NCBI RefSeq assembly: GCF_002072955.1
Contig: NZ_LPUF01000001.1
Span: 467,001 to 531,000 of the forward strand
DNA from: Methyloprofundus sedimenti
Lineage (GTDB): Bacteria; Pseudomonadota; Gammaproteobacteria; Methylococcales; Methylomonadaceae
Length of the DNA: 64,000 nucleotides
Reading direction: 5' to 3'
The notes beneath the pieces were generated by a model that made no database searches, had not been told where the DNA came from, and was given only the letters and a program-made list of their open reading frames with translations. A program made the translations under genes and the position numbers. Shown in pieces: positions 1 through 64,000 of this stretch. The stretch's first letter is position 1; every line of letters starts with the position of its first letter.

Positions 1-1
1 T

Positions 2-76
2 TTAGGGCTGCTCATTGCGGGAATTATCATTTCCATATTGTCAGCAATTTTAAGTGTCAACGACTTGGCATTTTAA
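2..76 (+). CDS. gspF: GspF C-terminal end (partial, T2SS inner-membrane platform protein)
   Basis: The window opens inside a gene. Reading frame 2 gives 24 residues and a TAA at 74-76, with a hydrophobic helix (LLIAGIIISILSAILSV) followed by the ending NDLAF. This is how GspF/PilC platform proteins finish: a last transmembrane helix and a short polar tail. It lies directly ahead of gspG, as expected in a T2SS operon. The call rests on the tail and its position only, since the two GspF cytoplasmic domains are outside the window. Confidence 0.75.
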   Translation, partial: LGLLIAGIIISILSAILSVNDLAF

Positions 77-96
77 TCAAGAAATTAACAATAAAG

Positions 97-534
97 ATGA
101 GAACAAAAATGAAAAAAGCAAATAACGCGATACAGGGTTTTACTTTAATAGAGTTATTAGTGGTTTTAGCCATTATTGGGCTATTAGCAGGTTTGGTAGG
201 ACCGCAGGTTATGAAGCATTTAGGCGGCGCCAAAACTAAAACAGCCCGGGTGCAAATTGAAGATCTGGCCGGTGCGCTGGATATGTATAAGATGGATGTA
301 GGACGTTATCCCACTTCTAGTGAAGGTTTGCAGGCATTAGTTGAAAGGCCGTCGAGCGCTCGTTCATGGAATGGTCCGTATTTACGTAAAAATAATGTCC
401 CTCAGGATCCTTGGATTTATGATTATCATTATGTTTCGCCAGGTGAGCATGGCAGCTTTGATTTATACTCATTAGGTGCTGATAATGCCTCTGGCGGTGA
501 AGGCGAAGATCAGGATGTTAATAGTTGGGAATAA
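97..534 (+). CDS. gspG: GspG, T2SS major pseudopilin
   Basis: Major pseudopilin that builds the periplasmic pseudopilus pushing substrates through the secretin. The N-terminus has a prepilin peptidase site, G14/FTLIE, with Glu at mature position 5 and the usual hydrophobic helix. The body has the GspG fold signature (residues RYPTSSEGLQAL, then DPW and the C-terminal DLYSLGADNASGGEGEDQD loop, which binds calcium in characterised homologues). Length 145 aa is normal. A second ATG at 109 gives an equally credible start. The stop overlaps gspH by 10 bases. Confidence 0.95.
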   Translation: MRTKMKKANNAIQGFTLIELLVVLAIIGLLAGLVGPQVMKHLGGAKTKTARVQIEDLAGALDMYKMDVGRYPTSSEGLQALVERPSSARSWNGPYLRKNNVPQDPWIYDYHYVSPGEHGSFDLYSLGADNASGGEGEDQDVNSWE

Positions 535-986
535 ATAAAAAAACATATCAGAGTAGAGGATTTACTCTAATAGAGTTGTTATTAGTCATCGTAATTATTG
601 CTATGGCTGTGGCTGTTGCTGCGCCGAATATAGGCTCTGGAAATCAAACGGCCAGTTTAAATGCGACAGCACGAGAAATGGCTTCGGCATTGCGTTTTGC
701 AAGAGGGCATGCGCTGACACATCGCAAAGAAAGCGTGCTTTTAGTTAATTTAGAGGAAAACTCTTACCAGCTTACCGACAGATCAAAAGTATTTAAAATA
801 ACCAAGGATATTACGGTGATTTTAGATATTGCCCAATCACAGATTATTGATGAAAATCATGGGGGAATACGTTTTTTTCCGGATGGCTCCTCTACAGGTG
901 GGCGTATCTCACTGGAATTAGGTGAGAATAAACGTCAGATAGATGTCAACTGGTTAACCGGGCAAGTTGAAATTGATGACTGGTAA
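525..986 (+). CDS. gspH: GspH, T2SS minor pseudopilin
   Basis: Minor pseudopilin, 153 aa. The prepilin site is G12/FTLIE followed by a hydrophobic helix, then a GspH/FimT-like body (ATAREMASALRFARGHAL; GGIRFFPDGSSTGGRISL), the typical GspH core. There is no ATG before the processing site, so TTG at 525, inside the gspG 3' end, is the likely start, which implies translational coupling. GspH joins the GspI-J-K tip complex in family members. Confidence 0.92.
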   Translation: MGINKKTYQSRGFTLIELLLVIVIIAMAVAVAAPNIGSGNQTASLNATAREMASALRFARGHALTHRKESVLLVNLEENSYQLTDRSKVFKITKDITVILDIAQSQIIDENHGGIRFFPDGSSTGGRISLELGENKRQIDVNWLTGQVEIDDW

Positions 987-1380
987 ACCTCGCGCGCAGC
1001 AAGGCTTTTCCTTGCTGGAAATATTAATCGCCTTTTCAATTCTGGCTTTTTCTTTAACGGTCTTATTGAATATTTTTTCAGGAGGATTAAGGCGTACTAT
1101 CGTTTCTGAAGAGTATCAACAAGCAGTGATCATAGCGCAGTCTAAACTGGCTGCTGCAGGTGTAGAAAATGTGCTGGATAATGGAATGCAGAGTGGGGAT
1201 ATAGAGAAAAGATTTTTTTGGTCTGTACAGATGCAAGCGTTTGATTTGGATGAGCTGGGTCTGGATTCAGAAAATCAAATTGTAGTGCCCTATCAGGTGA
1301 CGGCCAGGGTAGAGTGGTTAGCAGGCAGGAATAACCGACAGTTTGAGCTGACTACGATTAAACTGGCCAAAGTACAATGA
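976..1380 (+). CDS. gspI: GspI, T2SS minor pseudopilin
   Basis: Minor pseudopilin of the pseudopilus tip. The N-terminus reads G10/FSLLE with Glu at mature position 5, then the helix ILIAFSILAFSLTVLL. The body has the GspI pattern (EYQQAVIIAQSKLAAAG, an early Ala/Gln-rich helix). I prefer ATG 976, which overlaps the gspH stop (984-986); TTG at 967 in the same frame is the alternative. The 3' end shares ATGA with gspJ. Confidence 0.92.
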   Translation: MTGKPRAQQGFSLLEILIAFSILAFSLTVLLNIFSGGLRRTIVSEEYQQAVIIAQSKLAAAGVENVLDNGMQSGDIEKRFFWSVQMQAFDLDELGLDSENQIVVPYQVTARVEWLAGRNNRQFELTTIKLAKVQ

Positions 1381-2042
1381 GAATAGAAAAAAAAGCAAAC
1401 CAGCCGGGCTTTACTTTATTAGAAGTCTTGATCGGTATGAGTATCATGAGCATTATGATGCTGTTGCTGTTTGCCAGTTTAAGAACTTGTGTGCAAAACT
1501 GGAATGCCGGGGAGAAAAAAATTGCTCAGGTAAGCCAGGCAGCCATTATCCAGAATTTTTTGCAGAGTAAGCTGCACTCGACGGTGCCTTTAGATGGCAG
1601 TTTTTTAGAAGAGCCACAATTTTCATTCCAGGGCAACCAGGAACAGATACAGTTTGTTGCTGCCATGCCTGCGAGTGCAGGACGCTTGGGGTTGCAGTTG
1701 TTTAAAATGAGTTTGCGACCCGCGGACAGAGGGGAGCAGGGAAATAATTTGCAAGTTGAAATGCAACCTTTTTTTCCGCAGGGAGAAAGTGATGCACAAT
1801 GGAGTGAAAAACCTGTTGTTATTTTAAAGAAAATTCATAGTCTGCAGTTTGCCTATTTTGGCCCTGATAATGATGCTAGAGATAGTGATTCAAGCTGGCA
1901 CGACGATTGGCTAGAGAAAGATAACTTACCTAAATTAGTCAGTGTAGATATCGAGCTGCTCAATGGTGAAATATGGCCGCAACTTATTGTTGCCTTGAAA
2001 GTTGATAGTGCTTTTTTTGAGGCTGGGAGCGGTCGGTTTTAA
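1377..2042 (+). CDS. gspJ: GspJ, T2SS minor pseudopilin
   Basis: Minor pseudopilin, 221 aa. The processing site is G11/FTLLE with a Met-rich hydrophobic helix (GMSIMSIMMLLLFASL). Length and a mostly beta C-terminal half fit GspJ, which sits with GspI and GspK at the pseudopilus tip. The ATG overlaps the gspI TGA by four bases (ATGA), so translation is very probably coupled. Confidence 0.9.
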   Translation: MRIEKKANQPGFTLLEVLIGMSIMSIMMLLLFASLRTCVQNWNAGEKKIAQVSQAAIIQNFLQSKLHSTVPLDGSFLEEPQFSFQGNQEQIQFVAAMPASAGRLGLQLFKMSLRPADRGEQGNNLQVEMQPFFPQGESDAQWSEKPVVILKKIHSLQFAYFGPDNDARDSDSSWHDDWLEKDNLPKLVSVDIELLNGEIWPQLIVALKVDSAFFEAGSGRF

Positions 2043-2073
2043 GATATAATGAACGGGAAATTTATGGACGTTA

Positions 2074-2985
2074 ATGAGAGAAAATAAAGGACTCGCGCTG
2101 GTTGTCGTTTTATGGGTGACTACTTTATTAACCATTATGGCCAGTAGTTTTGCCCTTACGATACAGAGAGAAACTGCGATTACTGGCGGCTTAAAGGATA
2201 AGGCAGAAGCCTTCGCGCTCGCTGAAGGGGGGGTTAATTATGCAATTCTGATGCTGATAAGCAAAGACACTGAAAAGCGCTGGCAGGCAAATAGTAGTTT
2301 GTATGAAATTAAATTCGCAGGTAAAAGAATTCGCATTTTTATCGCGGATGAGTCTGGCAAGGTAAATATTAATCTTGCCAGTAAAGAACAATTGCAACAA
2401 TTATTTAGCTCATTAGTAGAAGAAACAATGGCTGATAGCCTAAGTGATGCTGTGCTGGATTGGCGTGATGAAGACGAATTACAGTCCATTAACGGTGCGG
2501 AAAAACAACAGTATGAAGGGGCAGGTTTAAAATATTCACCACGTAATGATTTGTTTAAAAGTGTCGAAGAAGTACAGATGGTGCTGGGCATGACTCCTGA
2601 AATATATCGCCAGCTAGAGGGAAAGATAAGTGTTTATACAAATAACAAGGACATTAACCCGGTAACCGCAACACGCGAAGTGCTGTTAACCTTGCCTGAT
2701 GTTGATGCGGAGATGGTTGATGAGTATTTACTGCAACGTGCAGAGAGTGAACGTAACGGCGAGACTGTTGCTAAGCCGGATTGGTACAGTGGTGGCGGTA
2801 ATAGCAATGTGTATATGATTATTGCCGAGGCAATGATAGATCAAGATGTCACTGAAAAGATAATGGCAATTATGAAACAAGGCAATGCAAGAAATGGCTT
2901 ACCTTTTGAAATTTTGAAATGGACTGAGGATTATCCTATGCCGTCCTTATTTTCCCCTGGGAATGATGAGCGGGTCATAAATTAA
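2074..2985 (+). CDS. gspK: GspK, T2SS tip pseudopilin
   Basis: Largest minor pseudopilin (303 aa), predicted to cap the pseudopilus. It has a short basic leader ending G6, then a hydrophobic segment (LALVVVLWVTTLLTIMASSF). Mature position 5 is not Glu, the known exception that marks GspK. The body has the GspK alpha domain (DESGKVNINLASKEQLQQLF; AVLDWRDEDE) and a C-terminal part with NPVTATREVLLTLP. It starts 31 bases after gspJ. Confidence 0.93.
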   Translation: MRENKGLALVVVLWVTTLLTIMASSFALTIQRETAITGGLKDKAEAFALAEGGVNYAILMLISKDTEKRWQANSSLYEIKFAGKRIRIFIADESGKVNINLASKEQLQQLFSSLVEETMADSLSDAVLDWRDEDELQSINGAEKQQYEGAGLKYSPRNDLFKSVEEVQMVLGMTPEIYRQLEGKISVYTNNKDINPVTATREVLLTLPDVDAEMVDEYLLQRAESERNGETVAKPDWYSGGGNSNVYMIIAEAMIDQDVTEKIMAIMKQGNARNGLPFEILKWTEDYPMPSLFSPGNDERVIN

Positions 2986-2986
2986 T

Positions 2987-4090
2987 ATGTTAAACCTTGA
3001 TAGTGAAATTAATATATCACTGTTTTTTAAATGGTGGTGGCAACAATTAAGTTTTTTTGTGCCGCGAAAATTTCTTGATGCCCTGGCGCGAGAGAAAAGC
3101 CTGTTAGTGATTGAGATTACAGCGGCGATAGCGAAAATAAGCTTTGTCAATAATCAGCAAGAAACTGTTTTAGGTGAATTTGAATTTAATGAACTGGCTA
3201 AAGAAGAGTTACAAAGCTTAATTGCCAACAACAAGCAATATAGCGATGCGAAAATTGTCTTGCGTGTTCCTGAGCAATTATCAGTCACTCAGGATGTTTT
3301 TTTACCTGCTGCTGCGGAAAGTAATCTGCGTCAGGTTATGAGTTATGAACTGGATCGCTATACCCCTTTTAAAGCAGATCAGGTTTACTTTGATTTTATT
3401 AAACTTGGTCCGGCAAATAATAAAGCATTGGTGCATTTGTTGCTGGTGTTAGTGAAAAAAGACAGTCTGGAAAGCATGTATCAGCATTGTCTTGAACTGG
3501 GGTTGCAGCCGTTTTATGCTGATTCTGCAGCGCGAGTAGTCGGCTTTGATGAAAGCGCTAATCAATATAATTTACTGCCCAGCGATCTGTGCCAGAAAGC
3601 GAATAAAAAGCCATTGTTTATCATGCTGGGGTCAGCCATGGTGACACTAATATTAATAATTATCTTAATGATTTTACCGATAAGTAGTGCAACAGACCAA
3701 TTAAACGAATTAAAACAACGCGCACGGAAAGTTGAAAAGGTAGCACTAGAGATAGAAGATTCTAAAAAAAGCATAGACTATTTGTTTCAAGCAACCCGGG
3801 CACTGATAGATAAAAAAAAGGCGGCTTCATCTGTTATCGAGCTTATGAATAAAGTCACTGAGGTTTTTGGTGATGATACCTGGGTTTCAAATTGGCGTTA
3901 TTATGATAATACCCTGCAGTTAACAGGGCAATCGGGTAGTGCCTCTAATTTAATCGCATCATTGGAAAAAACAGAATTATTTAGAAATACCAAATTTATA
4001 TCTCCGGTAACAAAAGATAACAGATCTGGTTTAGAGCGTTTTAAAATATCCACTGAAGTCATAATCAAACAACATGCAGACGCTGAATAA
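2987..4090 (+). CDS. gspL: GspL, T2SS inner-membrane assembly protein
   Basis: Bitopic protein of 367 aa. Residues ~1-205 form a cytoplasmic actin-like/PilM-like domain that in the family recruits the GspE ATPase (LRQVMSYELDRYTPFKADQV is a typical stretch). One transmembrane helix lies at ~208-231 (FIMLGSAMVTLILIIILMIL). A coiled coil and a PilN/GspL-like ferredoxin-fold periplasmic domain follow. The ATG is one base after the gspK stop, and its 3' end overlaps gspM by 17 bases. Confidence 0.88.
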   Translation: MLNLDSEINISLFFKWWWQQLSFFVPRKFLDALAREKSLLVIEITAAIAKISFVNNQQETVLGEFEFNELAKEELQSLIANNKQYSDAKIVLRVPEQLSVTQDVFLPAAAESNLRQVMSYELDRYTPFKADQVYFDFIKLGPANNKALVHLLLVLVKKDSLESMYQHCLELGLQPFYADSAARVVGFDESANQYNLLPSDLCQKANKKPLFIMLGSAMVTLILIIILMILPISSATDQLNELKQRARKVEKVALEIEDSKKSIDYLFQATRALIDKKKAASSVIELMNKVTEVFGDDTWVSNWRYYDNTLQLTGQSGSASNLIASLEKTELFRNTKFISPVTKDNRSGLERFKISTEVIIKQHADAE

Positions 4091-4655
4091 CACACAACAA
4101 CGATGGCTTGCACTTGGCTTATTATTCGGGATTATTATCAGTATAAGTGCGCTTGTGGTTTTGCCCTGGCTGAACAGTTTAAATGAGATAAACGCCGATA
4201 TAGATGAGCAGGTATTTCGCATTAAACGCTATCAGCGAGTCATCGCCAGTCGAGAAGAAGTTTTAATTGATATAGAGCAAGGGCGCAAAGAAATTAATGC
4301 TCTGGGCTATTTTAATACCCAGGAATCTTCTTCATTGGCAACCGCAGAATTACAAAACAGCATTAAAGCCATGGCTGTAAATGCAGGAGGTGAGCTAAGT
4401 AGTTCGCAGGTTTTACCTAATAAAGAACAAGATGGCTTGGTGCGCATTACTGTAAAAGTAAAACTGACCGGCGATATGGAAATGCTAAGATCCCTTTTAT
4501 ATGAGATCGAAGATAAAAAACCCTTACTGATTATTGACCATATTACGGTAATACCCGGGCCAAAGAGGCGTAATAGAAAAACGCGTAAAATAGTGGAGAC
4601 AGGAAATGTAGTGGTAACCCTGGAAGTATCCAGTTACATGAGGAAACAAATGTAA
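4074..4655 (+). CDS. gspM: GspM-like T2SS inner-membrane protein
   Basis: Single-pass protein of 193 aa: short cytoplasmic tail, transmembrane helix ~11-32 (WLALGLLFGIIISISALVVL), a helical linker with heptad-like spacing, and a ferredoxin-like periplasmic domain (LVRITVKVKLTGDMEMLRSL...LIIDHITVIPG). This architecture and the position after gspL match GspM/PilO, the GspL partner in the platform. The start lies within the end of gspL and the TAA touches the next ATG. Confidence 0.85.
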   Translation: MQTLNNTQQRWLALGLLFGIIISISALVVLPWLNSLNEINADIDEQVFRIKRYQRVIASREEVLIDIEQGRKEINALGYFNTQESSSLATAELQNSIKAMAVNAGGELSSSQVLPNKEQDGLVRITVKVKLTGDMEMLRSLLYEIEDKKPLLIIDHITVIPGPKRRNRKTRKIVETGNVVVTLEVSSYMRKQM

Positions 4656-5254
4656 TGAAACAGCTTAAATGGGAGTACACGCTGAGCTTGTTATTTATGG
4701 CCTGCAGTGGGTTAATACTTATTTTGATATTATTACAGGATAGTTATAGTAAAAGTCATTGGGAGAACATTCTGCAGGAAATAGATAACGTACAGAGTTC
4801 GGGTTTTACCTTGCAAAACGTTCCCAGCACGCAATTTAAAGAACATGCGCTAACAGATTATCACCAGATGCTGGAAAGACCTTTGTTTTTTAAGGAACGC
4901 ATACCAATTGTGCCGGAAAGCCCCGAAGAGGCTGGAGAAATAAATGCAGAGGATGAAGTAAAGCCTGCCGAGGAATTTGATATGACCCTGATTGGCATTA
5001 TTGATACGCCCGTTGGTGCCTACGCCTTATTTTACAACCCCAAGGCTAAACCGGAAGAACCAAAGTTTCAACGCTTGAAACTAAACCAGGAAATCAATGG
5101 TTGGCAAATTAAAGAAATACAATACGATCGTGTCATTATTTCCGCTGATGATAAGACAGACGAAATATTATTGGCAAAACCGCGGGTGCATAAAGCAGGA
5201 AAAAAAGCACCTAAAACAAACCCTTTTAAACAGAAAATTAAGAAGGCAAAATGA
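4655..5254 (+). CDS. GspC/GspN-like T2SS protein with HR-type periplasmic domain
   Basis: 199 aa with one N-terminal transmembrane helix (LSLLFMACSGLILILILL, ~10-27), a Pro/Glu-rich linker (~85-105) and a small beta domain (FDMTLIGIIDTPVGAYALF... then WQIKEIQYDRVIIS). That layout is the homology-region (HR) domain of GspC/PilP, which docks on the secretin N0 domain. It lies immediately before gspD, where gspC is often found. There is no PDZ or coiled-coil domain, so this is a short GspC; some annotations would call it protein N. Confidence 0.7.
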   Translation: MKQLKWEYTLSLLFMACSGLILILILLQDSYSKSHWENILQEIDNVQSSGFTLQNVPSTQFKEHALTDYHQMLERPLFFKERIPIVPESPEEAGEINAEDEVKPAEEFDMTLIGIIDTPVGAYALFYNPKAKPEEPKFQRLKLNQEINGWQIKEIQYDRVIISADDKTDEILLAKPRVHKAGKKAPKTNPFKQKIKKAK

Positions 5255-7545
5255 ATTCTTGTAGAAAACGCATTAGCTTTCTCGGCTTGCTAGTGATCAG
5301 TAGTCTTTCCTTAACTGCTTGTGAGTCGCTGAGCAAATTCCATCTGGGACCCAAATTAGGCATCAAAATACCGATTCAAGAAGAGGGTGTGGAGCTGGAA
5401 GATACCAGTAAAGACAAGACTGAGCAGTCAGACGCTTCAACTCAGAGTGGCGAGACAGAACCAAGTGATGCGGTGATATTTTCACAATTAGATAATAATG
5501 AAGATATCAAAACCGAGGATAAGGCTTTGCAGAATAAAAAGTATATCGGTTCTGGTAAGTTTATGGCTAAAACATTAAAGCCGGCTATCACACAATCAAG
5601 GGCAGATGGAAAATATTCAATCAATTTTGATGCCGCAGATATAGGTGAAGTTAGCAAAATTATCCTTAGCGATATGCTGGGCGAAAATTACATCTTGAAC
5701 CCGGCAGTGCAAGGTAGTATCACTTTACAAACGACTAAACCCCTGCACAAGGATGACCTGTTGCCAACACTGGAAATGCTGTTACGGGCCAATGGGGCTG
5801 TATTAATTAAGCGTGATGGAGTGTATCGGATAGAGCCAGATGCAGCAGGGGTGCATTCTGCAGATGCTTCTCTTATAACCGGTATGCAACTTGCAACAGG
5901 CTATCAATTGAAAATTATACCGCTGCAATATGTAGGTGCAAGCGACATGGCAGAAGTATTAAAACCCGTTGTGCCTGCTAGTGCCATTATTAGAATGGAT
6001 CTGGCGCGAAACTTGTTATTTGTTGCGGGAACCAAAGAAGAATTAGAAAAAATAATTGATCTGGTTAATACATTTGATGTTAATTATATAGCAGGCTTGT
6101 CGTTTGGTTTATTCCCTTTAGAAAATACCGAAGTAGCTAGTACTGTTACCGATATCGAAGCTATATTTAATAAAGGCGAGCAAAACCCGTTATCGGGAAT
6201 GCTGCGTTTTATTAGCATAAAGCATTTAAATGCTATTTTAGTGGTGACCCAGCAAAAAGCTTATTTACAAGAAGCGCAGAAGTGGATAGCGAGGCTGGAT
6301 CAGCAAAATGGTGTGATTGGCGAGGGCGGCGTGATTGTCTATAAAGTACAGCATGTTGATGCCACGGAGTTAGCGGCAACATTAAACTCGGTAATCAGTG
6401 GTATTGCAACGACTAAAAGTAAAGCCGTTTCGATTGCACCTGGACAAAGTTTAGCGACGATTAATAATCAAGTTAATCAGCCTGCAAAAACAGCAAAAGT
6501 AACGACTAGCAGTGCGCAGGGAAATGCTTCTTTAGAAGGTGTCAATATTATTGCCGATGAGCCTAATAATGCCTTGATTATTATGGCTGAACCACAGCAA
6601 TATCGAACGCTGAGTAAAATCATTAAACATCTGGATGTTATGCCTTTACAGGTATTAATTGATGCGAGTATTGTAGCTGTTAAACTAGATGGCAGTTTAT
6701 CATACGGTGTAGAATGGTTATTCAGAAATAGTGGGCCTGATGGTTTGCAGGGTGTGGGGATATCTGGAAACGCCAGTTCATTAACTAGCCTGGCTCTTGA
6801 TGCAGCAGCTGGCGGATTTACTTATGGGTTGGTATCGACGGGTAATGATGTGCGTTTATTATTTAAAGCATTGGCTAAAGATAATAAAATTAATGTGCTT
6901 TCATCACCTACATTAATGGTATTAAATAATCAGGAGGCCACGATTAAAGTCGGAGATTCGGTCCCTATTAGAACAACTGAATCAACCAATACCAATGCGT
7001 CAGTAAACCCGATTCAGACCAGTAGTATTACAATGCTGGATACCGGGGTGATTTTAAAAGTAAAACCCAGGGTAAATGCTAGTGGTCAAGTGATTTTAGA
7101 AATAGACCAGAGTGTTGATACGGCTTCAACAACAGAGTCTTCTTCCATTGATTCTCCAACGATATTAAAACGACAGATACAAACATCGGTTGCGGTTGTC
7201 AGTGGGGAAAGCATCGTTTTAGGTGGCTTGATTAATGAATCACATACTTTTAACAATACTGGAATTCCTTTTTTAAAGGATATACCTTATGTGGGCTGGT
7301 TATTTGGTTCGGTATCAAAAAGTGTAGTTAAAGATGAGTTGATTGTGGTTATTACCCCTCGCGTCGTACAGAATAAAATTGATGCACGTAAAGTCACGGA
7401 TGAATTTAAACGCAAGTTGACGGGCATATATTATGATGAAGATGAATGGACGCCAGGTGCGGATCAACCCTTAAGAGGTTATGATGGTATTGAAATACAG
7501 ACAGAGCAGCAGAGAGTAGAGCCGTTTGTAGCAGAGGAGCCATAG
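5251..7545 (+). CDS. gspD: GspD, T2SS outer-membrane secretin (predicted lipoprotein)
   Basis: The secretin forms the outer-membrane gate. The 764 aa start with a lipoprotein signal peptide ending in a lipobox (LTA-C24, followed by Glu). A low-complexity acidic linker runs to ~residue 110. Then come N0 (INFDAADIGEVSKIIL), N1-N3 modules (LKIIPLQYVGASDMAEVLKP; ADEPNNALIIMA) and the C-terminal secretin domain (INVLSSPTLMVLNNQEATIK, VGDSVPIRT, VVSGESIVLGGLI, PFLKDIPYVGWLFG, ELIVVITPRVV). The ATG overlaps the previous stop. The Cys anchor suggests a self-piloting liposecretin. Confidence 0.96.
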   Translation: MNSCRKRISFLGLLVISSLSLTACESLSKFHLGPKLGIKIPIQEEGVELEDTSKDKTEQSDASTQSGETEPSDAVIFSQLDNNEDIKTEDKALQNKKYIGSGKFMAKTLKPAITQSRADGKYSINFDAADIGEVSKIILSDMLGENYILNPAVQGSITLQTTKPLHKDDLLPTLEMLLRANGAVLIKRDGVYRIEPDAAGVHSADASLITGMQLATGYQLKIIPLQYVGASDMAEVLKPVVPASAIIRMDLARNLLFVAGTKEELEKIIDLVNTFDVNYIAGLSFGLFPLENTEVASTVTDIEAIFNKGEQNPLSGMLRFISIKHLNAILVVTQQKAYLQEAQKWIARLDQQNGVIGEGGVIVYKVQHVDATELAATLNSVISGIATTKSKAVSIAPGQSLATINNQVNQPAKTAKVTTSSAQGNASLEGVNIIADEPNNALIIMAEPQQYRTLSKIIKHLDVMPLQVLIDASIVAVKLDGSLSYGVEWLFRNSGPDGLQGVGISGNASSLTSLALDAAAGGFTYGLVSTGNDVRLLFKALAKDNKINVLSSPTLMVLNNQEATIKVGDSVPIRTTESTNTNASVNPIQTSSITMLDTGVILKVKPRVNASGQVILEIDQSVDTASTTESSSIDSPTILKRQIQTSVAVVSGESIVLGGLINESHTFNNTGIPFLKDIPYVGWLFGSVSKSVVKDELIVVITPRVVQNKIDARKVTDEFKRKLTGIYYDEDEWTPGADQPLRGYDGIEIQTEQQRVEPFVAEEP

Positions 7546-7694
7546 TTGCGTATCAATCCTTAGTTGACACTAGCAGGTAGAGTATCGCTTTTGTTAGTAT
7601 GGGTGCTTTTGAGTATATTAGCGAGCTATAGCACGTGTTGTGGTTCTTTGTTTCGCAGACTGGTTCTACCTTAAACAAGAAATGCAAGATAATT

Positions 7695-9188
7695 ATGATA
7701 CGCAGTAAAATCAAAAGCGTCATACTGAAAAAGAACCGCTTAAAACAACAGACATACTCCGAGCTTGTATATGCACAACCAAAATGGAAACTGTTTGCAC
7801 GTATGGATTATGCGGACAAATTTTATAATCAACCCAGGCCCATTGATTTTGTAAAACAGCAAATAATTCATCAGCAGCGCAGTCAGAATGTAATTGAACT
7901 GAAAGCTGCAGACTTTAATGAAAGTAATTTACTTAATGCAATTCAGTCCCTGAAAGAACAGGGCGGTGAAGTTCGTTTGCCAGCAGCAACCCTGGAATTA
8001 CGCAATGCCTTGAATCTTACGCCGGGTATTTGTCTAACGGGGGTAGCTGGGCGAACCGAGTTGATTTTTAAACAATCTGATTATGGCATTATTATTCAGG
8101 GCGCTGCAGATAAGCCTGCAGGACAAGTTAGCCTCTGCAATATCAGGATTTTTCATCAAGGTGAGCATAAGTTTTGTGCTGCTCTGTTGGCCACCCATAC
8201 TCAGGCACTACATTTGGAAAATATAGAGATTATCTCTCCCAGAGGGGTGGGTGTTTTATTAGCAGACAAAGTATATCAAACTAAACTTATTAATTGCCGC
8301 GTGCAATATGCTGGCTTAGTCGGCTTTATGTTTATTCGGGATGTGCATGAAACCCTGATGCAAAATTGCACGGCAGAATACTGTCAGCAAAGTGGTGTTT
8401 TTTTAACAGATTTAAAATTACCTGAGCACATTGATGCTCTGGATTTTGCAGCGCAGTTACATCATACTGATCATGTTATTGGTAACTTTGCGCCGTTTGC
8501 ACCAGAAGACCCTTCGCCTTATCGCACTGATATCATTGCTTGTGTTTTTTCACATAATCGTAAAATGGGTATAACCACAGATGGCGTTGCTTATTTAAGC
8601 GTTAAAAATACTGTGATTGCACATAATGATTGTGAAGGAATTACTATTGATAACGGGTCATGGGGCTGTATCATACAGAATTGTCATATCTATAATAATG
8701 GTTGGCGTGGATTACAGCATGAAGTGGAGCTAGGCATCGATTTTGTCAGTGAAATGGGGCTAATGGATGATGGCAGTTCAAAGGCGAAATTGCCGGGAAT
8801 AAGTCTGGATAATGCGGCTTATACCCGAGTTGAAAATAATCATATAGAATGTAATTGGGGAGACGGGGTTAAGTTTGTGCGAGCAGCTTATGCAAGTACG
8901 ATAGCCAATAACTTAATTGAAAATAATAACCGTGGTGTGAATGATCGATTTCATTACTTTGGTATATTAGTCGGTGTTGCCGAGAGGCAACATCCTGAAC
9001 AATATGACTTTGCCAGTTGTAATAACCGGATTACTGCTAATGTTATTTTAGGCGCGCATTTTGCTGGTATTCATTTAACGGATAAGGTAACAGGGAATAT
9101 TATTGAAAAAAACCGCGTCAAGGGAGCGACATTTGAATCAATTGAGGTTCACGCACTATCAGGTAATTTAGTCAGCACTGATATTTAG
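7695..9188 (+). CDS. right-handed parallel beta-helix repeat protein
   Basis: About 498 aa. From ~residue 130 onward the protein is built of short repeated rungs (e.g. CNIRIFHQG, LENIEIISPRGVGVLL, VKNTVIAHNDCEGITIDN, VENNHIECNWGDGVKFV, IANNLIENNNRGV, ITANVILGAHFAGIHL), the Asn-rich pattern of PbH1/pectate-lyase-like folds. Such proteins bind, cleave or epimerise polysaccharides. No signal peptide is evident; the N-terminus is basic (MIRSKIKSVILKKNRLKQ). I prefer ATG 7695 to GTG 7635. It is three bases from the following glycosyltransferase, so a role in surface-glycan metabolism is inferred; the substrate is unknown. Confidence 0.65.
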   Translation: MIRSKIKSVILKKNRLKQQTYSELVYAQPKWKLFARMDYADKFYNQPRPIDFVKQQIIHQQRSQNVIELKAADFNESNLLNAIQSLKEQGGEVRLPAATLELRNALNLTPGICLTGVAGRTELIFKQSDYGIIIQGAADKPAGQVSLCNIRIFHQGEHKFCAALLATHTQALHLENIEIISPRGVGVLLADKVYQTKLINCRVQYAGLVGFMFIRDVHETLMQNCTAEYCQQSGVFLTDLKLPEHIDALDFAAQLHHTDHVIGNFAPFAPEDPSPYRTDIIACVFSHNRKMGITTDGVAYLSVKNTVIAHNDCEGITIDNGSWGCIIQNCHIYNNGWRGLQHEVELGIDFVSEMGLMDDGSSKAKLPGISLDNAAYTRVENNHIECNWGDGVKFVRAAYASTIANNLIENNNRGVNDRFHYFGILVGVAERQHPEQYDFASCNNRITANVILGAHFAGIHLTDKVTGNIIEKNRVKGATFESIEVHALSGNLVSTDI

Positions 9189-9191
9189 CGT

Positions 9192-10871
9192 ATGCAAAAA
9201 CAACGCTGGGGGAAAAGACTCCTTCGTAAATTAATGCATGTCATTCCTGGCGTTTGTTTAACAGCAAGATCTACCTGGCAGTGGTTACGCTATTATCCCG
9301 CTGTTACACCTGCAGCACAGTGTTTTACGCTATGGAATCAAACTGATGGGTGCCCCGATTATCAGCAGTGGGTTAATCAGCATAGTCTACAGTCTCTAAA
9401 CGATTGGCGCTTATTAAAGCAGCAAGCTTATCAATGGCAATTGCCACCCAAAATCAGCATTGTTACACCTGTTTACAATACTCAGCCAGATGTGCTTTAT
9501 GAATGTATTATTTCAATTAGAGCACAAGCCTATCCCTACTGGCAGCTAACTCTAGTAGATGATGGCTCTTCAAATGCAGAAACTCATCGTTTATTAGCGT
9601 CTGCAGTTTGTAACGATCCTAGAATTAAAGTCTGTTTTTGTGCTAAGACTCAGGGGATTTCCAGGGCAACTAATTTAGGTATAGAAAAATCTACCGGGGA
9701 TTACGTGATATTTCTAGATCACGACGATCGTTTATCCCTAGACGCCCTGTTTTACGTTGCGGAAGAAATTCAGCAGCACCCTGAAGTTGATATAGTTTAT
9801 TCTGACAGGGATATGATTTCCCCAAAGGGTAAACGTTACATGCATCTGTTTAAGCCTGACTGGTCGCCAGAAACCTTGCTCTCAGGCAATTATATTTTTC
9901 ATTTAATGTGCTATCGGCGTAGCTTATTGAACCAGTTACAAGGATACCGCCCGGAACTGGATGGTTCGCAAGATTATGATTTAATTTTACGCGCTATTGA
10001 AACGCAACCGAATGTGCGGCATATTCAGAAAGTTCTTTACCATTGGCGGCAATATCAGGGATCTGTTTCATTAGATAGCAGCGCTAAAGACTACGCATTT
10101 AAAGCTGGCGTTTATGCACTAAATCAGGCTTTACAGAGGCGAGGTATCGCTGGCGTAGCCTCAGAAATAAAGAGTCTGTGGCGTGGTAATTACCAGTTAG
10201 ATTTAGTTTCTCCTGATTTACATGAAATTGAAGTGATTAATATAGCTTCGGATATTGGGGCGGATGCCTATGCAGTATTTATTAATCAGTCAGTGCAACA
10301 AGCACATACTGGGAAACCCTTTATTGCTCTTCTAAGTGAGACACTGACTCCCGTTACAGATAATGCGTTATGCCATTTAGCAGCATGGTTAAAAATGGAT
10401 GGTGTAGGATTGGCTAGTGGCAGCATTATTAGTGATAAAAATTGTCTAGATTATGTCGGTGCAACTTATAAAAAAGACGCTAGTTTACTGCGTCCTTATC
10501 AGGGTAGTTTGGTTGACGAAACAGGCTATATGGCCATCAGCAGGCTTGCCAGAAATATTAGTGCCCCCCACCCTTATTGTGTGCTGATCAGGCGCGATCT
10601 ATGGCAGCAGTTAAATGGACTCAATAGCGACTATCAAGGCTATTATGCCTTATTGGATTTTGCATTAAGAGCTTTGGCAATAAACTGGCGTTGTGTAAGT
10701 GTTCCCCAGGCTCAGTTTATAAGGCTGGGACATGATTTGTTAAACCACTTTCCTGAGCAGGATAAACAGTTATTTTTCCAGCATTGGCAACACTGGTTAA
10801 AGCAAGGTGATCCTTATTATAATAAAAACCTGAATAGAGAAAACCCAGACAAGCTATATTATATAGCCTAG
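9192..10871 (+). CDS. GT2-family glycosyltransferase
   Basis: 559 aa. The GT-A catalytic domain spans ~85-310: KISIVTPVYNT, LVDDGSSNAET, the metal-binding DHDD, and the acceptor-side GSQDYDLILRAIE. The C-terminal ~200 residues look like a second, degenerate GT2 module without a clear DxD. It is related to the first GT2 module of the fusion protein at 42063-44993 (compare YSDRDMISPKGKRYMHLFKP with YSDEDKMDLQGKRYAPYFKP). The gene follows the beta-helix gene by three bases, so the two are likely co-transcribed. The sugar is unknown; rhamnosyl/galactosyl transfer to a surface glycan is typical of relatives. Confidence 0.85.
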   Translation: MQKQRWGKRLLRKLMHVIPGVCLTARSTWQWLRYYPAVTPAAQCFTLWNQTDGCPDYQQWVNQHSLQSLNDWRLLKQQAYQWQLPPKISIVTPVYNTQPDVLYECIISIRAQAYPYWQLTLVDDGSSNAETHRLLASAVCNDPRIKVCFCAKTQGISRATNLGIEKSTGDYVIFLDHDDRLSLDALFYVAEEIQQHPEVDIVYSDRDMISPKGKRYMHLFKPDWSPETLLSGNYIFHLMCYRRSLLNQLQGYRPELDGSQDYDLILRAIETQPNVRHIQKVLYHWRQYQGSVSLDSSAKDYAFKAGVYALNQALQRRGIAGVASEIKSLWRGNYQLDLVSPDLHEIEVINIASDIGADAYAVFINQSVQQAHTGKPFIALLSETLTPVTDNALCHLAAWLKMDGVGLASGSIISDKNCLDYVGATYKKDASLLRPYQGSLVDETGYMAISRLARNISAPHPYCVLIRRDLWQQLNGLNSDYQGYYALLDFALRALAINWRCVSVPQAQFIRLGHDLLNHFPEQDKQLFFQHWQHWLKQGDPYYNKNLNRENPDKLYYIA

Positions 10872-11012
10872 TAACTCTCGGACGAAAACAACTAAACTGC
10901 GGTTTACGGTGGACAATACGGAAGGTATAAATTTAACAACTATCTTTGCGTGCAAAATAATCTGAGGTAGTAGCCGTGATGAATGTAGAGTGTAATAAAT
11001 GAGAGCAGAACA

Positions 11013-12862
11013 ATGCGTAATTTAATTTTATTAATGATACTGTTCGGATTATTTCAAGGTACTGCATACGCTGAATTAACCTTATTAAAAGAACAACTCT
11101 TTACAGATTCTGAGGAGTCATTTCAACGCCGTACATACTCTTATGATTTTGACGTAAGCCCGCAGGGTAGGGTGCATGCTATATATTCCAAGCCCGTAGC
11201 AAATGAAGACCGTAGTCAAATAATATATGTTACTAAGCCTGTAGGGGGGGCTGGCCCGATGATGGGCAGCGTACAGTCTTAGAGGAATTCGGTTCCAGAG
11301 AATCAATTTCTACATGGATCATGCTGGATTCTGCAGGGGTGGCTCATATAAGCTATATTGTCAGAAGAGGTTTTGTCGATGCTAATGGCACGGTACATGG
11401 GAGTGGTTTGGTTTATCAGAGAGTTGACAATGGGGTGCTGTCACAAAAAATAAACGTTTCTTCTGGTAGTTTTAATACCAGAATGCAGCTTAATAGTCAT
11501 AATCAGGCGGTTTTTGCTCGTGAAACTGAAATTTTCTTAAATGAAGACGGTACCCAGCGTGAGCGTCCTTTTCCAAAAGGTTTGCAATTGACTATACCTT
11601 CAGTAACAGCAAAAGATAGCTGGAAAAAAATGATTCTGGATTTACCTGCTGCTGTGGATTATAGATTAACTAATTTTATCTATGAAAATCAGCGCAACCG
11701 TTATCATCTTGCTTATGGTGATCAGGACGCAGCTTTTCTGAGGGAGACCTACCTGACTACTAATCCGCCAGTCACGCCAGAGAGTCCATTGGTACCATTT
11801 CCAGCAGGGGTGGGACATAGATTGTGGTATGCATATTCTGATAATGTGACGGATGCTCAGGGAAATTTAAAAACCAAGTCAACCTGGCAAACATCCATTA
11901 TTGATAATAGCGGGAATATCTCCGAAAATGAATTCTGGACTGATCTGGTATTAGATCAAAATGGTACACCTTTCGCTGCTAGTTTCCGGTATGCCACTGA
12001 TGCTCAAGGTATTCAGCAGGGGACGTCCAATATTATCGGTAAATTCAATGGACATAGCTGGGATTTACAAGTTGTCGCTGGTAAAACAACAGGTGCATCT
12101 CCTCACCGTGCGGGTATGGGATCCAAATTACTTATAGATGACGGCGGCGGGTTTCATGGTATCTGGGATAATTCACCTGATAAACCCATAGATGGTATTA
12201 ACAAACCTGTACCGGGAGAGGAACGAGCAAATGGAACAGCGATGTACCGTTACAGTCCTGACGGAGTGTCCTGGCAAGCAGCAGCTCGGCAAGTAATTTT
12301 ACCATTTTCAATTGAAGGTAACTGCCGAGCAAAGATTCATAATGGTAAGCTATTGTTGATGGTGCTAGGCGATGCGCGTGATGCCAGGGTCGTTTTTTCT
12401 GAATATACATTTCCGGCTCCGACTGATAACTTATTTGAAATATCTTCTGATAAAATGTTTTATGGTGTGGGAGAAACGATAAGATTACATGCGCGTCTGC
12501 AGGGCAGTGCAACGGGAGATTTTTACGTGGTAGTTGCAGGGCCTTATAATCTTGATAACGCCGGTAATCTAGTGCCTGTAGCGTCTACTTTTCAAAATTA
12601 TTACTTGACCCCAGCTCTTGCCTGGGAGGCGTTTTCTGATTTGTCGACGATTCGACCAGTATTGAATAGTTTTACGTTAAAAACGCTCAGCCTGGATTTT
12701 TCCTTTCCTATGGCGAATATTTCAGAGCCCTTTGATAAGTCTGGAAGATATGTAGTATATAGCGCAGTAAATGCACCTGAACAAGCTTTGGGTGACTTTC
12801 TAACACCAATTTATAGCTATGAAATTCATATTTGTAATCAGCCAAATTGCAGTGAATTATAA
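11013..12862 (+). pseudogene. secreted protein of unknown function, split by a frameshift in a G tract
   Basis: Two frames form one protein. The first (11013-11282) starts with a signal peptide (MRNLILLMILFGLFQGTAYA) and ends early. The second runs to 12862 and is open upstream of its first ATG (11321) through TVLEEFGSRESISTWIMLD. Adding one G to the seven-G run at 11244-11250 joins them as ...TKPVGGGWPDDGQRTVLEEF..., giving 616 aa. Short repeated beta-strand units (HAIYSKP, HISYIV, HLAYGD) hint at a propeller-like exported protein, but I do not recognise the family. The frameshift may be a sequencing undercall, slippage/phase variation or real decay. Confidence 0.6.
11244..11250 (+). repeat. 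G7 homopolymer at the frameshift point
   Basis: Seven consecutive G residues between GTA and CTGG. One more G restores the reading frame of the surrounding secreted-protein gene. Poly-G tracts inside exported or surface genes are classical slippage sites, and also classical sequencing-error sites. Confidence 0.8.
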
Positions 12863-12911
12863 TTTTTGTTTTGACATAATTCCTTTAGGGTAGGTCTTTT
12901 CTATGGTTTTT

Positions 12912-13053
12912 CTTGATTACGTACAAGGCTCAGCCATTATGAAAAAAGCCTTAATATCAGTTTTTTATAAAAAACCGACTTCGTCATTCCTGCTAGCAAC
13001 ATGCAGGAATGATGAGCGAGCTTGAATATGGCTGAGGGTTATGGGTAATCAGG
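12912..13053. mobile_element. MITE-like element, copy 1 (family with CCTGATTACCC ends)
   Basis: The right end reads ...GGGTTATGGGTAATCAGG and the left end CTTGATTACGTACAAGG; read inward both continue into CTCAGCCAT, so the ends are imperfect terminal inverted repeats. Inside is the core palindrome shared by the family: GTCATTCCTG...ATGCAGGAATGAT. No coding capacity. Related elements are at 22413-22581, 28481-28636 (core only shared) and 53583-53770. Confidence 0.6.
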
Positions 13054-13140
13054 TAGTTTTTAGTTAACTGTTCAGATTACACTCATTCATTCCTTTATTG
13101 GAAGAGGGTTAGGGCAGTGACATTTTTTTAATATCCGGAT

Positions 13141-13549
13141 ATGGAGGAACGAAAGCTGGAAAATGATAGTGTGTACCATACTGAAGTGATTAAGGAGGCT
13201 GACCAATTGCCTTGTTCATGCCCGACTTCAGTAAATATAGATGTAGCAAATTTATACTACTCGTTTACAAAAATGGTACGTCCTCTTTTAGTTGTTGAAA
13301 TCGGGTGTTTTAATGGTTTTTCCACATTGCATTTTGCACAGGCACATAGAGAGCAGGGGTTTGGTAGGATTGTTTCAAGAGATGCTTTTGATTGGGACGT
13401 TGGCGCTGGTAAAGGGGGCAGAACAGGCAGTAGGTGTTGTTTTAAAATATTTTTTACGCGGAACTTTGATTAATTTAACTTTATATTATATTATTTCATT
13501 AAAAAAGCATTCTCAGTGCTTGAATATTGTTGATATATTATATAGCTAG
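13141..13549 (+). pseudogene. truncated class I SAM-dependent methyltransferase
   Basis: A 110-residue frame has methyltransferase motif I (LLVVEIGCFNGFSTLHFAQA) after an N-terminal helical region, followed by an acidic strand end (IVSRDAFDWD). Then it loses any recognisable fold and stops at 13473. A second frame (to 13549) carries VLKYFLRGTLINLTLYYI, which could be the displaced continuation, but the join is not clean. Intact relatives are usually over 200 aa. I read it as a decayed methyltransferase, probably once acting on a glycan or small molecule. Confidence 0.5.
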
Positions 13550-13627
13550 AACAATAAATTGCAGTTTTCCCCAAATGTCTCATTGATGTGAAAAAGACAT
13601 GCATACTTAATTTCCTGGTGCCGATTT

Positions 13628-16600
13628 ATGAAAAATCACAGCGTTATTTCCGTTCCTGTTGTAAAAGAGCAGATCGGCATTATTTTATTTGCTTTACTTG
13701 CACTTTTTTTTAGCGGCGTAAGCCTGGGCGGTGTCAGAGACGATACTAATGACCGGCATAAATTGCGAAATTTTGACCACAGGATTAGGCACAATGCGGG
13801 TTTTGAGAGAAAGCCGGGGCCTGAGCAGGTTAACGTTCAAAAACGACTTCAACGTATGTACCCTGAATTAAAAGTCAGATTTGACAAATGGACTGGCGTC
13901 GCCCGAACAGTTATCAACCCATCCGGGCACCTATCTGAAGTCGGCGCGGACCCCGTTGGCTCAGTCCAGTCTTTTCTCAGCGACAACCATCCCCTGTTCG
14001 GTTTGACACTAGACGATTTCAGCGGATACCAGGTGCGTAACCAGGTGTTTTCAAAATTCACGGGCGCGACCCATATTTATCTGCAGCAGAATTTTGAAGG
14101 AATTCCTGTTTTCAACGGCCAATTCAATGTCAGCATTGACCGAAATCAACGCATAATGATTGCCAACAATGATTTTGTTTCCAACCTCAGAGGCGCGGTC
14201 AACACCATTTGGCCGAGGATCAATGTGCGGAATGCCATAAGGTTGGCAGCCTTTAATCTTGGCGTTGATGCACCCGGCGCGATCAAAATACAGCGCGCCA
14301 AAAACAGCCAGAATCAACTGGTGCGCGCCAATTATCCGACTCTATCGCAACAGGAAATCACAGCCCAGTTGAAATTGCTGCCTATCCGTGATCGGGAAAC
14401 CCGTCTAGTTTGGAATATCGTCACATACGGTCCTGACGATACCGATTTGTATGAGTTTAATATCGATGCCGTAACCGGTGAGGTCTGGACCCGTTTCGAC
14501 CTGACCAACAACGCTCAGTTCCAGGTGTATGAACAACCTGCCGAAAGTCCCAATCACGTTGTCAGCCCGCTGACTTTACCACCCGGGGACGGGCGTAGTT
14601 TTGTCATCGACCCCGAAAGCATTACGGCATCACCATCGGGATGGTTTGACAACAGCACAGGCATCATGAAGGGAAACAATGTCCATGCCTGTATTAATGC
14701 AGATACCAATAATACGTGTGATAATTCTGAGCCGACCTGTAATGTAAGCGATCCATTATCTTTTTTATGTGATTTCACAATTAATCTATCGGCTGCACCA
14801 TCAAACTCCCGACCGGCCGCAGTTACCAATCTATTCTACTGGAACAATTTGATCCACGATATTCATTACATGTATGGTTTTGACGAACAGGCGGGCAATT
14901 TCCAGGAAAACAATTTTAGTAATGGCGGCTCAGGCGGTGATTCAGTCGAAGCACATGCCCAGGACGGCTCAGGAAGCTGCAACGCAAGATTCACCACGCC
15001 ATCTGACGGCTCTAATCCGAAAATGGAGATGTTCACCTGCAACAGCACGACTCCTGACCGCGACGGCAGCCTGGATAGCGGTATTATCGTGCACGAGTAT
15101 GGGCATGGTATTACCAATCGCCTGGTCGGCGGACCATCGAACGTCAGTTGTCTGCAGAATAATCAGCAACCCGGTGAAGGCTGGAGTGATTTTTTTGCAT
15201 TGGCCTATACTGCTAAAGAAGGTGACCAAGGCACAGATAGTCGCGGCATTGGAACTTATCTTTTCGGTCAGGCCGCAGACGGTATTGGCATTCGAACCCA
15301 ATATTATTCCACCGATCAAAATGTTAATAATTTCACCTATAAATCCATCGCCGGCATGGCGGTTCCCCATGGTGTGGGTTCAGTTTGGGCGCAAGCGTTA
15401 TGGGAAGTCTATTGGGCGCTAGTCGACAAGCACGGTTTCGATCAGGATCTACGTACCCCCGAACCGGGTTGGGCCGGGAACCAACGAGCGCTTTTTTATG
15501 TCACCGAAGGGCTTAAACATACCAACTGTTCCCCCTCGTTTTTAGATACTCGCGATGGTATTATTGCCGCTGTTGTCGACACACAAGACAAATTTGGTAC
15601 GGAAGATTTTTGTACTGTATGGCAAGCCTTTGCCGATTTCGGGCTTGGCGTAGATGCAGCAACTCCAGGCAATACCGCAACCACAGCAACCAATGGCTTT
15701 TCAGTCCCGGTCGAGTGCCAATGCTCGCCCTGGGCTGTCGCAAATGGTGGGCCAGATCAGAATATTTGCCTTAATCAATCAGTTACCATCGGAACACCCG
15801 CACAACTCAATAACAGCTACAGCTGGTCGCCGGGCGGACAAAGCTCTGCAGAAATTACGATTATTCCAGCAGCGACACAGACTTACACATTGACCGCAAC
15901 AACCTCTTGCGGCAGTGCCACGGACCAGGTAACCGTCTTTGTCGATGACGGTTCTACGCCGGTAGGGCTCAATCAGGATTTTGAAGACGATATTAGTGTC
16001 GGCGAATGGACCGCGACGGGTTTATGGCACCATGTCAATAATTCGGCCTGCGCCAGCCCCGGATATTCATCGGCAACCAAGGCCTTTGCCTTTACTCAGG
16101 ATGCTTCCTGTAATTACAATAGCGGTAGCACCAGCACAGGCACTTTAACCTCACCGGCGATTTCCGGTATCAGTGCGACGTCGACTTTGACCTTTGATTA
16201 TTTTAGACAGGTTGAATCGTATTCCGGTGGTGCTTATGATAAAACCGAAGTTGAAATTGTTACTGCGGCCGGCTCAACTATGGTATGGTCGAGAGACTCC
16301 ACCGACGCATCCTCTAACGCCTGGACAACCAGCGAGTCTATCGATCTCTCGAGCTATGAAGGTCAGACGATTCAGATTCGCTTCCTGTTTAATTCAGTCG
16401 ATAAAGTGAGCAACAATTATAAAGGCTGGTTTATTGACGACGTTGTAGTCACCGGCAAGTCAGCTTGCGACGGTATCGGAGCGCCGGAACCCAACGTGGT
16501 TATTAATACGCCTGCAAACGATACAGCGTTTACCGAAGGCGATACAATCACCTTCAGCGGTACTGCGACGGACTTTGACGACGGGGATTTATCGGCACAG

Positions 16601-18430
16601 ATTGCGTGGAGCTTCACTACAGAAGGTTCCGCTGCCGGACCTGTAGTACTCGGTGCTAGTCCCGGTGCCTCGGTTTCATCCATACTGCCTTTAGGTACGC
16701 ACACAGTCACCGCGACCGTGACGGATACCGATTCAAATACTTCTTTCACATCAATTATCGTGACGGTTAACCCCAATAACCCGCCAAGCATAGAGATTAC
16801 TGCACCATCAGGCGGCCTGACTTATACTGAAGGCGATACAATCACTTTTGCAGCGACGGCAAGTGACACCGAAGACGGACCACTGCCGCAGGGAACTATC
16901 ATCTGGAGTTCCAGTCTTGAAGGTGCCTCTATCGGAAGCGGTAGCCCGTTGGCATTAACAACGTTATCCGTAGGCGAGCACACGATCACCGCGTCAGTAA
17001 CCGATTCCGGCGGGAAATCCACATCCTCCGCGCCGATTACCGTGACAGTTACGCTCAATAGTCCGCCAAGCATAGCGATTACTGCTCCATCAAGCGGTCT
17101 GACCTATACTGAAGGCGATACAATCACTTTTGCAGCGACGGCAAGTGACACCGAAGACGGACCACTGCCGCAGGGAACTATCATCTGGAGTTCCAGTCTT
17201 GAAGGTGCCTCTATCGGAAGCGGTAGCCCGTTGGCATTAACAACGTTATCCGTAGGCGAGCACACGATCACCGCGTCAGTAACTGATTCCGGCGGGAAAT
17301 CCACATCCTCCGCGCCGATTACCGTGACAGTTACGCTCAATAGTCCGCCAAGCATAGCGATTACTGCTCCATCAAGCGGTCTGACCTATACTGAAGGCGA
17401 TACAATCACTTTTGCAGCGACGGCAAGTGACACCGAAGACGGACCACTGCCGCAGGGAACTATCATCTGGAGTTCCAGTCTTGAAGATGCCTCTATCGGA
17501 AGCGGTAGCCCGTTGGCATTAACAACGTTATCCGTAGGCGAGCACACGATCACCGCGTCAGTAACCGATTCCGGCGGGAAATCCACATCCTCCGCGCCGA
17601 TTACCGTGACAGTTACGCTCAATAGTCCGCCAAGCATAGCGATTACTGCACCATCAGGCGGCCTGACCTATACTGAAGGCGATACAATCACTTTTGCAGC
17701 GACGGCAAGTGACACCGAAGACGGACCACTGCCGCAGGGAACTATCATCTGGAGTTCCAGTCTTGAAGGTGCCTCTATCGGAAGCGGTAGCCCGTTGGCA
17801 TTAACAACGTTATCCGTAGGCGAGCACACGATCACCGCGTCAGTAACTGATTCCGGCGGGAAATCCACATCTTCCACGGCGATTACCGTAACGGTTAACT
17901 CCATCACACCAGTAGCATGCGATTTTACTGAGGATTTCGAAGGCGATATCAGCGCATGGTCTGCCACAGGTTTATGGCATCTTGCTGATGATTCCACTTG
18001 TACTAGCCCCGCTGCCGGATATTCGTCGGCAACAAAAGCCTTTGCCTATACTCAGGATGCTTCCTGTAATTACAACAGCGGAAGCACTAACTCGGGCACT
18101 TTGACCTCGCCGGTGATTTCCGGTATCAGTGCGACTTCGGCTCTAACCTTTGATTATTTTAGGCAGGTTGAATCGTATTCTGGCGGCTCTTATGATAAAA
18201 CCGAAATAGAAATTATCACAGCGGCCGGCTCCACCGTAGTGTGGTCAAGAGACTCAAGGAATGCATCGACCGCCGCCTGGGCACCCAGCGAGACGATAGA
18301 CCTGTCTAGCTATGCAGGTCAGTCCATCCAGGTAAACTTCCGCTTTAATTCAGTCGATAGAGTGGGCAACAAATTTAAAGGCTGGTTTATTGATGATGTC
18401 AAGGTTACCGATCAGTCCACCTGTAACTGA
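13628..18430 (+). CDS. secreted M36 (fungalysin) zinc metalloprotease with Ig-like repeats
   Basis: 1600 aa. Signal peptide (hydrophobic ~18-34), then a fungalysin/thermolysin propeptide (FTP-like, HIYLQQNFEGIPVFNGQF), then the M36 catalytic domain with zinc site H489-E-Y-G-H493 and the downstream glutamate E517 (GEGWSDFFALAY). Next a PKD-like module (~700-775), a MAM/jelly-roll-like module (~780-950, ending GWFIDDVVVTG), one diverged and four almost identical Ig-like repeats (94 aa each), and a second MAM-like module (~1431-1600). Codon use is visibly more GC-rich than neighbouring genes, suggesting transfer. Likely a degradative exoenzyme and plausible T2SS cargo. Confidence 0.93.
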   Translation: MKNHSVISVPVVKEQIGIILFALLALFFSGVSLGGVRDDTNDRHKLRNFDHRIRHNAGFERKPGPEQVNVQKRLQRMYPELKVRFDKWTGVARTVINPSGHLSEVGADPVGSVQSFLSDNHPLFGLTLDDFSGYQVRNQVFSKFTGATHIYLQQNFEGIPVFNGQFNVSIDRNQRIMIANNDFVSNLRGAVNTIWPRINVRNAIRLAAFNLGVDAPGAIKIQRAKNSQNQLVRANYPTLSQQEITAQLKLLPIRDRETRLVWNIVTYGPDDTDLYEFNIDAVTGEVWTRFDLTNNAQFQVYEQPAESPNHVVSPLTLPPGDGRSFVIDPESITASPSGWFDNSTGIMKGNNVHACINADTNNTCDNSEPTCNVSDPLSFLCDFTINLSAAPSNSRPAAVTNLFYWNNLIHDIHYMYGFDEQAGNFQENNFSNGGSGGDSVEAHAQDGSGSCNARFTTPSDGSNPKMEMFTCNSTTPDRDGSLDSGIIVHEYGHGITNRLVGGPSNVSCLQNNQQPGEGWSDFFALAYTAKEGDQGTDSRGIGTYLFGQAADGIGIRTQYYSTDQNVNNFTYKSIAGMAVPHGVGSVWAQALWEVYWALVDKHGFDQDLRTPEPGWAGNQRALFYVTEGLKHTNCSPSFLDTRDGIIAAVVDTQDKFGTEDFCTVWQAFADFGLGVDAATPGNTATTATNGFSVPVECQCSPWAVANGGPDQNICLNQSVTIGTPAQLNNSYSWSPGGQSSAEITIIPAATQTYTLTATTSCGSATDQVTVFVDDGSTPVGLNQDFEDDISVGEWTATGLWHHVNNSACASPGYSSATKAFAFTQDASCNYNSGSTSTGTLTSPAISGISATSTLTFDYFRQVESYSGGAYDKTEVEIVTAAGSTMVWSRDSTDASSNAWTTSESIDLSSYEGQTIQIRFLFNSVDKVSNNYKGWFIDDVVVTGKSACDGIGAPEPNVVINTPANDTAFTEGDTITFSGTATDFDDGDLSAQIAWSFTTEGSAAGPVVLGASPGASVSSILPLGTHTVTATVTDTDSNTSFTSIIVTVNPNNPPSIEITAPSGGLTYTEGDTITFAATASDTEDGPLPQGTIIWSSSLEGASIGSGSPLALTTLSVGEHTITASVTDSGGKSTSSAPITVTVTLNSPPSIAITAPSSGLTYTEGDTITFAATASDTEDGPLPQGTIIWSSSLEGASIGSGSPLALTTLSVGEHTITASVTDSGGKSTSSAPITVTVTLNSPPSIAITAPSSGLTYTEGDTITFAATASDTEDGPLPQGTIIWSSSLEDASIGSGSPLALTTLSVGEHTITASVTDSGGKSTSSAPITVTVTLNSPPSIAITAPSGGLTYTEGDTITFAATASDTEDGPLPQGTIIWSSSLEGASIGSGSPLALTTLSVGEHTITASVTDSGGKSTSSTAITVTVNSITPVACDFTEDFEGDISAWSATGLWHLADDSTCTSPAAGYSSATKAFAYTQDASCNYNSGSTNSGTLTSPVISGISATSALTFDYFRQVESYSGGSYDKTEIEIITAAGSTVVWSRDSRNASTAAWAPSETIDLSSYAGQSIQVNFRFNSVDRVGNKFKGWFIDDVKVTDQSTCN
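16781..17908 (+). repeat. four tandem 282-bp repeats encoding Ig-like domains
   Basis: Units start at 16781, 17063, 17345 and 17627, exactly 282 bases (94 codons) apart, each beginning CCGCCAAGCATAG. Only a few bases differ between copies (for instance GGCGGC/AGCGGT near the unit start, GGT/GAT in unit 3, and a different end in unit 4). A fifth, diverged domain precedes them (~16495-16780). Such near-identity indicates recent expansion or gene conversion. Confidence 0.95.
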
Positions 18431-18441
18431 ATCGATGGCCA

Positions 18442-18469
18442 GGGGTAAACGGGATTATGCCCGTTCCCC
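18442..18469 (+). terminator. possible terminator hairpin after the M36 protease gene
   Basis: GGGGTAAACGGG, a six-base loop (ATTATG), then CCCGTTCCCC forms a GC-rich stem with a small bulge, 12 bases after the stop codon. No T-run follows, so it may be a weak or Rho-dependent end. Confidence 0.4.
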
Positions 18470-18739
18470 GCCGTCAGTTTCCGAAACGGTTTTTGATATA
18501 GTGCAAGTTATCTGGATTGTAGCTTAAGCGCACTGGCAATTGATTTTTACTGTTCCACAAGCGCGATTTATCACGACACAACCGAGTTTATTAACATACG
18601 CCTGAGCAGGATAAGCCTTTATTTTTTAAAACTGACAAGGCTGGTTAGAAAATGCTGGTCTATACTATAATCTAAACTTCGCAAAAAATTGTAATACTAG
18701 CCAGAGTAGTACTTTTATTTGGGATGAGGTAGCCGAGCT

Positions 18740-18766
18740 GGATGAGCAACAGAACATTGCTCATCC
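18740..18766 (-). terminator. perfect hairpin just past the 18778 gene stop
   Basis: GGATGAGCAA, seven-base loop, TTGCTCATCC: a perfect 10-bp inverted repeat, 12 bases beyond the stop of the minus-strand glycosyltransferase gene. No clear T-tract on either strand; position suggests transcript end or stabilisation. The rest of 18431-18777 shows no gene. Confidence 0.45.
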
Positions 18767-18777
18767 TATGCGTTGTA

Positions 18778-20183
18778 TTATTTACCCGCTTGGTACCATT
18801 TTTTAACGAAAGAAGGGAGCTGTCTAATAATCCTGGATAATTGTGGTGCAGGTCGTAAGCAAAAGTACTCATCATTAGTAAATAAATTTTCTCTGGCAAT
18901 CCATGATAAAGGTAAGATCGTTTGATAGTCAGATTGTAACGCTATATCGAATTTATTACGCAAACGAAAATATTTAAGATATCGCGACAGTACAGATCTC
19001 GGCATGAGGATAGGAATTGTATTGGTTAATTGGCGTTGTGGATTATGCGGAGGAACAATATAAAACACTTCCAGTTCAGGGCGATTTTTCATTGCACTGA
19101 CAAAAATATGTTCAATATTGCTTGCTTGCATATTAATAGTCCATGGAACGACAATTTTTTTAATCGCTGGATCATTTAGAATACGACTTATTGTCGCTAT
19201 TTTCTCAAATTTATAAGGTAACTGGATGTTTTTTTTACCCATAGTGCCTTGCTCAAAGTCTGTAATTGCCTGTACATGTAATTCAGCTAAATCCGTTTTA
19301 CCTATTAATTGATAATATAAGTATTTTTTCAATGTTCTGCGAATAGTGTTTTTAACCGCAAGCTTGTCGCTGTATTTATCTAATAAATATAAAACATTGC
19401 GGTTATCATAATAAAGTATCCAGTTAGGTACTTTAGCGGCTGCGGATAAGTGCCAGATGAGAGACTTAGCTGATACGGCTATACGATGTCCTGTTTTTGC
19501 AGTACGTAGACACCACTCGACATCATCAAAGTGAATAAAAAAATCCATCCACAAGCCTGTCTGTTTTGCTACGGGGGCACGGATCAATAATGAAGCTGCT
19601 GCAACATATTCGACGTCCATTTGGGGTTGGCAATGCATTAGTACCTGGCTTAAGTCGGCATTATCGACTAATAGATCATCTATCTGTTTGCCGCGCCAAC
19701 TTGGAATTTCTTCATAATGCCGATTAAATAACAAATTGCCGTTTTGTAGATCAACAAATGCCCCCATTTCATTAATGCGCCATGGATAATCCAGTTGCAT
19801 CATGGTTGAGCCGGCAACTGCAATATCGGGGTTGGCATCAAGCACTGCAACCAATTCACTCAGGGCATTTTGATGCACGACTACATCATTATCTAAAAGC
19901 CATAAATAATCATAGCGAGATTCGGCTTGATCATATGCCCAGGTCAGTCCGGTATTAAAGCCACCGGTACCCCCCAGGTTTTCAGTATTTCGAATAATCT
20001 GGATGTCATCAAATTGCGCTTTTAATGCCTCAACAGTGCCATCATTACTAGCATTATCAATAACTAAAATATCCAGCTGATCTCTTGGGAAAGTAATCGA
20101 TGACAGGGAATTTAATAGATCAAGCACATAGTCTTTTTTATTCCAGGTAACAATGATAATAAGGATTTTTTTGTTGAATTCAT
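18778..20183 (-). pseudogene. GT2 glycosyltransferase with a frameshift in an A tract near its start
   Basis: The open frame begins at GTG 20127 with LDLLNSLSSITFP and contains VIDNASNDGT, NLGGTGGFNTGL and the metal-binding DND (LWLLDNDVVV). It lacks the first GT-A strand. That strand (KKILIIIVTWNKKDYV) lies just upstream but has no start codon in frame. Adding one A to the run of seven (T7 at 20166-20172 on the plus strand) gives MNSTKKILIIIVTWNKKDY from an ATG at 20183 that overlaps the upstream gene's TGA (ATGA). Restored length 468 aa; the last ~200 residues are an extra domain I do not recognise. Undercall, slippage or mutation remain open. Confidence 0.7.
20166..20172 (-). repeat. A7 homopolymer (T7 on plus strand) at the frameshift point
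   Basis: Seven T on the plus strand. Eight would join the overlapping ATG start to the glycosyltransferase frame. Confidence 0.75.
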
Positions 20184-21073
20184 GCGCGTCTTAATAATTG
20201 ATGAATAAGGCTATTTTGTTTCCAAAAAGGCAGAAATGATTTGCGTAAATCAGGTGGTAAAATATTTTTTGTGAGCGGCGAAAATAAGCCATCCCGCACG
20301 GCTTTAAAATAAGTGGCTACTTCGTTAAACCTGATGGCACGAGTCAGACCAATCACCATACGTGATAAAATTAAATAGCTTGCTTGAGGCTGAGGGTAAT
20401 AACGGCGTATGAGCCACAAGGTATTACGCGTAGGGAAAAACACGCGTCGCCACCCTGGTCGCTGGCTCGGAATGCCGCGATGGACAATAATGCAGGCAGG
20501 GTCATAAAAAATATCATAGCCGTGTAAGCGCACCTGAAAACTGACATCTATCTCGTTTTGGTACAGAAAAAAATCTTCTGGATACCAGCCGATTTTGGCA
20601 AATAAATCGCGCCGGATAATAAAGCCGCAACCTATAAAAAAAGGTGAGCGAGAAAATACATCGCTAACCGGTAAATGCCAGCTCCATTGCGGTTTACCGT
20701 CAGGCATTTGAATATGTGCAGCAATAACGCCTATGTCGGGATGTTGATCCAATGATTGCAGAGCATGGTCTATGCCAACAAGGCTGAGTGGACAGGAGTC
20801 ATCATCTAGAATTAATATATATTCGCCTTGGGCAATATTAAAACCAGCGCTGTAACCGGCAATACCGCTGTTATCTGCCAGCAGAATACTGATAATATCC
20901 GATTGTTCTTGCAAATATTCCGCTGTACCATCTTCAGAACCATTATCAACAGCAATAATTTCTAGATCATCACGATGAGCACAGAGTTCTTGTAAGCGAG
21001 CACTGGTAACAATCGTTTCGGCCAGTTTATTAAAGTTAAGAAAAACAATACTTAATTTTATAGGTGTAGTCAT
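20180..21073 (-). CDS. GT2-family glycosyltransferase
   Basis: 297 aa, a single GT-A domain: LSIVFLNFNKLAETI at the N-terminus, AVDNGSEDGTAEYL, the LLADNSGIAGYSAGFN stretch typical of rhamnosyl/galactofuranosyl-type GT2 enzymes, the metal-binding DDD (LILDDDSCPL), and the late NEIDVSFQVRLHGYD motif near the active site. The stop is shared with the ATG of the next glycosyltransferase. With glf about 1.5 kb away on the same strand, galactofuranose transfer is an attractive but unproven guess. Confidence 0.88.
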   Translation of the reverse strand: MTTPIKLSIVFLNFNKLAETIVTSARLQELCAHRDDLEIIAVDNGSEDGTAEYLQEQSDIISILLADNSGIAGYSAGFNIAQGEYILILDDDSCPLSLVGIDHALQSLDQHPDIGVIAAHIQMPDGKPQWSWHLPVSDVFSRSPFFIGCGFIIRRDLFAKIGWYPEDFFLYQNEIDVSFQVRLHGYDIFYDPACIIVHRGIPSQRPGWRRVFFPTRNTLWLIRRYYPQPQASYLILSRMVIGLTRAIRFNEVATYFKAVRDGLFSPLTKNILPPDLRKSFLPFWKQNSLIHQLLRRA

Positions 21074-21131
21074 TTTTTACTGCGGTATGGCTGTGTAAAG
21101 GGTGATTTGAGAATGGCTGCTACTCTGGGTT

Positions 21132-22193
21132 TCACTCAATAATAAAATGCTCGATATTGGAATATTCACTAAGACAGTTACCGTTATAGCTCGTGATCGC
21201 AACATAAAAAGCACTACCTGCATCTAGTTTTACAGAAAAATCAGTGGCATGATTCATATCAAGACTATAAATCGTCTGTGCGTCAGGATAAGGGGCATAA
21301 TTCAAGCGATAGCCAGAAGTCTCGTTTACAGCATTCCAGCTTGCGGTAATTATATTACCATCAATCGTAAGCTTTAGAGATGTCGGAGCGGGTTTTTCAG
21401 CGGGCGTACAAATATGATCAGAAATAAACGTAGCGTAATTCTTAAGGCGTGTATAGACGCCAAAAAGATCAGGGGCTGCGCATTTATCAAGTCCCCAGCT
21501 GGTAATGCCTGCCTGACGCCAGGTACCGCTTTCAGTATCAAAAACAACGAGTGGACCACCGCTGTCGCCAGTGCAGGTGTCTCTTTCGCCCAGGCCGTCA
21601 CCGGCACATAACATACCGTCGATAATGAACCCCATCATGGCTACATTACATTGGGAATTATCAATAAGTGGCAAGTCGACCTGTTGTAAATCGGCAGGTA
21701 ATTGCAGGGATGACGTAGACATAGAGCCCCAGCCTAAAGCAATGGCAGGTTTTCCTGCATTGTCCTGTGCTGTAAAAGGAGCCAGAACATTAATCGGCGT
21801 ATTGTGTGAAGGTGTCGCTAATTTGATTAAGGCGAGGTCATTTTCTAAGTTAAAATTATTATAAAATGGATGGATTAAAATTGAGTCTACCTGTATGCGT
21901 TTACCATTTACACTATCTAATTTAAGCTGTGCCTGATTAATAATCACATCAAAGTCAGTGTTTCCTTTATCAAACACGCAATGAGCCGCAGTTAATATCC
22001 AGTCTTGCGCAATCAGGCTCGCGCCGCAAAAAACATTAGTGTAATCATTAAAAATAAGGCCGGCCATCCAGGGCCACGTTGCTGAATCTGCAGTTGTTCC
22101 ACCAATTATTTTAGCCATTCTTTCGCTTGCAAAAGCAATGTTGGTGCTGGCTATTAGCAGGCTTAGTAAAGTAATAATAATTTTTTTTAACAT
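21132..22193 (-). CDS. secreted trypsin-like serine protease (S1A) with C-terminal FN3-like domain
   Basis: Starting at ATG 22193 (preceded by GGAG at suitable spacing) the 353-aa protein has a signal peptide (LKKIIITLLSLLIASTNIAFA), the activation-type IIGG start, and the triad H71 (AAHC), D119 (NDLALIKL) and S211 (GDSGGPL). An Asp six residues before the Ser predicts cleavage after Lys/Arg. Paired Cys fit disulphides, so it acts outside the cytoplasm. The last ~85 residues (SLKLTIDGNIITASWNAV...) look like a fibronectin III domain. A longer in-frame start exists at 22217. Possible T2SS cargo. Confidence 0.9.
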   Translation of the reverse strand: MLKKIIITLLSLLIASTNIAFASERMAKIIGGTTADSATWPWMAGLIFNDYTNVFCGASLIAQDWILTAAHCVFDKGNTDFDVIINQAQLKLDSVNGKRIQVDSILIHPFYNNFNLENDLALIKLATPSHNTPINVLAPFTAQDNAGKPAIALGWGSMSTSSLQLPADLQQVDLPLIDNSQCNVAMMGFIIDGMLCAGDGLGERDTCTGDSGGPLVVFDTESGTWRQAGITSWGLDKCAAPDLFGVYTRLKNYATFISDHICTPAEKPAPTSLKLTIDGNIITASWNAVNETSGYRLNYAPYPDAQTIYSLDMNHATDFSVKLDAGSAFYVAITSYNGNCLSEYSNIEHFIIE

Positions 22194-22412
22194 GTCATTG
22201 TTCTCCATGTAATGCAATTTAGTTCCCTTCTATGAAGATAGATATGGCAAAGCCCACAGGGTAAGCAGAAGCGCAGGTGCAATCATTCGCCAGGGTGTGC
22301 CTAAAATAACTATTCATTTTGGGCGCGCAGATAGCTTGCCTGAGCAACGCAGAGGCATTTTCCGCACTCCTTTTATATTGTTAACAATATAAAAGGGATA
22401 GCTAAAAATATA

Positions 22413-22581
22413 CCTGATTACCCGTAACTCTCAGTCATATTTGTTATCCTATGCTTCTAACAGGAATCTCATGGGGGAAAGCAAAGATTCCAGATGAAAG
22501 ACTTCGGGAATGACAAGACTTTTAATATACTGATATTTTAAAAATTATTTTAATATGCCTGTGAGTGATACCGTATTCAGG
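22413..22581. mobile_element. MITE-like element, copy 2
   Basis: Left end CCTGATTACCCGTAACTCTC, right end GTGAGTGATACCGTATTCAGG (reads CCTGAATACGG from the other side): diverged terminal inverted repeats. Internally it has the family core AACAGGAATCT...AGATTCCAGATGAAAG and CTTCGGGAATGAC. It occupies most of the gap between the trypsin-like gene and glf. No ORF inside. Confidence 0.55.
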
Positions 22582-22589
22582 AAAATATA

Positions 22590-23756
22590 TTAACCGGGAC
22601 TGGCAAACCTGGCATCAAACACGTGTAATGCTCTGGCAACAATATCATCCATATCATAATAGCGATTTTCCGCCAAACGCCCGACTAAAGTAATATTCTC
22701 AAATTGCTCGGCAAAAGCAAGATAGCGATCCAGCTTTTGTTTATTTTCATCGGTAAAAACAGGGTAATAAGGGATATTCCTGCTCGGGTTATCGCGCTCA
22801 AAGTCCTGAGGAAACTCTCTAACAATTGTTGTACCAGGGGTGACTTGCTGGCTGATATGCTTAAACTCCGTAATGCGCGTAAAATCATAATCATTCGGGT
22901 AGTTAACCGTCGTTTTTTCCTGAAATTGTTGGCTGGACAAATGTTCAAATTTAAACGCTAGTGAGCGATAAGGCAGTTCACCAAAACGGCTGGCAAATAA
23001 TTCGTCAATAAGCCCGGTAAAAATAAACTGCCCAGTAAATTCGCTTTGCATAAACTGCATTCTGCCGGTTTCCAGGTCAAGCTTAAAAACATCTTTAAAA
23101 TCAGTATTTAACATCACACTAATATGAGGATGGTCGAGCATGTTTTGAAAAACTTTAGTATAGCCCTGTGCCGGAATCGCCTGATATTTATCCTGAAAAT
23201 AGCGGTTATCGCGGGAAATATGCACAGGCACTCGCCCTGTTACTTCGGCAGAAATATCTTCAGGCTTTTTGCCCCATTGTTTAGCCGTATAATTCACAAA
23301 AATCTTTTCATAAATAAAATCAGCAAGAAATTTCAGTTCTTTATCGTTAATTTTACGCAATTCCAGAATAGGAACTTTAACACCGTAACCAAAGCGGTCA
23401 ATTAACTTTAGCTCAAGCGAGTCGGCGAGAGATTTAGGTAATAAACTGTGCAGGCTATTCAGATTAAACGGTACGGGCACCTTTTGGCCATCGATAAATG
23501 CCAAAACCTCATGTTGATAGGGCCGCCATTCGGTAAACTGGCTAAGGTAGTCGAATACCTGTTTATTATCAGTATGAAATAAATGCGGGCCGTACTGATG
23601 AATTAAAACGCCGTGTTGATCAAAGCAATCATAACAATTTCCGCCTATATGCTGGCGTTTATCAATAACTAAAACACGTTGCTGTCGCTGTGTCGCAAGG
23701 CGTTCAGCAAGAACAGCACCAGCAAAACCAGCACCAATAATAATTGTGTCGAACAT
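22590..23756 (-). CDS. glf: UDP-galactopyranose mutase
   Basis: FAD enzyme that interconverts UDP-galactopyranose and UDP-galactofuranose, the donor for galactofuranose in surface glycans. 388 aa, usual length. The N-terminus has the Rossmann FAD site (TIIIGAGFAGAVLAERLA), then RQHIGGNCYD and the glf-specific QYGPHLFHTDN; further in are NYTAKQWGKKPEDI and the C-terminal ENITLVGRLAENRYYDMDD. It acts in the cytoplasm ahead of galactofuranosyltransferases, for which the nearby GT2 genes are candidates. Confidence 0.97.
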   Translation of the reverse strand: MFDTIIIGAGFAGAVLAERLATQRQQRVLVIDKRQHIGGNCYDCFDQHGVLIHQYGPHLFHTDNKQVFDYLSQFTEWRPYQHEVLAFIDGQKVPVPFNLNSLHSLLPKSLADSLELKLIDRFGYGVKVPILELRKINDKELKFLADFIYEKIFVNYTAKQWGKKPEDISAEVTGRVPVHISRDNRYFQDKYQAIPAQGYTKVFQNMLDHPHISVMLNTDFKDVFKLDLETGRMQFMQSEFTGQFIFTGLIDELFASRFGELPYRSLAFKFEHLSSQQFQEKTTVNYPNDYDFTRITEFKHISQQVTPGTTIVREFPQDFERDNPSRNIPYYPVFTDENKQKLDRYLAFAEQFENITLVGRLAENRYYDMDDIVARALHVFDARFASPG

Positions 23757-23989
23757 AGACAGGAAAACAGAAGTAAAAAGAGTATATTATATAGGTAAAT
23801 CTAGATATTAGCTGTTAAAAAGCGGGAAGCCATGATTTATCATCTGGTAACGCAAATATCTTTTTAACCTGGAAACCGCAGCTGATTACGGATTTTGTTG
23901 GAAATCTGAGTGTGAAACACAAGCACGGCTCGTAGGCAATGGCCGTAGCCCTTGTCAAGAGCTGTAACGCAGTATTTCGTGCGCAGATG

Positions 23990-24085
23990 TATCCACAAAA
24001 CCGTGAAGCAGTGTACAGTCACCCAGCAGGTGACAAGCTTTTACGATCATTATATTTTATAGTGGTCAACTGCGGTTTCTAGGTT
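23990..24085 (+). mobile_element. short relic of an ISL3-type transposase gene
   Basis: About 70 bases from ATCCACAAAACCGTGAA to CATTATATTTTAT match 56480-56550 with roughly eight differences, and the following GGTCAACTGCGGTTTC matches again after a deletion. One frame reads HKTVKQCTVTQQVTS. In the longer copy the equivalent sequence lies between recognisable ISL3-type transposase pieces, so this is a fragment of the same element. Confidence 0.5.
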
Positions 24086-24100
24086 TAAGAAACCAAGAAG

Positions 24101-24157
24101 TAGGGCGAAGCTTTAGCCCTTATGTATTGCTCAGCCGGCGGGTTAAAGCTTCGCCCA
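24101..24157. repeat. palindromic repeat, GTAGGGCG...TTTAGCCC family
   Basis: TAGGGCGAAGCTTTAGCCC and, 20 bases on, GGGTTAAAGCTTCGCCCA form an imperfect inverted repeat able to make a long hairpin. Related half-sites occur at 28378, 29729 and 41935, all intergenic. Confidence 0.6.
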
Positions 24158-24191
24158 GCAAAATGACTGTGTTGCTGAAATTAGCTATGCG

Positions 24192-24225
24192 CTGTCATTT
24201 TGTTGTCATGTAATGCAAATATACT
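24192..24225 (+). promoter_or_regulatory. PHO box and -10 element (predicted PhoB-activated promoter)
   Basis: CTGTCAT-TTTG-TTGTCAT at 24192-24209 matches the enterobacterial PHO box (two CTGTCAT-type repeats, 11-base period) at 13 of 14 repeat positions. A -10-like TATACT follows at 24220-24225 exactly ten bases later, the spacing usual for PhoB-dependent promoters in which the box replaces the -35. It points toward a very short ORF at 24259. Confidence 0.6.
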
Positions 24226-24258
24226 CAGTATGTCTAAGTGAAGAGGAGAAGGATATAC

Positions 24259-24309
24259 ATGTCGTTTAAGGGAGACGGGTTTTACAGTGACTCTATAATA
24301 ATAGAGTAA
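24259..24309 (+). CDS. 16-codon ORF behind the PHO-box promoter
   Basis: ATG at 24259 with a strong Shine-Dalgarno (GGAGAAGG, six bases upstream) opens a 16-residue peptide, MSFKGDGFYSDSIIIE, ending TAA. It sits ~30 bases after the predicted transcription start. It may be a true small protein, a leader peptide, or the surviving head of a deleted phosphate-starvation gene. No longer frame continues from it, and the rest of 24310-24800 shows no gene. Confidence 0.35.
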   Translation: MSFKGDGFYSDSIIIE

Positions 24310-24810
24310 GCGTACCTGTAAATGCTTGTCTATTTGCGATATGTCAGAGCGTGTAATGAGCTCATAAACTTTGTCTTTAAGTTGAGACAGTTTTTAATGG
24401 TCATTTGAATAGCATTCAAGAATGATGGTGAAATATAGGCGCAGCCTTAAGTTGATTTAAATAAAAAGCATGATTTGATCCCCCTCTGCTAATTGTGGCA
24501 CTAATGCTGCTTGTAATTTATGAGGGCTGGTTTGATATTTGTCTAATTAGCTTGAAAAATAAGTAAATGGCCTTATATTTATTTGTCGTGGATAAGGCAG
24601 TAGAGTAGTAGAGAGCAAAATTGTAATTTCGGTCCCTATATTGGTGCGCTATATTTAAGCCGTTAGGGAGGTTTCTGATAAGGCACCTTAAACGTTAACT
24701 GAATACATCGAAAATCAATAGGGTCAACGGTGGCTTGTGAGCTTGAATTGATTTCGGAGGGCGTAAGAAAGCATCGGTTGTTAGGGTGCAAGTAAATTTT
24801 AAGCACAAGC

Positions 24811-24838
24811 TTGTATTTTTAAAAATGTTTACTATAAT
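24811..24838 (+). promoter_or_regulatory. possible sigma-70 promoter for the 24929 gene
   Basis: TTGTAT (24811-24816), 16-base spacer, perfect TATAAT (24833-24838), about 90 bases before the lipoprotein start. The -35 is only a partial match. Confidence 0.35.
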
Positions 24839-24910
24839 ATGATCTTGAGTGGCATGGTTAAAGTGCTTTGCTATGAAGTGAACGATTTACTTGTTTTAGT
24901 ATGATTAATT

Positions 24911-24918
24911 GGGGGGGG
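24911..24918 (+). repeat. G8 tract just before the lipoprotein start
   Basis: Eight G residues ten bases before GTG 24929, in the place of a ribosome binding site. Length changes here could alter translation of the downstream lipoprotein. Confidence 0.6.
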
Positions 24919-24928
24919 TGTCATTTAG

Positions 24929-25345
24929 GTGTATATAAAATCCATACAGTGGGGATTATTCTCGCTTATGTTGTATGTTTTAAGTGGATGCGCTTCTTAT
25001 GCTGAGCGTAATCCAGAAAAAATTGTCAGGCAGCGAGTTGCTGAGCGATGGGATGCGTTAATTGAAGGCCGGCTAGAGTCGGCTTATTCTTTTGAAACAC
25101 CAGAGTATAGGGAGATTTACTCCTTTCCGGAGTATAGAATGACAATTCATGGAGTAGGTGCCTGGCGTAAAGTTGAAATAGACGATGTTGAATGTGTAGA
25201 TGACAAATGTGTTGCAAGTATTGTCATTTATGCTAATATTACCCTTGGTAAGGGTTTTGGGGCTGTTGATAGTAATGCTCCTGCAAAGGAGAGCTGGGTA
25301 CGAGACTCGATATCAGAACAGTGGTTTCATGTCTCAGAGCATTAA
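24929..25345 (+). CDS. small lipoprotein of unknown function
   Basis: 138 aa with a lipoprotein signal (hydrophobic ~8-18, lipobox LSG-C21). The mature part has a helix-rich start (EKIVRQRVAERWDALIEGRL) and then a small alpha/beta domain with two Cys (VECVDDKCVASIVIYANI). The overall pattern resembles NTF2-like or DUF4440-type folds, but I do not recognise a family. GTG start. It lies 32 bases ahead of the large exported protein gene and is probably co-transcribed with it. Confidence 0.7.
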   Translation: MYIKSIQWGLFSLMLYVLSGCASYAERNPEKIVRQRVAERWDALIEGRLESAYSFETPEYREIYSFPEYRMTIHGVGAWRKVEIDDVECVDDKCVASIVIYANITLGKGFGAVDSNAPAKESWVRDSISEQWFHVSEH

Positions 25346-25377
25346 GTTGTATAATTTTTTTAATTTTGGAGAAGAAA

Positions 25378-27231
25378 ATGTTTAAAAAAACAAAAATTGC
25401 TGCAGCTTCTGCAGTAATATTAGGGCTGTCAAGTATGGCTGCGCAGGCTGATGGGGATCTCGGCGTTGCGTTAAATGCTGCTCCGTCAGGCGGACAGGTG
25501 TTAGTTTTTCCATATTATAATGTTAATAACGAATTTATTACGGTCTATAATATTACCAACACCACTGATGCATATAAAGCAATAAAAGTACGTTTTCGCG
25601 AGTCAGATAATTCAAACGATGTAATAGATTTTAACGTTTATATGTCTCCTCATGATGTTTATACCATGCAGCTTGAATATGCACCTGCAGCTGGGCCAGG
25701 AGAGGATTCAGGCGGTGTTAAGTTAACAACGACTGATAAAACTTGTGCTTATCCAGCAATTCCAGCCGATGGTTTATTATTTAGATATGGCGTCTATGCT
25801 TCTACTGTAGTAGAGGATGTGCGTGAGGGATATCTAGAAGTCATTGAAATGGGTGAAATTGATGAAGAAGCCTATGTAAGAAGAGGTCTTGAAGGGGATG
25901 GACAGCTCATCGCTAGTGAAGGTCTTTTGCATGATGGTGATGGCGTGCCTGCTGACTGTAGTGTAATCGACAGAGCCTGGAAGCAAGCTGTATTTGTACA
26001 GGGTGGCGCAGAATCAAATGGAAGTATGCCTGGTGATGTTGACTGGGTTAATCCACTAGCAGTAAATTACCCCATGCAACCAACCGAAAGTGACAGAGGC
26101 TACTATGGTTTGGAATCGTTAGAAAGTCAGGCTATGGATACAGGCTTACCAAACGAATATATAGCTTATCATGGAACGCCAATAACTGAGCCTAAAGGCG
26201 GTATAGTGGGTACATCAATTTTGGTTGATTTAGCGACAATCATTGGATTTGTTGCTGAACCAACTTCAATTTTAAATTACTCGGAAGACGCACAGCATTA
26301 TTTGTCTCAAGATGATCACTTTTTCCATTTACCTTCACTTGCTTCAGGTAGCAATGAGTACGCTTATCGAGCGCAAGGGCAATTGGTAGAGTATGACAAT
26401 GTAGTAAGAGATTGGGGTCTGGATGATAGGGATATTTTACCAAAAACTCATATTCCTTCAGGAATTAACCCTATGCCAGTTGCGGATGTGATGTTAGTGA
26501 CTACTTTAGGTAATCAATATTTCCTAGGCCAGCCTGGAGATGCAATTAATACGGTTTCTGATCTAGTTGTTGCTGCTCCGATGAGAAAGCATGCGATCTA
26601 CAATGATTATCAATACCATGCAGAGGGTACTTGGGATCCTTTAGTTGACCTGCCTGATAATTACATTGCAGTAGGATCTACTCCTTTTACAACTCCTGGT
26701 CAAAATGGCCAATTAGCTGATGAATATGGTTATTGGGAATATCTGCCTACAGCTTATGATGTAAATGCTGATGTAGTTTATTATGATAGAGAAGAGGCTA
26801 GCTATTCAGTTAAGACTCGTGACTTCTCTCCACCATTTGCAATAGTGGATGAAATTATCTTTGACAAAGAAGTTAATATTCTTTCTTTACATAGAGATGG
26901 TACTGATCCACTGGATAGTGTTTTAGGGTCTGAAAATAAAGTGGACTTGACAATGCAGCCAGGTTTCAACAATGGATGGATTTCTTTTTCATTTGCTGAG
27001 ACTCTTACTCGTAGCTATAACTTAACGGGTGATCGTTATGAAGAGTGGTTTAGCGAAGGTATTTGTTTAAAAGGTTGTAGGTTTGATGCTTTTGGTGTGC
27101 CACTACATGGTTTTATGGCTTCCAGAGTACCTGCTAGAGGTGGATATGTTGGTGAAGCATTCCCACACTTTTATACTAGAGTTGGCGAGAACATGAGTCA
27201 TATTGAAGACGACTTAAACGTTCTTCAGTAG
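25378..27231 (+). CDS. large exported protein of unknown family
   Basis: 617 aa from ATG 25378, which has GGAGAAG at good spacing (a longer in-frame start at 25321 has none). A signal peptide (KIAAASAVILGLSSMAAQA) precedes a mature chain rich in Tyr, Asp and Gly (GGQVLVFPYYNVNNEFITVYNI...). There is no transmembrane helix, PEP-CTERM or sorting tail. Four Cys may pair. The sequence looks like an abundant surface or extracellular protein. A strong terminator follows, then a PPIase gene that might assist folding of exported proteins. Function unknown. Confidence 0.75.
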   Translation: MFKKTKIAAASAVILGLSSMAAQADGDLGVALNAAPSGGQVLVFPYYNVNNEFITVYNITNTTDAYKAIKVRFRESDNSNDVIDFNVYMSPHDVYTMQLEYAPAAGPGEDSGGVKLTTTDKTCAYPAIPADGLLFRYGVYASTVVEDVREGYLEVIEMGEIDEEAYVRRGLEGDGQLIASEGLLHDGDGVPADCSVIDRAWKQAVFVQGGAESNGSMPGDVDWVNPLAVNYPMQPTESDRGYYGLESLESQAMDTGLPNEYIAYHGTPITEPKGGIVGTSILVDLATIIGFVAEPTSILNYSEDAQHYLSQDDHFFHLPSLASGSNEYAYRAQGQLVEYDNVVRDWGLDDRDILPKTHIPSGINPMPVADVMLVTTLGNQYFLGQPGDAINTVSDLVVAAPMRKHAIYNDYQYHAEGTWDPLVDLPDNYIAVGSTPFTTPGQNGQLADEYGYWEYLPTAYDVNADVVYYDREEASYSVKTRDFSPPFAIVDEIIFDKEVNILSLHRDGTDPLDSVLGSENKVDLTMQPGFNNGWISFSFAETLTRSYNLTGDRYEEWFSEGICLKGCRFDAFGVPLHGFMASRVPARGGYVGEAFPHFYTRVGENMSHIEDDLNVLQ

Positions 27232-27290
27232 GGTCAATGATGGAATAAAGTTAAATGATTAGTTTCATTTAATTTTAAATTAAGTAGAGA

Positions 27291-27323
27291 AGGGTGGTGT
27301 GTTATGCATCACCCTTTTTTTTT
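27291..27323 (+). terminator. Rho-independent terminator
   Basis: AGGGTGGTG, a short loop, CATCACCCT, then a run of nine T: a nine-pair stem (one G-T pair) with a U-tract, 60 bases after the stop of the exported-protein gene. Because it covers 27294, the PPIase start must lie downstream. Confidence 0.85.
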
Positions 27324-27335
27324 GGAGTTTGGAAA

Positions 27336-28226
27336 GTGATAAAAAAAATGATTATTGCTCTGTGCTATGGTTTTACAGCGATTGCACAAGCAGAGCTGGT
27401 AACAGATAAGCAAGGCCATCAAATTAGTAATAACAATCTGGAAGTTCTGTTGGAAACAGCGCCAGTCGATGCGCAAAAAAAATTACTCAATAATAAGGCG
27501 CAGCTTAATGAGCAACTGGAGCAGCTTTATCTGCGCAAAGTAGTGGCAGAAATGGCGGTAAACGAAGGCCTGGATAAGCAAGGCTTGAATGTTGAACGTT
27601 TAGAGGCGGTCAGAAATAATGCGCTGTTCGCGCTAAAGCTAGATGCATTAAGAAAGTCAAATAACAAAGATTACACTAAATATGCGCAGCAACTTTATTT
27701 TGCTAATCAAGCAGATTATCCTGTTGCAGCGCGTGTCGATGCCGCACATATTTTAATCTCGACTAAAAAATTATCAGATGCCGAGGCTTTGGCAAAAGCA
27801 GGGGAAATTAGGCAACAATTGATGCAGGGCGCTAACTTTAATGAGCTTGCATTGAAAGAATCTGATGATAAAACAGCAAAAAATAATAAAGGTGAGTTGG
27901 GCGTTTTTACCAGTAAGCAAATGGTAAAGCCTTTTTCAGATGTCGTTTTTGCCATGCAGGTTGGAGAAATATCGGAGCCGGTAAAAACAAAATATGGTTA
28001 TCATCTAATCAAGCTGAATAAAATAATGCCTGCAGGCGTTAAGCCTTTTGATGAAGTTAAGGCAGACATCATTAACAAGCTAAAGGAAAAAGACTGGGTA
28101 ACTGCAAGAACTGCGTTTTTTGCACAGATCGTCAAAGAGAATGAAATGCAGATTAAAGAGCTCGCTGTTGACGAGTTTGTAGTCAAAAAGTTAGATGAAT
28201 TAGAGAGCAAAGCAACTATTAAATAA
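27336..28226 (+). CDS. parvulin-type peptidyl-prolyl cis-trans isomerase (PpiC/SurA-like), periplasmic
   Basis: From GTG 27336 (SD GGAG nearby) the 296-aa protein has a signal peptide (KKMIIALCYGFTAIAQA), a helical chaperone-like N-terminal region (~20-125), and a parvulin domain ~130-235 with AAHILIST, GANFNELALKESDD, GELGVFTSKQMVKPF and KTKYGYHLIKL. A C-terminal helix closes the chain. Such enzymes help outer-membrane and secreted proteins fold. Placed right after the exported-protein gene, it may serve that protein; this is inference. Confidence 0.88.
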   Translation: MIKKMIIALCYGFTAIAQAELVTDKQGHQISNNNLEVLLETAPVDAQKKLLNNKAQLNEQLEQLYLRKVVAEMAVNEGLDKQGLNVERLEAVRNNALFALKLDALRKSNNKDYTKYAQQLYFANQADYPVAARVDAAHILISTKKLSDAEALAKAGEIRQQLMQGANFNELALKESDDKTAKNNKGELGVFTSKQMVKPFSDVVFAMQVGEISEPVKTKYGYHLIKLNKIMPAGVKPFDEVKADIINKLKEKDWVTARTAFFAQIVKENEMQIKELAVDEFVVKKLDELESKATIK

Positions 28227-28377
28227 ACTACCAGCTCCCGTTCCTGTTTTGAGCATCACTGCCCATTAAGTAGAGGAATATTTAATTACACACAAAGTGG
28301 TTACTGTGTAGTGGGTTAGCTTTTTTTGCGAAGCAATAAAAACGCCTATGAACTTAAGCTGGGATATTATATATTAG

Positions 28378-28400
28378 TAGGGCGTGGCTTTAGCCCGCCA
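28378..28400. repeat. half-site of the GTAGGGCG...TTTAGCCCGCC repeat
   Basis: GTAGGGCGTGGCTTTAGCCC matches the family at 24101, 29729 and 41935. It lies in the noncoding gap 28227-28641, which otherwise holds a long palindrome and a MITE-like element. Confidence 0.55.
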
Positions 28401-28433
28401 ATGCCAAGCATCTTGGGGGCTTCATAAATTGTT

Positions 28434-28474
28434 GGGTTAGTTTATCTCTGCGCTAGCGCTAGATAAGCTAACCC
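28434..28474. repeat. 14-bp-arm palindrome
   Basis: GGGTTAGTTTATCT and AGATAAGCTAACCC, 13-base loop that itself contains the palindrome GCGCTAGCGC. One mismatch in the arms. No T-tract, 208 bases after the PPIase stop. Confidence 0.7.
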
Positions 28475-28480
28475 AGCCTA

Positions 28481-28636
28481 GTAACTTCTCATTATTTGCG
28501 GTCAAATTTATATAAAAATATCGCCATTCCCGAAGTCTTTTATCGGGAATCTACGTTGAGCATAGATTCCTGCTAACAGCATGCAGGAATGACGAGCTGA
28601 AAAAGCTGCTTGCACCCTTTAATAATTAGAAGTTAC
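28481..28636. mobile_element. MITE-like element, copy 3 (variant ends)
   Basis: Ends GTAACTTCTCATTATT and AATAATTAGAAGTTAC are inverted repeats of 16 bases with one mismatch. The interior carries the shared core: CATTCCCGAAGTCTTTTATC, GATTCCTGCTAACAG and GCAGGAATGACGAG. The ends differ from the other copies, so it may be a chimera or a sister family. Confidence 0.55.
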
Positions 28637-28641
28637 CCAAC

Positions 28642-29697
28642 CTACAAGATAACTCGTTGTTTGATATATAAAATCCCACGGCTAAACAGTAGCAATAACT
28701 GCTGAAAAAAAACAGCCACTATAATACTGATTAAAAATAAGCCGACAAAATTTAACGCGTTATAAGCGCTTAAAAGATCGCGGTGTTGAATAAAAAAGCG
28801 GATCACCAGGAAATGGTATAAATAAAAGCTATAACTTATTTTACCCAGTTTTCGCATGAGTAGAGACATAAACCAGGGTAGATAAACAGGTAAAAATGAA
28901 TAGGCTCTTATTAACACGACAAATAGCACAGCAATAAAATTAAGCCACAAAACACTCAGTCTGGCATAAGCCAGGGGCGTCTGCCAGGTCTTCTGGTGAA
29001 ACCATTCCAGCAGCATGATAAAAACAAGTACGGCTATAATGACATAGAGTTTATGCTTCGATTCACCAGATTGATAGGCAGCTAATATACCTAATATAAA
29101 GTGACTAAGACATAGCACCAGTGAGAAGTAGTAGTCCGGCAAGGTTACTTTGAAATGCAATACCCAGTATGCTCCGCCAGACAGGCAGAGCAGATAAATC
29201 ACAGTCAAACCAGCTCGCCCGGTTTTCTGAACTATCCACCATAACAGTGGAAAGCTCACATAACATTCCAGCAGGCGATTAATAAACCACAGGTGTCCTA
29301 TCGGACCCGGATAAACGCCCAGATTGTAACTAAAAATAGCGAGCATAATCTCAGGATCAGGCATGGACGTGGTGAAAAGCAGGCAATAGACCGCAATACA
29401 CAAATAGTAGGCAGGGAAAATGCGACCTATACGTCTGGTAAAAAAAGTTTTTAAATCAAGTTGATCTGAATATGCCTTAGCCAATAAAAAGCCGCTCAGT
29501 ACAAAAAATAAATACACGCAAAAATAGCCGTGGTATGCAAGTAACTCCAGTAGGTTTGAACTTTTCAGTGGTGTAAAAAAAGCATGTGCTATAAAGTGCT
29601 CATAGTGAAATGCAAATATTCCGCATGCTGCTAGCGCACGAATATGGTTGATTTTATCTGAGTAGTTAGGCTGGATTAATGCAAAAGCAGGAAGCAT
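28642..29697 (-). CDS. acyltransferase family 3 (OafA-like) membrane protein
   Basis: 351 aa, about ten transmembrane helices. The N-terminus has the family's RALAACGIFAFHYEHF region, with the Arg and His thought to be catalytic, then LSGFLLAKAY. Members add O-acetyl or other acyl groups to sugars of O-antigen, exopolysaccharide or other periplasmic acceptors. Its place at the edge of the glycan locus supports decoration of the locus product. It appears monocistronic, flanked by repeats on both sides. Confidence 0.9.
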   Translation of the reverse strand: MLPAFALIQPNYSDKINHIRALAACGIFAFHYEHFIAHAFFTPLKSSNLLELLAYHGYFCVYLFFVLSGFLLAKAYSDQLDLKTFFTRRIGRIFPAYYLCIAVYCLLFTTSMPDPEIMLAIFSYNLGVYPGPIGHLWFINRLLECYVSFPLLWWIVQKTGRAGLTVIYLLCLSGGAYWVLHFKVTLPDYYFSLVLCLSHFILGILAAYQSGESKHKLYVIIAVLVFIMLLEWFHQKTWQTPLAYARLSVLWLNFIAVLFVVLIRAYSFLPVYLPWFMSLLMRKLGKISYSFYLYHFLVIRFFIQHRDLLSAYNALNFVGLFLISIIVAVFFQQLLLLFSRGILYIKQRVIL

Positions 29698-29728
29698 GGT
29701 AAGAAACTATTGTGTAAATAAGATAAAT

Positions 29729-29790
29729 GTAGGGCGCGGCTTTAGCCCGCCTTTTGCACGCATAATAATAGCGCGCTAAAGCCCCTCCCT
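29729..29790. repeat. palindromic repeat, GTAGGGCG...TTTAGCCC family
   Basis: GTAGGGCGCGGCTTTAGCCC, a spacer, then GCGCGCTAAAGCCCCTCCCT: an inverted-repeat pair in the 114-base gap between two minus-strand genes. Confidence 0.6.
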
Positions 29791-29811
29791 TCAGTCATTC
29801 GCTACTCTTGA

Positions 29812-31011
29812 TTACCAGGACGATTTTATTTGCGCCATAATTTCGTTTCTAATATAGCGAGTCTGTTTTTTGCATAAGTGTATTAACTGATTCTTGCTTT
29901 CTTTATTTATTAACTGCAGGACTAGCCCTAGAAATAGCAGGAAAATCAGCTCTTGGTAACCTATCACGCTTGAATTTCCATTACTGCCTAAATAGTGTTG
30001 AAAAAATTCAATATGCAGGCCATCAGCTGATGCTAGAAGGTAGAGCGTTCCGGCGATAGTGTAAAGCAAATACATGAAGTTCGAATGTACAGAAATGCCA
30101 ACGATACAGATTGCCAGGTATTGATTGGCTATAGCTGATGAAAACACAAGCAATGAGATAGTATATAAATATAGACTATCAAGTGGCTTTTTACTGCGTA
30201 AGACCAGCCCAAGCAGTGTTAGTGTGCCCAAAAATAGCAAGAATACCGGAATTTTATCGACGATAACACCAGGGGCACTCCCAAACCAGAAAGGCGCATT
30301 GGAAAAAGAGCGATACAGAAAGACATGATTCAATATACCATCAGCACCTTCGGGCAGGAAAGGCAGAAAGGTCGCTAAAAAGAATGTATAGGGGATGCAT
30401 ATAGTCAGTAGCTTATCGCGCCAGCGGTTATTTTTAAATGCCAGCCAGAGCGGAAACAGAAACAGTATGTGTTTTATGGACAGAGATAACCCCAGCAGGA
30501 CTAATCCCGCTAAAGTGCTGTAGCTAAGATGGTTCTCATTGTGGTCAATTGTTTTAACACTCAGCAGTGCGATGAAAATAGCCAGATTTTCGAACTGGCT
30601 GTGATAACCGGTAATAATAATTGCAATGGGGTTCAGGAAAAATAGCGTTGCGATTTTAAGTCCATACCAGCGATAAAGGCAAGTGGCTATGGCAATATCA
30701 GTCAGACTTAAAAAAGAGGTTACTTTCCAGCGTAAACTGAGTAGCGGATCAGAGGCAGGGAAAGGGAGATAATCCAGAAATGACAGGATATAAAACCAGA
30801 CTGGCCCATAATTGTAACGTTGGGTTTCTGCGTAGACGTTGCCTCCACCAGCGGCAATATCAGCCACAATTCTATAGGAGGTTATATCAAAGTTATAACC
30901 TCTTTGGGCGATAGCTAAGCGCAGTACCGTGCCCAGAGTAATGACTAATATAAACCAGACAAAACCGGGGATGGTGTTATCAGAAGAATATTTGGTAAGT
31001 AATTTTCTCAT
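29812..31011 (-). CDS. GT-C-like membrane glycosyltransferase
   Basis: Multi-pass protein with roughly ten helices. The first periplasmic loop has a conserved-looking Asp (RGYNFDITSYRIVAD) and NVYAETQRYNYGPVWFYIL, the pattern of polyprenyl-phosphate-sugar-dependent GT-C enzymes. Its C-terminus is basic. An in-frame ATG at 31065 would place the start inside a palindromic repeat, so I chose ATG 31011 (399 aa). It follows an operon with a GtrB-like GT2 and a flippase-like protein and could use their lipid-linked sugar. Confidence 0.65.
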   Translation of the reverse strand: MRKLLTKYSSDNTIPGFVWFILVITLGTVLRLAIAQRGYNFDITSYRIVADIAAGGGNVYAETQRYNYGPVWFYILSFLDYLPFPASDPLLSLRWKVTSFLSLTDIAIATCLYRWYGLKIATLFFLNPIAIIITGYHSQFENLAIFIALLSVKTIDHNENHLSYSTLAGLVLLGLSLSIKHILFLFPLWLAFKNNRWRDKLLTICIPYTFFLATFLPFLPEGADGILNHVFLYRSFSNAPFWFGSAPGVIVDKIPVFLLFLGTLTLLGLVLRSKKPLDSLYLYTISLLVFSSAIANQYLAICIVGISVHSNFMYLLYTIAGTLYLLASADGLHIEFFQHYLGSNGNSSVIGYQELIFLLFLGLVLQLINKESKNQLIHLCKKQTRYIRNEIMAQIKSSW

Positions 31012-31057
31012 ATTTTGAATAGCTAAAGCTCTTGCACGCCTGTTTATCAATTTTATC

Positions 31058-31155
31058 GTTCCCATGCTCCAGCGTGGGAATGCATCTTGTGACGCTTTGC
31101 GTCACGGAACGCTGAGTGAGCGTTCGCGTATGAATTCCCACGGAGACCGTGGGGT
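31058..31155. repeat. cluster of four small palindromes
   Basis: In order: TTCCCATGCTCCAGCGTGGGAA, GTGACGCTTTGCGTCAC, GAACGCTGAGTGAGCGTTC and TCCCACGGAGACCGTGGG. Four hairpins in under 100 bases form a composite extragenic repeat between two minus-strand genes. I know similar GTTCCCACGCTCC repeats from many gammaproteobacterial genomes, but cannot count copies here. Confidence 0.7.
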
Positions 31156-31217
31156 ACTATAAGATAGGATGCGTTTCGTGCCTCAATACACCCTATACTT
31201 TCAGATTTAATTAATCT

Positions 31218-32552
31218 TTATTTCTGAATGATGATCTTTGTTGCTAGACGCTTGCCTATACTGCGTCCTTCGCGTATCGCATAATTAGTGCCTCGGTCTT
31301 CCGGGTATATTTGCGCCATCGAGCATAAATATAAACCTGGTACAGGACCTTCATGTGACGGAATTATCTGACTATAATTTTTTTCTACCACGGGTTGTGA
31401 CCAGCGTGCTTTCCATACATGGTGTGCTAGAATCCAGTCACGCTGCAAAGCAGGAAACATTTTCTGTAAATAAGGCAGTGCGTAATCAAGTACTTCATCA
31501 GCCGTCATTTGATACAGTGCGTCAGTATGGGGCAGATATTTTGACAGATAAACGATATGTCTCCCTGCATAGGTCTCCGGTCGTTCAAAATTAGTATGCT
31601 CAATAACACCGACAAAAGGGAAGCTGGGGTCGTTAACATTAAGCCAGTAAGTATTGGATAGTAAGTGTTTCAGTTCCAGAACCAGGCATACATTTGCCAG
31701 ATAATTGATGCGCCGCAGGCTTGCAAGATAATCGGAGTCAGCCCAGCCCTGAATCATGTCGGCTACTAGAGGAAGGGCAGTAGTGACTAATACATGATCT
31801 ACTGTGTATGTGCCGCTAGAAGATGTTATTTGCCATTGCTTAGCGACCGGGTGAATTGCAGAGACTTTTGAGCGGGTTGATACTAGTCCTCCCTGAGCCT
31901 GAATGTTTACGGCTAAAGCCTCGGCAAGTGCAACAAAGCCGCCTTTGAAATAAGCCAGGCGTTCCTCGCCGCCCTTGCCACGGCTACCACCTCTTAGTTT
32001 TAATTTATTCCAGAACCAGACGGCTGAGATTTCCTCTGCTACAGGACCAAACTTGCCTTTAAGTAGCGGTTCCCAGACTATTCGATAAACATTTTCACCG
32101 CCCAGCTCTTTAAGCCACTCTGCCGCTGTTTTATCTTCCAGTTCCTGCCAGTTTTTAACTCGCCGTGCGCGTAGTGCAAGTAATCCCAGACGAATACGAT
32201 CCAGGAAAGGCAAAGGCGTAAAATTAAGTAAATCCCAGGGGGTGGATAATTTGAAAAAGTTATTGGCATAATAAACACCGGTATTGGTAGCATTTATACT
32301 TACATTTTCTTTTAGGCCTAATTCATCAATCAGCTGCATAACATGCTGGTCATTGGTAAACCAGTGATGGTAGAAACGATCGAGTTTTTCTCCTTGCACA
32401 TCAAACGCTGAGGCAAGTCCGCCAATTTCAGCTTCGCTTTCATGAACGCTTACTTGAATGCCCTGTTTAGTGAGTTCATAGGCTGCTGCAAGGCCTGTAA
32501 ATCCGCCACCGATAATGGCGACATGAGGCTGAGTATTAAGTGTCATATTCAT
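31218..32552 (-). CDS. FAD-dependent protoporphyrinogen-oxidase/mutase-like protein
   Basis: 444 aa. N-terminal FAD-binding motif VAIIGGGFTGLAAAYEL, then ESEAEIGGLASAF and RFYHHWFTND. The C-terminal part has the second FAD signature (GLYLCSMAQIYPEDRGTNYA). It belongs to the amine-oxidase/protoporphyrinogen-oxidase superfamily, which also includes UDP-galactopyranose mutase. Its start overlaps the flippase-like gene by 17 bases, in an operon with a GtrB-like GT2. That context argues against haem synthesis and for a redox or ring-mutase step on a lipid-linked or nucleotide sugar. Reaction unknown. Confidence 0.75.
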   Translation of the reverse strand: MNMTLNTQPHVAIIGGGFTGLAAAYELTKQGIQVSVHESEAEIGGLASAFDVQGEKLDRFYHHWFTNDQHVMQLIDELGLKENVSINATNTGVYYANNFFKLSTPWDLLNFTPLPFLDRIRLGLLALRARRVKNWQELEDKTAAEWLKELGGENVYRIVWEPLLKGKFGPVAEEISAVWFWNKLKLRGGSRGKGGEERLAYFKGGFVALAEALAVNIQAQGGLVSTRSKVSAIHPVAKQWQITSSSGTYTVDHVLVTTALPLVADMIQGWADSDYLASLRRINYLANVCLVLELKHLLSNTYWLNVNDPSFPFVGVIEHTNFERPETYAGRHIVYLSKYLPHTDALYQMTADEVLDYALPYLQKMFPALQRDWILAHHVWKARWSQPVVEKNYSQIIPSHEGPVPGLYLCSMAQIYPEDRGTNYAIREGRSIGKRLATKIIIQK

Positions 32553-33531
32553 TCTTTATACGTGGTTTCTGAATGTTATTAGCCAGTAGGTATAGGCCTC
32601 CAGTGAGTGTTGGAGGCAGCCACAACAGTGCGTGGACTAATAATGCATAGGCAGTCGATGCCGCCGTTGTATTGCCCAGGCTAGTCATGGCCTTAATGGT
32701 GAAATAGTCAAAGGTGCCGATATAGCCGGGGGTGCCGGGAATGAGTGTGGCAAGAGTTCCTACAGGTAAGGCTAGCCAGGCTGCCTGAGTTAATTCAATA
32801 GCGGGTAGTAATGCCATTGCCACACACCAGAAAAGCATACCTTCTGACAGCCAGGCTGCACATGACCAGAGTATTAATTTCAGCATGGTGCCTTTTTTTG
32901 CAAGGTGTAGCAATGTGTTCAAGCCTTTATTGATTTCAACCGCTAATTTATAGCCAAAACCGGGGGATAGTTTAATTATAATGCGATTTAGCACCCGTAT
33001 TAGCGGGGTAAATAGACGGGGAAAAAGTAACACCAGGATAATGAGTAAGGATAATGATATTAACATCATGCTACCCACACCGGCAAAGCGTTCAAAGTCT
33101 AGATGAAACATCGTCAGCGCAGCACCCAGCATAAGTAGAACCATCAGTAAATCCAGCAGGCGCTCGACAAAAAGAGAGGCCAAAACGATGCCGGAACTGG
33201 TTTTTAGCTGACGATTAAAGGCAAAAGCCCGCATTACATCTCCGGAACGAAAGGGTAAGACATTATTGACAGCAAAACTTGCTAACAGTGGTCCGGCACA
33301 ATTTTTAAAGCTTAGCGTGGGGGAATCTTGCAGCAGCATTTTGCGCCATCGGGCAATGCGGCAGGCATATCCGCAGCAGAATGCGACTAGCGCAGCAAAG
33401 ATCCATTCTGGATTTGTATTAGCCAAAACACTGCTTAACTCAGCAAAATTAACTTGCTTTGCAATTAACCAGATAAAAAATGAAGCAAATACCAGACCTA
33501 AAGTAATTCGGGCCATTTGAGTCGCTTTCAT
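32536..33531 (-). CDS. UPF0104 / lysylphosphatidylglycerol-synthase-TM-like membrane protein (putative flippase)
   Basis: 331 aa, about eight transmembrane helices. The chain shows the family hallmarks LPFRSGDVMRAFAFNRQL and PGTPGYIGTFDYF. Related domains move lipids across the inner membrane. It sits between a GtrB-like GT2 (ATGA overlap) and the FAD protein, so it is a candidate flippase for the lipid-linked sugar made there. The soluble aminoacyl-transfer domain of MprF is absent. Confidence 0.8.
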   Translation of the reverse strand: MKATQMARITLGLVFASFFIWLIAKQVNFAELSSVLANTNPEWIFAALVAFCCGYACRIARWRKMLLQDSPTLSFKNCAGPLLASFAVNNVLPFRSGDVMRAFAFNRQLKTSSGIVLASLFVERLLDLLMVLLMLGAALTMFHLDFERFAGVGSMMLISLSLLIILVLLFPRLFTPLIRVLNRIIIKLSPGFGYKLAVEINKGLNTLLHLAKKGTMLKLILWSCAAWLSEGMLFWCVAMALLPAIELTQAAWLALPVGTLATLIPGTPGYIGTFDYFTIKAMTSLGNTTAASTAYALLVHALLWLPPTLTGGLYLLANNIQKPRIKNEYDT

Positions 33532-34544
33532 TTACGCTTCACGATAGGGCTGTGAGAATTTACAGGCTCTTCATTAGAAAACCCAAGATATTCCTTGACG
33601 ATATATAAAGGGCGCTGTTTTACTTCATTGTAAATCCGGCCTATGTATTCTCCCAAAATTCCGACACAGATAAGTTGCACACCGCCAAGAAATAGAATGG
33701 CAATCATTAACGCTGTCCAGCCTTCAACCCAGGTATCAGTAAAAAGGCGCATGCCGATAGCATAAATGATTCCTCCAAGTGCGATACAGGCAGCTAACAT
33801 GCCTAAGCCAATTGATATCTGCAAGGGTTTGGTTGAAAAGGATAGTATTCCGTCGGTGGCAAAACGTAACATTTTTCGCAGTGGATATTTGCTTTCACCG
33901 GCAAAACGTTTGGCTCGGTTGTAGGGCACGGCAATCTGTTTAAAGCCAACCCAGCTGACCATGCCGCGTACAAATCGATCGCGTTCTGGCATTGCTTTCA
34001 GGGACTCGACAACTGGTCGTGTCATAAGACGGAAATCACCTGTATCCAGAGGAATCGGAACATCGGAGAGCTTGTTTAGCAAACGGTAAAAAACCTGTGC
34101 GCTATAACGCTTAAAGGCAGACTCTCCTGAACGTCTGCTCCGGGTACCATATACAACATCATACCCTGCTTTCCATTTCTCTATCATTTGATGAATAACG
34201 TCGGGCGGGTCCTGTAAATCGGCATCAATAAGCACAACTGCATCGCCTTTTGCCGCATCTATTCCTGCAGTGACGGCAACCTGATGACCAAAATTTCTGG
34301 TGAAGCTGATAACTTTAATTTTGCGGTCTTTAATTGCAGCAGCGCGTAATTGTGCAAGCGTATTGTCCTCACTGCCATCATCAACAAATATAAGTTCTGT
34401 TTCTAGATCAACACACTCAGTGCAGAATGCTTTAATTTTGCGTATTGTTTCCAGTATCACTAATTCTTCGTTGTAACAGGGAATGATTAGCGATAATAGG
34501 GGTAATGAGGCATCATTCTGTTGTTTTGAGGGCTGTATAGGCAT
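33528..34544 (-). CDS. GtrB/DPM1-like polyprenyl-phosphate glycosyltransferase
   Basis: 338 aa. GT-A domain with SLIIPCYNEELVILE, FVDDGSEDNT, SFTRNFGHQVAVTAGIDAA and the DADLQDPP metal/lipid motif, followed by two transmembrane helices near the C-terminus (IGLGMLAACIALGGIIYAIG; WTALMIAILFLGGVQLICVG). Such enzymes charge undecaprenyl phosphate with a sugar on the cytoplasmic side. First gene of a three-gene operon with a flippase-like and an FAD protein. Confidence 0.92.
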   Translation of the reverse strand: MPIQPSKQQNDASLPLLSLIIPCYNEELVILETIRKIKAFCTECVDLETELIFVDDGSEDNTLAQLRAAAIKDRKIKVISFTRNFGHQVAVTAGIDAAKGDAVVLIDADLQDPPDVIHQMIEKWKAGYDVVYGTRSRRSGESAFKRYSAQVFYRLLNKLSDVPIPLDTGDFRLMTRPVVESLKAMPERDRFVRGMVSWVGFKQIAVPYNRAKRFAGESKYPLRKMLRFATDGILSFSTKPLQISIGLGMLAACIALGGIIYAIGMRLFTDTWVEGWTALMIAILFLGGVQLICVGILGEYIGRIYNEVKQRPLYIVKEYLGFSNEEPVNSHSPIVKRK

Positions 34545-34764
34545 AAATAAGGCTTAATATCTTTGTCGTTTAGTTAAAACTATGTTCGTTCCCAGGCAAA
34601 TAATTGTCAGTATACTCTTATTTATAATCTCTTATAGGAAGTCGTATTGATTTGGACAAGGTTGAAAACGCATTTGAATTACAGTGCCCACATAGCAATG
34701 AAAGATTAATAAAAGCGCGTTGAATGATTAAAGGCTATGTAAGGCAAATGTTTATTTGCATCAT

Positions 34765-36636
34765 CTAGGGGCTCTGTATGACGGCTGAGTTAGTATGACT
34801 ATCTATACTTGAAAGTAGTGATTTTAATTTATCAGTGTACTGCGCTAAGTCAGTTTTTCCATGCCAGACTATTTTTTGCTGATGCGTATTTAGTTTAAAT
34901 TTAGGTGTCGCTACTATCCATCCATTTTGACTGGTGGCAGTCAGGGAAATTTGAGTTTTATCTTGTATATTTATTGGAAACGCGCCTTGATCCGGTATAT
35001 CAACGATAGAATATTGTAATCTATTTGGCTTTTCTCTCCATAAGGTTGCCGAGTAGCTTATGCCTTTAGGTTGAAAAAGCCAGTTTAGTCGTCCTTGCTC
35101 CTGACTAAATGTGATCTGCAACATTTGGTCTTTTCCCGAGTTTAGAAGGTTTAGTGAGTTATTGATGATGGGCTTGATATTGACAGGGCTAAAAGTGCCA
35201 TTATGATATTGAAGAAACTGGATAGCAGAAAGATCTATTTGATGGTCATGGGCAATTTGATCTAATAGTAATAAACTATTTAACTTATTGACAAAAATAA
35301 GTGCCGGAGCGGGAATGTGTTTTTTTGAATTATCATATGCGCGGCGAGCTTCTGAACCAACAAAAGCCCAGTAATTTCCATTTTCATTCGCATCCAGGAT
35401 CAGTGCTTGCTTGGAAAAGTCTGTTTCTAATGCAAAATGATACATCGCTTCTGATAATTGTACGTCACCCGTTTTGTGCCGTTTTTCATCTAGCAGGCCC
35501 ATTACACTGGCAATAATCAACCCACATGCACTGAGTAACTTGATGACCGGCAGGGCTTGCAATGCAGGTGTACGATTATTATCGGATTTAGCGGGTTGAA
35601 ATATAATGGCTACCCAGATACAGAGCGCTGTCCAGATCGCGAAAAGATATCTGTCCGGCTGGTTAATGCCCGGGTAAAGTGTCAACGGGAGCAGGGGGGC
35701 GAATAGAATGATGATAGCAACAATCAATAATGGTATGTTCAGTAGTCCTTTGCAGGCTGCTATTAATGACATTATAGCGACGATAACTACTCCGGCAAGG
35801 CCCCAGCCATGCTTATCGAAAAGCAAAAATGCGACATTTGCTAATTGTTTCACCGTACTTAAATAGTTTATATCACTTTTATTGGTAACATACCCGCCCA
35901 CCCATGCGCCAAGGACTTCATGGCGCCAGAGGGTATACGCGACAGCGACTAATACAAATGGCAACATGGCCATCAGTCGCTGCTTTAAGTTGCCAGCAGG
36001 TATGACAAACAATAGCCCTATGAGAGGGACATAAATCTCTTTGCAAGTCATTGCCAGTGCATACAGAATGACAGCAGATAATAATTTATAGCGCTTGCCA
36101 TGACGTAAGTAATGTGTGAAAAAGTAAAGACTTAACAAGGAAAAAAGCATCCCTGTTAAGTAATGGTTGTTCATTAGCTTCTGAGTTAAGTGAAAGGTAG
36201 GTCTTCCCGTGAGAAATAAGATGATTCCGAGTGCTGCGGAGGGGAATGGGAGCCATAACCTTAATAAGGCATATAGGGATAATGCGGAGCCAATAATGAC
36301 AAGCAACAAATGGGCATAAAAACCTCCTGGTTCAAATCCAAATACCGACAGGTTTAGGTCATAAAACAAGGCATTCCAGGGCGTGACATTAGCACCCGAC
36401 TGAGCGCGTGTTATTGAAGGTTCAAAAAAATATTGCCAAGGGCTGTATTCAGTGGCAAACATCAAATGAAAGCCATCATCAGATCGCCAATATCCTCCAA
36501 GCGCATCCGCATGTAAGATTATTGTTAACAAGACAGTCAGCGCAATGATCAGTGACCATTCAAGCCGGCTAGGCGTCGGGTTGCGGAGAAATTGTGTAAG
36601 CGCAGTGATGCTTTTTGAGCTAGTAAATGTCTGCAT
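34765..36636 (-). CDS. GT-C-like membrane glycosyltransferase
   Basis: 623 aa, about eleven helices in the first ~400 residues and then a soluble, mainly beta C-terminal domain (~430-620) likely facing the periplasm. The first loop has the acidic pair used by GT-C enzymes (GGYWRSDDGFHLMFA). It probably transfers a sugar from a polyprenyl carrier to a surface acceptor. It lies downstream of the GtrB-like/SMR-type gene pair on the same strand, ~195 bases away. Sugar and acceptor are unknown. Confidence 0.7.
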   Translation of the reverse strand: MQTFTSSKSITALTQFLRNPTPSRLEWSLIIALTVLLTIILHADALGGYWRSDDGFHLMFATEYSPWQYFFEPSITRAQSGANVTPWNALFYDLNLSVFGFEPGGFYAHLLLVIIGSALSLYALLRLWLPFPSAALGIILFLTGRPTFHLTQKLMNNHYLTGMLFSLLSLYFFTHYLRHGKRYKLLSAVILYALAMTCKEIYVPLIGLLFVIPAGNLKQRLMAMLPFVLVAVAYTLWRHEVLGAWVGGYVTNKSDINYLSTVKQLANVAFLLFDKHGWGLAGVVIVAIMSLIAACKGLLNIPLLIVAIIILFAPLLPLTLYPGINQPDRYLFAIWTALCIWVAIIFQPAKSDNNRTPALQALPVIKLLSACGLIIASVMGLLDEKRHKTGDVQLSEAMYHFALETDFSKQALILDANENGNYWAFVGSEARRAYDNSKKHIPAPALIFVNKLNSLLLLDQIAHDHQIDLSAIQFLQYHNGTFSPVNIKPIINNSLNLLNSGKDQMLQITFSQEQGRLNWLFQPKGISYSATLWREKPNRLQYSIVDIPDQGAFPINIQDKTQISLTATSQNGWIVATPKFKLNTHQQKIVWHGKTDLAQYTDKLKSLLSSIDSHTNSAVIQSP

Positions 36637-36830
36637 ATTTATTTTAAGAAAAAATGAATCTTTAGCATAGAAAATGTAAATTGGCTGATTTGAAAATGGC
36701 GAATAAAATACGCTTCATTCCTGGGTATATAGACAATATTATTGCGGACTATCTGCTAACGGACAGCCTGGGTTTGAGAGCGTCTTGATGATAAAAATAG
36801 CTTGCTTATAAAGATAAATACTTTATTTGC

Positions 36831-37187
36831 TCAGGGATAGCGAACCAGACAATATATGCCAGAGGTTATGAGAATCATACCCAGAAGTTTCAAATAAGAA
36901 ATGTGCTCACCTAAAATTAATATACTTGCTACAGCAACCAGGAGGAAGGTAGCTCCTGCCATGGCGGGTGCAGCCAGTGACAACGGCAGCAGGGCAAATA
37001 TGCGTACAGTAAGCACGAAACTTGCACCGTAAAGTATGATTGCAACAATAATCCACGGAGTCAGCCATGGGCTTATCCATGCATCCCAGCCTTTAATTAA
37101 TGTACGGTCTGATTGGCTGGCCAGTTTAATCGACACTTGCGCAGCAACATTGCATAATATGGCGATAATAGAAAGAAGCCAGATCAT
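36831..37187 (-). CDS. EamA/SMR-type small membrane protein (putative sugar-lipid flippase)
   Basis: 118 aa, four transmembrane helices (IWLLSIIAILCNVAAQVSIK ... LLPLSLAAPAMAGATFLLVA ... LKLLGMILITSGIYCLV), the size and pattern of ArnE/ArnF and small multidrug resistance proteins. It overlaps the GtrB-like gene by four bases. In the Arn pathway such proteins flip undecaprenyl-phosphate-aminoarabinose; here the partner suggests an analogous job for another sugar. Confidence 0.82.
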   Translation of the reverse strand: MIWLLSIIAILCNVAAQVSIKLASQSDRTLIKGWDAWISPWLTPWIIVAIILYGASFVLTVRIFALLPLSLAAPAMAGATFLLVAVASILILGEHISYLKLLGMILITSGIYCLVRYP

Positions 37188-38134
37188 TTATTACTTCCCT
37201 GGTTTTTTTTGGGTTTTATCAGGTAGCTAGGGCGGCCTTTGACTTCTTCATAAATGCGCCTCAAATAATGACTGATAATACCAAGCCCCATAAGCACTGT
37301 TCCGCCGATGATAACGATGAGTAAATTGATGGTGGTAAAGCCATCAAGCGCAACACCTTGCCATTTTTGCCAAAGGCTCAATATACCTATTATAAGGCCG
37401 AGTGCTAGACTAAAAGCACCTGTCCAGCTCACAATGCGTAAAGGTAAGCTGGATAGTGCGGTTATATTATCTATTGCATAACAGAGTAGCCGAAATCGAC
37501 TCCAGCGGCTCCCCCCCGTCCCTTTTCTTAATGCAACTTTAAAGGGTATCCGTGCTGACGGGTATCCTGACCAGTCAATCAGCCCGCGGAAAAAACGTTG
37601 ATTCTCGGGGAACGCCAGGTAAGTATTTACAACATGCCGGTCAAGTAGCTTAAAGTCACATAAACCGCGAATATTCAGATGAGTGAAAAAGTGAAATAGC
37701 GCATAAAAAATATACGAGAAAACCTTACTCGCTATGGGTTCTCTACCACGATCGGCCTTAATCGCTTCAACAACTAAAACGCCACTAGACCAAAGTTTTA
37801 CCATCTGTGGAATTAATTCAGGCGGATGCTGCAAATCGGCATCAAGTATAATAACTGCCTTTCCCTCTGCGGCTTTAAGACCGGCGTGTATCGCTGCTTC
37901 TTTACCAAAGTTACGAGTGAGTTCGATTAGGTGAATGCGGGAATCATTGCGTGCTAAGGCTGCAATTTTTTCCACTGTGTTATCTGTAGATCCATCATCT
38001 ACAGCAATGATTTCAATTGGCATGTCTTCGCCACAATATGCCGCTGATAAGATAGTCTGTAGATTTTGGCTTATGTCAGAGCTTTCGTTGAAAATAGGAA
38101 TGACAAGTGATATTACTGGGGACGGGGTTGGCAT
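37184..38134 (-). CDS. GtrB/ArnC-like polyprenyl-phosphate glycosyltransferase
   Basis: 316 aa. ISLVIPIFNESSDIS, AVDDGSTDNTVEKI, ELTRNFGKEAAIHAGLKAA and DADLQHPPE define the GT2 DPM1-like domain; two C-terminal helices (FSLALGLIIGILSL; TTINLLIVIIGGTVLMGLGI) anchor it. It charges a polyprenyl phosphate at the inner membrane. Immediately followed by the SMR-type gene, then by a GT-C gene, a complete three-part transfer module. Confidence 0.92.
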   Translation of the reverse strand: MPTPSPVISLVIPIFNESSDISQNLQTILSAAYCGEDMPIEIIAVDDGSTDNTVEKIAALARNDSRIHLIELTRNFGKEAAIHAGLKAAEGKAVIILDADLQHPPELIPQMVKLWSSGVLVVEAIKADRGREPIASKVFSYIFYALFHFFTHLNIRGLCDFKLLDRHVVNTYLAFPENQRFFRGLIDWSGYPSARIPFKVALRKGTGGSRWSRFRLLCYAIDNITALSSLPLRIVSWTGAFSLALGLIIGILSLWQKWQGVALDGFTTINLLIVIIGGTVLMGLGIISHYLRRIYEEVKGRPSYLIKPKKNQGSNK

Positions 38135-38651
38135 TGCCTTAATCTCAAGCTAGCTATGTGATTAAGCATTTTATGTTTTTTTTCAGGGAGTCACAATCTT
38201 AAATGAACCCCATTCACTAAAATAGTCCTGAACCTAGTTATGCGAACTGTTATTCCACAAGTGAGCAATAGTCATAATGATGAGATTTCTTATACACGTC
38301 ACTTTATCAACCAGGCTGGATTTTTAGACTAAGGAATAGTGTAAGATTTCGGCCACTATAGACTTTCAGATAAATAACGTCCACATGCCCAAACAAAAAT
38401 TCCAGATTCATAAGGGCTGTAAAGAATTTGAATGCAAATTTAATATCTGAGAATCGGTAGACGTTTTCTTGCTGAGGACTGAAAATCTGAGCGCGAAGGG
38501 GTTTTATCTATGACCAGATAGTATGACGTTGTTTATATGATGATGGGCTGTATTACATCTTTTATGATAAAGTATATAATTTTGTGATTGGCTGCTTCTT
38601 GTCGTAGAGCAACAGCAAAGATTGTTTATCAAATCAGTTTAGGAAACTTTC
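38135..38651. other. divergent intergenic region, no gene seen
   Basis: About 517 bases separate the minus-strand glycosyltransferase from the plus-strand exporter operon, so promoters in both directions are expected. I see no convincing -35/-10 pair, tRNA or repeat family member. The only clear signal is AGGAAAC just before the TTG start of the exporter permease. Confidence 0.4.
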
Positions 38652-39440
38652 TTGACTATAGTAAAAACCGTTTTTTCTCACACTCATGTCTTGCGTTTGT
38701 TAATCACGCGGGATCTTTCCAGTCGATACAAAGGAACCATGCTCGGTATTTTCTGGCTGTTTTTACAGCCTTTGATGATGGTGGTTGTCTATTCATTTGT
38801 GTTTTCTGTGATTATGAAGGTAAGAATTCCCGGCATGGACAATTCTTATGATTTTGCTTTGTATCTAATGGCTGCAATGATGCCATTTTTTGCTTTTCAG
38901 GATGCCATTCTGGCAGCGAGTAACTCTTTGTTCACTGGCAGCTCTTTATTGCATAAATCTACCTTACCCGCCTTGCTGATACCGTTAGTACCCATGCTGA
39001 CTACGGTGGTGACAGAGATTGTTGCCTTAGTTGTTATCGTGTTAGCGACTTTTTTATTGCTAAAACAAGTGTCCTGGTATTTGCTGTTATTACCTGTACT
39101 GATTTTGATCCGGCTTTGTTTAAGTATTGCTTTGGGTTATATGGTGGCCACTTTATCGGTATTTATTCAGGATTTGCGCCAGGCTTTGGGTTTGCTGCTG
39201 ACAGTGTTGATGTTTTTAACGCCTATTGTGTACCCAGTCAGCATGATTCCGGCCGAGTTTATACCGATGAATAATTTAAATCCCATGTATCATTTGCTGG
39301 ATGCTTATCGTGCAGTAATTCTTAGAGGAGAAATGCCTGATATCGGACTGGTCTATGTCGCAGGTTTTTCAATCGTGCTGTTATTCTTAGGTATTTATTT
39401 TTTTCAAAAATCCATAGCACGTGCCAAGGATTTTGTATGA
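38652..39440 (+). CDS. wzm: ABC-type polysaccharide exporter permease (Wzm-like)
   Basis: 262 aa, six transmembrane helices. The N-terminal helix region RDLSSRYKGTMLGIFWLFLQ is typical of ABC-2 polysaccharide/teichoic-acid exporters, and MFLTPIVYP sits near helix 5. It pairs with the ATPase gene that overlaps it (ATGA) to move a finished, lipid-linked glycan to the periplasmic face. TTG start with AGGAAAC upstream; no ATG before the conserved region. Confidence 0.9.
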   Translation: MTIVKTVFSHTHVLRLLITRDLSSRYKGTMLGIFWLFLQPLMMVVVYSFVFSVIMKVRIPGMDNSYDFALYLMAAMMPFFAFQDAILAASNSLFTGSSLLHKSTLPALLIPLVPMLTTVVTEIVALVVIVLATFLLLKQVSWYLLLLPVLILIRLCLSIALGYMVATLSVFIQDLRQALGLLLTVLMFLTPIVYPVSMIPAEFIPMNNLNPMYHLLDAYRAVILRGEMPDIGLVYVAGFSIVLLFLGIYFFQKSIARAKDFV

Positions 39441-40654
39441 GTGCTTTAATCGCAACTGATTTAGCCAAGGCTTATCGACGCTATCAGAAACCAATTGATA
39501 GCTTAAAAGAGCTGGTTTTTAGAAGACAGTATCATGAGCAATTCTGGGCATTAAAGGGTGTCAGTTTTCGCTGTGAACCAGGCGAGGTTTTAGGTATCGT
39601 TGGCGATAATGGTGCCGGTAAAAGTAGTCTATTAAAGCTCTTGGCGGGTACCATGCAGCCTACACAGGGCGAATTGATTGTTAATGGGCGCGTGTCAGCA
39701 ATTTTGGAGTTAGGCTCGGGCTTTCATCCAGATTTTACCGGGCTGGAAAATATTCATTTGGGGTGTGCAATGCTGGGCTTGAGTGCTGAGCAAATTGCTG
39801 CAAAAGTGGATGATATTATTGATTTTTCCGAGTTAGCTGATTTTATTTATCAACCGGTTAAAACCTATTCTTCGGGTATGTTTGTGCGCCTGGCTTTTTC
39901 GGTAGTAACATCAGTTGATCCTGATATTTTGGTAGTTGATGAGGCTTTATCAGTTGGCGATCAGCATTTTCAGAAGAAAAGCATGGATCGTATGATGGCG
40001 TTTAAGGATCAGGGCAAGGCTTTAGTCTTTTGTTCGCATAGTCTTTATCATGTCAAAGAGTTATGTAAACGAGCCATATGGCTGGATAAGGGCGTGATTC
40101 AGGCACAAGGTAATAGTGGTGAAGTCATTGATCAGTATAATGATCATGTGCGCATGCAGAATAGAGTGTCCGTTGTTAAGCCTGTTCAATCTGAAAGCAT
40201 AGAAAAGACGGACAAAAGTCAGTTAACGGCATATTTAGTGGATGCCTCGTTACTACGTGTTAAAAAGACAGGTGATGATGTCGTTATATACCGGACTGGT
40301 GACGCCTTCCGAGTAAAGGTGATGGCGCATAAACAGAGCAGTCTGGCTCTAGAAGATGTGCATATAGGCATTATAATCAAACGCAATGATGGTGTGCAGT
40401 GTTTTGGTGTGAGTACTGTCTTGGATAACGTTGCTTTATTTACTGGCGAAGACAAAAATGACCTGGGTGTGGTTTATGAGATTCCTGAATTAACTTTATT
40501 GTCCGGACACTATAGCCTGGAGATCTGGTTAATTGATACCACCAGTGCGCATGTGTATGATTCCATGCAAAGTTGCTGTGAATTTAAAGTCAGGCAGACA
40601 GGCACAGAGGTAGGAGTAACGTATCTTGAGCATCAATGGAGTGCGCCGGTATGA
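39437..40654 (+). CDS. wzt: ABC exporter ATPase with carbohydrate-binding C-domain (Wzt-like)
   Basis: 405 aa. Nucleotide-binding domain 1-~235 with Walker A GDNGAGKSSLLK, signature SSGMFVRLAF, Walker B PDILVVDEAL and switch His (CSHSLYHV). Residues ~260-405 form a beta-sandwich Wzt C-terminal domain, which in family members recognises the modified end of the O-polysaccharide before export. That implies capping chemistry is encoded nearby; the methyltransferase domains at 42 and 48 kb are candidates. Confidence 0.93.
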   Translation: MSALIATDLAKAYRRYQKPIDSLKELVFRRQYHEQFWALKGVSFRCEPGEVLGIVGDNGAGKSSLLKLLAGTMQPTQGELIVNGRVSAILELGSGFHPDFTGLENIHLGCAMLGLSAEQIAAKVDDIIDFSELADFIYQPVKTYSSGMFVRLAFSVVTSVDPDILVVDEALSVGDQHFQKKSMDRMMAFKDQGKALVFCSHSLYHVKELCKRAIWLDKGVIQAQGNSGEVIDQYNDHVRMQNRVSVVKPVQSESIEKTDKSQLTAYLVDASLLRVKKTGDDVVIYRTGDAFRVKVMAHKQSSLALEDVHIGIIIKRNDGVQCFGVSTVLDNVALFTGEDKNDLGVVYEIPELTLLSGHYSLEIWLIDTTSAHVYDSMQSCCEFKVRQTGTEVGVTYLEHQWSAPV

Positions 40655-41538
40655 ATTTACGCTTTAAATACCGTTTTTTATTGCCTTTACTTGCGCAGCT
40701 GCCGCAAAGTATAGCTTATCGCCTTGCCAGCTTATCTGGCCGATTTTCGCGAACTGGGTATGTAGCCGAAAAAAACGTGATTATTGAGCAAATGCAAACG
40801 GTTTTTTCCGAGAAAGGTCGGGATGCACTGGAGGCCAGCGCTGATTATTTTTTTGGTATGGTTGAACGTGAGGCTTTAGATACCTTTTTTTTTAGAACGC
40901 GTAAAACAGCCCGGCAAGTAGAGCAATTTATTCGGTTAGAAGATTTTCACCATGTAACAGATGCCCGGAAGGCAGGGCAGCGTGTCATTATCAGCAGTGG
41001 TCATTTTGGTCGCTTCTGGATGGCAGGTGTGGGTATGCAAGCGCAGGGCGTTTCAGTGGGAACTATTACCCGTGATGGTGGGGAAACAAATGAGCATGGC
41101 TTGCCTGAAGATGAATATCAGTATCGACTAAAAAAACTGGCCTGGCTACAACAATGTTTTGGCGGACCTTTTTTGGTTGAAGGAGATTCAGCTCGACCTA
41201 TTTATCGTGCCCTGAATGAGCATGTGATGGGTTTATTTATTGATGTTCCTTATTCGGGCGATAAAAATGGCTGTATAAGTTTGCCTTTTTTAGGTAAAGA
41301 GACTCGTTTTCCTTTAGGTCCTGCAAAAATCGCAAAAAGGGCACAGGCGTTAATTGTCCCTTTTTATGTGTTCGAGTCACGGGCAGGGCTGCGCGCAAAA
41401 TTTTATCCACCCATTGATACTGAACATTTAAATGAGCAAGACATTATGCTTCAGTTGGTTGGATTACTGGAACAGCAGGTTTTAGCTTATCCCGAGCAAT
41501 GGTGGTTGTGGCAGGCTTTACCGTTAATGAGGCAGTAA
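40651..41538 (+). CDS. LpxL/HtrB-like lipid A acyltransferase family protein, atypical active site
   Basis: 295 aa from ATG 40651 (ATGA overlap with wzt; GGAG eight bases before). The family's core strand and loop appear as RVIISSGHFGRFWMAG. Typical members read GHFGNWE, with His-x4-Glu/Asp as catalytic pair; here the acidic position is Trp. Other parts (GLFIDVPYSGDKNGC, FPLGPAKIAKRAQALIVPFY, WWLWQ) fit the LpxL/LABLAT fold. It may be a variant acyltransferase or have lost that chemistry. Exporter linkage suggests a role in modifying a glycan lipid. Confidence 0.75.
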   Translation: MNLRFKYRFLLPLLAQLPQSIAYRLASLSGRFSRTGYVAEKNVIIEQMQTVFSEKGRDALEASADYFFGMVEREALDTFFFRTRKTARQVEQFIRLEDFHHVTDARKAGQRVIISSGHFGRFWMAGVGMQAQGVSVGTITRDGGETNEHGLPEDEYQYRLKKLAWLQQCFGGPFLVEGDSARPIYRALNEHVMGLFIDVPYSGDKNGCISLPFLGKETRFPLGPAKIAKRAQALIVPFYVFESRAGLRAKFYPPIDTEHLNEQDIMLQLVGLLEQQVLAYPEQWWLWQALPLMRQ

Positions 41539-41674
41539 GCTGGTTTTACTGCGCTTTATGTTTAGGGCGGGACCGAACCAAGAGCATACCGGAAAACTAA
41601 AATATCGCCCCATATTAGTGGCTGGTTTGCCATAAAACGAAATTAATGATTTATTTAAAAAATGAGTGTGAAAT

Positions 41675-41929
41675 ATGACTAAACCAACAATGCGTGAATA
41701 CAATTTGCTATCCGAGCGATTTATTGCATTAGCGAATGAAATGAAAAATGAAGGTAAAAGCCAGCAGATGATTAATGCTGCATTAATGTCTGCATCCGGT
41801 ATTTATGCGACTTATACGGCAGCCGGGAACGCTGGCGGCTTAAAGCCCTCAGGAGTTGATCAGGTGGTTGCGGTGTATAAAGCTAATCTGGAAAATGTGC
41901 AGAAATTAAAACAGCAACAAGTTGAGTAA
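41675..41929 (+). CDS. DUF3144 family small protein
   Basis: 84 aa, soluble, mostly helical (NLLSERFIALANEMKNEGKS; INAALMSASGIYATYTAAGN; GVDQVVAVYKANLENVQKLK). The sequence matches what I know of DUF3144, a small protein found in gammaproteobacteria, with no established function. It has its own leader and looks unrelated in role to the flanking glycan genes. Confidence 0.8.
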   Translation: MTKPTMREYNLLSERFIALANEMKNEGKSQQMINAALMSASGIYATYTAAGNAGGLKPSGVDQVVAVYKANLENVQKLKQQQVE

Positions 41930-41934
41930 TCATT

Positions 41935-42021
41935 GTAGGGCAGGCTTTAGTCTGTTGATGAGTGCAGGTTTAATCTTGATATAAAAATGTTGGGATCTAG
42001 TGAGCTAAAGTTCGCTCTATA
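41935..42021. repeat. degenerate GTAGGGC...TTTAG repeat
   Basis: GTAGGGCAGGCTTTAGTCTG followed ~60 bases later by GTGAGCTAAAGTTCGCTCTA: a decayed member of the palindromic family at 24101 and 29729, directly after the DUF3144 stop. Confidence 0.45.
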
Positions 42022-42062
42022 GCTGTAAATATCCAGATCGTCGAAGTTTGTTAATAATATAT

Positions 42063-44993
42063 ATGAGTAAAAAAAAATACCAATTTACCCTTGATACCGC
42101 TGAGAAAAATGACTCGCATATGGGTTTGGCGCGTCGCATTAAGCCTCAGCAGCGCATTCTGGAGTTAGGCTGTTCGAGTGGTTATTTATCTGCGTTTTTG
42201 CAACAGGAGCTGGCTTGTGATGTAGTTGGGGTGGATATTGATGCGGATGTTCTACAGCAGGCTGCGCCTTTTTGTGTGCAGGCTATTGTTGCCGATCTGG
42301 ATACTGATACCTGGCTGGCAGAAATAGAGGGTCAGCAGTTTGATGTTGTTTTATGTGCGGATGTCCTGGAGCACTTAAAAAACCCTGCGGCAATGCTGAC
42401 CAGTTTAAAGCCTTTTCTACATGCTGAAAGCTATCTTTTAGCATCGGTGCCCAATGTCGCGCATGCATCTATACGCCTGGAGTTATTGCAGGGACATTTT
42501 GATTATGAAACACTGGGGTTGCTAGATGATACGCATTTACATTTTTACACCCGGGATGGTTTAATTTCAATGCTAATGCAAGCGGGATATGTCTGTTGTG
42601 ATATTAGCTATAGCATACAAGATTTGGCTGATGAAGTCATTGATCAGCATTTAGCAAATGCGGGTTTGCAATCATCCCCAATGGCGCGTGAATTATTGCA
42701 TACTCCTGACGCCGTTGCGTATCAGTTTATTATTCAAGCGCGTCCGACACCAGAAGAATTGTTGCAGCATTTGCCTCAACCTTTAGCGCCTAAGCCTTTA
42801 GTGAGTTCTGGCGTGTTTTATGGTGAAAAACAAGAAAAGATAGTTGCTTTGGCGCATCAACTAGAGACCGAACTAGAACATAACAAACATCATCAAAAGC
42901 ATATTGGTCAGCTTGAAGAAGTAATAAAGTTCTTAGAGCAACGATTAAATACCGAAGCTGAACATAATAAAAATCACCAACTGGCTATTAAGGCATGGCA
43001 GGAGTCGACGGTGGTTTTAGATGAAGCATTATTTGATTTGACGGCACAGTTACAACTAGAGCAGGAAAAAAATACCAGATTATCATCAGAGCAAGTTTTC
43101 TTAATGGATAGAGTTGCCTGTTTAACAGATAATATCCAGCATCTGGAACAGGTTTTACAGCGAGTACATAATAAAATCAGTTACCGCGTAGTGCGCGGAA
43201 TGAAAAACACACCGAAAAAAATATCAGGTCTTCTAAGCAAGACAGAAAAGGCTGATAAGCATGAGTTGATTAATTTTTTCGATTATGACGCCTGGCTTAC
43301 GGCACAAAGTCAATGGCATGAACAGGAATTATCGGCATATAGGGGAGACGTTAAGACATGGCAAAATCCACCAAAAATTGCTGTATTAATGCCGGTTTAT
43401 AATCCAGATAAAGACTGTCTGGTCAATGCCGTAGAGTCTGTTTTGCGGCAGGTCTATGGCAATTTCGAATTATGCATTGCAGATGATGCCTCCACTGCTG
43501 GTTACGTGCGAGAAGTTTTGCAGTCCTATATGCGGAAAGATTCTCGGGTTAAAGTCGTTTTTCGTGAGCAAAACGGGCATATTTCTGCGGCATCTAACAG
43601 CGCCTTGTCATTAGTCGAGGCGGATTATGTAGCCTTAATGGATCATGATGATTTATTGACACCCGATGCCTTGTACTGGGTGGTAAGAAGCATACAACAG
43701 CACCCTGATGTACAGTTAATTTATTCTGATGAAGATAAAATGGATTTGCAGGGAAAGCGTTATGCACCCTATTTTAAGCCGGACTGGAATCCTGAATTAT
43801 TGTTATCGCATAATTTTATTTGCCATTTAGGCGTTTATAAGACCGCGCAAGTCAATGCCTTAGGCGGCTTTAATCCAGACTTTGATGGGGCGCAGGATTA
43901 TGATTTGGCATTACGTTATGTCGCAGGGTTAAAACTTGAGCAGATTGTACATATTCCACGCATTCTGTATCACTGGCGTGCCGTTGCCGGTAGTACAGCA
44001 AATGGCGTACATGAAAAACCCTATGCCGAAGCCAGGATTGAAAAAGCTGTAGCGAGTGCACTAGAACGCCAGCACCGTCCTGCAGAGGTATCAGCACATA
44101 AGCAGTTGCCAGGTGCGGTACGAGTACGATATTTATTACCTGAGGTATTACCGCTAGTCAGTATAGTGATACCGACGCGCAACGGTTTCCATTTATTACA
44201 CCGCTGTGTGGAAAGTATTTTTGCCAAAACCACTTATCCTAATTATGAATTAATTATTATCGATAATGGTAGTAATGATCTGGTTTCGCTAAGATATTTA
44301 CAGCGTCTTCAAGAAAATCCTCGGGTAAGTATTATTCGTGATGATAGCCCATTTAATTATGCAGCCTTAAATAACAAAGCCGTTGCTGAAGCCAAAGGCG
44401 AAGTTATCGCTTTATTGAATAATGACCTGGAAGTGATTAATGCTGACTGGCTGGATGAAATGGTCAGTCACGTAGTACATCCTGAGGTAGGCGCAGTAGG
44501 GGCTAAATTATATTACCCAGATGACACTATCCAGCATGCGGGCGTTATTGTTGGTTTAGGTGGCGTAGCAGGGCATTCGCATAAGCATTCGCCAAGAGAT
44601 AACCCCGGTTATTGCGGCCGATTATTATTAGCGCAGAATTTATCAGCGGTAACCGCAGCTTGTTTGCTGGTTAGAAAAGACGTATTTGATCAGGTCGGTG
44701 GTTTTGATGAACAGCATTTATCTGTCGCTTTTAATGATGTAGATTTATGTTTACGTATTCAGGAACAAGGTTTTTATAATGTCTGGACTCCTTATGCTGA
44801 AATGTATCATTATGAATCTGCTAGTCGAGGTTATGAAGATACGCCTGAGAAACAGGCGCGTTTTAATAAAGAAGTCGCGTATATGAAACATCGCTGGGGG
44901 GAGGGCTTGTTAAGAGACCCTGCTTATAACCCCAATTTAACTCTTGATCGAGAAGACTTTTCTTTTGCCTGGCCGCATGCTAATAACATATAA
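42063..44993 (+). CDS. methyltransferase / coiled-coil / double GT2 fusion protein
   Basis: 976 aa from ATG 42063. Residues ~25-185: class I SAM methyltransferase (RILELGCSSGYLSAFL; VVLCADVLEHLKNPAAML). Residues ~260-380: coiled coil. Residues ~430-650: GT2 module 1 (IAVLMPVYNPDKDCL, DHDD, GAQDYDLALRYV). Residues ~700-940: GT2 module 2 (LVSIVIPTRNGFHLL, IIDNGSNDLVS, NND, FNDVDLCLRIQEQG). The architecture recalls polymerase/cap enzymes of ABC-exported O-antigens such as WbbD/WbdD-type systems. It could extend a chain and methylate its end; neighbouring Wzm/Wzt support this. Confidence 0.9.
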   Translation: MSKKKYQFTLDTAEKNDSHMGLARRIKPQQRILELGCSSGYLSAFLQQELACDVVGVDIDADVLQQAAPFCVQAIVADLDTDTWLAEIEGQQFDVVLCADVLEHLKNPAAMLTSLKPFLHAESYLLASVPNVAHASIRLELLQGHFDYETLGLLDDTHLHFYTRDGLISMLMQAGYVCCDISYSIQDLADEVIDQHLANAGLQSSPMARELLHTPDAVAYQFIIQARPTPEELLQHLPQPLAPKPLVSSGVFYGEKQEKIVALAHQLETELEHNKHHQKHIGQLEEVIKFLEQRLNTEAEHNKNHQLAIKAWQESTVVLDEALFDLTAQLQLEQEKNTRLSSEQVFLMDRVACLTDNIQHLEQVLQRVHNKISYRVVRGMKNTPKKISGLLSKTEKADKHELINFFDYDAWLTAQSQWHEQELSAYRGDVKTWQNPPKIAVLMPVYNPDKDCLVNAVESVLRQVYGNFELCIADDASTAGYVREVLQSYMRKDSRVKVVFREQNGHISAASNSALSLVEADYVALMDHDDLLTPDALYWVVRSIQQHPDVQLIYSDEDKMDLQGKRYAPYFKPDWNPELLLSHNFICHLGVYKTAQVNALGGFNPDFDGAQDYDLALRYVAGLKLEQIVHIPRILYHWRAVAGSTANGVHEKPYAEARIEKAVASALERQHRPAEVSAHKQLPGAVRVRYLLPEVLPLVSIVIPTRNGFHLLHRCVESIFAKTTYPNYELIIIDNGSNDLVSLRYLQRLQENPRVSIIRDDSPFNYAALNNKAVAEAKGEVIALLNNDLEVINADWLDEMVSHVVHPEVGAVGAKLYYPDDTIQHAGVIVGLGGVAGHSHKHSPRDNPGYCGRLLLAQNLSAVTAACLLVRKDVFDQVGGFDEQHLSVAFNDVDLCLRIQEQGFYNVWTPYAEMYHYESASRGYEDTPEKQARFNKEVAYMKHRWGEGLLRDPAYNPNLTLDREDFSFAWPHANNI

Positions 44994-45488
44994 GGTGCGG
45001 GTTCTCGATGTCGGTCGGGTTCTTTGTATCTCAACTTTCTTTGGATTATTTAAATATTATAAAGTGGACTAAAATCAGTTTTAACCAGGCATTAAATACC
45101 TATTCAGCCATTAGCAGGTGGGCGCAAAACCTGCTTTCCAGTAGATGCTCCGGTGTTGTTCAGCTTAGTTAAGTGTTGGATTTTTGTGAGATGATTAAAT
45201 TTTTATTTTGCTTTACTTAGGCTTTATTGACTGTGGTTGAAAGCACAGAAAAGCTATCCCGCTTTGCTTATAAATATTATTAAACAGTCCTCATGCTCGT
45301 TGATTACAAAAAGAGTTTTTTGTGTTGTGTGTTGATAGTTTGATATCACGAGTATGCATCACGAGCCTTTAATTGATAAGAATCAAGTTGTAATGATTCT
45401 TGAGTTAATACAAGAGTGCGATTCATTATATTGAATTAACGACCCGCTAGAGTATTTTTCAGGAAAAATATTTTTATACTTTAATTAT
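44994..45488. other. 495-base noncoding spacer
   Basis: AT-rich, no ORF of note. The one clear structure is AAGAATCA-8 bases-TGATTCTT at 45378-45401. It separates the exporter/fusion genes from the next glycan operon and probably holds that operon's promoter. Confidence 0.4.
45378..45401. promoter_or_regulatory. perfect dyad, possible operator
   Basis: AAGAATCA AGTTGTAA TGATTCTT: eight-base arms, eight-base centre, 88 bases upstream of the 45489 ATG. Suited to a dimeric regulator, but no family can be assigned. Confidence 0.3.
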
Positions 45489-47201
45489 ATGCCAAGAAAT
45501 ACTATTTTTTATACCCTGCAATTTATTGCTGTAGCAATTCCAGCATCATTAATTTTATATTATGCAATTCACTCTGGCGGGCTCCCTGATAATGATTACT
45601 GGGGAGAAATTGGGCAAATTATCAACCGGAAAAACGGTGAGTTGTCGGTTAACTTGCTGGACTGGATTAGGCGTAGTAATGAACATTACACCTTATTGCC
45701 AAAAGTAGTTTATGCCGCTAATTTAATTATCACCGGGGGGAATAATATAGGCCTGAGTCTGTTTGCCTGGTTTATGGCACTGCTACAGGTATTGCTGCTC
45801 TATCAGTTATTGCCGGTTAAAAAAAAACAATCGTCTGTTTTGTTTACGCTCTTGTTATTTGCTGTTGCAGCTTTTACATTCAGTCCGAGACAGGCTCATA
45901 ACTGGATTTTAGGCATGAGTGGTGTCGCCTGGATTACGGCTAACTTTTTTTCTATTGCTGCTATTATTGCGCTGCAACGTTATTCAAGGAGTAACAACAG
46001 GACTAGTTTCTACTTGATTTTTGGCTTAAGTCTATGCGCTATCGCTACCTATAGCACCAGCCTGGCATTATTTCCTACTCTGATTATTGCAGCATTTTTA
46101 TATAAATTAAGTCGTCAAGATCAGCTGTCGATTGCTATATTCGGCATAAGTATTTTAAGCCTCTATTTTTTGACTTATAGCACGCCTGCTCATCATCCTG
46201 CCATCCAGCAATCAGTGCTTGTGCTGGCGACTTATATATTCAGTTTTATCGGTGCTTTATTTACACTGGAATTGAATTATGCATTGATTAGCGGTATTTT
46301 TGGTGTAGTAAGTTCGCTGGTTATGATTGCCTGTATTTATCATAAAAAAACTTACTGGTTTGCTATTATTCCGTGGATTAGTATTCAGCTTTATGTGTGC
46401 GGCAATGCTGCGATGGCTGCACTTGCACGTTCTGGCTTTGGTTTAGAACAGGTATTCGCTTCTCGTTATGGAAGCCTGCCAGCATTATTCTGGCTGGCCT
46501 GGATTATGGTGGCGCTGACTTTTTGTTTGCAGCAGCGTGCAATTTATCGCCAGTTTTCTCTGGTTATTTTATTAGGTATCAGTAGTTTCCTTATTTTTAA
46601 CACCTATCGGGTCGGGCAATTTGTTGCTGAACCTTTGTTGAAACGTGCAGCACAAAAGTCATTGTCACTTGCCTCTATATACTCCCGTGCTATTGATATT
46701 GAATTGATTAATGCAACAGGCCTGCCGCTTATTTCATATCAGAAAATGGAATCGATTACCAGAAGGCTTGCTGTTGCTGAGCATATTCCTTTTAATGGTT
46801 TATTTGCGCAGTGCCCTGAAGTAGGCAGCAAGGTTAACAATATTCAGCTCGCTGGCACTGAACAATTCCAGGGTGTTTTTGATCATGTAAGATTGCGCAA
46901 TGATCAGATTATTGAAGCTCAAGGCTGGGCTTATGATAACGGCTCTGATCCAGGCTGTATTGTATTAACCAATCAGGATAATATTGTAAGAGGTGTTGCT
47001 ATTTATGGGTTTGATCGTCCTGATGTTGCCCAGGCTATACCTGCTATAAATAAGGATCATACCGGCTGGCAGGGCTACGGAAAAGTGCATATGCATGATA
47101 ATATAGTTAAAGTTTATATGCTGACAGCACAGGGATATTGGTTACCATTAAACGGAAGTTTTCAAATACTTCGCCAACCTCTTGAGTTTCAAAAAATATA
47201 A
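45489..47201 (+). CDS. multi-pass membrane protein, GT-C-like
   Basis: 570 aa with about ten helices up to ~residue 380 and a periplasmic C-terminal beta domain (FQGVFDHVRLRNDQIIEAQG...). The first loop has an acidic cluster (GGLPDNDYWGEIGQI) at the place of the GT-C catalytic Asp. The layout parallels the 34765-36636 protein. It is the first gene of a run whose next members are a GtrB-like GT2, a methyltransferase, a flippase-like protein and another GT2, so a transferase role is inferred. Confidence 0.55.
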   Translation: MPRNTIFYTLQFIAVAIPASLILYYAIHSGGLPDNDYWGEIGQIINRKNGELSVNLLDWIRRSNEHYTLLPKVVYAANLIITGGNNIGLSLFAWFMALLQVLLLYQLLPVKKKQSSVLFTLLLFAVAAFTFSPRQAHNWILGMSGVAWITANFFSIAAIIALQRYSRSNNRTSFYLIFGLSLCAIATYSTSLALFPTLIIAAFLYKLSRQDQLSIAIFGISILSLYFLTYSTPAHHPAIQQSVLVLATYIFSFIGALFTLELNYALISGIFGVVSSLVMIACIYHKKTYWFAIIPWISIQLYVCGNAAMAALARSGFGLEQVFASRYGSLPALFWLAWIMVALTFCLQQRAIYRQFSLVILLGISSFLIFNTYRVGQFVAEPLLKRAAQKSLSLASIYSRAIDIELINATGLPLISYQKMESITRRLAVAEHIPFNGLFAQCPEVGSKVNNIQLAGTEQFQGVFDHVRLRNDQIIEAQGWAYDNGSDPGCIVLTNQDNIVRGVAIYGFDRPDVAQAIPAINKDHTGWQGYGKVHMHDNIVKVYMLTAQGYWLPLNGSFQILRQPLEFQKI

Positions 47202-47207
47202 ACCCAC

Positions 47208-48176
47208 ATGAAGTCATCAAATAGCAGTGCATTATTTTTAAGCTTTGTCATTCCAGTCAAGGATGAAGTGCAGACCCTGGCAGGCTTATATCAAGGTATC
47301 AGTGATGCATTAAAACAAAGGGATAAAGACTTGCGTTTTGAAGTTATTTTTATTGACGATGGCAGTACGGATGGTTCCTGGGCAGAAATGACCCGCTTGA
47401 CCGAGCAATACCCAGATGCGATTAAAGCAATAAAACTGCGCCGAAATTTTGGTAAAGCTTTCGCCTTATCAACGGGTTTTAGTGAGTCTAAGGGCGATAT
47501 AATTTTTACTATGGATGCTGATTTGCAGGATGATCCAGCAGAAATCCCCAAATTTCTGGATAAAATTGCGGAAGGTTATGATGTGGTGTCAGGCTGGAAA
47601 AGCAATCGCCAGGACCCTTTATCGAAGACCCTGCCGTCTAAATTCTTTAATAAAATAACTGCAAAATTGACCGGAGTTTCATTGCACGATTTTAATTGCG
47701 GATTTAAAGCCTATAAAAAAGAAGTTTTAGAGGGAATTAAGATTTATGGTGAATTACATCGTTATATTCCGGTTCTAGCGCATGAACTTGGCTTTATCAG
47801 CGCTGAAGTCAGTATTAAACACAATAAACGAGAATTTGGCGTCTCCAAATATGGCTGGGAGCGTTATGCGCGAGGGCTACTTGATTTACTGACCGTATTA
47901 GCGACTACCCGTTATCTGAAGAAACCGGGTCATTTGTTTGGTGGACTAGGGGTATTATCGGGTATTGTAGGCACAATTATTCTGAGTTATTTGGGAATAC
48001 TCTGGTTGATTGACGATAGTCCTATCGGTACTCGCCCTCTTTTTGCTGTCGGTATTTTAATGGTTATTCTTTCTATCCAGATGATTTCTATTGGAGTATT
48101 AGCAGAACTGATTACCCGGCATAGCGACTCGGGACCAAGCGATAGTGCGATAGCAGATAAGCGAGGGTGTAGCTAA
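47208..48176 (+). CDS. GtrB-like polyprenyl-phosphate glycosyltransferase
   Basis: 322 aa. LSFVIPVKDEVQTL, FIDDGSTDGSWAEM, KLRRNFGKAFALSTGF and DADLQDDPAEIP form the GT2 DPM1-like domain; two helices near the C-terminus (GVLSGIVGTIILSYLGILW; LFAVGILMVILSIQMISIGV) anchor it in the inner membrane. It loads a sugar on the polyprenyl carrier. Six bases after the preceding gene, overlapping the next by one base. Confidence 0.92.
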   Translation: MKSSNSSALFLSFVIPVKDEVQTLAGLYQGISDALKQRDKDLRFEVIFIDDGSTDGSWAEMTRLTEQYPDAIKAIKLRRNFGKAFALSTGFSESKGDIIFTMDADLQDDPAEIPKFLDKIAEGYDVVSGWKSNRQDPLSKTLPSKFFNKITAKLTGVSLHDFNCGFKAYKKEVLEGIKIYGELHRYIPVLAHELGFISAEVSIKHNKREFGVSKYGWERYARGLLDLLTVLATTRYLKKPGHLFGGLGVLSGIVGTIILSYLGILWLIDDSPIGTRPLFAVGILMVILSIQMISIGVLAELITRHSDSGPSDSAIADKRGCS

Positions 48177-48811
48177 TGGCAAAAACACCCCTTATTGAAG
48201 AGGGCCTGGTTGTGGGAACCGGCTCGGATAAATACGAAACTAAAAACCCTTTAGCACAATACCTTTTGCGTCAATTTGATAAGAGTATTGCCGAGCTGGT
48301 CAATTTGGCCAGGCCCGATTCAATTTTAGAAGTCGGTTGCGGGGAAGGGCATGTAACGGATATTTTATTAAAAAATTCTACAGCAAATATTCAGGCACTG
48401 GATATTTCTCAAACTATTGTTGATATTGCCAGGGACGCAATTGATTCAACTCGCGTTGATTTTCAGCAATTTAATATTTATGATCTGGCAGAGAAAGATA
48501 TCGCCGATTTAGTGGTTTGTTGTGAGGTTTTAGAGCATTTAGAAACCCCGGAAACGGGTTTATTAAGGCTTGCTGAGAAAGCGGCGCCTTATGCCATTAT
48601 CAGTGTTCCTCGCGAGCCGTTGTGGCGTCTGTTAAACTTTATGCGTGGTGCACATGTAAGCAACTTAGGGAATAGCCCCGGGCATATACAGCACTGGTCA
48701 CAAAAAGCATTTATACAATTTGTCGAAACGCAGTTTGAAATTGTCAGCGTCAAAGCACCACTACCGTGGACGGTATTGTTGCTTAAATCCAGACAATTTA
48801 ATAATTCCTGA
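48176..48811 (+). CDS. class I SAM-dependent methyltransferase
   Basis: 211 aa. Motif I SILEVGCGEGHVTDILL, motif II DISQTIVDIARD, post-motif DLVVCCEVLEHLETPETGLL, the pattern of UbiE/Methyltransf_11-type enzymes. Embedded between a lipid-sugar glycosyltransferase and a flippase-like gene, it probably methylates a sugar or a carrier-linked glycan. It overlaps the upstream stop by one base. Confidence 0.9.
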   Translation: MAKTPLIEEGLVVGTGSDKYETKNPLAQYLLRQFDKSIAELVNLARPDSILEVGCGEGHVTDILLKNSTANIQALDISQTIVDIARDAIDSTRVDFQQFNIYDLAEKDIADLVVCCEVLEHLETPETGLLRLAEKAAPYAIISVPREPLWRLLNFMRGAHVSNLGNSPGHIQHWSQKAFIQFVETQFEIVSVKAPLPWTVLLLKSRQFNNS

Positions 48812-48815
48812 TACA

Positions 48816-49718
48816 TTGTTAAAGAAAATACTCACCACTTTTGGCTCAGTTGTGGCAATTATTTCCCTGGGTTTTGTTGGGGTGCAATTATCCGAAAACT
48901 GGGATAAAGTCGGTGCCTATCAATTCACTTTTGCTTCACTTGCCGGTTTATTGTTAGGCGCGGTTGTCTATGCTGGCGCCTGTTTTTTTCTATCATCTGC
49001 CTGGTATCAGATTCTTAGTGCAATAAGTTCACATTCATTGTCGGTAAAACTTTTACGTTCGATTTATGCACGTAGTCAGATTGCGAAGTATATTCCAGGT
49101 AATGTTATGCACATTGCAAGTCGGCATATCATGCTCAATCGTCTTGGAATAAGTCATAAGCCACTTGCTGTGGCCAGTTTAGCTGAAATGATAGGTTTAG
49201 TATCGGCTGCCGTTACTTTTGCCATTATTGGTGGCACATTGTACGATTTATGGGGGGAGTATCTTAAGCCGCAACTACTTTATATAGGTCTGGCGGTCAT
49301 TGCCATGCTCCTGGTGTTACTGCCTTTAATTCGTATTGCATGCCTGAAGTATATTCCTGCAAGCCATGACCTTTTAAAGAAGCCACGATTACAAGGGGCT
49401 CTGTTTCGAGCTTACCTGGAATATTTATTGTTTTTTGCGCTTGCCGGTGCGATTCTGGTGGCTCTGGTTTTTCAATTAGATGGATATGTCAGCTCAAATA
49501 GTGTCTTTGCTATTCTTGCCAGCTTTGCTATTTCGTGGTTAGCTGGATTTATTACCCCAGGCGCACCTTCAGGGATTGGTATTCGAGAAACTATTCTGGT
49601 GGTGTCGTTAGATAAAATTTTACTCGCTGGAAACGGAGCATTAATTGCGATCTTATTCAGGTTTATGACCGTAAGTGGGGATGTGTTGTTTTTTATCATT
49701 GCTGGCGGACGTAAGTAA
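48816..49718 (+). CDS. UPF0104 / LPG-synthase-TM-like membrane protein (putative flippase)
   Basis: About 300 aa, eight helices. The family motif is clear: RSQIAKYIPGNVMHIASRH, and near the C-terminus FITPGAPSGIGIRETI. The frame stays open back into the methyltransferase gene, but conserved sequence starts only around LLKKILTTFG, so I place the start at TTG 48816, five bases after the upstream stop. No good SD is visible, so the exact start is uncertain. Likely moves the lipid-linked sugar made by its neighbours. Confidence 0.75.
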   Translation: MLKKILTTFGSVVAIISLGFVGVQLSENWDKVGAYQFTFASLAGLLLGAVVYAGACFFLSSAWYQILSAISSHSLSVKLLRSIYARSQIAKYIPGNVMHIASRHIMLNRLGISHKPLAVASLAEMIGLVSAAVTFAIIGGTLYDLWGEYLKPQLLYIGLAVIAMLLVLLPLIRIACLKYIPASHDLLKKPRLQGALFRAYLEYLLFFALAGAILVALVFQLDGYVSSNSVFAILASFAISWLAGFITPGAPSGIGIRETILVVSLDKILLAGNGALIAILFRFMTVSGDVLFFIIAGGRK

Positions 49719-49807
49719 AAATAATAGAACCTTGCTGTGTGAAGCAGAGAATAATCTTTGTATAATGCTTTATGTAGAAAATTTAACAACATAATCAGGA
49801 ATTTGAT

Positions 49808-50974
49808 GTGGAATTGACAATTTTAATGCCTTGCTTGAATGAGGCGGAAACGCTCGCCGTTTGTATAGAAAAGGCAGACTCTTTTATTAAGCAAAATAAT
49901 ATTGTTGGTGAAGTTGTCATTGCTGATAATGGCAGCACCGATGGTTCGATAGATATTGCCGAATCATTAGGTGCTAGAGTCGTGCATGTTCCTACACGAG
50001 GTTATGGTGCGGCTTTACAAAAAGGCATAGAAGAGGCTAAAGGTGAGTTTGTTATCATGGGTGATTCCGATGACAGTTACGATTTTAGCAATTTAATGCC
50101 ATATGTAGAGCAGTTACGTGCGGGTTATGATCTGGTTATGGGCAATCGCTTCAAAGGAGGTATAGCTAAAGGGGCGATGCCTTTTTTACATAAATACTTA
50201 GGCAATCCAGTACTCAGTTTTCTGGGACGTTTGTTTTTTAAAATTCCGGTAGGGGATTTTCATTGCGGCTTGCGCGGTTTTCGACGCGATTCTGCGCTTT
50301 CATTAGGCCTGACTACGCCAGGTATGGAATATGCCAGTGAATTAGTCGTTAGAATGGCTTTGGCAGGCGGTTCAATCAAAGAAGTACCAACAACGCTATC
50401 TAAAGACGGTCGTAGTCGTCCGCCGCATTTAAATACCTGGCAAGATGGCTGGCGTCATTTGCGATTTTTGCTGATGTTCAGTCCTCGCTGGCTGTTTTTT
50501 TATCCTTCCCTTTTTATTCTTTTGCTTGGGGTCATATTAACCGTTTTATTGGCGCCAGGGGCAGTCAGTATTACACCAAATATTACTCTGGATATTCATA
50601 GCATGATTGTCGGTTGCTTTTGTGTGCTGGTGGGCCTGCAAGGTGTTTCCTTTGCCATTGTTGCCAGGCGCTATGCTGCTTTACGTGGCTTTTTACCGTT
50701 TACCAATCAAGTTCGTTATCTGGTAGATGCAGTCACTCTTGAGCGCGTACTGATTGTAGCGGCAGTCTTTTTTATTGGTGGTCTGGGTGGTTTAGCCTAT
50801 TGTGTTAGCAACTGGTTTTCCGTGCACCTTGGAGCACTCGAGTATGGAAGTCTGGTGCGCGTATTGATGCTTGCGGGAACTTCTGTCGCGATTGCAGTGC
50901 AATTAGCATTTACCTCCTTTCTAGCTGAAATTCTGGAAATTAAAAGTAATAATTCATACCAAAAAGTTAGCTGA
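49808..50974 (+). CDS. GT2 glycosyltransferase, DPM1-like with C-terminal membrane helices
   Basis: 388 aa. LTILMPCLNEAETLAVCI, ADNGSTDGSIDI, GARVVHVPTRGYGAALQKG and the metal site DSDDSYDF are typical of GT2 enzymes that use a polyprenyl-phosphate acceptor. The C-terminal ~150 residues hold four helices. GTG start at 49808 (an ATG two bases earlier is out of frame). It abuts the GtrA-fusion gene without a gap. Confidence 0.9.
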   Translation: MELTILMPCLNEAETLAVCIEKADSFIKQNNIVGEVVIADNGSTDGSIDIAESLGARVVHVPTRGYGAALQKGIEEAKGEFVIMGDSDDSYDFSNLMPYVEQLRAGYDLVMGNRFKGGIAKGAMPFLHKYLGNPVLSFLGRLFFKIPVGDFHCGLRGFRRDSALSLGLTTPGMEYASELVVRMALAGGSIKEVPTTLSKDGRSRPPHLNTWQDGWRHLRFLLMFSPRWLFFYPSLFILLLGVILTVLLAPGAVSITPNITLDIHSMIVGCFCVLVGLQGVSFAIVARRYAALRGFLPFTNQVRYLVDAVTLERVLIVAAVFFIGGLGGLAYCVSNWFSVHLGALEYGSLVRVLMLAGTSVAIAVQLAFTSFLAEILEIKSNNSYQKVS

Positions 50975-53407
50975 GTGATTGAATTAAACTGGAAAACGGT
51001 ACGCTTTATTGTGGTGGGCATTTTGGGTGCGCTGGTCTATTTTATATGCAGCTATTTATTTTTGACCTATACCCGATTACCCGCCTTCCTGGCAAGCTTG
51101 TTTGCCTATGCCTGTTCATTTGGATTTGCCTATCTGGGTCAGAAATTATGGGCATTTCGCTCTGTTTCTCCACATAAGGTAACTTTATTTCGTTATGCTG
51201 TATTGCAACTGAGTTGCGCAACTTTCGCGGCTACTTTTACGCAGGTATTTGTCTCTTATACTGACTTATCACCTTTGTTGTTATCAGGTCTGGCTACAAT
51301 GTTTACCAGTGGTATAAGCTATATTGTTTCTTCTTGCTGGGTGTTTGCCGATGCTTCAGAGCAGGAGGTTGCAATAAGGGCATCGTCTGACAAGCCAGGG
51401 TATAAATCAGTGTCGTCAGTATTTCTTATACAAAATCACTGGCGAGTAATGCTATTGATGTCGCTATGGTTAGTTGCTTGTACTCTGTTTAGCTACTTAT
51501 ATTATTACCTGCCCTGGAGTGTCAATTTATATGCCGGGCATGATGATGCATTGTTTGTTGGTCTTGCTAAATTTTTAGTTGCGGGGCATTGGTTAGGCCC
51601 TTATTCGCAATATACTTTAATGAAAGGCCCGGGGTATCCTTTATTTTTGGCATTGACTCATATACTCGGCTTGCCATTATATTTATTAGCAGCTATTTTG
51701 CATTGCATTGCGGTCAGTTTTTTTGCCTGGACTCTGTATCGACTTAGTCAGTCGCGCATCTTGTCTATATTGCTATTTGTCCTGTTATTATTACTACCAT
51801 TGGTTATTTCCAGTGGCCGAATTATTCGCGATCAGATTTATCCCGATCAATTTTTATTGGGTTTTTCCGCATTGATTTTTAGTTTGTTTATTGCCAATAC
51901 CTTTGTTAAACGGAGCATTACTGCGTTTATAGCTGGACTGGTGCTTGCATGGCTTTGGCTAACGCGCGAAGAGGGCGTCTGGATCTTACCTTCTGTTGTT
52001 TTGCTGACCGTTTTTGCGCTTTGGCAATTCTGGCGTAATAAATGCTTTAAACAAGGCATAGTAAGCTCTGTGTTAGTCGTTATTCTGAGTTTTTCCAGTG
52101 TACATATTGTTTTTCAATTTATAAATTGGCGGGCTTATGATCGCTTTATAGGACTTGATATCAAGGAAAAAAACTTTAAGGCGGCATTATCTGCATTACA
52201 AAATGTGCGTGTCGGTGAAGCCATTTCTCATGTACCTGTTTCTCAGGCGGCAATGTTAGCTATTTATAACGTCAGTCCTGGTTTTTCAGAATTGCGACAT
52301 TTTTTTGATATAGACGGAATCGGTTGGCGTGATCATGGCTGTGGTTCTTACCCGTGGGCTTGCGGTGAAATTGCCGGCGGCTGGTTTATCTGGGCATTAA
52401 GGGAGGCTGCTGCTAGTAAAGGTTATTATCAGACGCCCACAAAGGCAGCGGATTTTTTTGCTAGAATCGCAAGAGAAGTTAATCAAGCCTGTACAGATCA
52501 GCGGTTAAGTTGTAGCAACAGTCTCAGCGCTTATATGCCCGAGATTTCCCAGCGAGATATTGATAAAGTTCCTGAAACTTTAGAGCAGTTACTTGATATG
52601 TTATTACTGAGTAATTTTTCTGCAAATAATATGCGTTTGCACTCAGCAATTGAGGGGGACTTTTCAGGTAAACGGTCGGTAATGGATTTTTTACATAGTC
52701 AGGATCGTTTTTTCCTGGACGAACAAGGCGTTGAGATTTTTGGCCGATATACAGCTATTAATGAGAATAATGAAGATTTAGATTTTTTAATAGCAAATAA
52801 ACAAGGGCAACCTTCTGTCTATACCCTGAAACAGCTGTCTTCTAGAGCAGATATGCTTGGTTTCTACCCATTTGTTATGCAAACTCCTTGTTTAAAGGAG
52901 TGCAGTCTTTCGATTAGTGTTGGCGGGCAGGAAAAGTTTCATGAGTTTATTCCTGATCATGATCAAGTATTTAAACAAGCACAAGCGATTACGATAGGTA
53001 ACTTGCAGGTTTTTTTTGAAAAAGTAGTCAGTGGTAAAAGGCAGTATACGGCTGTGGTAGGTGCAGGTGAAAAGGCAACACTGAAGGTTCGGCAGATGTT
53101 GTTTGAGGCCTTTAAGTTGATATTTCCAATATTACTATCATTGGGCTTAATTGCATTTTTTGTGCTCACAGTCTTGGCTTTTAAACAGCGACATTTTTCA
53201 GTTTTATTTGTACTCAGTGCCGCGCTATGGGGTGCGGTACTGGCCCGATTAACTATTTTATTTTTAGTGCATATCAGTTCATTTCCGGCTTTGGAAAAGT
53301 TATATTTTATGCCCGTTTACAGCTTGGTAATAATTGCTGCGGTGATCAGTTTATATTTATTGATTGAGTGGCTACGAACTCGTCCCGAACCAGAAATATT
53401 AACTTGA
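50975..53407 (+). CDS. GtrA flippase domain fused to a GT-C-like membrane glycosyltransferase
   Basis: 810 aa. Residues ~1-125 are a GtrA domain with four helices (TVRFIVVGILGALVYFICSY; FGFAYLGQKLWAFR). After a short linker, ~150-450 form a second multi-pass unit with an acidic pair in its first loop (NLYAGHDDALFVGLAKFL) as in GT-C enzymes, then a soluble periplasmic region (~460-700) and three last helices. One chain thus combines flipping and transfer, next to the charging GT2. GTG start directly after the upstream stop. Confidence 0.78.
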   Translation: MIELNWKTVRFIVVGILGALVYFICSYLFLTYTRLPAFLASLFAYACSFGFAYLGQKLWAFRSVSPHKVTLFRYAVLQLSCATFAATFTQVFVSYTDLSPLLLSGLATMFTSGISYIVSSCWVFADASEQEVAIRASSDKPGYKSVSSVFLIQNHWRVMLLMSLWLVACTLFSYLYYYLPWSVNLYAGHDDALFVGLAKFLVAGHWLGPYSQYTLMKGPGYPLFLALTHILGLPLYLLAAILHCIAVSFFAWTLYRLSQSRILSILLFVLLLLLPLVISSGRIIRDQIYPDQFLLGFSALIFSLFIANTFVKRSITAFIAGLVLAWLWLTREEGVWILPSVVLLTVFALWQFWRNKCFKQGIVSSVLVVILSFSSVHIVFQFINWRAYDRFIGLDIKEKNFKAALSALQNVRVGEAISHVPVSQAAMLAIYNVSPGFSELRHFFDIDGIGWRDHGCGSYPWACGEIAGGWFIWALREAAASKGYYQTPTKAADFFARIAREVNQACTDQRLSCSNSLSAYMPEISQRDIDKVPETLEQLLDMLLLSNFSANNMRLHSAIEGDFSGKRSVMDFLHSQDRFFLDEQGVEIFGRYTAINENNEDLDFLIANKQGQPSVYTLKQLSSRADMLGFYPFVMQTPCLKECSLSISVGGQEKFHEFIPDHDQVFKQAQAITIGNLQVFFEKVVSGKRQYTAVVGAGEKATLKVRQMLFEAFKLIFPILLSLGLIAFFVLTVLAFKQRHFSVLFVLSAALWGAVLARLTILFLVHISSFPALEKLYFMPVYSLVIIAAVISLYLLIEWLRTRPEPEILT

Positions 53408-53582
53408 AAAAAGCTGTTCTCATTTAATGTGCTAAGGAGGCAAAAAGGCCTTTTCCTCAGAATGTGTAAACATTCAGCTGGGCTTAGATTTTTATTGAGA
53501 GCATTAAGATACTTAGCCCATCGTGGTTGCTTCTAGTGCTGAGGCTAAATTGAAAATATTTATTCTGTGGATTTAAAAGGAA

Positions 53583-53770
53583 ACCTGATTACCCATGAGT
53601 TTCCGCCAAGTTAAAACAACCAACTACTGAGTACGTCATTCCTGCATGCTCTTAGCAGGAATCTAACCAACAAGGAATAGATTCCCGATAAAAGACCTCG
53701 GGAATGACGCGTTATATTAAGTGTTACTGTCACTTCACCCTAATTTGGCGGAGGCTTCTGGGTAATCAGG
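53583..53770. mobile_element. MITE, copy 4 (best-preserved ends)
   Basis: 188 bases with terminal inverted repeats of about 30: CCTGATTACCCATGAG..CCGCCAAGTTA at the left and, read from the right, CCTGATTACCCAGAAG..CCGCCAAATTA. The interior carries both family hairpins: ATTCCTGCATG..TTAGCAGGAAT and ATTCCCGATAAAAGACCTCGGGAAT. The right end overlaps the last codons of the neighbouring minus-strand gene. Confidence 0.8.
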
Positions 53771-54590
53771 AAAGGAAATGAAAAAGAGGCCATTAGACGA
53801 ACAAACAACAAAATTACACCAACAATGAGAAAAATAATTGAGATATAAAACCCTTTTCTCATTGTTCCGGTTTTGCCCAGAATCGATTGCAAATCAGCAA
53901 TATACAGTGTAAGTAAAACATGCGATTGCTCCGTAACAACAGCATTGAACATATTGCTTAATAGGCTATTTAACTTATGCCGGTGGTCAATAATAATTTG
54001 AGCATGTTTTAATAATAACCTAAGCTGTTGTTTGGTTTTAGTGTTTAAAGTTACATTGACTGAGTCATTTTTAATGGTCTCGATCATTCCTGGTAGTTCA
54101 GACGGGTAGGACGAGTTGGTGCTTACATCTGATATGATAATGTTATGTTCCAGATTATTTAACTGCTCGATTAAATTATTAGTCTGACTTTGTTTTAGTA
54201 GCAGCTGTAATTGCGTGCTAGCTTCGGGGAAAAAAGCAGGGAATTTCGGTAAATCGCATGCAAACTTTTAAATTTTTCTGCCTCATTACTAAAGCTTAGT
54301 ACCGACCTATTTAGCGCAATGCTCTCTGGCGTATCTAGTGAAAGTTGTTGTGTGAGCCTGGTTAAGTTTTGCTGAACAAGCGTAACATGGTCATAATCAA
54401 TATGTTCTCCCCTGGAAACCTGGATAATAGCTTTACATAATAGAGAGGCTTGCTCATTAATATTCCAGATCAAATCCGTGTTTTTTTGATAATTCTTGTA
54501 GTCGACCTGGGCAAGGGAATAAAAACTTGTGGCTGATATTAGCATGGTCAGTATAAAGAGTAGAGGCAGGGCTTTTTTTACTCTATTCAT
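53740..54590 (-). pseudogene. membrane-anchored all-helical (DAHL-like) protein, frameshifted
   Basis: Frame one (54590-54195) has a signal/anchor helix (ALPLLFILTMLISATSFYSL) and helices with EHIDYDHVTLVQQNLTRL. It stops early. The next frame is open from FPEASTQLQLLLKQSQTNN through MIETIKN and ends in a transmembrane helix (FYISIIFLIVGVILLFV). One extra base in the T6/C4 run (54226-54235 plus strand) joins them into 283 aa. The layout is like the DAHL sensor domain usually attached to histidine kinases, but no kinase follows. Its last residues (LITQKPPPN) come from a MITE end. ATG overlaps the peroxidase TGA. Confidence 0.5.
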
Positions 54591-55558
54591 AAAGCAGTGT
54601 TTTGATATTGCCCAGTCAAGGTTTTAAGAAATAAAACAATTTTATTGATATCTTGTTGATTCGACGCTCGACCGAGTTGGTAGCGCATCATGATTGCTGT
54701 TGCATCTGCTAATGTTTTTGTGGAGCCATCATGAAAGTAAGGTGCTGTTAAATCAATATTTCTTAAACTCGGAACTTTAAAAACATATTTATCCTGCTCA
54801 TTTTGAGTTACCTGGAAACGACTTAAATCGGCAGCAGTGATATGACCTCTATCTGCAAAATAATCCCCCATCACACCAAAGCGTTGGTATAGATTACCTC
54901 CGACTGCAACTCCCTGATGGCAAGAAATGCAACCATATTGCTTAAAAAGTCTATATCCTTCAAGCTCCTCGGTTGTTAATACGTTGGGATTGTTTTTTAG
55001 GTATAAATCAAAACGGCTATTCGACGTGAGCAGGCTTTCTTCAAATTTCACCAGTGCAGACTTGATATTGATAATAGTTAGCCCCGTCGTAAATGCTTGA
55101 TTAAACTGTGCTATGTAAAAAGGGTCCTGCTCTAGTTTGGATAGAACTTCAGCCCATGAGCTATTCATTTCTATAGGATTGCTGATTGGGCCATCTATTT
55201 GATTCAGTAAATCTGCAGCACGCCCATCCCAGAACTGGCGAAAGTTAAGCGAACTATTAAACACAGTAGGTGAGTTAATCAGGCCCTTGTTACCATTAAC
55301 ACCACTTGAGACAACTTGACCATCTGCGCCACCATATTTTAGCGAATGGCAGCTAGCGCAGGACAGCTGGTTATTTTCTGACAGACGAACATCATTGAAC
55401 AGCAGGCGGCCTAATTCGACTTGATCAGGAGCACTGATAACAGGATCGGGGATGGGTTTTATCGGTTCATTTAACAGCGGTTTTGCGAGAGCAAAACGAC
55501 AAACTAGAACAAGTAATAAGCTTGTTAAAAAGTTTGCCATAGTGAGGTGGAGGGACAT
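54587..55558 (-). CDS. di-haem cytochrome c peroxidase / MauG-family protein
   Basis: 323 aa with a signal peptide (MANFLTSLLLVLVCRFALA) and two c-type haem sites, CASCH (~67-71) and CISCH (~209-213). Family landmarks are RQFWDGRAADLL after haem 1 and VPSLRNIDLTAPYFHDGS near the C-terminus, the latter offering a conserved His. Members reduce peroxide or oxidise protein/quinone-linked substrates in the periplasm. It begins ten bases after gmk and its TGA overlaps the ATG of the helical membrane protein, so the two are probably coupled partners. Confidence 0.92.
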   Translation of the reverse strand: MSLHLTMANFLTSLLLVLVCRFALAKPLLNEPIKPIPDPVISAPDQVELGRLLFNDVRLSENNQLSCASCHSLKYGGADGQVVSSGVNGNKGLINSPTVFNSSLNFRQFWDGRAADLLNQIDGPISNPIEMNSSWAEVLSKLEQDPFYIAQFNQAFTTGLTIINIKSALVKFEESLLTSNSRFDLYLKNNPNVLTTEELEGYRLFKQYGCISCHQGVAVGGNLYQRFGVMGDYFADRGHITAADLSRFQVTQNEQDKYVFKVPSLRNIDLTAPYFHDGSTKTLADATAIMMRYQLGRASNQQDINKIVLFLKTLTGQYQNTAL

Positions 55559-55568
55559 GGAAAATTTA

Positions 55569-56183
55569 TTAAACGAGTAAATCGACTAATAGCACCTTTA
55601 ACTTTTCTTGTTGTCTCTGAATATTTAATCTGTTTGCCAGGATAATTGATTTCAATTCTGTTAATGCGGTATTAAAATCATCATTGACTATCAGGTAGTC
55701 ATACTCTGCGTAATGACTCATTTCATTTACTGCATCCTGCATACGGCGGTCAATAACAGCCTCGCCATCTTGCCCGCGCTCTTTTAATCGGCGGCGCAAA
55801 ACTTCTGTGGAAGGCGGCAATATAAATATACTGATGCTATCAGGAAGTATGCGCCGGATTTGTTCTGCACCCTGCCAGTCTATTTCTAAAATAACATCTT
55901 TACCGCTATTCAGGCTTTGTTCAACTGAGCTTTGAGCCGTGCCATAAAAATTATCAAAAACCTGCGCGTATTCAAGAAAAGCTTGTTGATGAATCATTTT
56001 TTTGAATGTATCAACTGAGGTGAAAAAATAGTCAATAGCGTCAATTTCACCAGGCCTCCGGGCGCGAGTGGTGTGAGAAACAGAGACTATCAGTTTATCC
56101 ATATGAGGGATAAGTTTCTTGATTAAACTGGTTTTACCTGCACCAGAAGGTGCCGAGATAATAAAAAGTTTACCTTTGTTCAT
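55569..56183 (-). CDS. gmk: guanylate kinase
   Basis: 204 aa. P-loop [11 protein letters not shown], the GMP-binding stretch [32 protein letters not shown] and the lid [18 protein letters not shown]. It phosphorylates GMP to GDP in the cytoplasm. In many gammaproteobacteria gmk is followed by rpoZ; here it is followed by the cytochrome c peroxidase gene instead, with only ten bases between. Essential, intact housekeeping gene. Confidence 0.98.
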
Positions 56184-56339
56184 GTTGCTGCCTTTACTCT
56201 ATACTTGAATCCGTGATATTTTCGTAACGGAATTTATTTATTATTGTCTGGTTTTTATACAGTTTAATGTGCAAAAAAGGAATGCTAAAAACGTCTGTGT
56301 GAGTTTGAATATAAGATTTTCTACAACTTTATACTTAGC

Positions 56340-56850
56340 GCAACAAAACAGTTGTAACATTGCTACTGTAATCTTGGCATTAAACGGCCAGGTAATCAAT
56401 AAAATTGAGTTAAATGAAGGCAATCAAAAAGTCGTCATTCGCTGTGAAGGAGATAAACGCAGTTCGGTTATTGATCCATTATCCACAAAACCGTGAAACG
56501 GAGTATAGTCACCCGGCAGGTCACAAGCATTTATGATCATTATATTTTATATTCAGTCACTTATTGTGCTTTAAAACGGTCAACGGCGGTTTCCAGAATG
56601 ATTGGAATTAAAAGGAGGAATCAATAGATTGGTTAAAGCTCATGCAAGAAATACCGGTGGGCGGTTGCTTTTGCTGGATCGAAATTGAAATAGCCCAAAA
56701 GAATCTTGGAGTCTATATGAACGGCGTGTGGAATATTGCCCTTTTGTAGACAAAGGCAGTTACTATGCGCATCGTTTCTGTCAATTGATCAGTGGTTTTT
56801 GTCGACGCACGAGTAAAAACACATTTAGCTTTATGCTGAGAAAACACTAA
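56340..56850 (+). pseudogene. relic of an ISL3-type transposase gene
   Basis: Pieces in different frames line up as one decayed transposase: INKIELNEGNQKVVIRCEGD and SSVIDPLS in one frame, then KTVKRSIVTRQVTS in another, and finally ESWSLYERRVEYCPFVDKG with YYAHRFCQLISGFCRRTS ending at ~56848. The last piece resembles the HTH region of ISL3-family enzymes. Stops and frame changes make it non-functional; a shorter relic of the same gene is at 23990. No terminal repeats were found. Confidence 0.5.
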
Positions 56851-56994
56851 AAACGTTGATAAAATCTATTTGCACATTATGCTGTCTGGGCTTTATCCGG
56901 AAAAGCTCTAGTGGCTCGATGAGTGCAATCTTTGGTCTGTTCGGATGACCTGACTTTGACTATATTGAGGGCAGCCTCGCCAACAATTATTTTC

Positions 56995-58182
56995 TTAGGG
57001 CTTGCTATCGTCGGCCTTGACAGGCTGCACCAGGATACCCGGTTTTTTTATTTTCTGTAGGCCTTGAGATATCACCTGTTCTCCATTTTTCAGTCCTTTT
57101 TTTATCACCCAATAGTGTTTATAAGCAAAATCTTTTTTGACCATTCGTTGTTCTACCTTATTATCTTTGCTCAGGACATAAACAAAACTGCCCTGCTGCG
57201 TTTCCAATAGAGCGGTTTGCGGTATCAGCAATGCATTGGGAAGTTTGCCTACAGTCAGATTTAAAGGTACATACTGCCCTGGTATCAACATCAATCCCAG
57301 ATTGTTTTGATCGTTTGGGTTTATTTTTCGATTGGGAAATATAGCTCTTGTCGCCATTGTATCGGTCTCGGGGTTATAGCTGGCACTGGTATAATCAACA
57401 TGCCCCTGTTCAGGGTATATTGCCCCGTTAGGCAGAATCAATGTGCCGGTAATATCACTGCGTTTTTTTGGCCCCAGACCCTCATTTGACAATTCCTGAA
57501 CTGTATAGGAATCGCGTCGGCTCACGTTGAAATCGACGTAAACTGGATTAAGCGAAGTCAAAGTCGTTAAATCAGTTTCCTGGGCGGTCACTATGGCGCC
57601 TTCATAGACCTGAGTTTCCTGTATCCAGCCGTCAAATGGTGCCACTATGAGGCAATATCCCAGATTTAGTGCAGCCTGTTCAATATCTGCTTTGTCTTTG
57701 TCTACTGAAGCAGCATACATTTTTTGCTTGGCGTCAGTGGCATCCCGTTTTTCTTTGGAAACAAAACCTTTTTTCGCCAACTCGTTATAACGTGCGAGTT
57801 CAAGGTTCCAGAACGCCAGACTGGCCTGATCTTTTTTCAACTGTGCATTGGCAGCATTCAGTTGTGCCTGAAACGGCCGCGGATCAATTTGATACAAAGG
57901 GTCGCCGGTTTTTACTTCAGTGCCTTCTACAAACAGACGCTGTTCGATATAACCCGAAACTTGCGGCTTGATAACCACATCTTTGTTAGCTTTGACGGTA
58001 CCAGAGAACTGCACGATGATCGGTACAGTCTGCTGCAGAACCGGGGCAGCAACGACTTTTGGTGGCGGTGGCGGCACTTGTTGCTTATCTTTACCTCCGC
58101 AACCGGATAGCAGCGATATTGTCAGCATAATGCCGGTCAGTATGTTCAGGCCGCTGTAATTGCTATAGAGATGTTTAGGCAT
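56995..58182 (-). CDS. RND efflux periplasmic adaptor (AcrA/MexA-like lipoprotein)
   Basis: 395 aa from ATG 58182 (GGTGAG upstream; a longer in-frame start at 58236 is less likely). Lipobox LLSG-C28, then a barrel-sandwich/hairpin structure: VVIKPQVSGYIEQRLFVEG, a coiled hairpin (QLNAANAQLKKDQASLAFW), VAPFDGWIQETQVYEG, and a beta-barrel/MP domain. It links the inner-membrane pump to an outer-membrane channel. The permease gene lies upstream rather than downstream, and no channel or regulator gene is adjacent. Confidence 0.93.
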   Translation of the reverse strand: MPKHLYSNYSGLNILTGIMLTISLLSGCGGKDKQQVPPPPPKVVAAPVLQQTVPIIVQFSGTVKANKDVVIKPQVSGYIEQRLFVEGTEVKTGDPLYQIDPRPFQAQLNAANAQLKKDQASLAFWNLELARYNELAKKGFVSKEKRDATDAKQKMYAASVDKDKADIEQAALNLGYCLIVAPFDGWIQETQVYEGAIVTAQETDLTTLTSLNPVYVDFNVSRRDSYTVQELSNEGLGPKKRSDITGTLILPNGAIYPEQGHVDYTSASYNPETDTMATRAIFPNRKINPNDQNNLGLMLIPGQYVPLNLTVGKLPNALLIPQTALLETQQGSFVYVLSKDNKVEQRMVKKDFAYKHYWVIKKGLKNGEQVISQGLQKIKKPGILVQPVKADDSKP

Positions 58183-58347
58183 TGTACTCACCAGAGTTCC
58201 AGAGTTTAATATAGTGTATATATACAGGCTGGACAAAAATAGTCATTTAATCCGCCATGTAATAATTTAAGATGCTGTACCAGCACTCAAGCAGGATAAC
58301 GCAGGAAAAATCTTGTTTTATCCTGAAGCAGCGTAAAATAACGCTGA

Positions 58348-61300
58348 TCACGATGATTTTCGCTCCCGAAGACGCTCGATGATAACATAAAACAAAGGCA
58401 CAAAAATGATCAACACAGTCGCCAGTGTTAAACCACCCACTACGGCTGTCCCCAATGAACGGCGAGCGTTAGCTCCTGCGCCACTGGCTAAGACCAGTGG
58501 CATCAAGCCGAGAATAAAAGCAAAAGCGGTCATTAGGATCGGGCGCAGACGGATTCGCGCAGCTTCCTTCGCCGACTCCAGAATGCCCATGCCATTATCA
58601 TGCAAATCCTTGGCAAACTGCACGATCAAAATGGAATTCTTGGCTACCAGCCCGATCAGCATTACCAGACCGATCTGACCATAAACATCAAGATTCATAT
58701 CGCGCAGTGCCAAAGCTCCGATAGCTCCCAGCAAACCCAAAGGGATCGCCAGCAAAATCATGATCGGCATGGACCAGCTTTCGTATTGCGCCGCCAGCAC
58801 CAAAAAGACAAAAATTAACGACATGGTAAAAACCACCGGAGCAAGGTTGCCGGCCTCCTTTTGCTGGTAAACCATGTTGGTCCATTGATAACCGAAACCC
58901 TTCGGTAAATAGTCCGCCGCCAGTTGCTCCATTACCACATTTGCCTGTTCCGAACTATAACCCGGCGCGGCGCCTCCGTTAATCTGTACCGAACTGTATT
59001 CGTTGTAATGTGGAATATTATAGGGTCCGACGATGGAGTTGATTGTCACAAATGCGCTGAGTGGAATCATATCTCCATCCTTGTTGCGTACCTGCAATTG
59101 AGTGATATCATACTCACGAAACCGGGCATCCTTTTCCGCCTGCAGATATACCCGGTACACCCGGCCATATTTATTGAACTGGTTGACGTATAGCGACCCC
59201 AGATTTATCTGCAGGGTATTGAAAATATCGTCTAAATCAACACCCCTGGTCATGGCTTTTACCCGGTCCACTTCGATAAAACGTTGGGGTACTTCTGGAT
59301 CATATGTAGTGTAAACACCTGCCAGCTCCGGTTTTTCATGTGCTTTGGCAATAAATTGCCGAACCACCTTGGTCATTTCTTCGACTCCAAGGCTGTTAAG
59401 ATCTTGAATTTCAAAGTTAAAGCCGCCGGTGGAACCCAGGCCAGGAATCGGTGGCGCATTGGCTACCATAATCACAGCTTCGGGAAGCTCAGAGACTTTT
59501 GCCCGAAGGTGTGCCATGATCGCCTTAAGCTGGGTATCCTTGCTCTTGCGTTGATCATAGGCATCCAGAACTACAAAAAAAATCCCTGCGGCAGGATCCT
59601 GGATTCCATCGATCAGATCATAACCATCAATTTCTATGCTGTGGCTAACTCCGGGAACTTCTTTGGCAATCTCCTCTATCTTGCGCATTAATTGTTGAGT
59701 GCGTTGAAAAGAGGCTCCAGAAGGTAACTTAGACATGATAAAAAGGTAACCCTGATCTTCTTCGGGGACAAATGCGGCTGGAACCGACCAGAAAAGTACT
59801 AAAGATAGTGCGCACAACCCAAGAAATGCTATTACCACCAGCCCCCATAATCTGACCAGGGTTTCGACAGCGTTGGCATAGGTATTGGCCAGTTTATCGA
59901 AAGCCCGGTTGAAGGCACGAAAAAAAGCATGTTTCTCGCCTGTTTCAGGACGCAGAAAAACTGCTGCCAACGCCGGACTCAAGGTTAAGGAGTTGAAACC
60001 GGATAACCCCACTGATATGGCGATGGTCAAGGCAAATTGGTTATACAACTGGCCGGTCATCCCGGGAATGAATGACACCGGAATAAATACTGCCATCAAT
60101 ACGATTGTTGTCGCTATAATCGGCCCGCGTACTTCGGACATGGCCAACTCGGTGACTTTTTGCATATCTGTTGCACCGTTCTCTAAATGTCGGTTGACGT
60201 TTTCCACAACCACAATCGCATCGTCAACTACCAATGCAACCGCTACTACCAGCCCCAGTAAACTCAGGGTATTGATGGAAAAACCGAACGCAAGCATAAA
60301 CGCCAGGGTACCGATTAGCGATACCGGAATCGCAATCGTAGGAATGAGTGTGCTGCGAAAATTCTGTAGAAAAAGAAACACCACCAGCATTACCAGAACA
60401 ATGGCTTCTAACAGGGTTATCAACACTTCCCGGGTCGACTCATCAATAAAACGGGTGGTATCGTAGTGCACATCCCATTGCATATCTTCCGGGAAATGTT
60501 CAGCCAGATCGTTCATTGTGGCACGTACTTGCTTGGCGATATCAATGGAATTGGCATTGGCCAGCTGATATACGGCGATAGCTGCGGTAGGGCCTCCATC
60601 AAGATGAGTGGACCAGGTATAATCCTCGGAGCCGAGCTCTACTCTGCCCACATCTTTGATCCTGACCACAGTTCCATCCGGATTGGCGCGAATCACAATA
60701 TTTTCGAACTGTTCCACATTGTCCAGACGCCCCAGAGCATTAAGCTGAAATGCAAATGTCTGGCCGATCGGGGCCGGTGGATCCCCCAACTTACCAGCCG
60801 CGACCTGGTTATTCTGTTCCTTTATCGAGTTTTCCACGTCCATTGCAGTCATCCCCATATTGGCCAGACGCTCTGGATCTAGCCAGATACGCATTGCATA
60901 TTTACGCAGGCCAAAGTTATTGATCGACGCCACCCCTTCAATACGAGCCAGTCGGTCGGTGATATGGATATCGGCATAATTTTGCAGATAAGCTTGGTCG
61001 AGACTTCCTTTGGGGGAAGTCAAGTTGACGATCAGAACAATATTGCTGGACTGTTTGGTAATGGTCAGCCCTACCTGATTGACTTCGGGCGGCAGCTGCG
61101 ACAGCGCCTGATTGCTGCGTGTCAACGCCTCCATCTGAGCGATGGATTGATCATATCCAACCTTGAAAGTCATGGTAATGATGGCATCACCATTGTTGGT
61201 GCTGTTAGAGGACATGTAAATCATCCCCTCGGCTCCGTTAAGCTGTTGCTCCAGCGGGGTCGTCACGGTTTTTGCAACGACATCTGAACTGGCACCGATA

Positions 61301-61443
61301 TATTGCGTGGATACCTGTATCTGCGAAGGGACTAGCGGTGGATATTGGGCAATCGGTAATACCAGCATACTGATTATACCGGCCAGGATCATCATCAAGG
61401 CAATAGCGGCGGCAAAGATGGGGCGTTTGATAAAAAAATTCAT
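58348..61443 (-). CDS. RND multidrug efflux permease (AcrB/MexB-like, HAE-1)
   Basis: 1031 aa, usual length. N-terminus MNFFIKRPIFAAAIALMMIL, periplasmic TLEQQLNG region, the proton-relay Asp pair in LVVDDAIVVVENVNRH and the relay Lys in GLVAKNSILIVQFAKDL, plus the ending ...VVGGLTLATVLIIFVPLFYV. It exports hydrophobic compounds from periplasm and membrane by proton antiport. RBS AGGAAG precedes the ATG. Gene order permease-adaptor is reversed relative to the common arrangement. Confidence 0.97.
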   Translation of the reverse strand: MNFFIKRPIFAAAIALMMILAGIISMLVLPIAQYPPLVPSQIQVSTQYIGASSDVVAKTVTTPLEQQLNGAEGMIYMSSNSTNNGDAIITMTFKVGYDQSIAQMEALTRSNQALSQLPPEVNQVGLTITKQSSNIVLIVNLTSPKGSLDQAYLQNYADIHITDRLARIEGVASINNFGLRKYAMRIWLDPERLANMGMTAMDVENSIKEQNNQVAAGKLGDPPAPIGQTFAFQLNALGRLDNVEQFENIVIRANPDGTVVRIKDVGRVELGSEDYTWSTHLDGGPTAAIAVYQLANANSIDIAKQVRATMNDLAEHFPEDMQWDVHYDTTRFIDESTREVLITLLEAIVLVMLVVFLFLQNFRSTLIPTIAIPVSLIGTLAFMLAFGFSINTLSLLGLVVAVALVVDDAIVVVENVNRHLENGATDMQKVTELAMSEVRGPIIATTIVLMAVFIPVSFIPGMTGQLYNQFALTIAISVGLSGFNSLTLSPALAAVFLRPETGEKHAFFRAFNRAFDKLANTYANAVETLVRLWGLVVIAFLGLCALSLVLFWSVPAAFVPEEDQGYLFIMSKLPSGASFQRTQQLMRKIEEIAKEVPGVSHSIEIDGYDLIDGIQDPAAGIFFVVLDAYDQRKSKDTQLKAIMAHLRAKVSELPEAVIMVANAPPIPGLGSTGGFNFEIQDLNSLGVEEMTKVVRQFIAKAHEKPELAGVYTTYDPEVPQRFIEVDRVKAMTRGVDLDDIFNTLQINLGSLYVNQFNKYGRVYRVYLQAEKDARFREYDITQLQVRNKDGDMIPLSAFVTINSIVGPYNIPHYNEYSSVQINGGAAPGYSSEQANVVMEQLAADYLPKGFGYQWTNMVYQQKEAGNLAPVVFTMSLIFVFLVLAAQYESWSMPIMILLAIPLGLLGAIGALALRDMNLDVYGQIGLVMLIGLVAKNSILIVQFAKDLHDNGMGILESAKEAARIRLRPILMTAFAFILGLMPLVLASGAGANARRSLGTAVVGGLTLATVLIIFVPLFYVIIERLRERKSS

Positions 61444-62016
61444 TTCCGGCTGCTTCCTGATTGCTGATGATTCATTCGATTATAACGGGCATGGCTGACA
61501 GGCACTTTAAATTTTTACCAACCTAACCATTGATCCCGCTTTGTTTGTGCAAAATAGTATAGAGCATATATTTGTTTAATAGGCAATCAAAGGAGCAGCC
61601 AGTAATGCTGTTAACAATCAGTTAAATAATATATAAATCAATATTATATAGATACATATCTAGCTTGAAAACTGATCTTGCGCTAATAAATAATAGCTCA
61701 CAAAAAAGATTTATTAAAAATTGTACCTTTAAAATAGCTGGTGGTACACGCAAAATATGCCCTGGTAAGGGGGATTTTATTGATACAGCCTATTAAAATA
61801 CTACTCTATATTTTGTACTTGAATATTGATTGACGTATTAACCTATTGTTTTAATTTAAGTTAATTTGTCGGTTATATTTTTTGGTACACGCCTTGGTAC
61901 ACGTTTTTAATGAGTGCCTAATTAATTTGCTGATACAAGATAGCTTAGAATTTTAATTTGAACAAACAATTTATTCATAATAACTTTGGCATCTATTGCC
62001 ACCAGATTGAAGACAC

Positions 62017-62046
62017 AAAAAAACCGCATTGAAATTAGCGGCTATG
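62017..62046 (-). terminator. possible terminator of the prophage transcript
   Basis: On the minus strand, AGCCGC, ten-base loop, GCGGTTTTTTT: a short GC stem with a long U-tract downstream of the leftward phage genes. The stem is only four to five pairs. Confidence 0.4.
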
Positions 62047-62086
62047 TTTCTGTGTATTAAAATGTTGTACGCTAAATCTCATAACC

Positions 62087-62110
62087 AAAACGGACTTTCA
62101 AGTCCGTTTT
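62087..62110. repeat. perfect hairpin AAAACGGACT/AGTCCGTTTT
   Basis: Ten-base arms around TTCA, preceded by ATAACC. A sister hairpin with the same lead-in is at 62208-62230. The T-rich arm would also allow termination in either direction. Confidence 0.75.
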
Positions 62111-62201
62111 GACCATCTCAATAAACTTACTATGTGGCTTTTGTTGGGTGGCATTTCACACACTAAATTAATTTGTGTCCTTCCAGGCGGACGGTTGATT
62201 G

Positions 62202-62232
62202 CATAACCAAATACGACTTTCAAGTCGCATTA
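62202..62232. repeat. second hairpin of the ATAACCAAA pair
   Basis: ATAACCAAATACGACTTTCA then AGTCGCATTA: same lead-in and same TTCA loop as 62087-62110, but different stem bases (compensatory: CGGACT/AGTCCG versus CGACT/AGTCG). Confidence 0.55.
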
Positions 62233-62522
62233 GCAATAGATAATAGTTTTCAATTCTGAGTCAATATCCAAATATGCATCCGGGTGCACATTTGACAAAA
62301 GCCTAGCCTATCTTAGTGCGCTTTCCAGATAATTTGCGTTGCCGAGAATTCGGCCGCGTTAACGTTTCTAAGATGCTGAGATATTAGCATCATTGCTGTA
62401 TTCTTTGGAGTTGCCTCTATCTAATATTTCAGTATTACATTTTTCATTTTGTAATACTGATTTACGATCACCACCATTCTCATTAAGCACAGGCACATTA
62501 GCCGCAATCTCTGTAATACCAA

Positions 62523-62633
62523 TTACGCAGGCGGATCATCTTTAACCGGTGGTGTAGCATCCTGAACTGGAGCAGGTGGTGCAACAACCTTTTTAAGTGC
62601 AGCGGTCAAGATCCCTATTCCTATGCCAATCAT
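62523..62633 (-). CDS. 36-residue phage-region ORF
   Basis: ATG at 62633 with AAGGA eight bases upstream, inside the end of the terminase small-subunit-like gene. The peptide begins with a glycine/isoleucine-rich hydrophobic stretch (MIGIGIGILTAALKKVV) and ends in a Pro/Asp-rich tail (APVQDATPPVKDDPPA). Possibly a small membrane protein of the phage; no family recognised. Confidence 0.4.
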   Translation of the reverse strand: MIGIGIGILTAALKKVVAPPAPVQDATPPVKDDPPA

Positions 62634-62638
62634 TTTAA

Positions 62639-63172
62639 TCAGTCCTTTGGGTCAAGGCCGCGCTCAATACGCATTAACCGACTTCGCTCATGGGCTTTAT
62701 CCATAACTTTAATAAAGTTTTCCATAATGAATTCTATTGAAGTTTCATTTACATCGATAGCCGCATCAACCTCTACCTTATCGCGCCACTTGGCAGGTTG
62801 TCTGTTTCTTAGCCATAGCGACTGAGCACGGTAATCAGGTGGTATCTGCCTTTTTATTTCGATGATAGTTGTTCCACCATCGCCATCCGGTACCACTTTT
62901 TCTTCTATAACTGAGTGAGCACCAATAGCACTTTTATATAAACTTTCAGCCACATTAGCATCAGCCTGAAGCTTTCCGGCCTTTATGGACTGCCAAAACT
63001 CATGGTGTTTATCCTTCCACCTGTTCAATGTTCGCAATGATATCCCGAGTATAGGCGCAATATCTTTATCAACCAAGCCCAGCAAACACAGCTTATATGC
63101 TTGCTCTGCGTATTTAGACTCATATTCTATAGCTGGACGTCCACGTTTACGTTTAACCTTTTCATTTTTCAT
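62639..63172 (-). CDS. phage terminase small-subunit-like protein
   Basis: 177 aa. A basic N-terminus (KRKRGRPAIEY) and a helix-turn-helix (GLVDKDIAPILGISLRTLNRWKD) are followed by WQSIKAGKLQADANVAESLY, RQIPPDYRAQSLWLRNRQP and AKWRDK, the pattern of small terminase/packaging DNA-binding proteins in prophages. It recognises phage DNA for packaging with the large subunit, which is not in the window. It overlaps the HTH gene by 11 bases. Confidence 0.75.
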   Translation of the reverse strand: MKNEKVKRKRGRPAIEYESKYAEQAYKLCLLGLVDKDIAPILGISLRTLNRWKDKHHEFWQSIKAGKLQADANVAESLYKSAIGAHSVIEEKVVPDGDGGTTIIEIKRQIPPDYRAQSLWLRNRQPAKWRDKVEVDAAIDVNETSIEFIMENFIKVMDKAHERSRLMRIERGLDPKD

Positions 63173-63818
63173 TTGGTAATTTCTCTAATTTTAGTTTTAA
63201 AACTTTCGCTCTCAGTAGTCTTGCTTGGATGACATTAATGGATCTCTTGAATTTTTCAATTGAATTAACCAGGTTATTGCCGCCTCGCATGTCGTCAAAT
63301 TCAGAATTAAGCTCTCGAAACCTATCAAGGGATGTAAAAATGTTTTCCAATGAAATCATCGACTTTTTTACTAAATAATCGATTGAGTCAATTTTTCTTA
63401 AGAGCTTTTGTTGCTGCACAGCTTGGCTAAGTAGTTGATTTTTAAATTCTTCATACATCCATTGCCCCACCTGGCGTTCATAGCAAACAACCGGATCTCT
63501 TTCCCAGTCATCAGTTATGCCAAAAAGATAATCAATTGAAACATCGAAAACTTCAGCGGCTCGTCTGATTAATTCAAGCTGAACGTGATCCGCATCAAGC
63601 GCATTTTCAAGCCTGCCAAGATAAAACTCATCAACGCCAAGCAAATCAGCGGCCTGCCTTCTGTTCAATAGGCAAAGCCGGCGTGACTCCATTAATCGTG
63701 AGCCCACGATCGTCAGCATGGAAATTTCGGCCTTGTTACCTGGTCGAATAGGCTCAATTTTCGCAGGTTCGGGCTTACTCTCAGATTTTTTTAGCTCTGA
63801 ATTGATGAGGCTTTGCAT
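63162..63818 (-). CDS. Xre-type helix-turn-helix protein of the prophage
   Basis: 218 aa. Residues ~35-100 form an HTH_3-like domain (GSRLMESRRLCLLNRRQAAD; DEFYLGRLENALDADHVQL; IRRAAEVFDVSIDYLFGITD). The rest (~110-218) is long helices with coiled-coil character. Its position ahead of the packaging gene, not next to an integrase, argues for a late or structural regulator rather than a classical repressor, but this is unsure. Confidence 0.7.
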   Translation of the reverse strand: MQSLINSELKKSESKPEPAKIEPIRPGNKAEISMLTIVGSRLMESRRLCLLNRRQAADLLGVDEFYLGRLENALDADHVQLELIRRAAEVFDVSIDYLFGITDDWERDPVVCYERQVGQWMYEEFKNQLLSQAVQQQKLLRKIDSIDYLVKKSMISLENIFTSLDRFRELNSEFDDMRGGNNLVNSIEKFKRSINVIQARLLRAKVLKLKLEKLPNEK

Positions 63819-64000
63819 TTAAATCAGGTCTGAATACTGAATTTGGCATGTCGGGTTGTTTCTAAAACTCGTTTCGCTCTCCAAAAAATGATTATAGAAA
63901 TAAGTTTCAGTAATAACCCCAACATCATAAAACGGCTTGTCTTGAATAAACTTTTTAAGCTTAGCCTCATCTTGTTTTAGTTCAATTATTTTTCTGTCTA
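63819..64000 (-). CDS. partial hypothetical protein at window edge
   Basis: An open minus-strand frame runs from the window edge to TAA at 63819-63821, touching the HTH gene start. About 60 residues are visible (IIELKQDEAKLKKFIQDKPF then YDVGVITETYFYNHFLES). Tight spacing supports a real gene of the same leftward prophage operon. No family recognised. Confidence 0.55.
   Translation of the reverse strand, partial: DRKIIELKQDEAKLKKFIQDKPFYDVGVITETYFYNHFLESETSFRNNPTCQIQYSDLI

Follow-up and report, generated by a model that had tools for sequence, protein, structure and literature searches.

The locus analysed here lies within a 64,000-nucleotide stretch of DNA (the window) and raises the question of why a gene for a di-haem peroxidase should run, stop codon into start codon, into one for a membrane protein of the DAHL family, and whether the two proteins work as one. 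The peroxidase gene (54587..55558, minus strand; 323 amino acids; PF03150, E 3.5e-53) encodes a di-haem cytochrome c peroxidase (CCP) of the bCcp type. As the first-pass annotation reported, the reading frame as called starts ten bases after the guanylate kinase gene gmk (55569..56183, minus strand; PF00625, E 1.1e-56); the gap becomes 28 bases if translation begins at an in-frame ATG at 55540, which is the likely true start and, by eye, fits the relative in genome G007, a Bathymodiolus platifrons symbiont. At its other end the CCP stop codon does overlap the next ATG, as had also been described, through a four-base ATGA at 54587..54590 (minus strand; ...TTTATGAATAG...). The membrane protein that follows is spread over two open reading frames and not one: a first piece at 54195..54590 (minus strand), with the first transmembrane helix and the first half of the DAHL domain (PF19443 positions 2-108, E 3.5e-6), and a second at 53740..54087 (minus strand), with the rest of the domain, the second transmembrane helix and a short tail (positions 160-214, E 5.1e-6).

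The identification of the helical membrane protein as a DAHL domain is well supported. Taken alone, the two reading frames match different ends of PF19443 and score 27.3 and 26.8 bits, both below the 38-bit cut-off; a longer stretch of the second piece reaches 42.3 bits in a whole-genome search, above the cut-off, and the intact orthologue in G007 scores 111.8 bits. An AF2 model of that orthologue (pLDDT 94.4) contains helices only, arranged as a double bundle between two membrane helices, in agreement with the all-helical protein first proposed. The nearest solved folds are McpS, TorS and PilJ, and the fold match is weak, none reaching E 0.001 or better; McpS comes closest with its helical bimodular domain (TM-score 0.57/0.64, E 0.012), and TorS has a TM-score of 0.32.

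The pairing recurs far beyond the window. In a survey of 113 other genomes, which leaves out the window's own and includes several from one genus, so that the genomes are not independent, 145 DAHL domains pass the Pfam cut-off, and for 128 of these a CCP gene lies directly upstream and on the same strand (127 rows by script, 18 entered by hand). The first-pass annotation had suggested looking for conserved adjacency of MauG/CCP and DAHL genes, and this is what was found, across proteobacterial classes and a cyanobacterium; the helical protein matches a DAHL model and its neighbourhood is kept in other genomes. The pair recurs in rhizobia, Vitreoscilla and one cyanobacterium. The paired fraction depends on the strength of the DAHL match, at 77/79 for 100 bits or more, 43/49 for 60-100 bits and 8/17 for 38-60 bits; three of the nine unpaired weak matches lie at contig ends, and four of all 17 DAHL domains lacking an upstream CCP have less than 200 bp of contig upstream. 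Above-cut-off DAHL domains were present in 48/369, 51/398 and 7/289 genomes of three overlapping samples. Plasmids carry the pair too: 14 records matched and 12 were fetched, of which 11 have CCP directly upstream of DAHL, from Cyanobacteria, Alpha- and Betaproteobacteria. The overlap is exactly four bases in 74 of 112 pairs elsewhere, a count in which the start codon nearest to the CCP stop was chosen, so that short gaps are favoured. A full-text literature search limited to open-licence PMC papers found no description of a CCP-DAHL pair; the pair is widespread in bacteria and apparently undescribed. Neighbouring genes shared around the pair, as possible targets, were none beyond response regulators in eight wider neighbourhoods (reading frames by eye) and 12 plasmid neighbourhoods.

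The peroxidases that accompany DAHL form a recognisable group, of which the window enzyme is a member. Judged from its sequence, the window CCP gene is intact and retains its catalytic residues. It has two CxxCH haem motifs: an N-terminal CASCH(SL), read from the sequence at 55340..55360 (minus strand), and a C-terminal CISCHQGVAVGGN at 54893..54931 (minus strand; sequence and alignment). Alignment to the Pseudomonas aeruginosa CCP shows that the Trp, Gln and Glu of FWDGR...NQ...IEM (55166..55234, minus strand), which we take to be the peroxidatic site residues, are all retained, and that a segment at 54686..54703 (minus strand) has Met at the position equivalent to Met275, presumably the axial ligand of the C-terminal haem. 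The C-terminal motif shows the pattern typical of CCPs paired with DAHL, of which 105 of 113 have CHQGxxxGGN at their second haem. In a survey of 60 CCP loci (30 of 79 above-cut-off CCP matches plus 30 further loci, partly the same genes as in the set of 112 pairs that had served to read off the signature), 24 had the motif and 36 did not; none of the 36 was paired, and among the 24, 22 were paired by script, L234 corresponds to G122, which is paired, and L018 is cut by a contig end. A distinct CCP subfamily is paired with DAHL even though the genomes contain other CCPs.

Of the 112 paired CCPs, 110 contain both CxxCH motifs, and the two exceptions are short reading frames of 219 and 227 amino acids; the Met275-equivalent is kept in 108/113. 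Glu114 is found in 36/36 unpaired CCPs versus 86/113 paired ones, and Gln104 in 36/36 versus 100/113. The 27 paired CCPs without Glu114 include at least one truncated reading frame (26/110 with the truncated ones removed), and Gln104 is absent in 13. When two truncated CCPs and the window are left out, Glu114 and Gln104 occur in 84 and 98 of 110 paired CCPs, with at least 9 and at least 12 changes, respectively, on the tree. The haem motifs and Trp94 stay while Glu and Gln are sometimes lost. Loss of the distal His71 was rejected as a mark of paired CCPs, since 30 of the 36 unpaired ones also lack it.

Phylogeny supports the association. When 63 paired and 38 unpaired CCPs were placed on one tree (40 of the 110 paired CCPs drawn at random, L018 dropped), the pairing label required 2 changes, versus a mean of 30.8 for shuffled labels. 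CCP and DAHL tree distances correlate with r 0.66, the best of 500 shuffles reaching 0.24 (L087 and L090, two of the 112 pairs, were dropped from this tree and from the catalytic-residue tree), and 26 of 32 comparisons favour the true pairing over one swapped within the genome, often by a small margin; besides binding, such a correlation can also stem from shared species history and linkage. Covariation between the two proteins over 110 pairs (effective number 46) did not rise above shuffled pairings. On the receptor side, an alignment of 103 of the 112 paired DAHL domains plus that of G007 has D67, N116 and H197 in 103, 94 and 88 of 104 paired domains, versus 8, 5 and 3 of 17 unpaired ones (12 above and 5 below the cut-off).

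What the receptor is attached to varies. Most copies have DAHL at the front of a histidine kinase or a c-di-GMP enzyme; 103 C-terminal parts (of 109 tails, many cut by the locus end) gave HisKA in 55, GGDEF in 34, a receiver domain in 23, EAL in 20 and a class III cyclase in 1. Among 85 receptors classified by motif, the output changed between kinase and c-di-GMP enzyme at least 13 times, with the CCP retained throughout; this count excludes 24 of the 112 receptors left as 'other', many of them apparently kinases or EAL proteins that the motifs did not catch or that run past the end of the fetched sequence, and three that have no output. These three are L109, whose 319-residue DAHL has a second membrane helix by eye, L122, and L186, which ends before the second membrane helix and may be broken.

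The pairing of strong DAHL matches, the tight spacing of the starts, the CCP signature, the correlated trees and the exchangeable outputs together argue for a two-protein receptor, and the reading we prefer, with a probability of about 0.6, is that CCP serves the DAHL receptor as its sensing subunit in the periplasm and that the window holds a decayed member of this class. As suggested earlier, CCP and DAHL most likely work as a unit. We infer physical binding of the two proteins, sensing through the haem state and peroxide as the signal. According to the model, a secreted di-haem CCP would be made together with the DAHL membrane receptor, whose periplasmic part would consist of two stacked helical bundles, and would dock on the DAHL domain. 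Its haem state would be altered by H2O2, by another oxidant or by the redox state of its electron donors; this change would alter receptor conformation and so switch a cytoplasmic output that differs between species: a histidine kinase in some, a PAS-GGDEF(-EAL) c-di-GMP enzyme in others, and in one case a class III cyclase.

Several other explanations deserve weighing against a sensor subunit. That the adjacency is due to chance or hitchhiking and has no functional meaning is refuted by the survey: given that 22 genomes yielded 79 CCP_MauG matches above the cut-off, and assuming about 3400 genes per genome, some 0.1% of DAHL genes would be expected to follow a CCP, against 88% observed, in several classes and a cyanobacterium. 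Linkage of that kind does occur at this locus, in the case of gmk, which the first-pass annotation had placed in one operon with the pair. It lies beside CCP in five of 11 judged genomes, all of a single clade (the window's genome G000, G007, G014, G010 and G002), and not in the six others viewed (G009, G003, G012, G004, G040 and G035; G015 and G017, cut by contig ends, are not among the 11), so that gmk is a neighbour and not a member of the unit. A more serious alternative, which we nevertheless consider unlikely, is that DAHL binds a small molecule alone and the adjacent CCP is merely a detoxifying enzyme. The DAHL domain of Campylobacter jejuni Tlp10 is reported to detect several ligand classes including malate (PMC9796306), CCPs are peroxidases whose catalytic residues are kept in the window copy and in most paired enzymes, and 17 of 145 above-cut-off DAHL domains, four of them at contig ends, do without an upstream CCP. 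However, a mere enzyme would have no need to be encoded immediately next to DAHL, as CCP is in 77 of 79 strong matches. The CCPs used belong to a distinct subfamily, although other CCPs are available in the genomes, and some paired CCPs lack the catalytic Glu or Gln that all 36 unpaired ones possess, while the haem motifs and Trp94 are retained. Much less probable still is a MauG-like maturation, in which the di-haem enzyme would oxidise a Tyr or Trp of DAHL to form a cofactor or cross-link. One Pfam family covers both CCP and MauG, and the substrates of MauG-type enzymes are proteins; MauG, however, has Tyr in place of the axial Met that 108/113 paired CCPs keep, and DAHL has no near-invariant Trp or Tyr, the best being Tyr66 in 80/104. 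The MauG label of the first-pass annotation was too specific for the window enzyme: it is of the bCcp type with Met at the axial-ligand position, the closest solved chains to its G007 orthologue are 9qdt, 1iqc and 3o5c, and MauG chains match far more weakly (E about 1e-18 versus 2e-83 for 1iqc).

For the window pair itself, the competing possibility is that a DAHL protein without an output is no relic but has taken on a new job, for example anchoring the peroxidase to the membrane or regulating it. An output domain is indeed absent after the second transmembrane helix in the window and in G007, as the first-pass annotation noted in describing a sensor without a kinase; it is present in most relatives, the orthologues in G014 and G002 carrying PAS-GGDEF-EAL, so that the lack of an output is not the usual state and comparison points to loss. 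No remnant of PAS-GGDEF-EAL was found within some 600-700 bp around the DAHL end in the window or G007, and no copy above 44% identity exists elsewhere in G000; on these results, an output split off and not lost was rejected. In favour of a new job, G007 retains an intact stand-alone DAHL of 269 residues, pN/pS between window and G007 is 0.42 and 0.48 for the two DAHL pieces, similar to fused DAHL (0.44) and well under 1, and three of the 112 other paired DAHLs (L109, L122 and L186) are likewise output-less. Against it, the window frame is broken at a G4A6 run at about 54226..54235 (unstranded; three-frame translation and sequence), where the break may be either a mutation or a sequencing error, and the last codons of the DAHL reading frame lie inside a repeat element of about 190 bp (53584..53773, unstranded; 30-nt inverted repeats at 53584-53613 and 53741-53770), of which G000 has a further copy at C1:1400222-1400411 (96%, 190 bp) and a partial one at C1:774938-775102 (84%, 165 bp), copy counts being lower bounds because 40 candidates per genome were scored. 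Moreover, matches to the GGDEF/EAL output are few in the two genomes with the truncated form, 13 and 5, while three relatives have 34, 28 and 66; loss of the pathway would leave such a difference. We find a new job unlikely. With its output gone, its end in a repeat element and its frame broken, the window DAHL looks like a relic, and the window receptor probably no longer signals; the window CCP, which keeps Gln104 and Glu114 as most paired CCPs do, may simply be a working peroxidase.

A CCP-DAHL receptor would have parallels among known systems. In TorT-TorS of E. coli, a membrane kinase uses its all-helical periplasmic domain to read a periplasmic partner protein, much as DAHL would read CCP, and the partner is encoded beside its receptor; TorS is listed as all-helical with TorT/TMAO (PMC8534201), and the c-type cytochrome TorC also binds the TorS periplasmic domain (PMC11727998). 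There, however, the partner TorT detects TMAO, whereas the partner of DAHL is a di-haem peroxidase, and DAHL has its own Pfam family and outputs that include c-di-GMP enzymes. Tlp10 shares the named domain type, but is a chemotaxis receptor with reported small-molecule detection, for which passages of PMC9796306 mention no CCP partner. The paired enzymes resemble classical bCcp proteins (e.g. 1eb7 and 1iqc), aligning over nearly the full length with two CxxCH haems, the axial Met and Trp94, but differ in mostly having CHQGxxxGGN, in sometimes lacking Glu114 or Gln104 and in being made with a receptor. Rhizobia and Azospirillaceae have proteins annotated as 'two-component system VirA-like sensor kinase'; six fetched examples match DAHL, and the gene immediately before each of them encodes a CCP or a c-type cytochrome, but the annotation names neither CCP nor a joint function.

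To our knowledge, oxidant sensing outside the cytoplasm is poorly understood in bacteria. We give about even odds to the broader proposal that a di-haem peroxidase was recruited as the sensing subunit of a receptor class whose range spans proteobacterial classes and includes at least one cyanobacterium. The enzyme, catalytically degenerate in several lineages, would report periplasmic H2O2 or the redox state of electron carriers to a DAHL receptor by contact, one sensor module serving kinases, c-di-GMP enzymes and, once, a cyclase. Should the peroxidase prove to be the sensing subunit, DAHL would acquire a partner protein, a candidate signal would be at hand for a large set of kinases and c-di-GMP enzymes that have no known one, and the 'VirA-like' kinases of rhizobia would have to be reinterpreted as receptors coupled to haem.

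In the window (G000:C1:467001-531000 of a 4.29-Mb genome), the minus strand carries gmk (55569-56183), a gene for a di-haem cytochrome c peroxidase (CCP; 54587-55558) and one for a membrane protein with a DAHL domain. This gene order, and an overlap between the peroxidase stop and the next ATG, had been read in the first-pass annotation; the overlap is four bases. The DAHL gene is split into two open reading frames, each matching a different end of PF19443. Its counterpart in G007, the methanotrophic gill symbiont of Bathymodiolus platifrons, is intact, 269 aa long, and matches the domain end to end with 111.8 bits; an AF2 model of this orthologue is confidently all-helical (pLDDT 94.4, pTM 0.84). 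Both parts of the earlier identification, an all-helical membrane protein and a DAHL domain, are thereby borne out. Foldseek searches with the model against solved structures gave no match at E 0.001 or better, and the best matches, all worse than this value, were the bacterial helical sensor domains of McpS (TM 0.57/0.64), TorS and PilJ. A scan with the window CCP named two relatives, the Bathymodiolus symbiont at 81% identity and, at 75%, a Methyloprofundus MAG. Upstream of gmk, at 56995-61443, lies what reads by eye as an ordinary RND efflux pair, a membrane-fusion protein and a 1031-aa pump.

The first-pass annotation had asked whether peroxidase and DAHL genes adjoin one another in other genomes. 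PF19443 (cut-off 38 bits) was searched against 41 genomes of relatives, 369 of the class, 398 of the phylum and 289 of the class of compared genome G653, which we infer to be Alphaproteobacteria, and regions round above-cut-off matches were scanned for CCPs using a profile made from 20 CCPs. With the window's own gene and repeats left out, and with 18 of the 145 rows entered by hand, a CCP lies directly upstream on the same strand of 128 of 145 DAHL domains, from 113 genomes. Pairing falls with DAHL score: 77 of 79 domains scoring at least 100 bits are paired, 43 of 49 between 60 and 100 bits, and 8 of 17 between 38 and 60 bits. The Pfam CCP model gave 79 above-cut-off matches in 22 of the surveyed genomes, about 3.6 per genome, so that adjacency by chance would be expected in about 0.1% of cases, taking some 3400 genes per genome. 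The intergenic gap, with the start picked nearest to the stop, is exactly -4 in 74 of 112 pairs and -1 in 12. The class of G438, searched in 78 genomes, added no further above-cut-off domain. A tblastn search matched 14 plasmid records, of which 12 were fetched and two lacked annotation. In 11 of the 12, the gene immediately upstream of that for the DAHL protein codes for a cytochrome c peroxidase or a c-type cytochrome, hosts including a cyanobacterium (Gloeocapsa PCC 7428), rhizobia, Azospirillaceae and Vitreoscilla; in the remaining record a CCP, apparently broken because it is spread over two frames, lies about 3 kb downstream. Seven of the 12 plasmid receptors are annotated as a 'VirA-like sensor kinase'. 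In full-text searches of open-licence papers, no description of the CCP-DAHL pair came up.

Four of the 17 unpaired above-cut-off DAHLs sit at contig ends, with less than 200 bp upstream. The only strong match with upstream sequence yet without a CCP is L072 (G325:C533; 180.9 bits), a receptor with GGDEF output preceded by a divergent ORF, patatin-like by eye. Among six sub-cut-off matches checked, five have no CCP despite at least 1 kb upstream and one is close to a contig end. Six loci (L125, L126 and L129-L132) lack a CCP and encode DAHL-like histidine kinases, 573-601 aa long, that score weakly against Pfam; they may form a second group, one that is not paired.

Judged by its sequence, the DAHL-paired peroxidase is of the bCcp type: among solved chains, 9qdt, 1iqc and 3o5c come nearest to the G007 orthologue, with MauG far behind. 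Among 113 paired CCPs, the window's included, Trp94 (Pseudomonas aeruginosa numbering) never varies, nor do the cysteines and histidine of the second haem motif; 108 retain the axial methionine. Asparagine occupies position 209 in all 113 paired CCPs and in 5 of 36 unpaired ones; position 202 is Gln in 105 paired CCPs and Asn in eight, the Gln form giving CHQGxxxGGN. This signature occurs in 24 of 60 CCP loci surveyed, partly the same genes as the pairs; 22 of the 24 were scored as paired by script, L234 is the paired CCP of G122 and L018 ends at a contig end, whereas none of the 36 loci without it is paired. On the CCP tree, built by a quick method and with some long branches, the paired/unpaired label requires 2 changes against 30.8 in shuffles.

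Across the DAHL domains, D67, N116 and H197 are retained in 103, 94 and 88 of 104 paired copies, against 8, 5 and 3 of 17 unpaired ones. What follows the domain varies. Among 103 C-terminal parts, many of which end early at a locus boundary, we found PAS in 81, HisKA in 55, GGDEF in 34, a receiver in 23, EAL in 20 and a class III cyclase in one. Among 85 receptors classified by motif, the DAHL tree requires at least 13 exchanges between kinase and c-di-GMP outputs; CCP and DAHL are thus the constant unit and the output is a plug-in. The earlier view of a DAHL sensor without a kinase stands for the window and G007, where a search past the second membrane helix found neither an output domain nor a remnant of one, but not for the genus, in which the DAHL domain adjoining the CCP elsewhere forms the N-terminus of a large signalling protein: it is fused to PAS-GGDEF-EAL in G014, G002, G009 and G003, and in G004 to a PAS hybrid kinase. 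G040 and G035, two genomes from another family of the order, have it joined to a simple histidine kinase, and G012, G015 and G017 carry kinase-type sequences that read as the same build, some ending at contig ends. Receptors L088 and L127 end past DAHL and an apparent PAS domain, at 389 and 410 aa, and are perhaps split from their kinase. A larger cassette is built around the pair in G040 (L060:4209-9716) and G035 (L061:4484-10136), where two more genes come after those for CCP and DAHL kinase on their strand. One encodes a further CCP, different from the first, and the other a Tat-type protein of some 360 aa that looks by eye like a phosphoesterase; the opposite strand carries a response-regulator gene.

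Tree distances of CCP and DAHL correlate (r 0.66; best of 500 shuffles 0.24). Where a genome holds more than one pair, true partners could be compared with swapped ones; the true partner fits better in 26 of the 32 cases, often by a small margin and with same-genome comparisons not independent; direct covariation between CCP and DAHL did not exceed that of shuffled pairings. The paired enzyme might serve to remove peroxide or to sense. Glu114 is absent from 27 of 113 paired and 0 of 36 unpaired CCPs (Fisher p 0.0003) and Gln104 from 13 and 0 (p 0.04), relatedness being ignored in both; with truncated CCPs and the window left out the losses are 26 and 12 of 110, and the tree requires at least 9 and 12 changes, respectively. 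Most paired CCPs, that of the window among them, still keep both residues, but their repeated loss with the haems retained favours sensing over detoxification. Loss of His71 was rejected as a mark of pairing, for unpaired CCPs lack it just as often (30 of 36). Within the literature consulted, the closest published mechanism is that of TorS, which a review lists as all-helical with TorT/TMAO (PMC8534201); a further paper reports that the TMAO-detecting protein TorT activates the TorS kinase and that the c-type cytochrome TorC binds to the periplasmic domain of TorS, the KD being close to 1 micromolar (PMC11727998). In an analogous arrangement, the CCP would act as reader in the periplasm, with the DAHL domain as transducer. 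Peroxide is a natural guess for the signal of a CCP.

The final codons of the window DAHL ORF fall within an element of about 190 bp bearing 30-nt inverted repeats, with further copies in the genome at 96% and, in part, 84%. This element (53584-53773) surrounds a REP-like palindrome (53634-53709); a 211-bp query gave at least 42 matches in this genome and at least 28 in G007, and the core of the element, GTCATTCCTGC, has 9 near-matches in the window against 0.87 expected. Much of the c-di-GMP signalling seems to have been lost from both genomes, since matches to the GGDEF-EAL output number 13 here and 5 in G007 against 34, 28 and 66 in G014, G002 and G009. Between window and G007 the DAHL pieces have pN/pS values of 0.42 and 0.48, near the 0.44 of fused DAHLs (G014 against G002), so that selection may have continued to constrain the receptor during part of the period in which it had no output; the CCP value is lower, at 0.17-0.20. 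We put the probability that the window copy is a relic at about three in four; its peroxidase is intact and possibly active.
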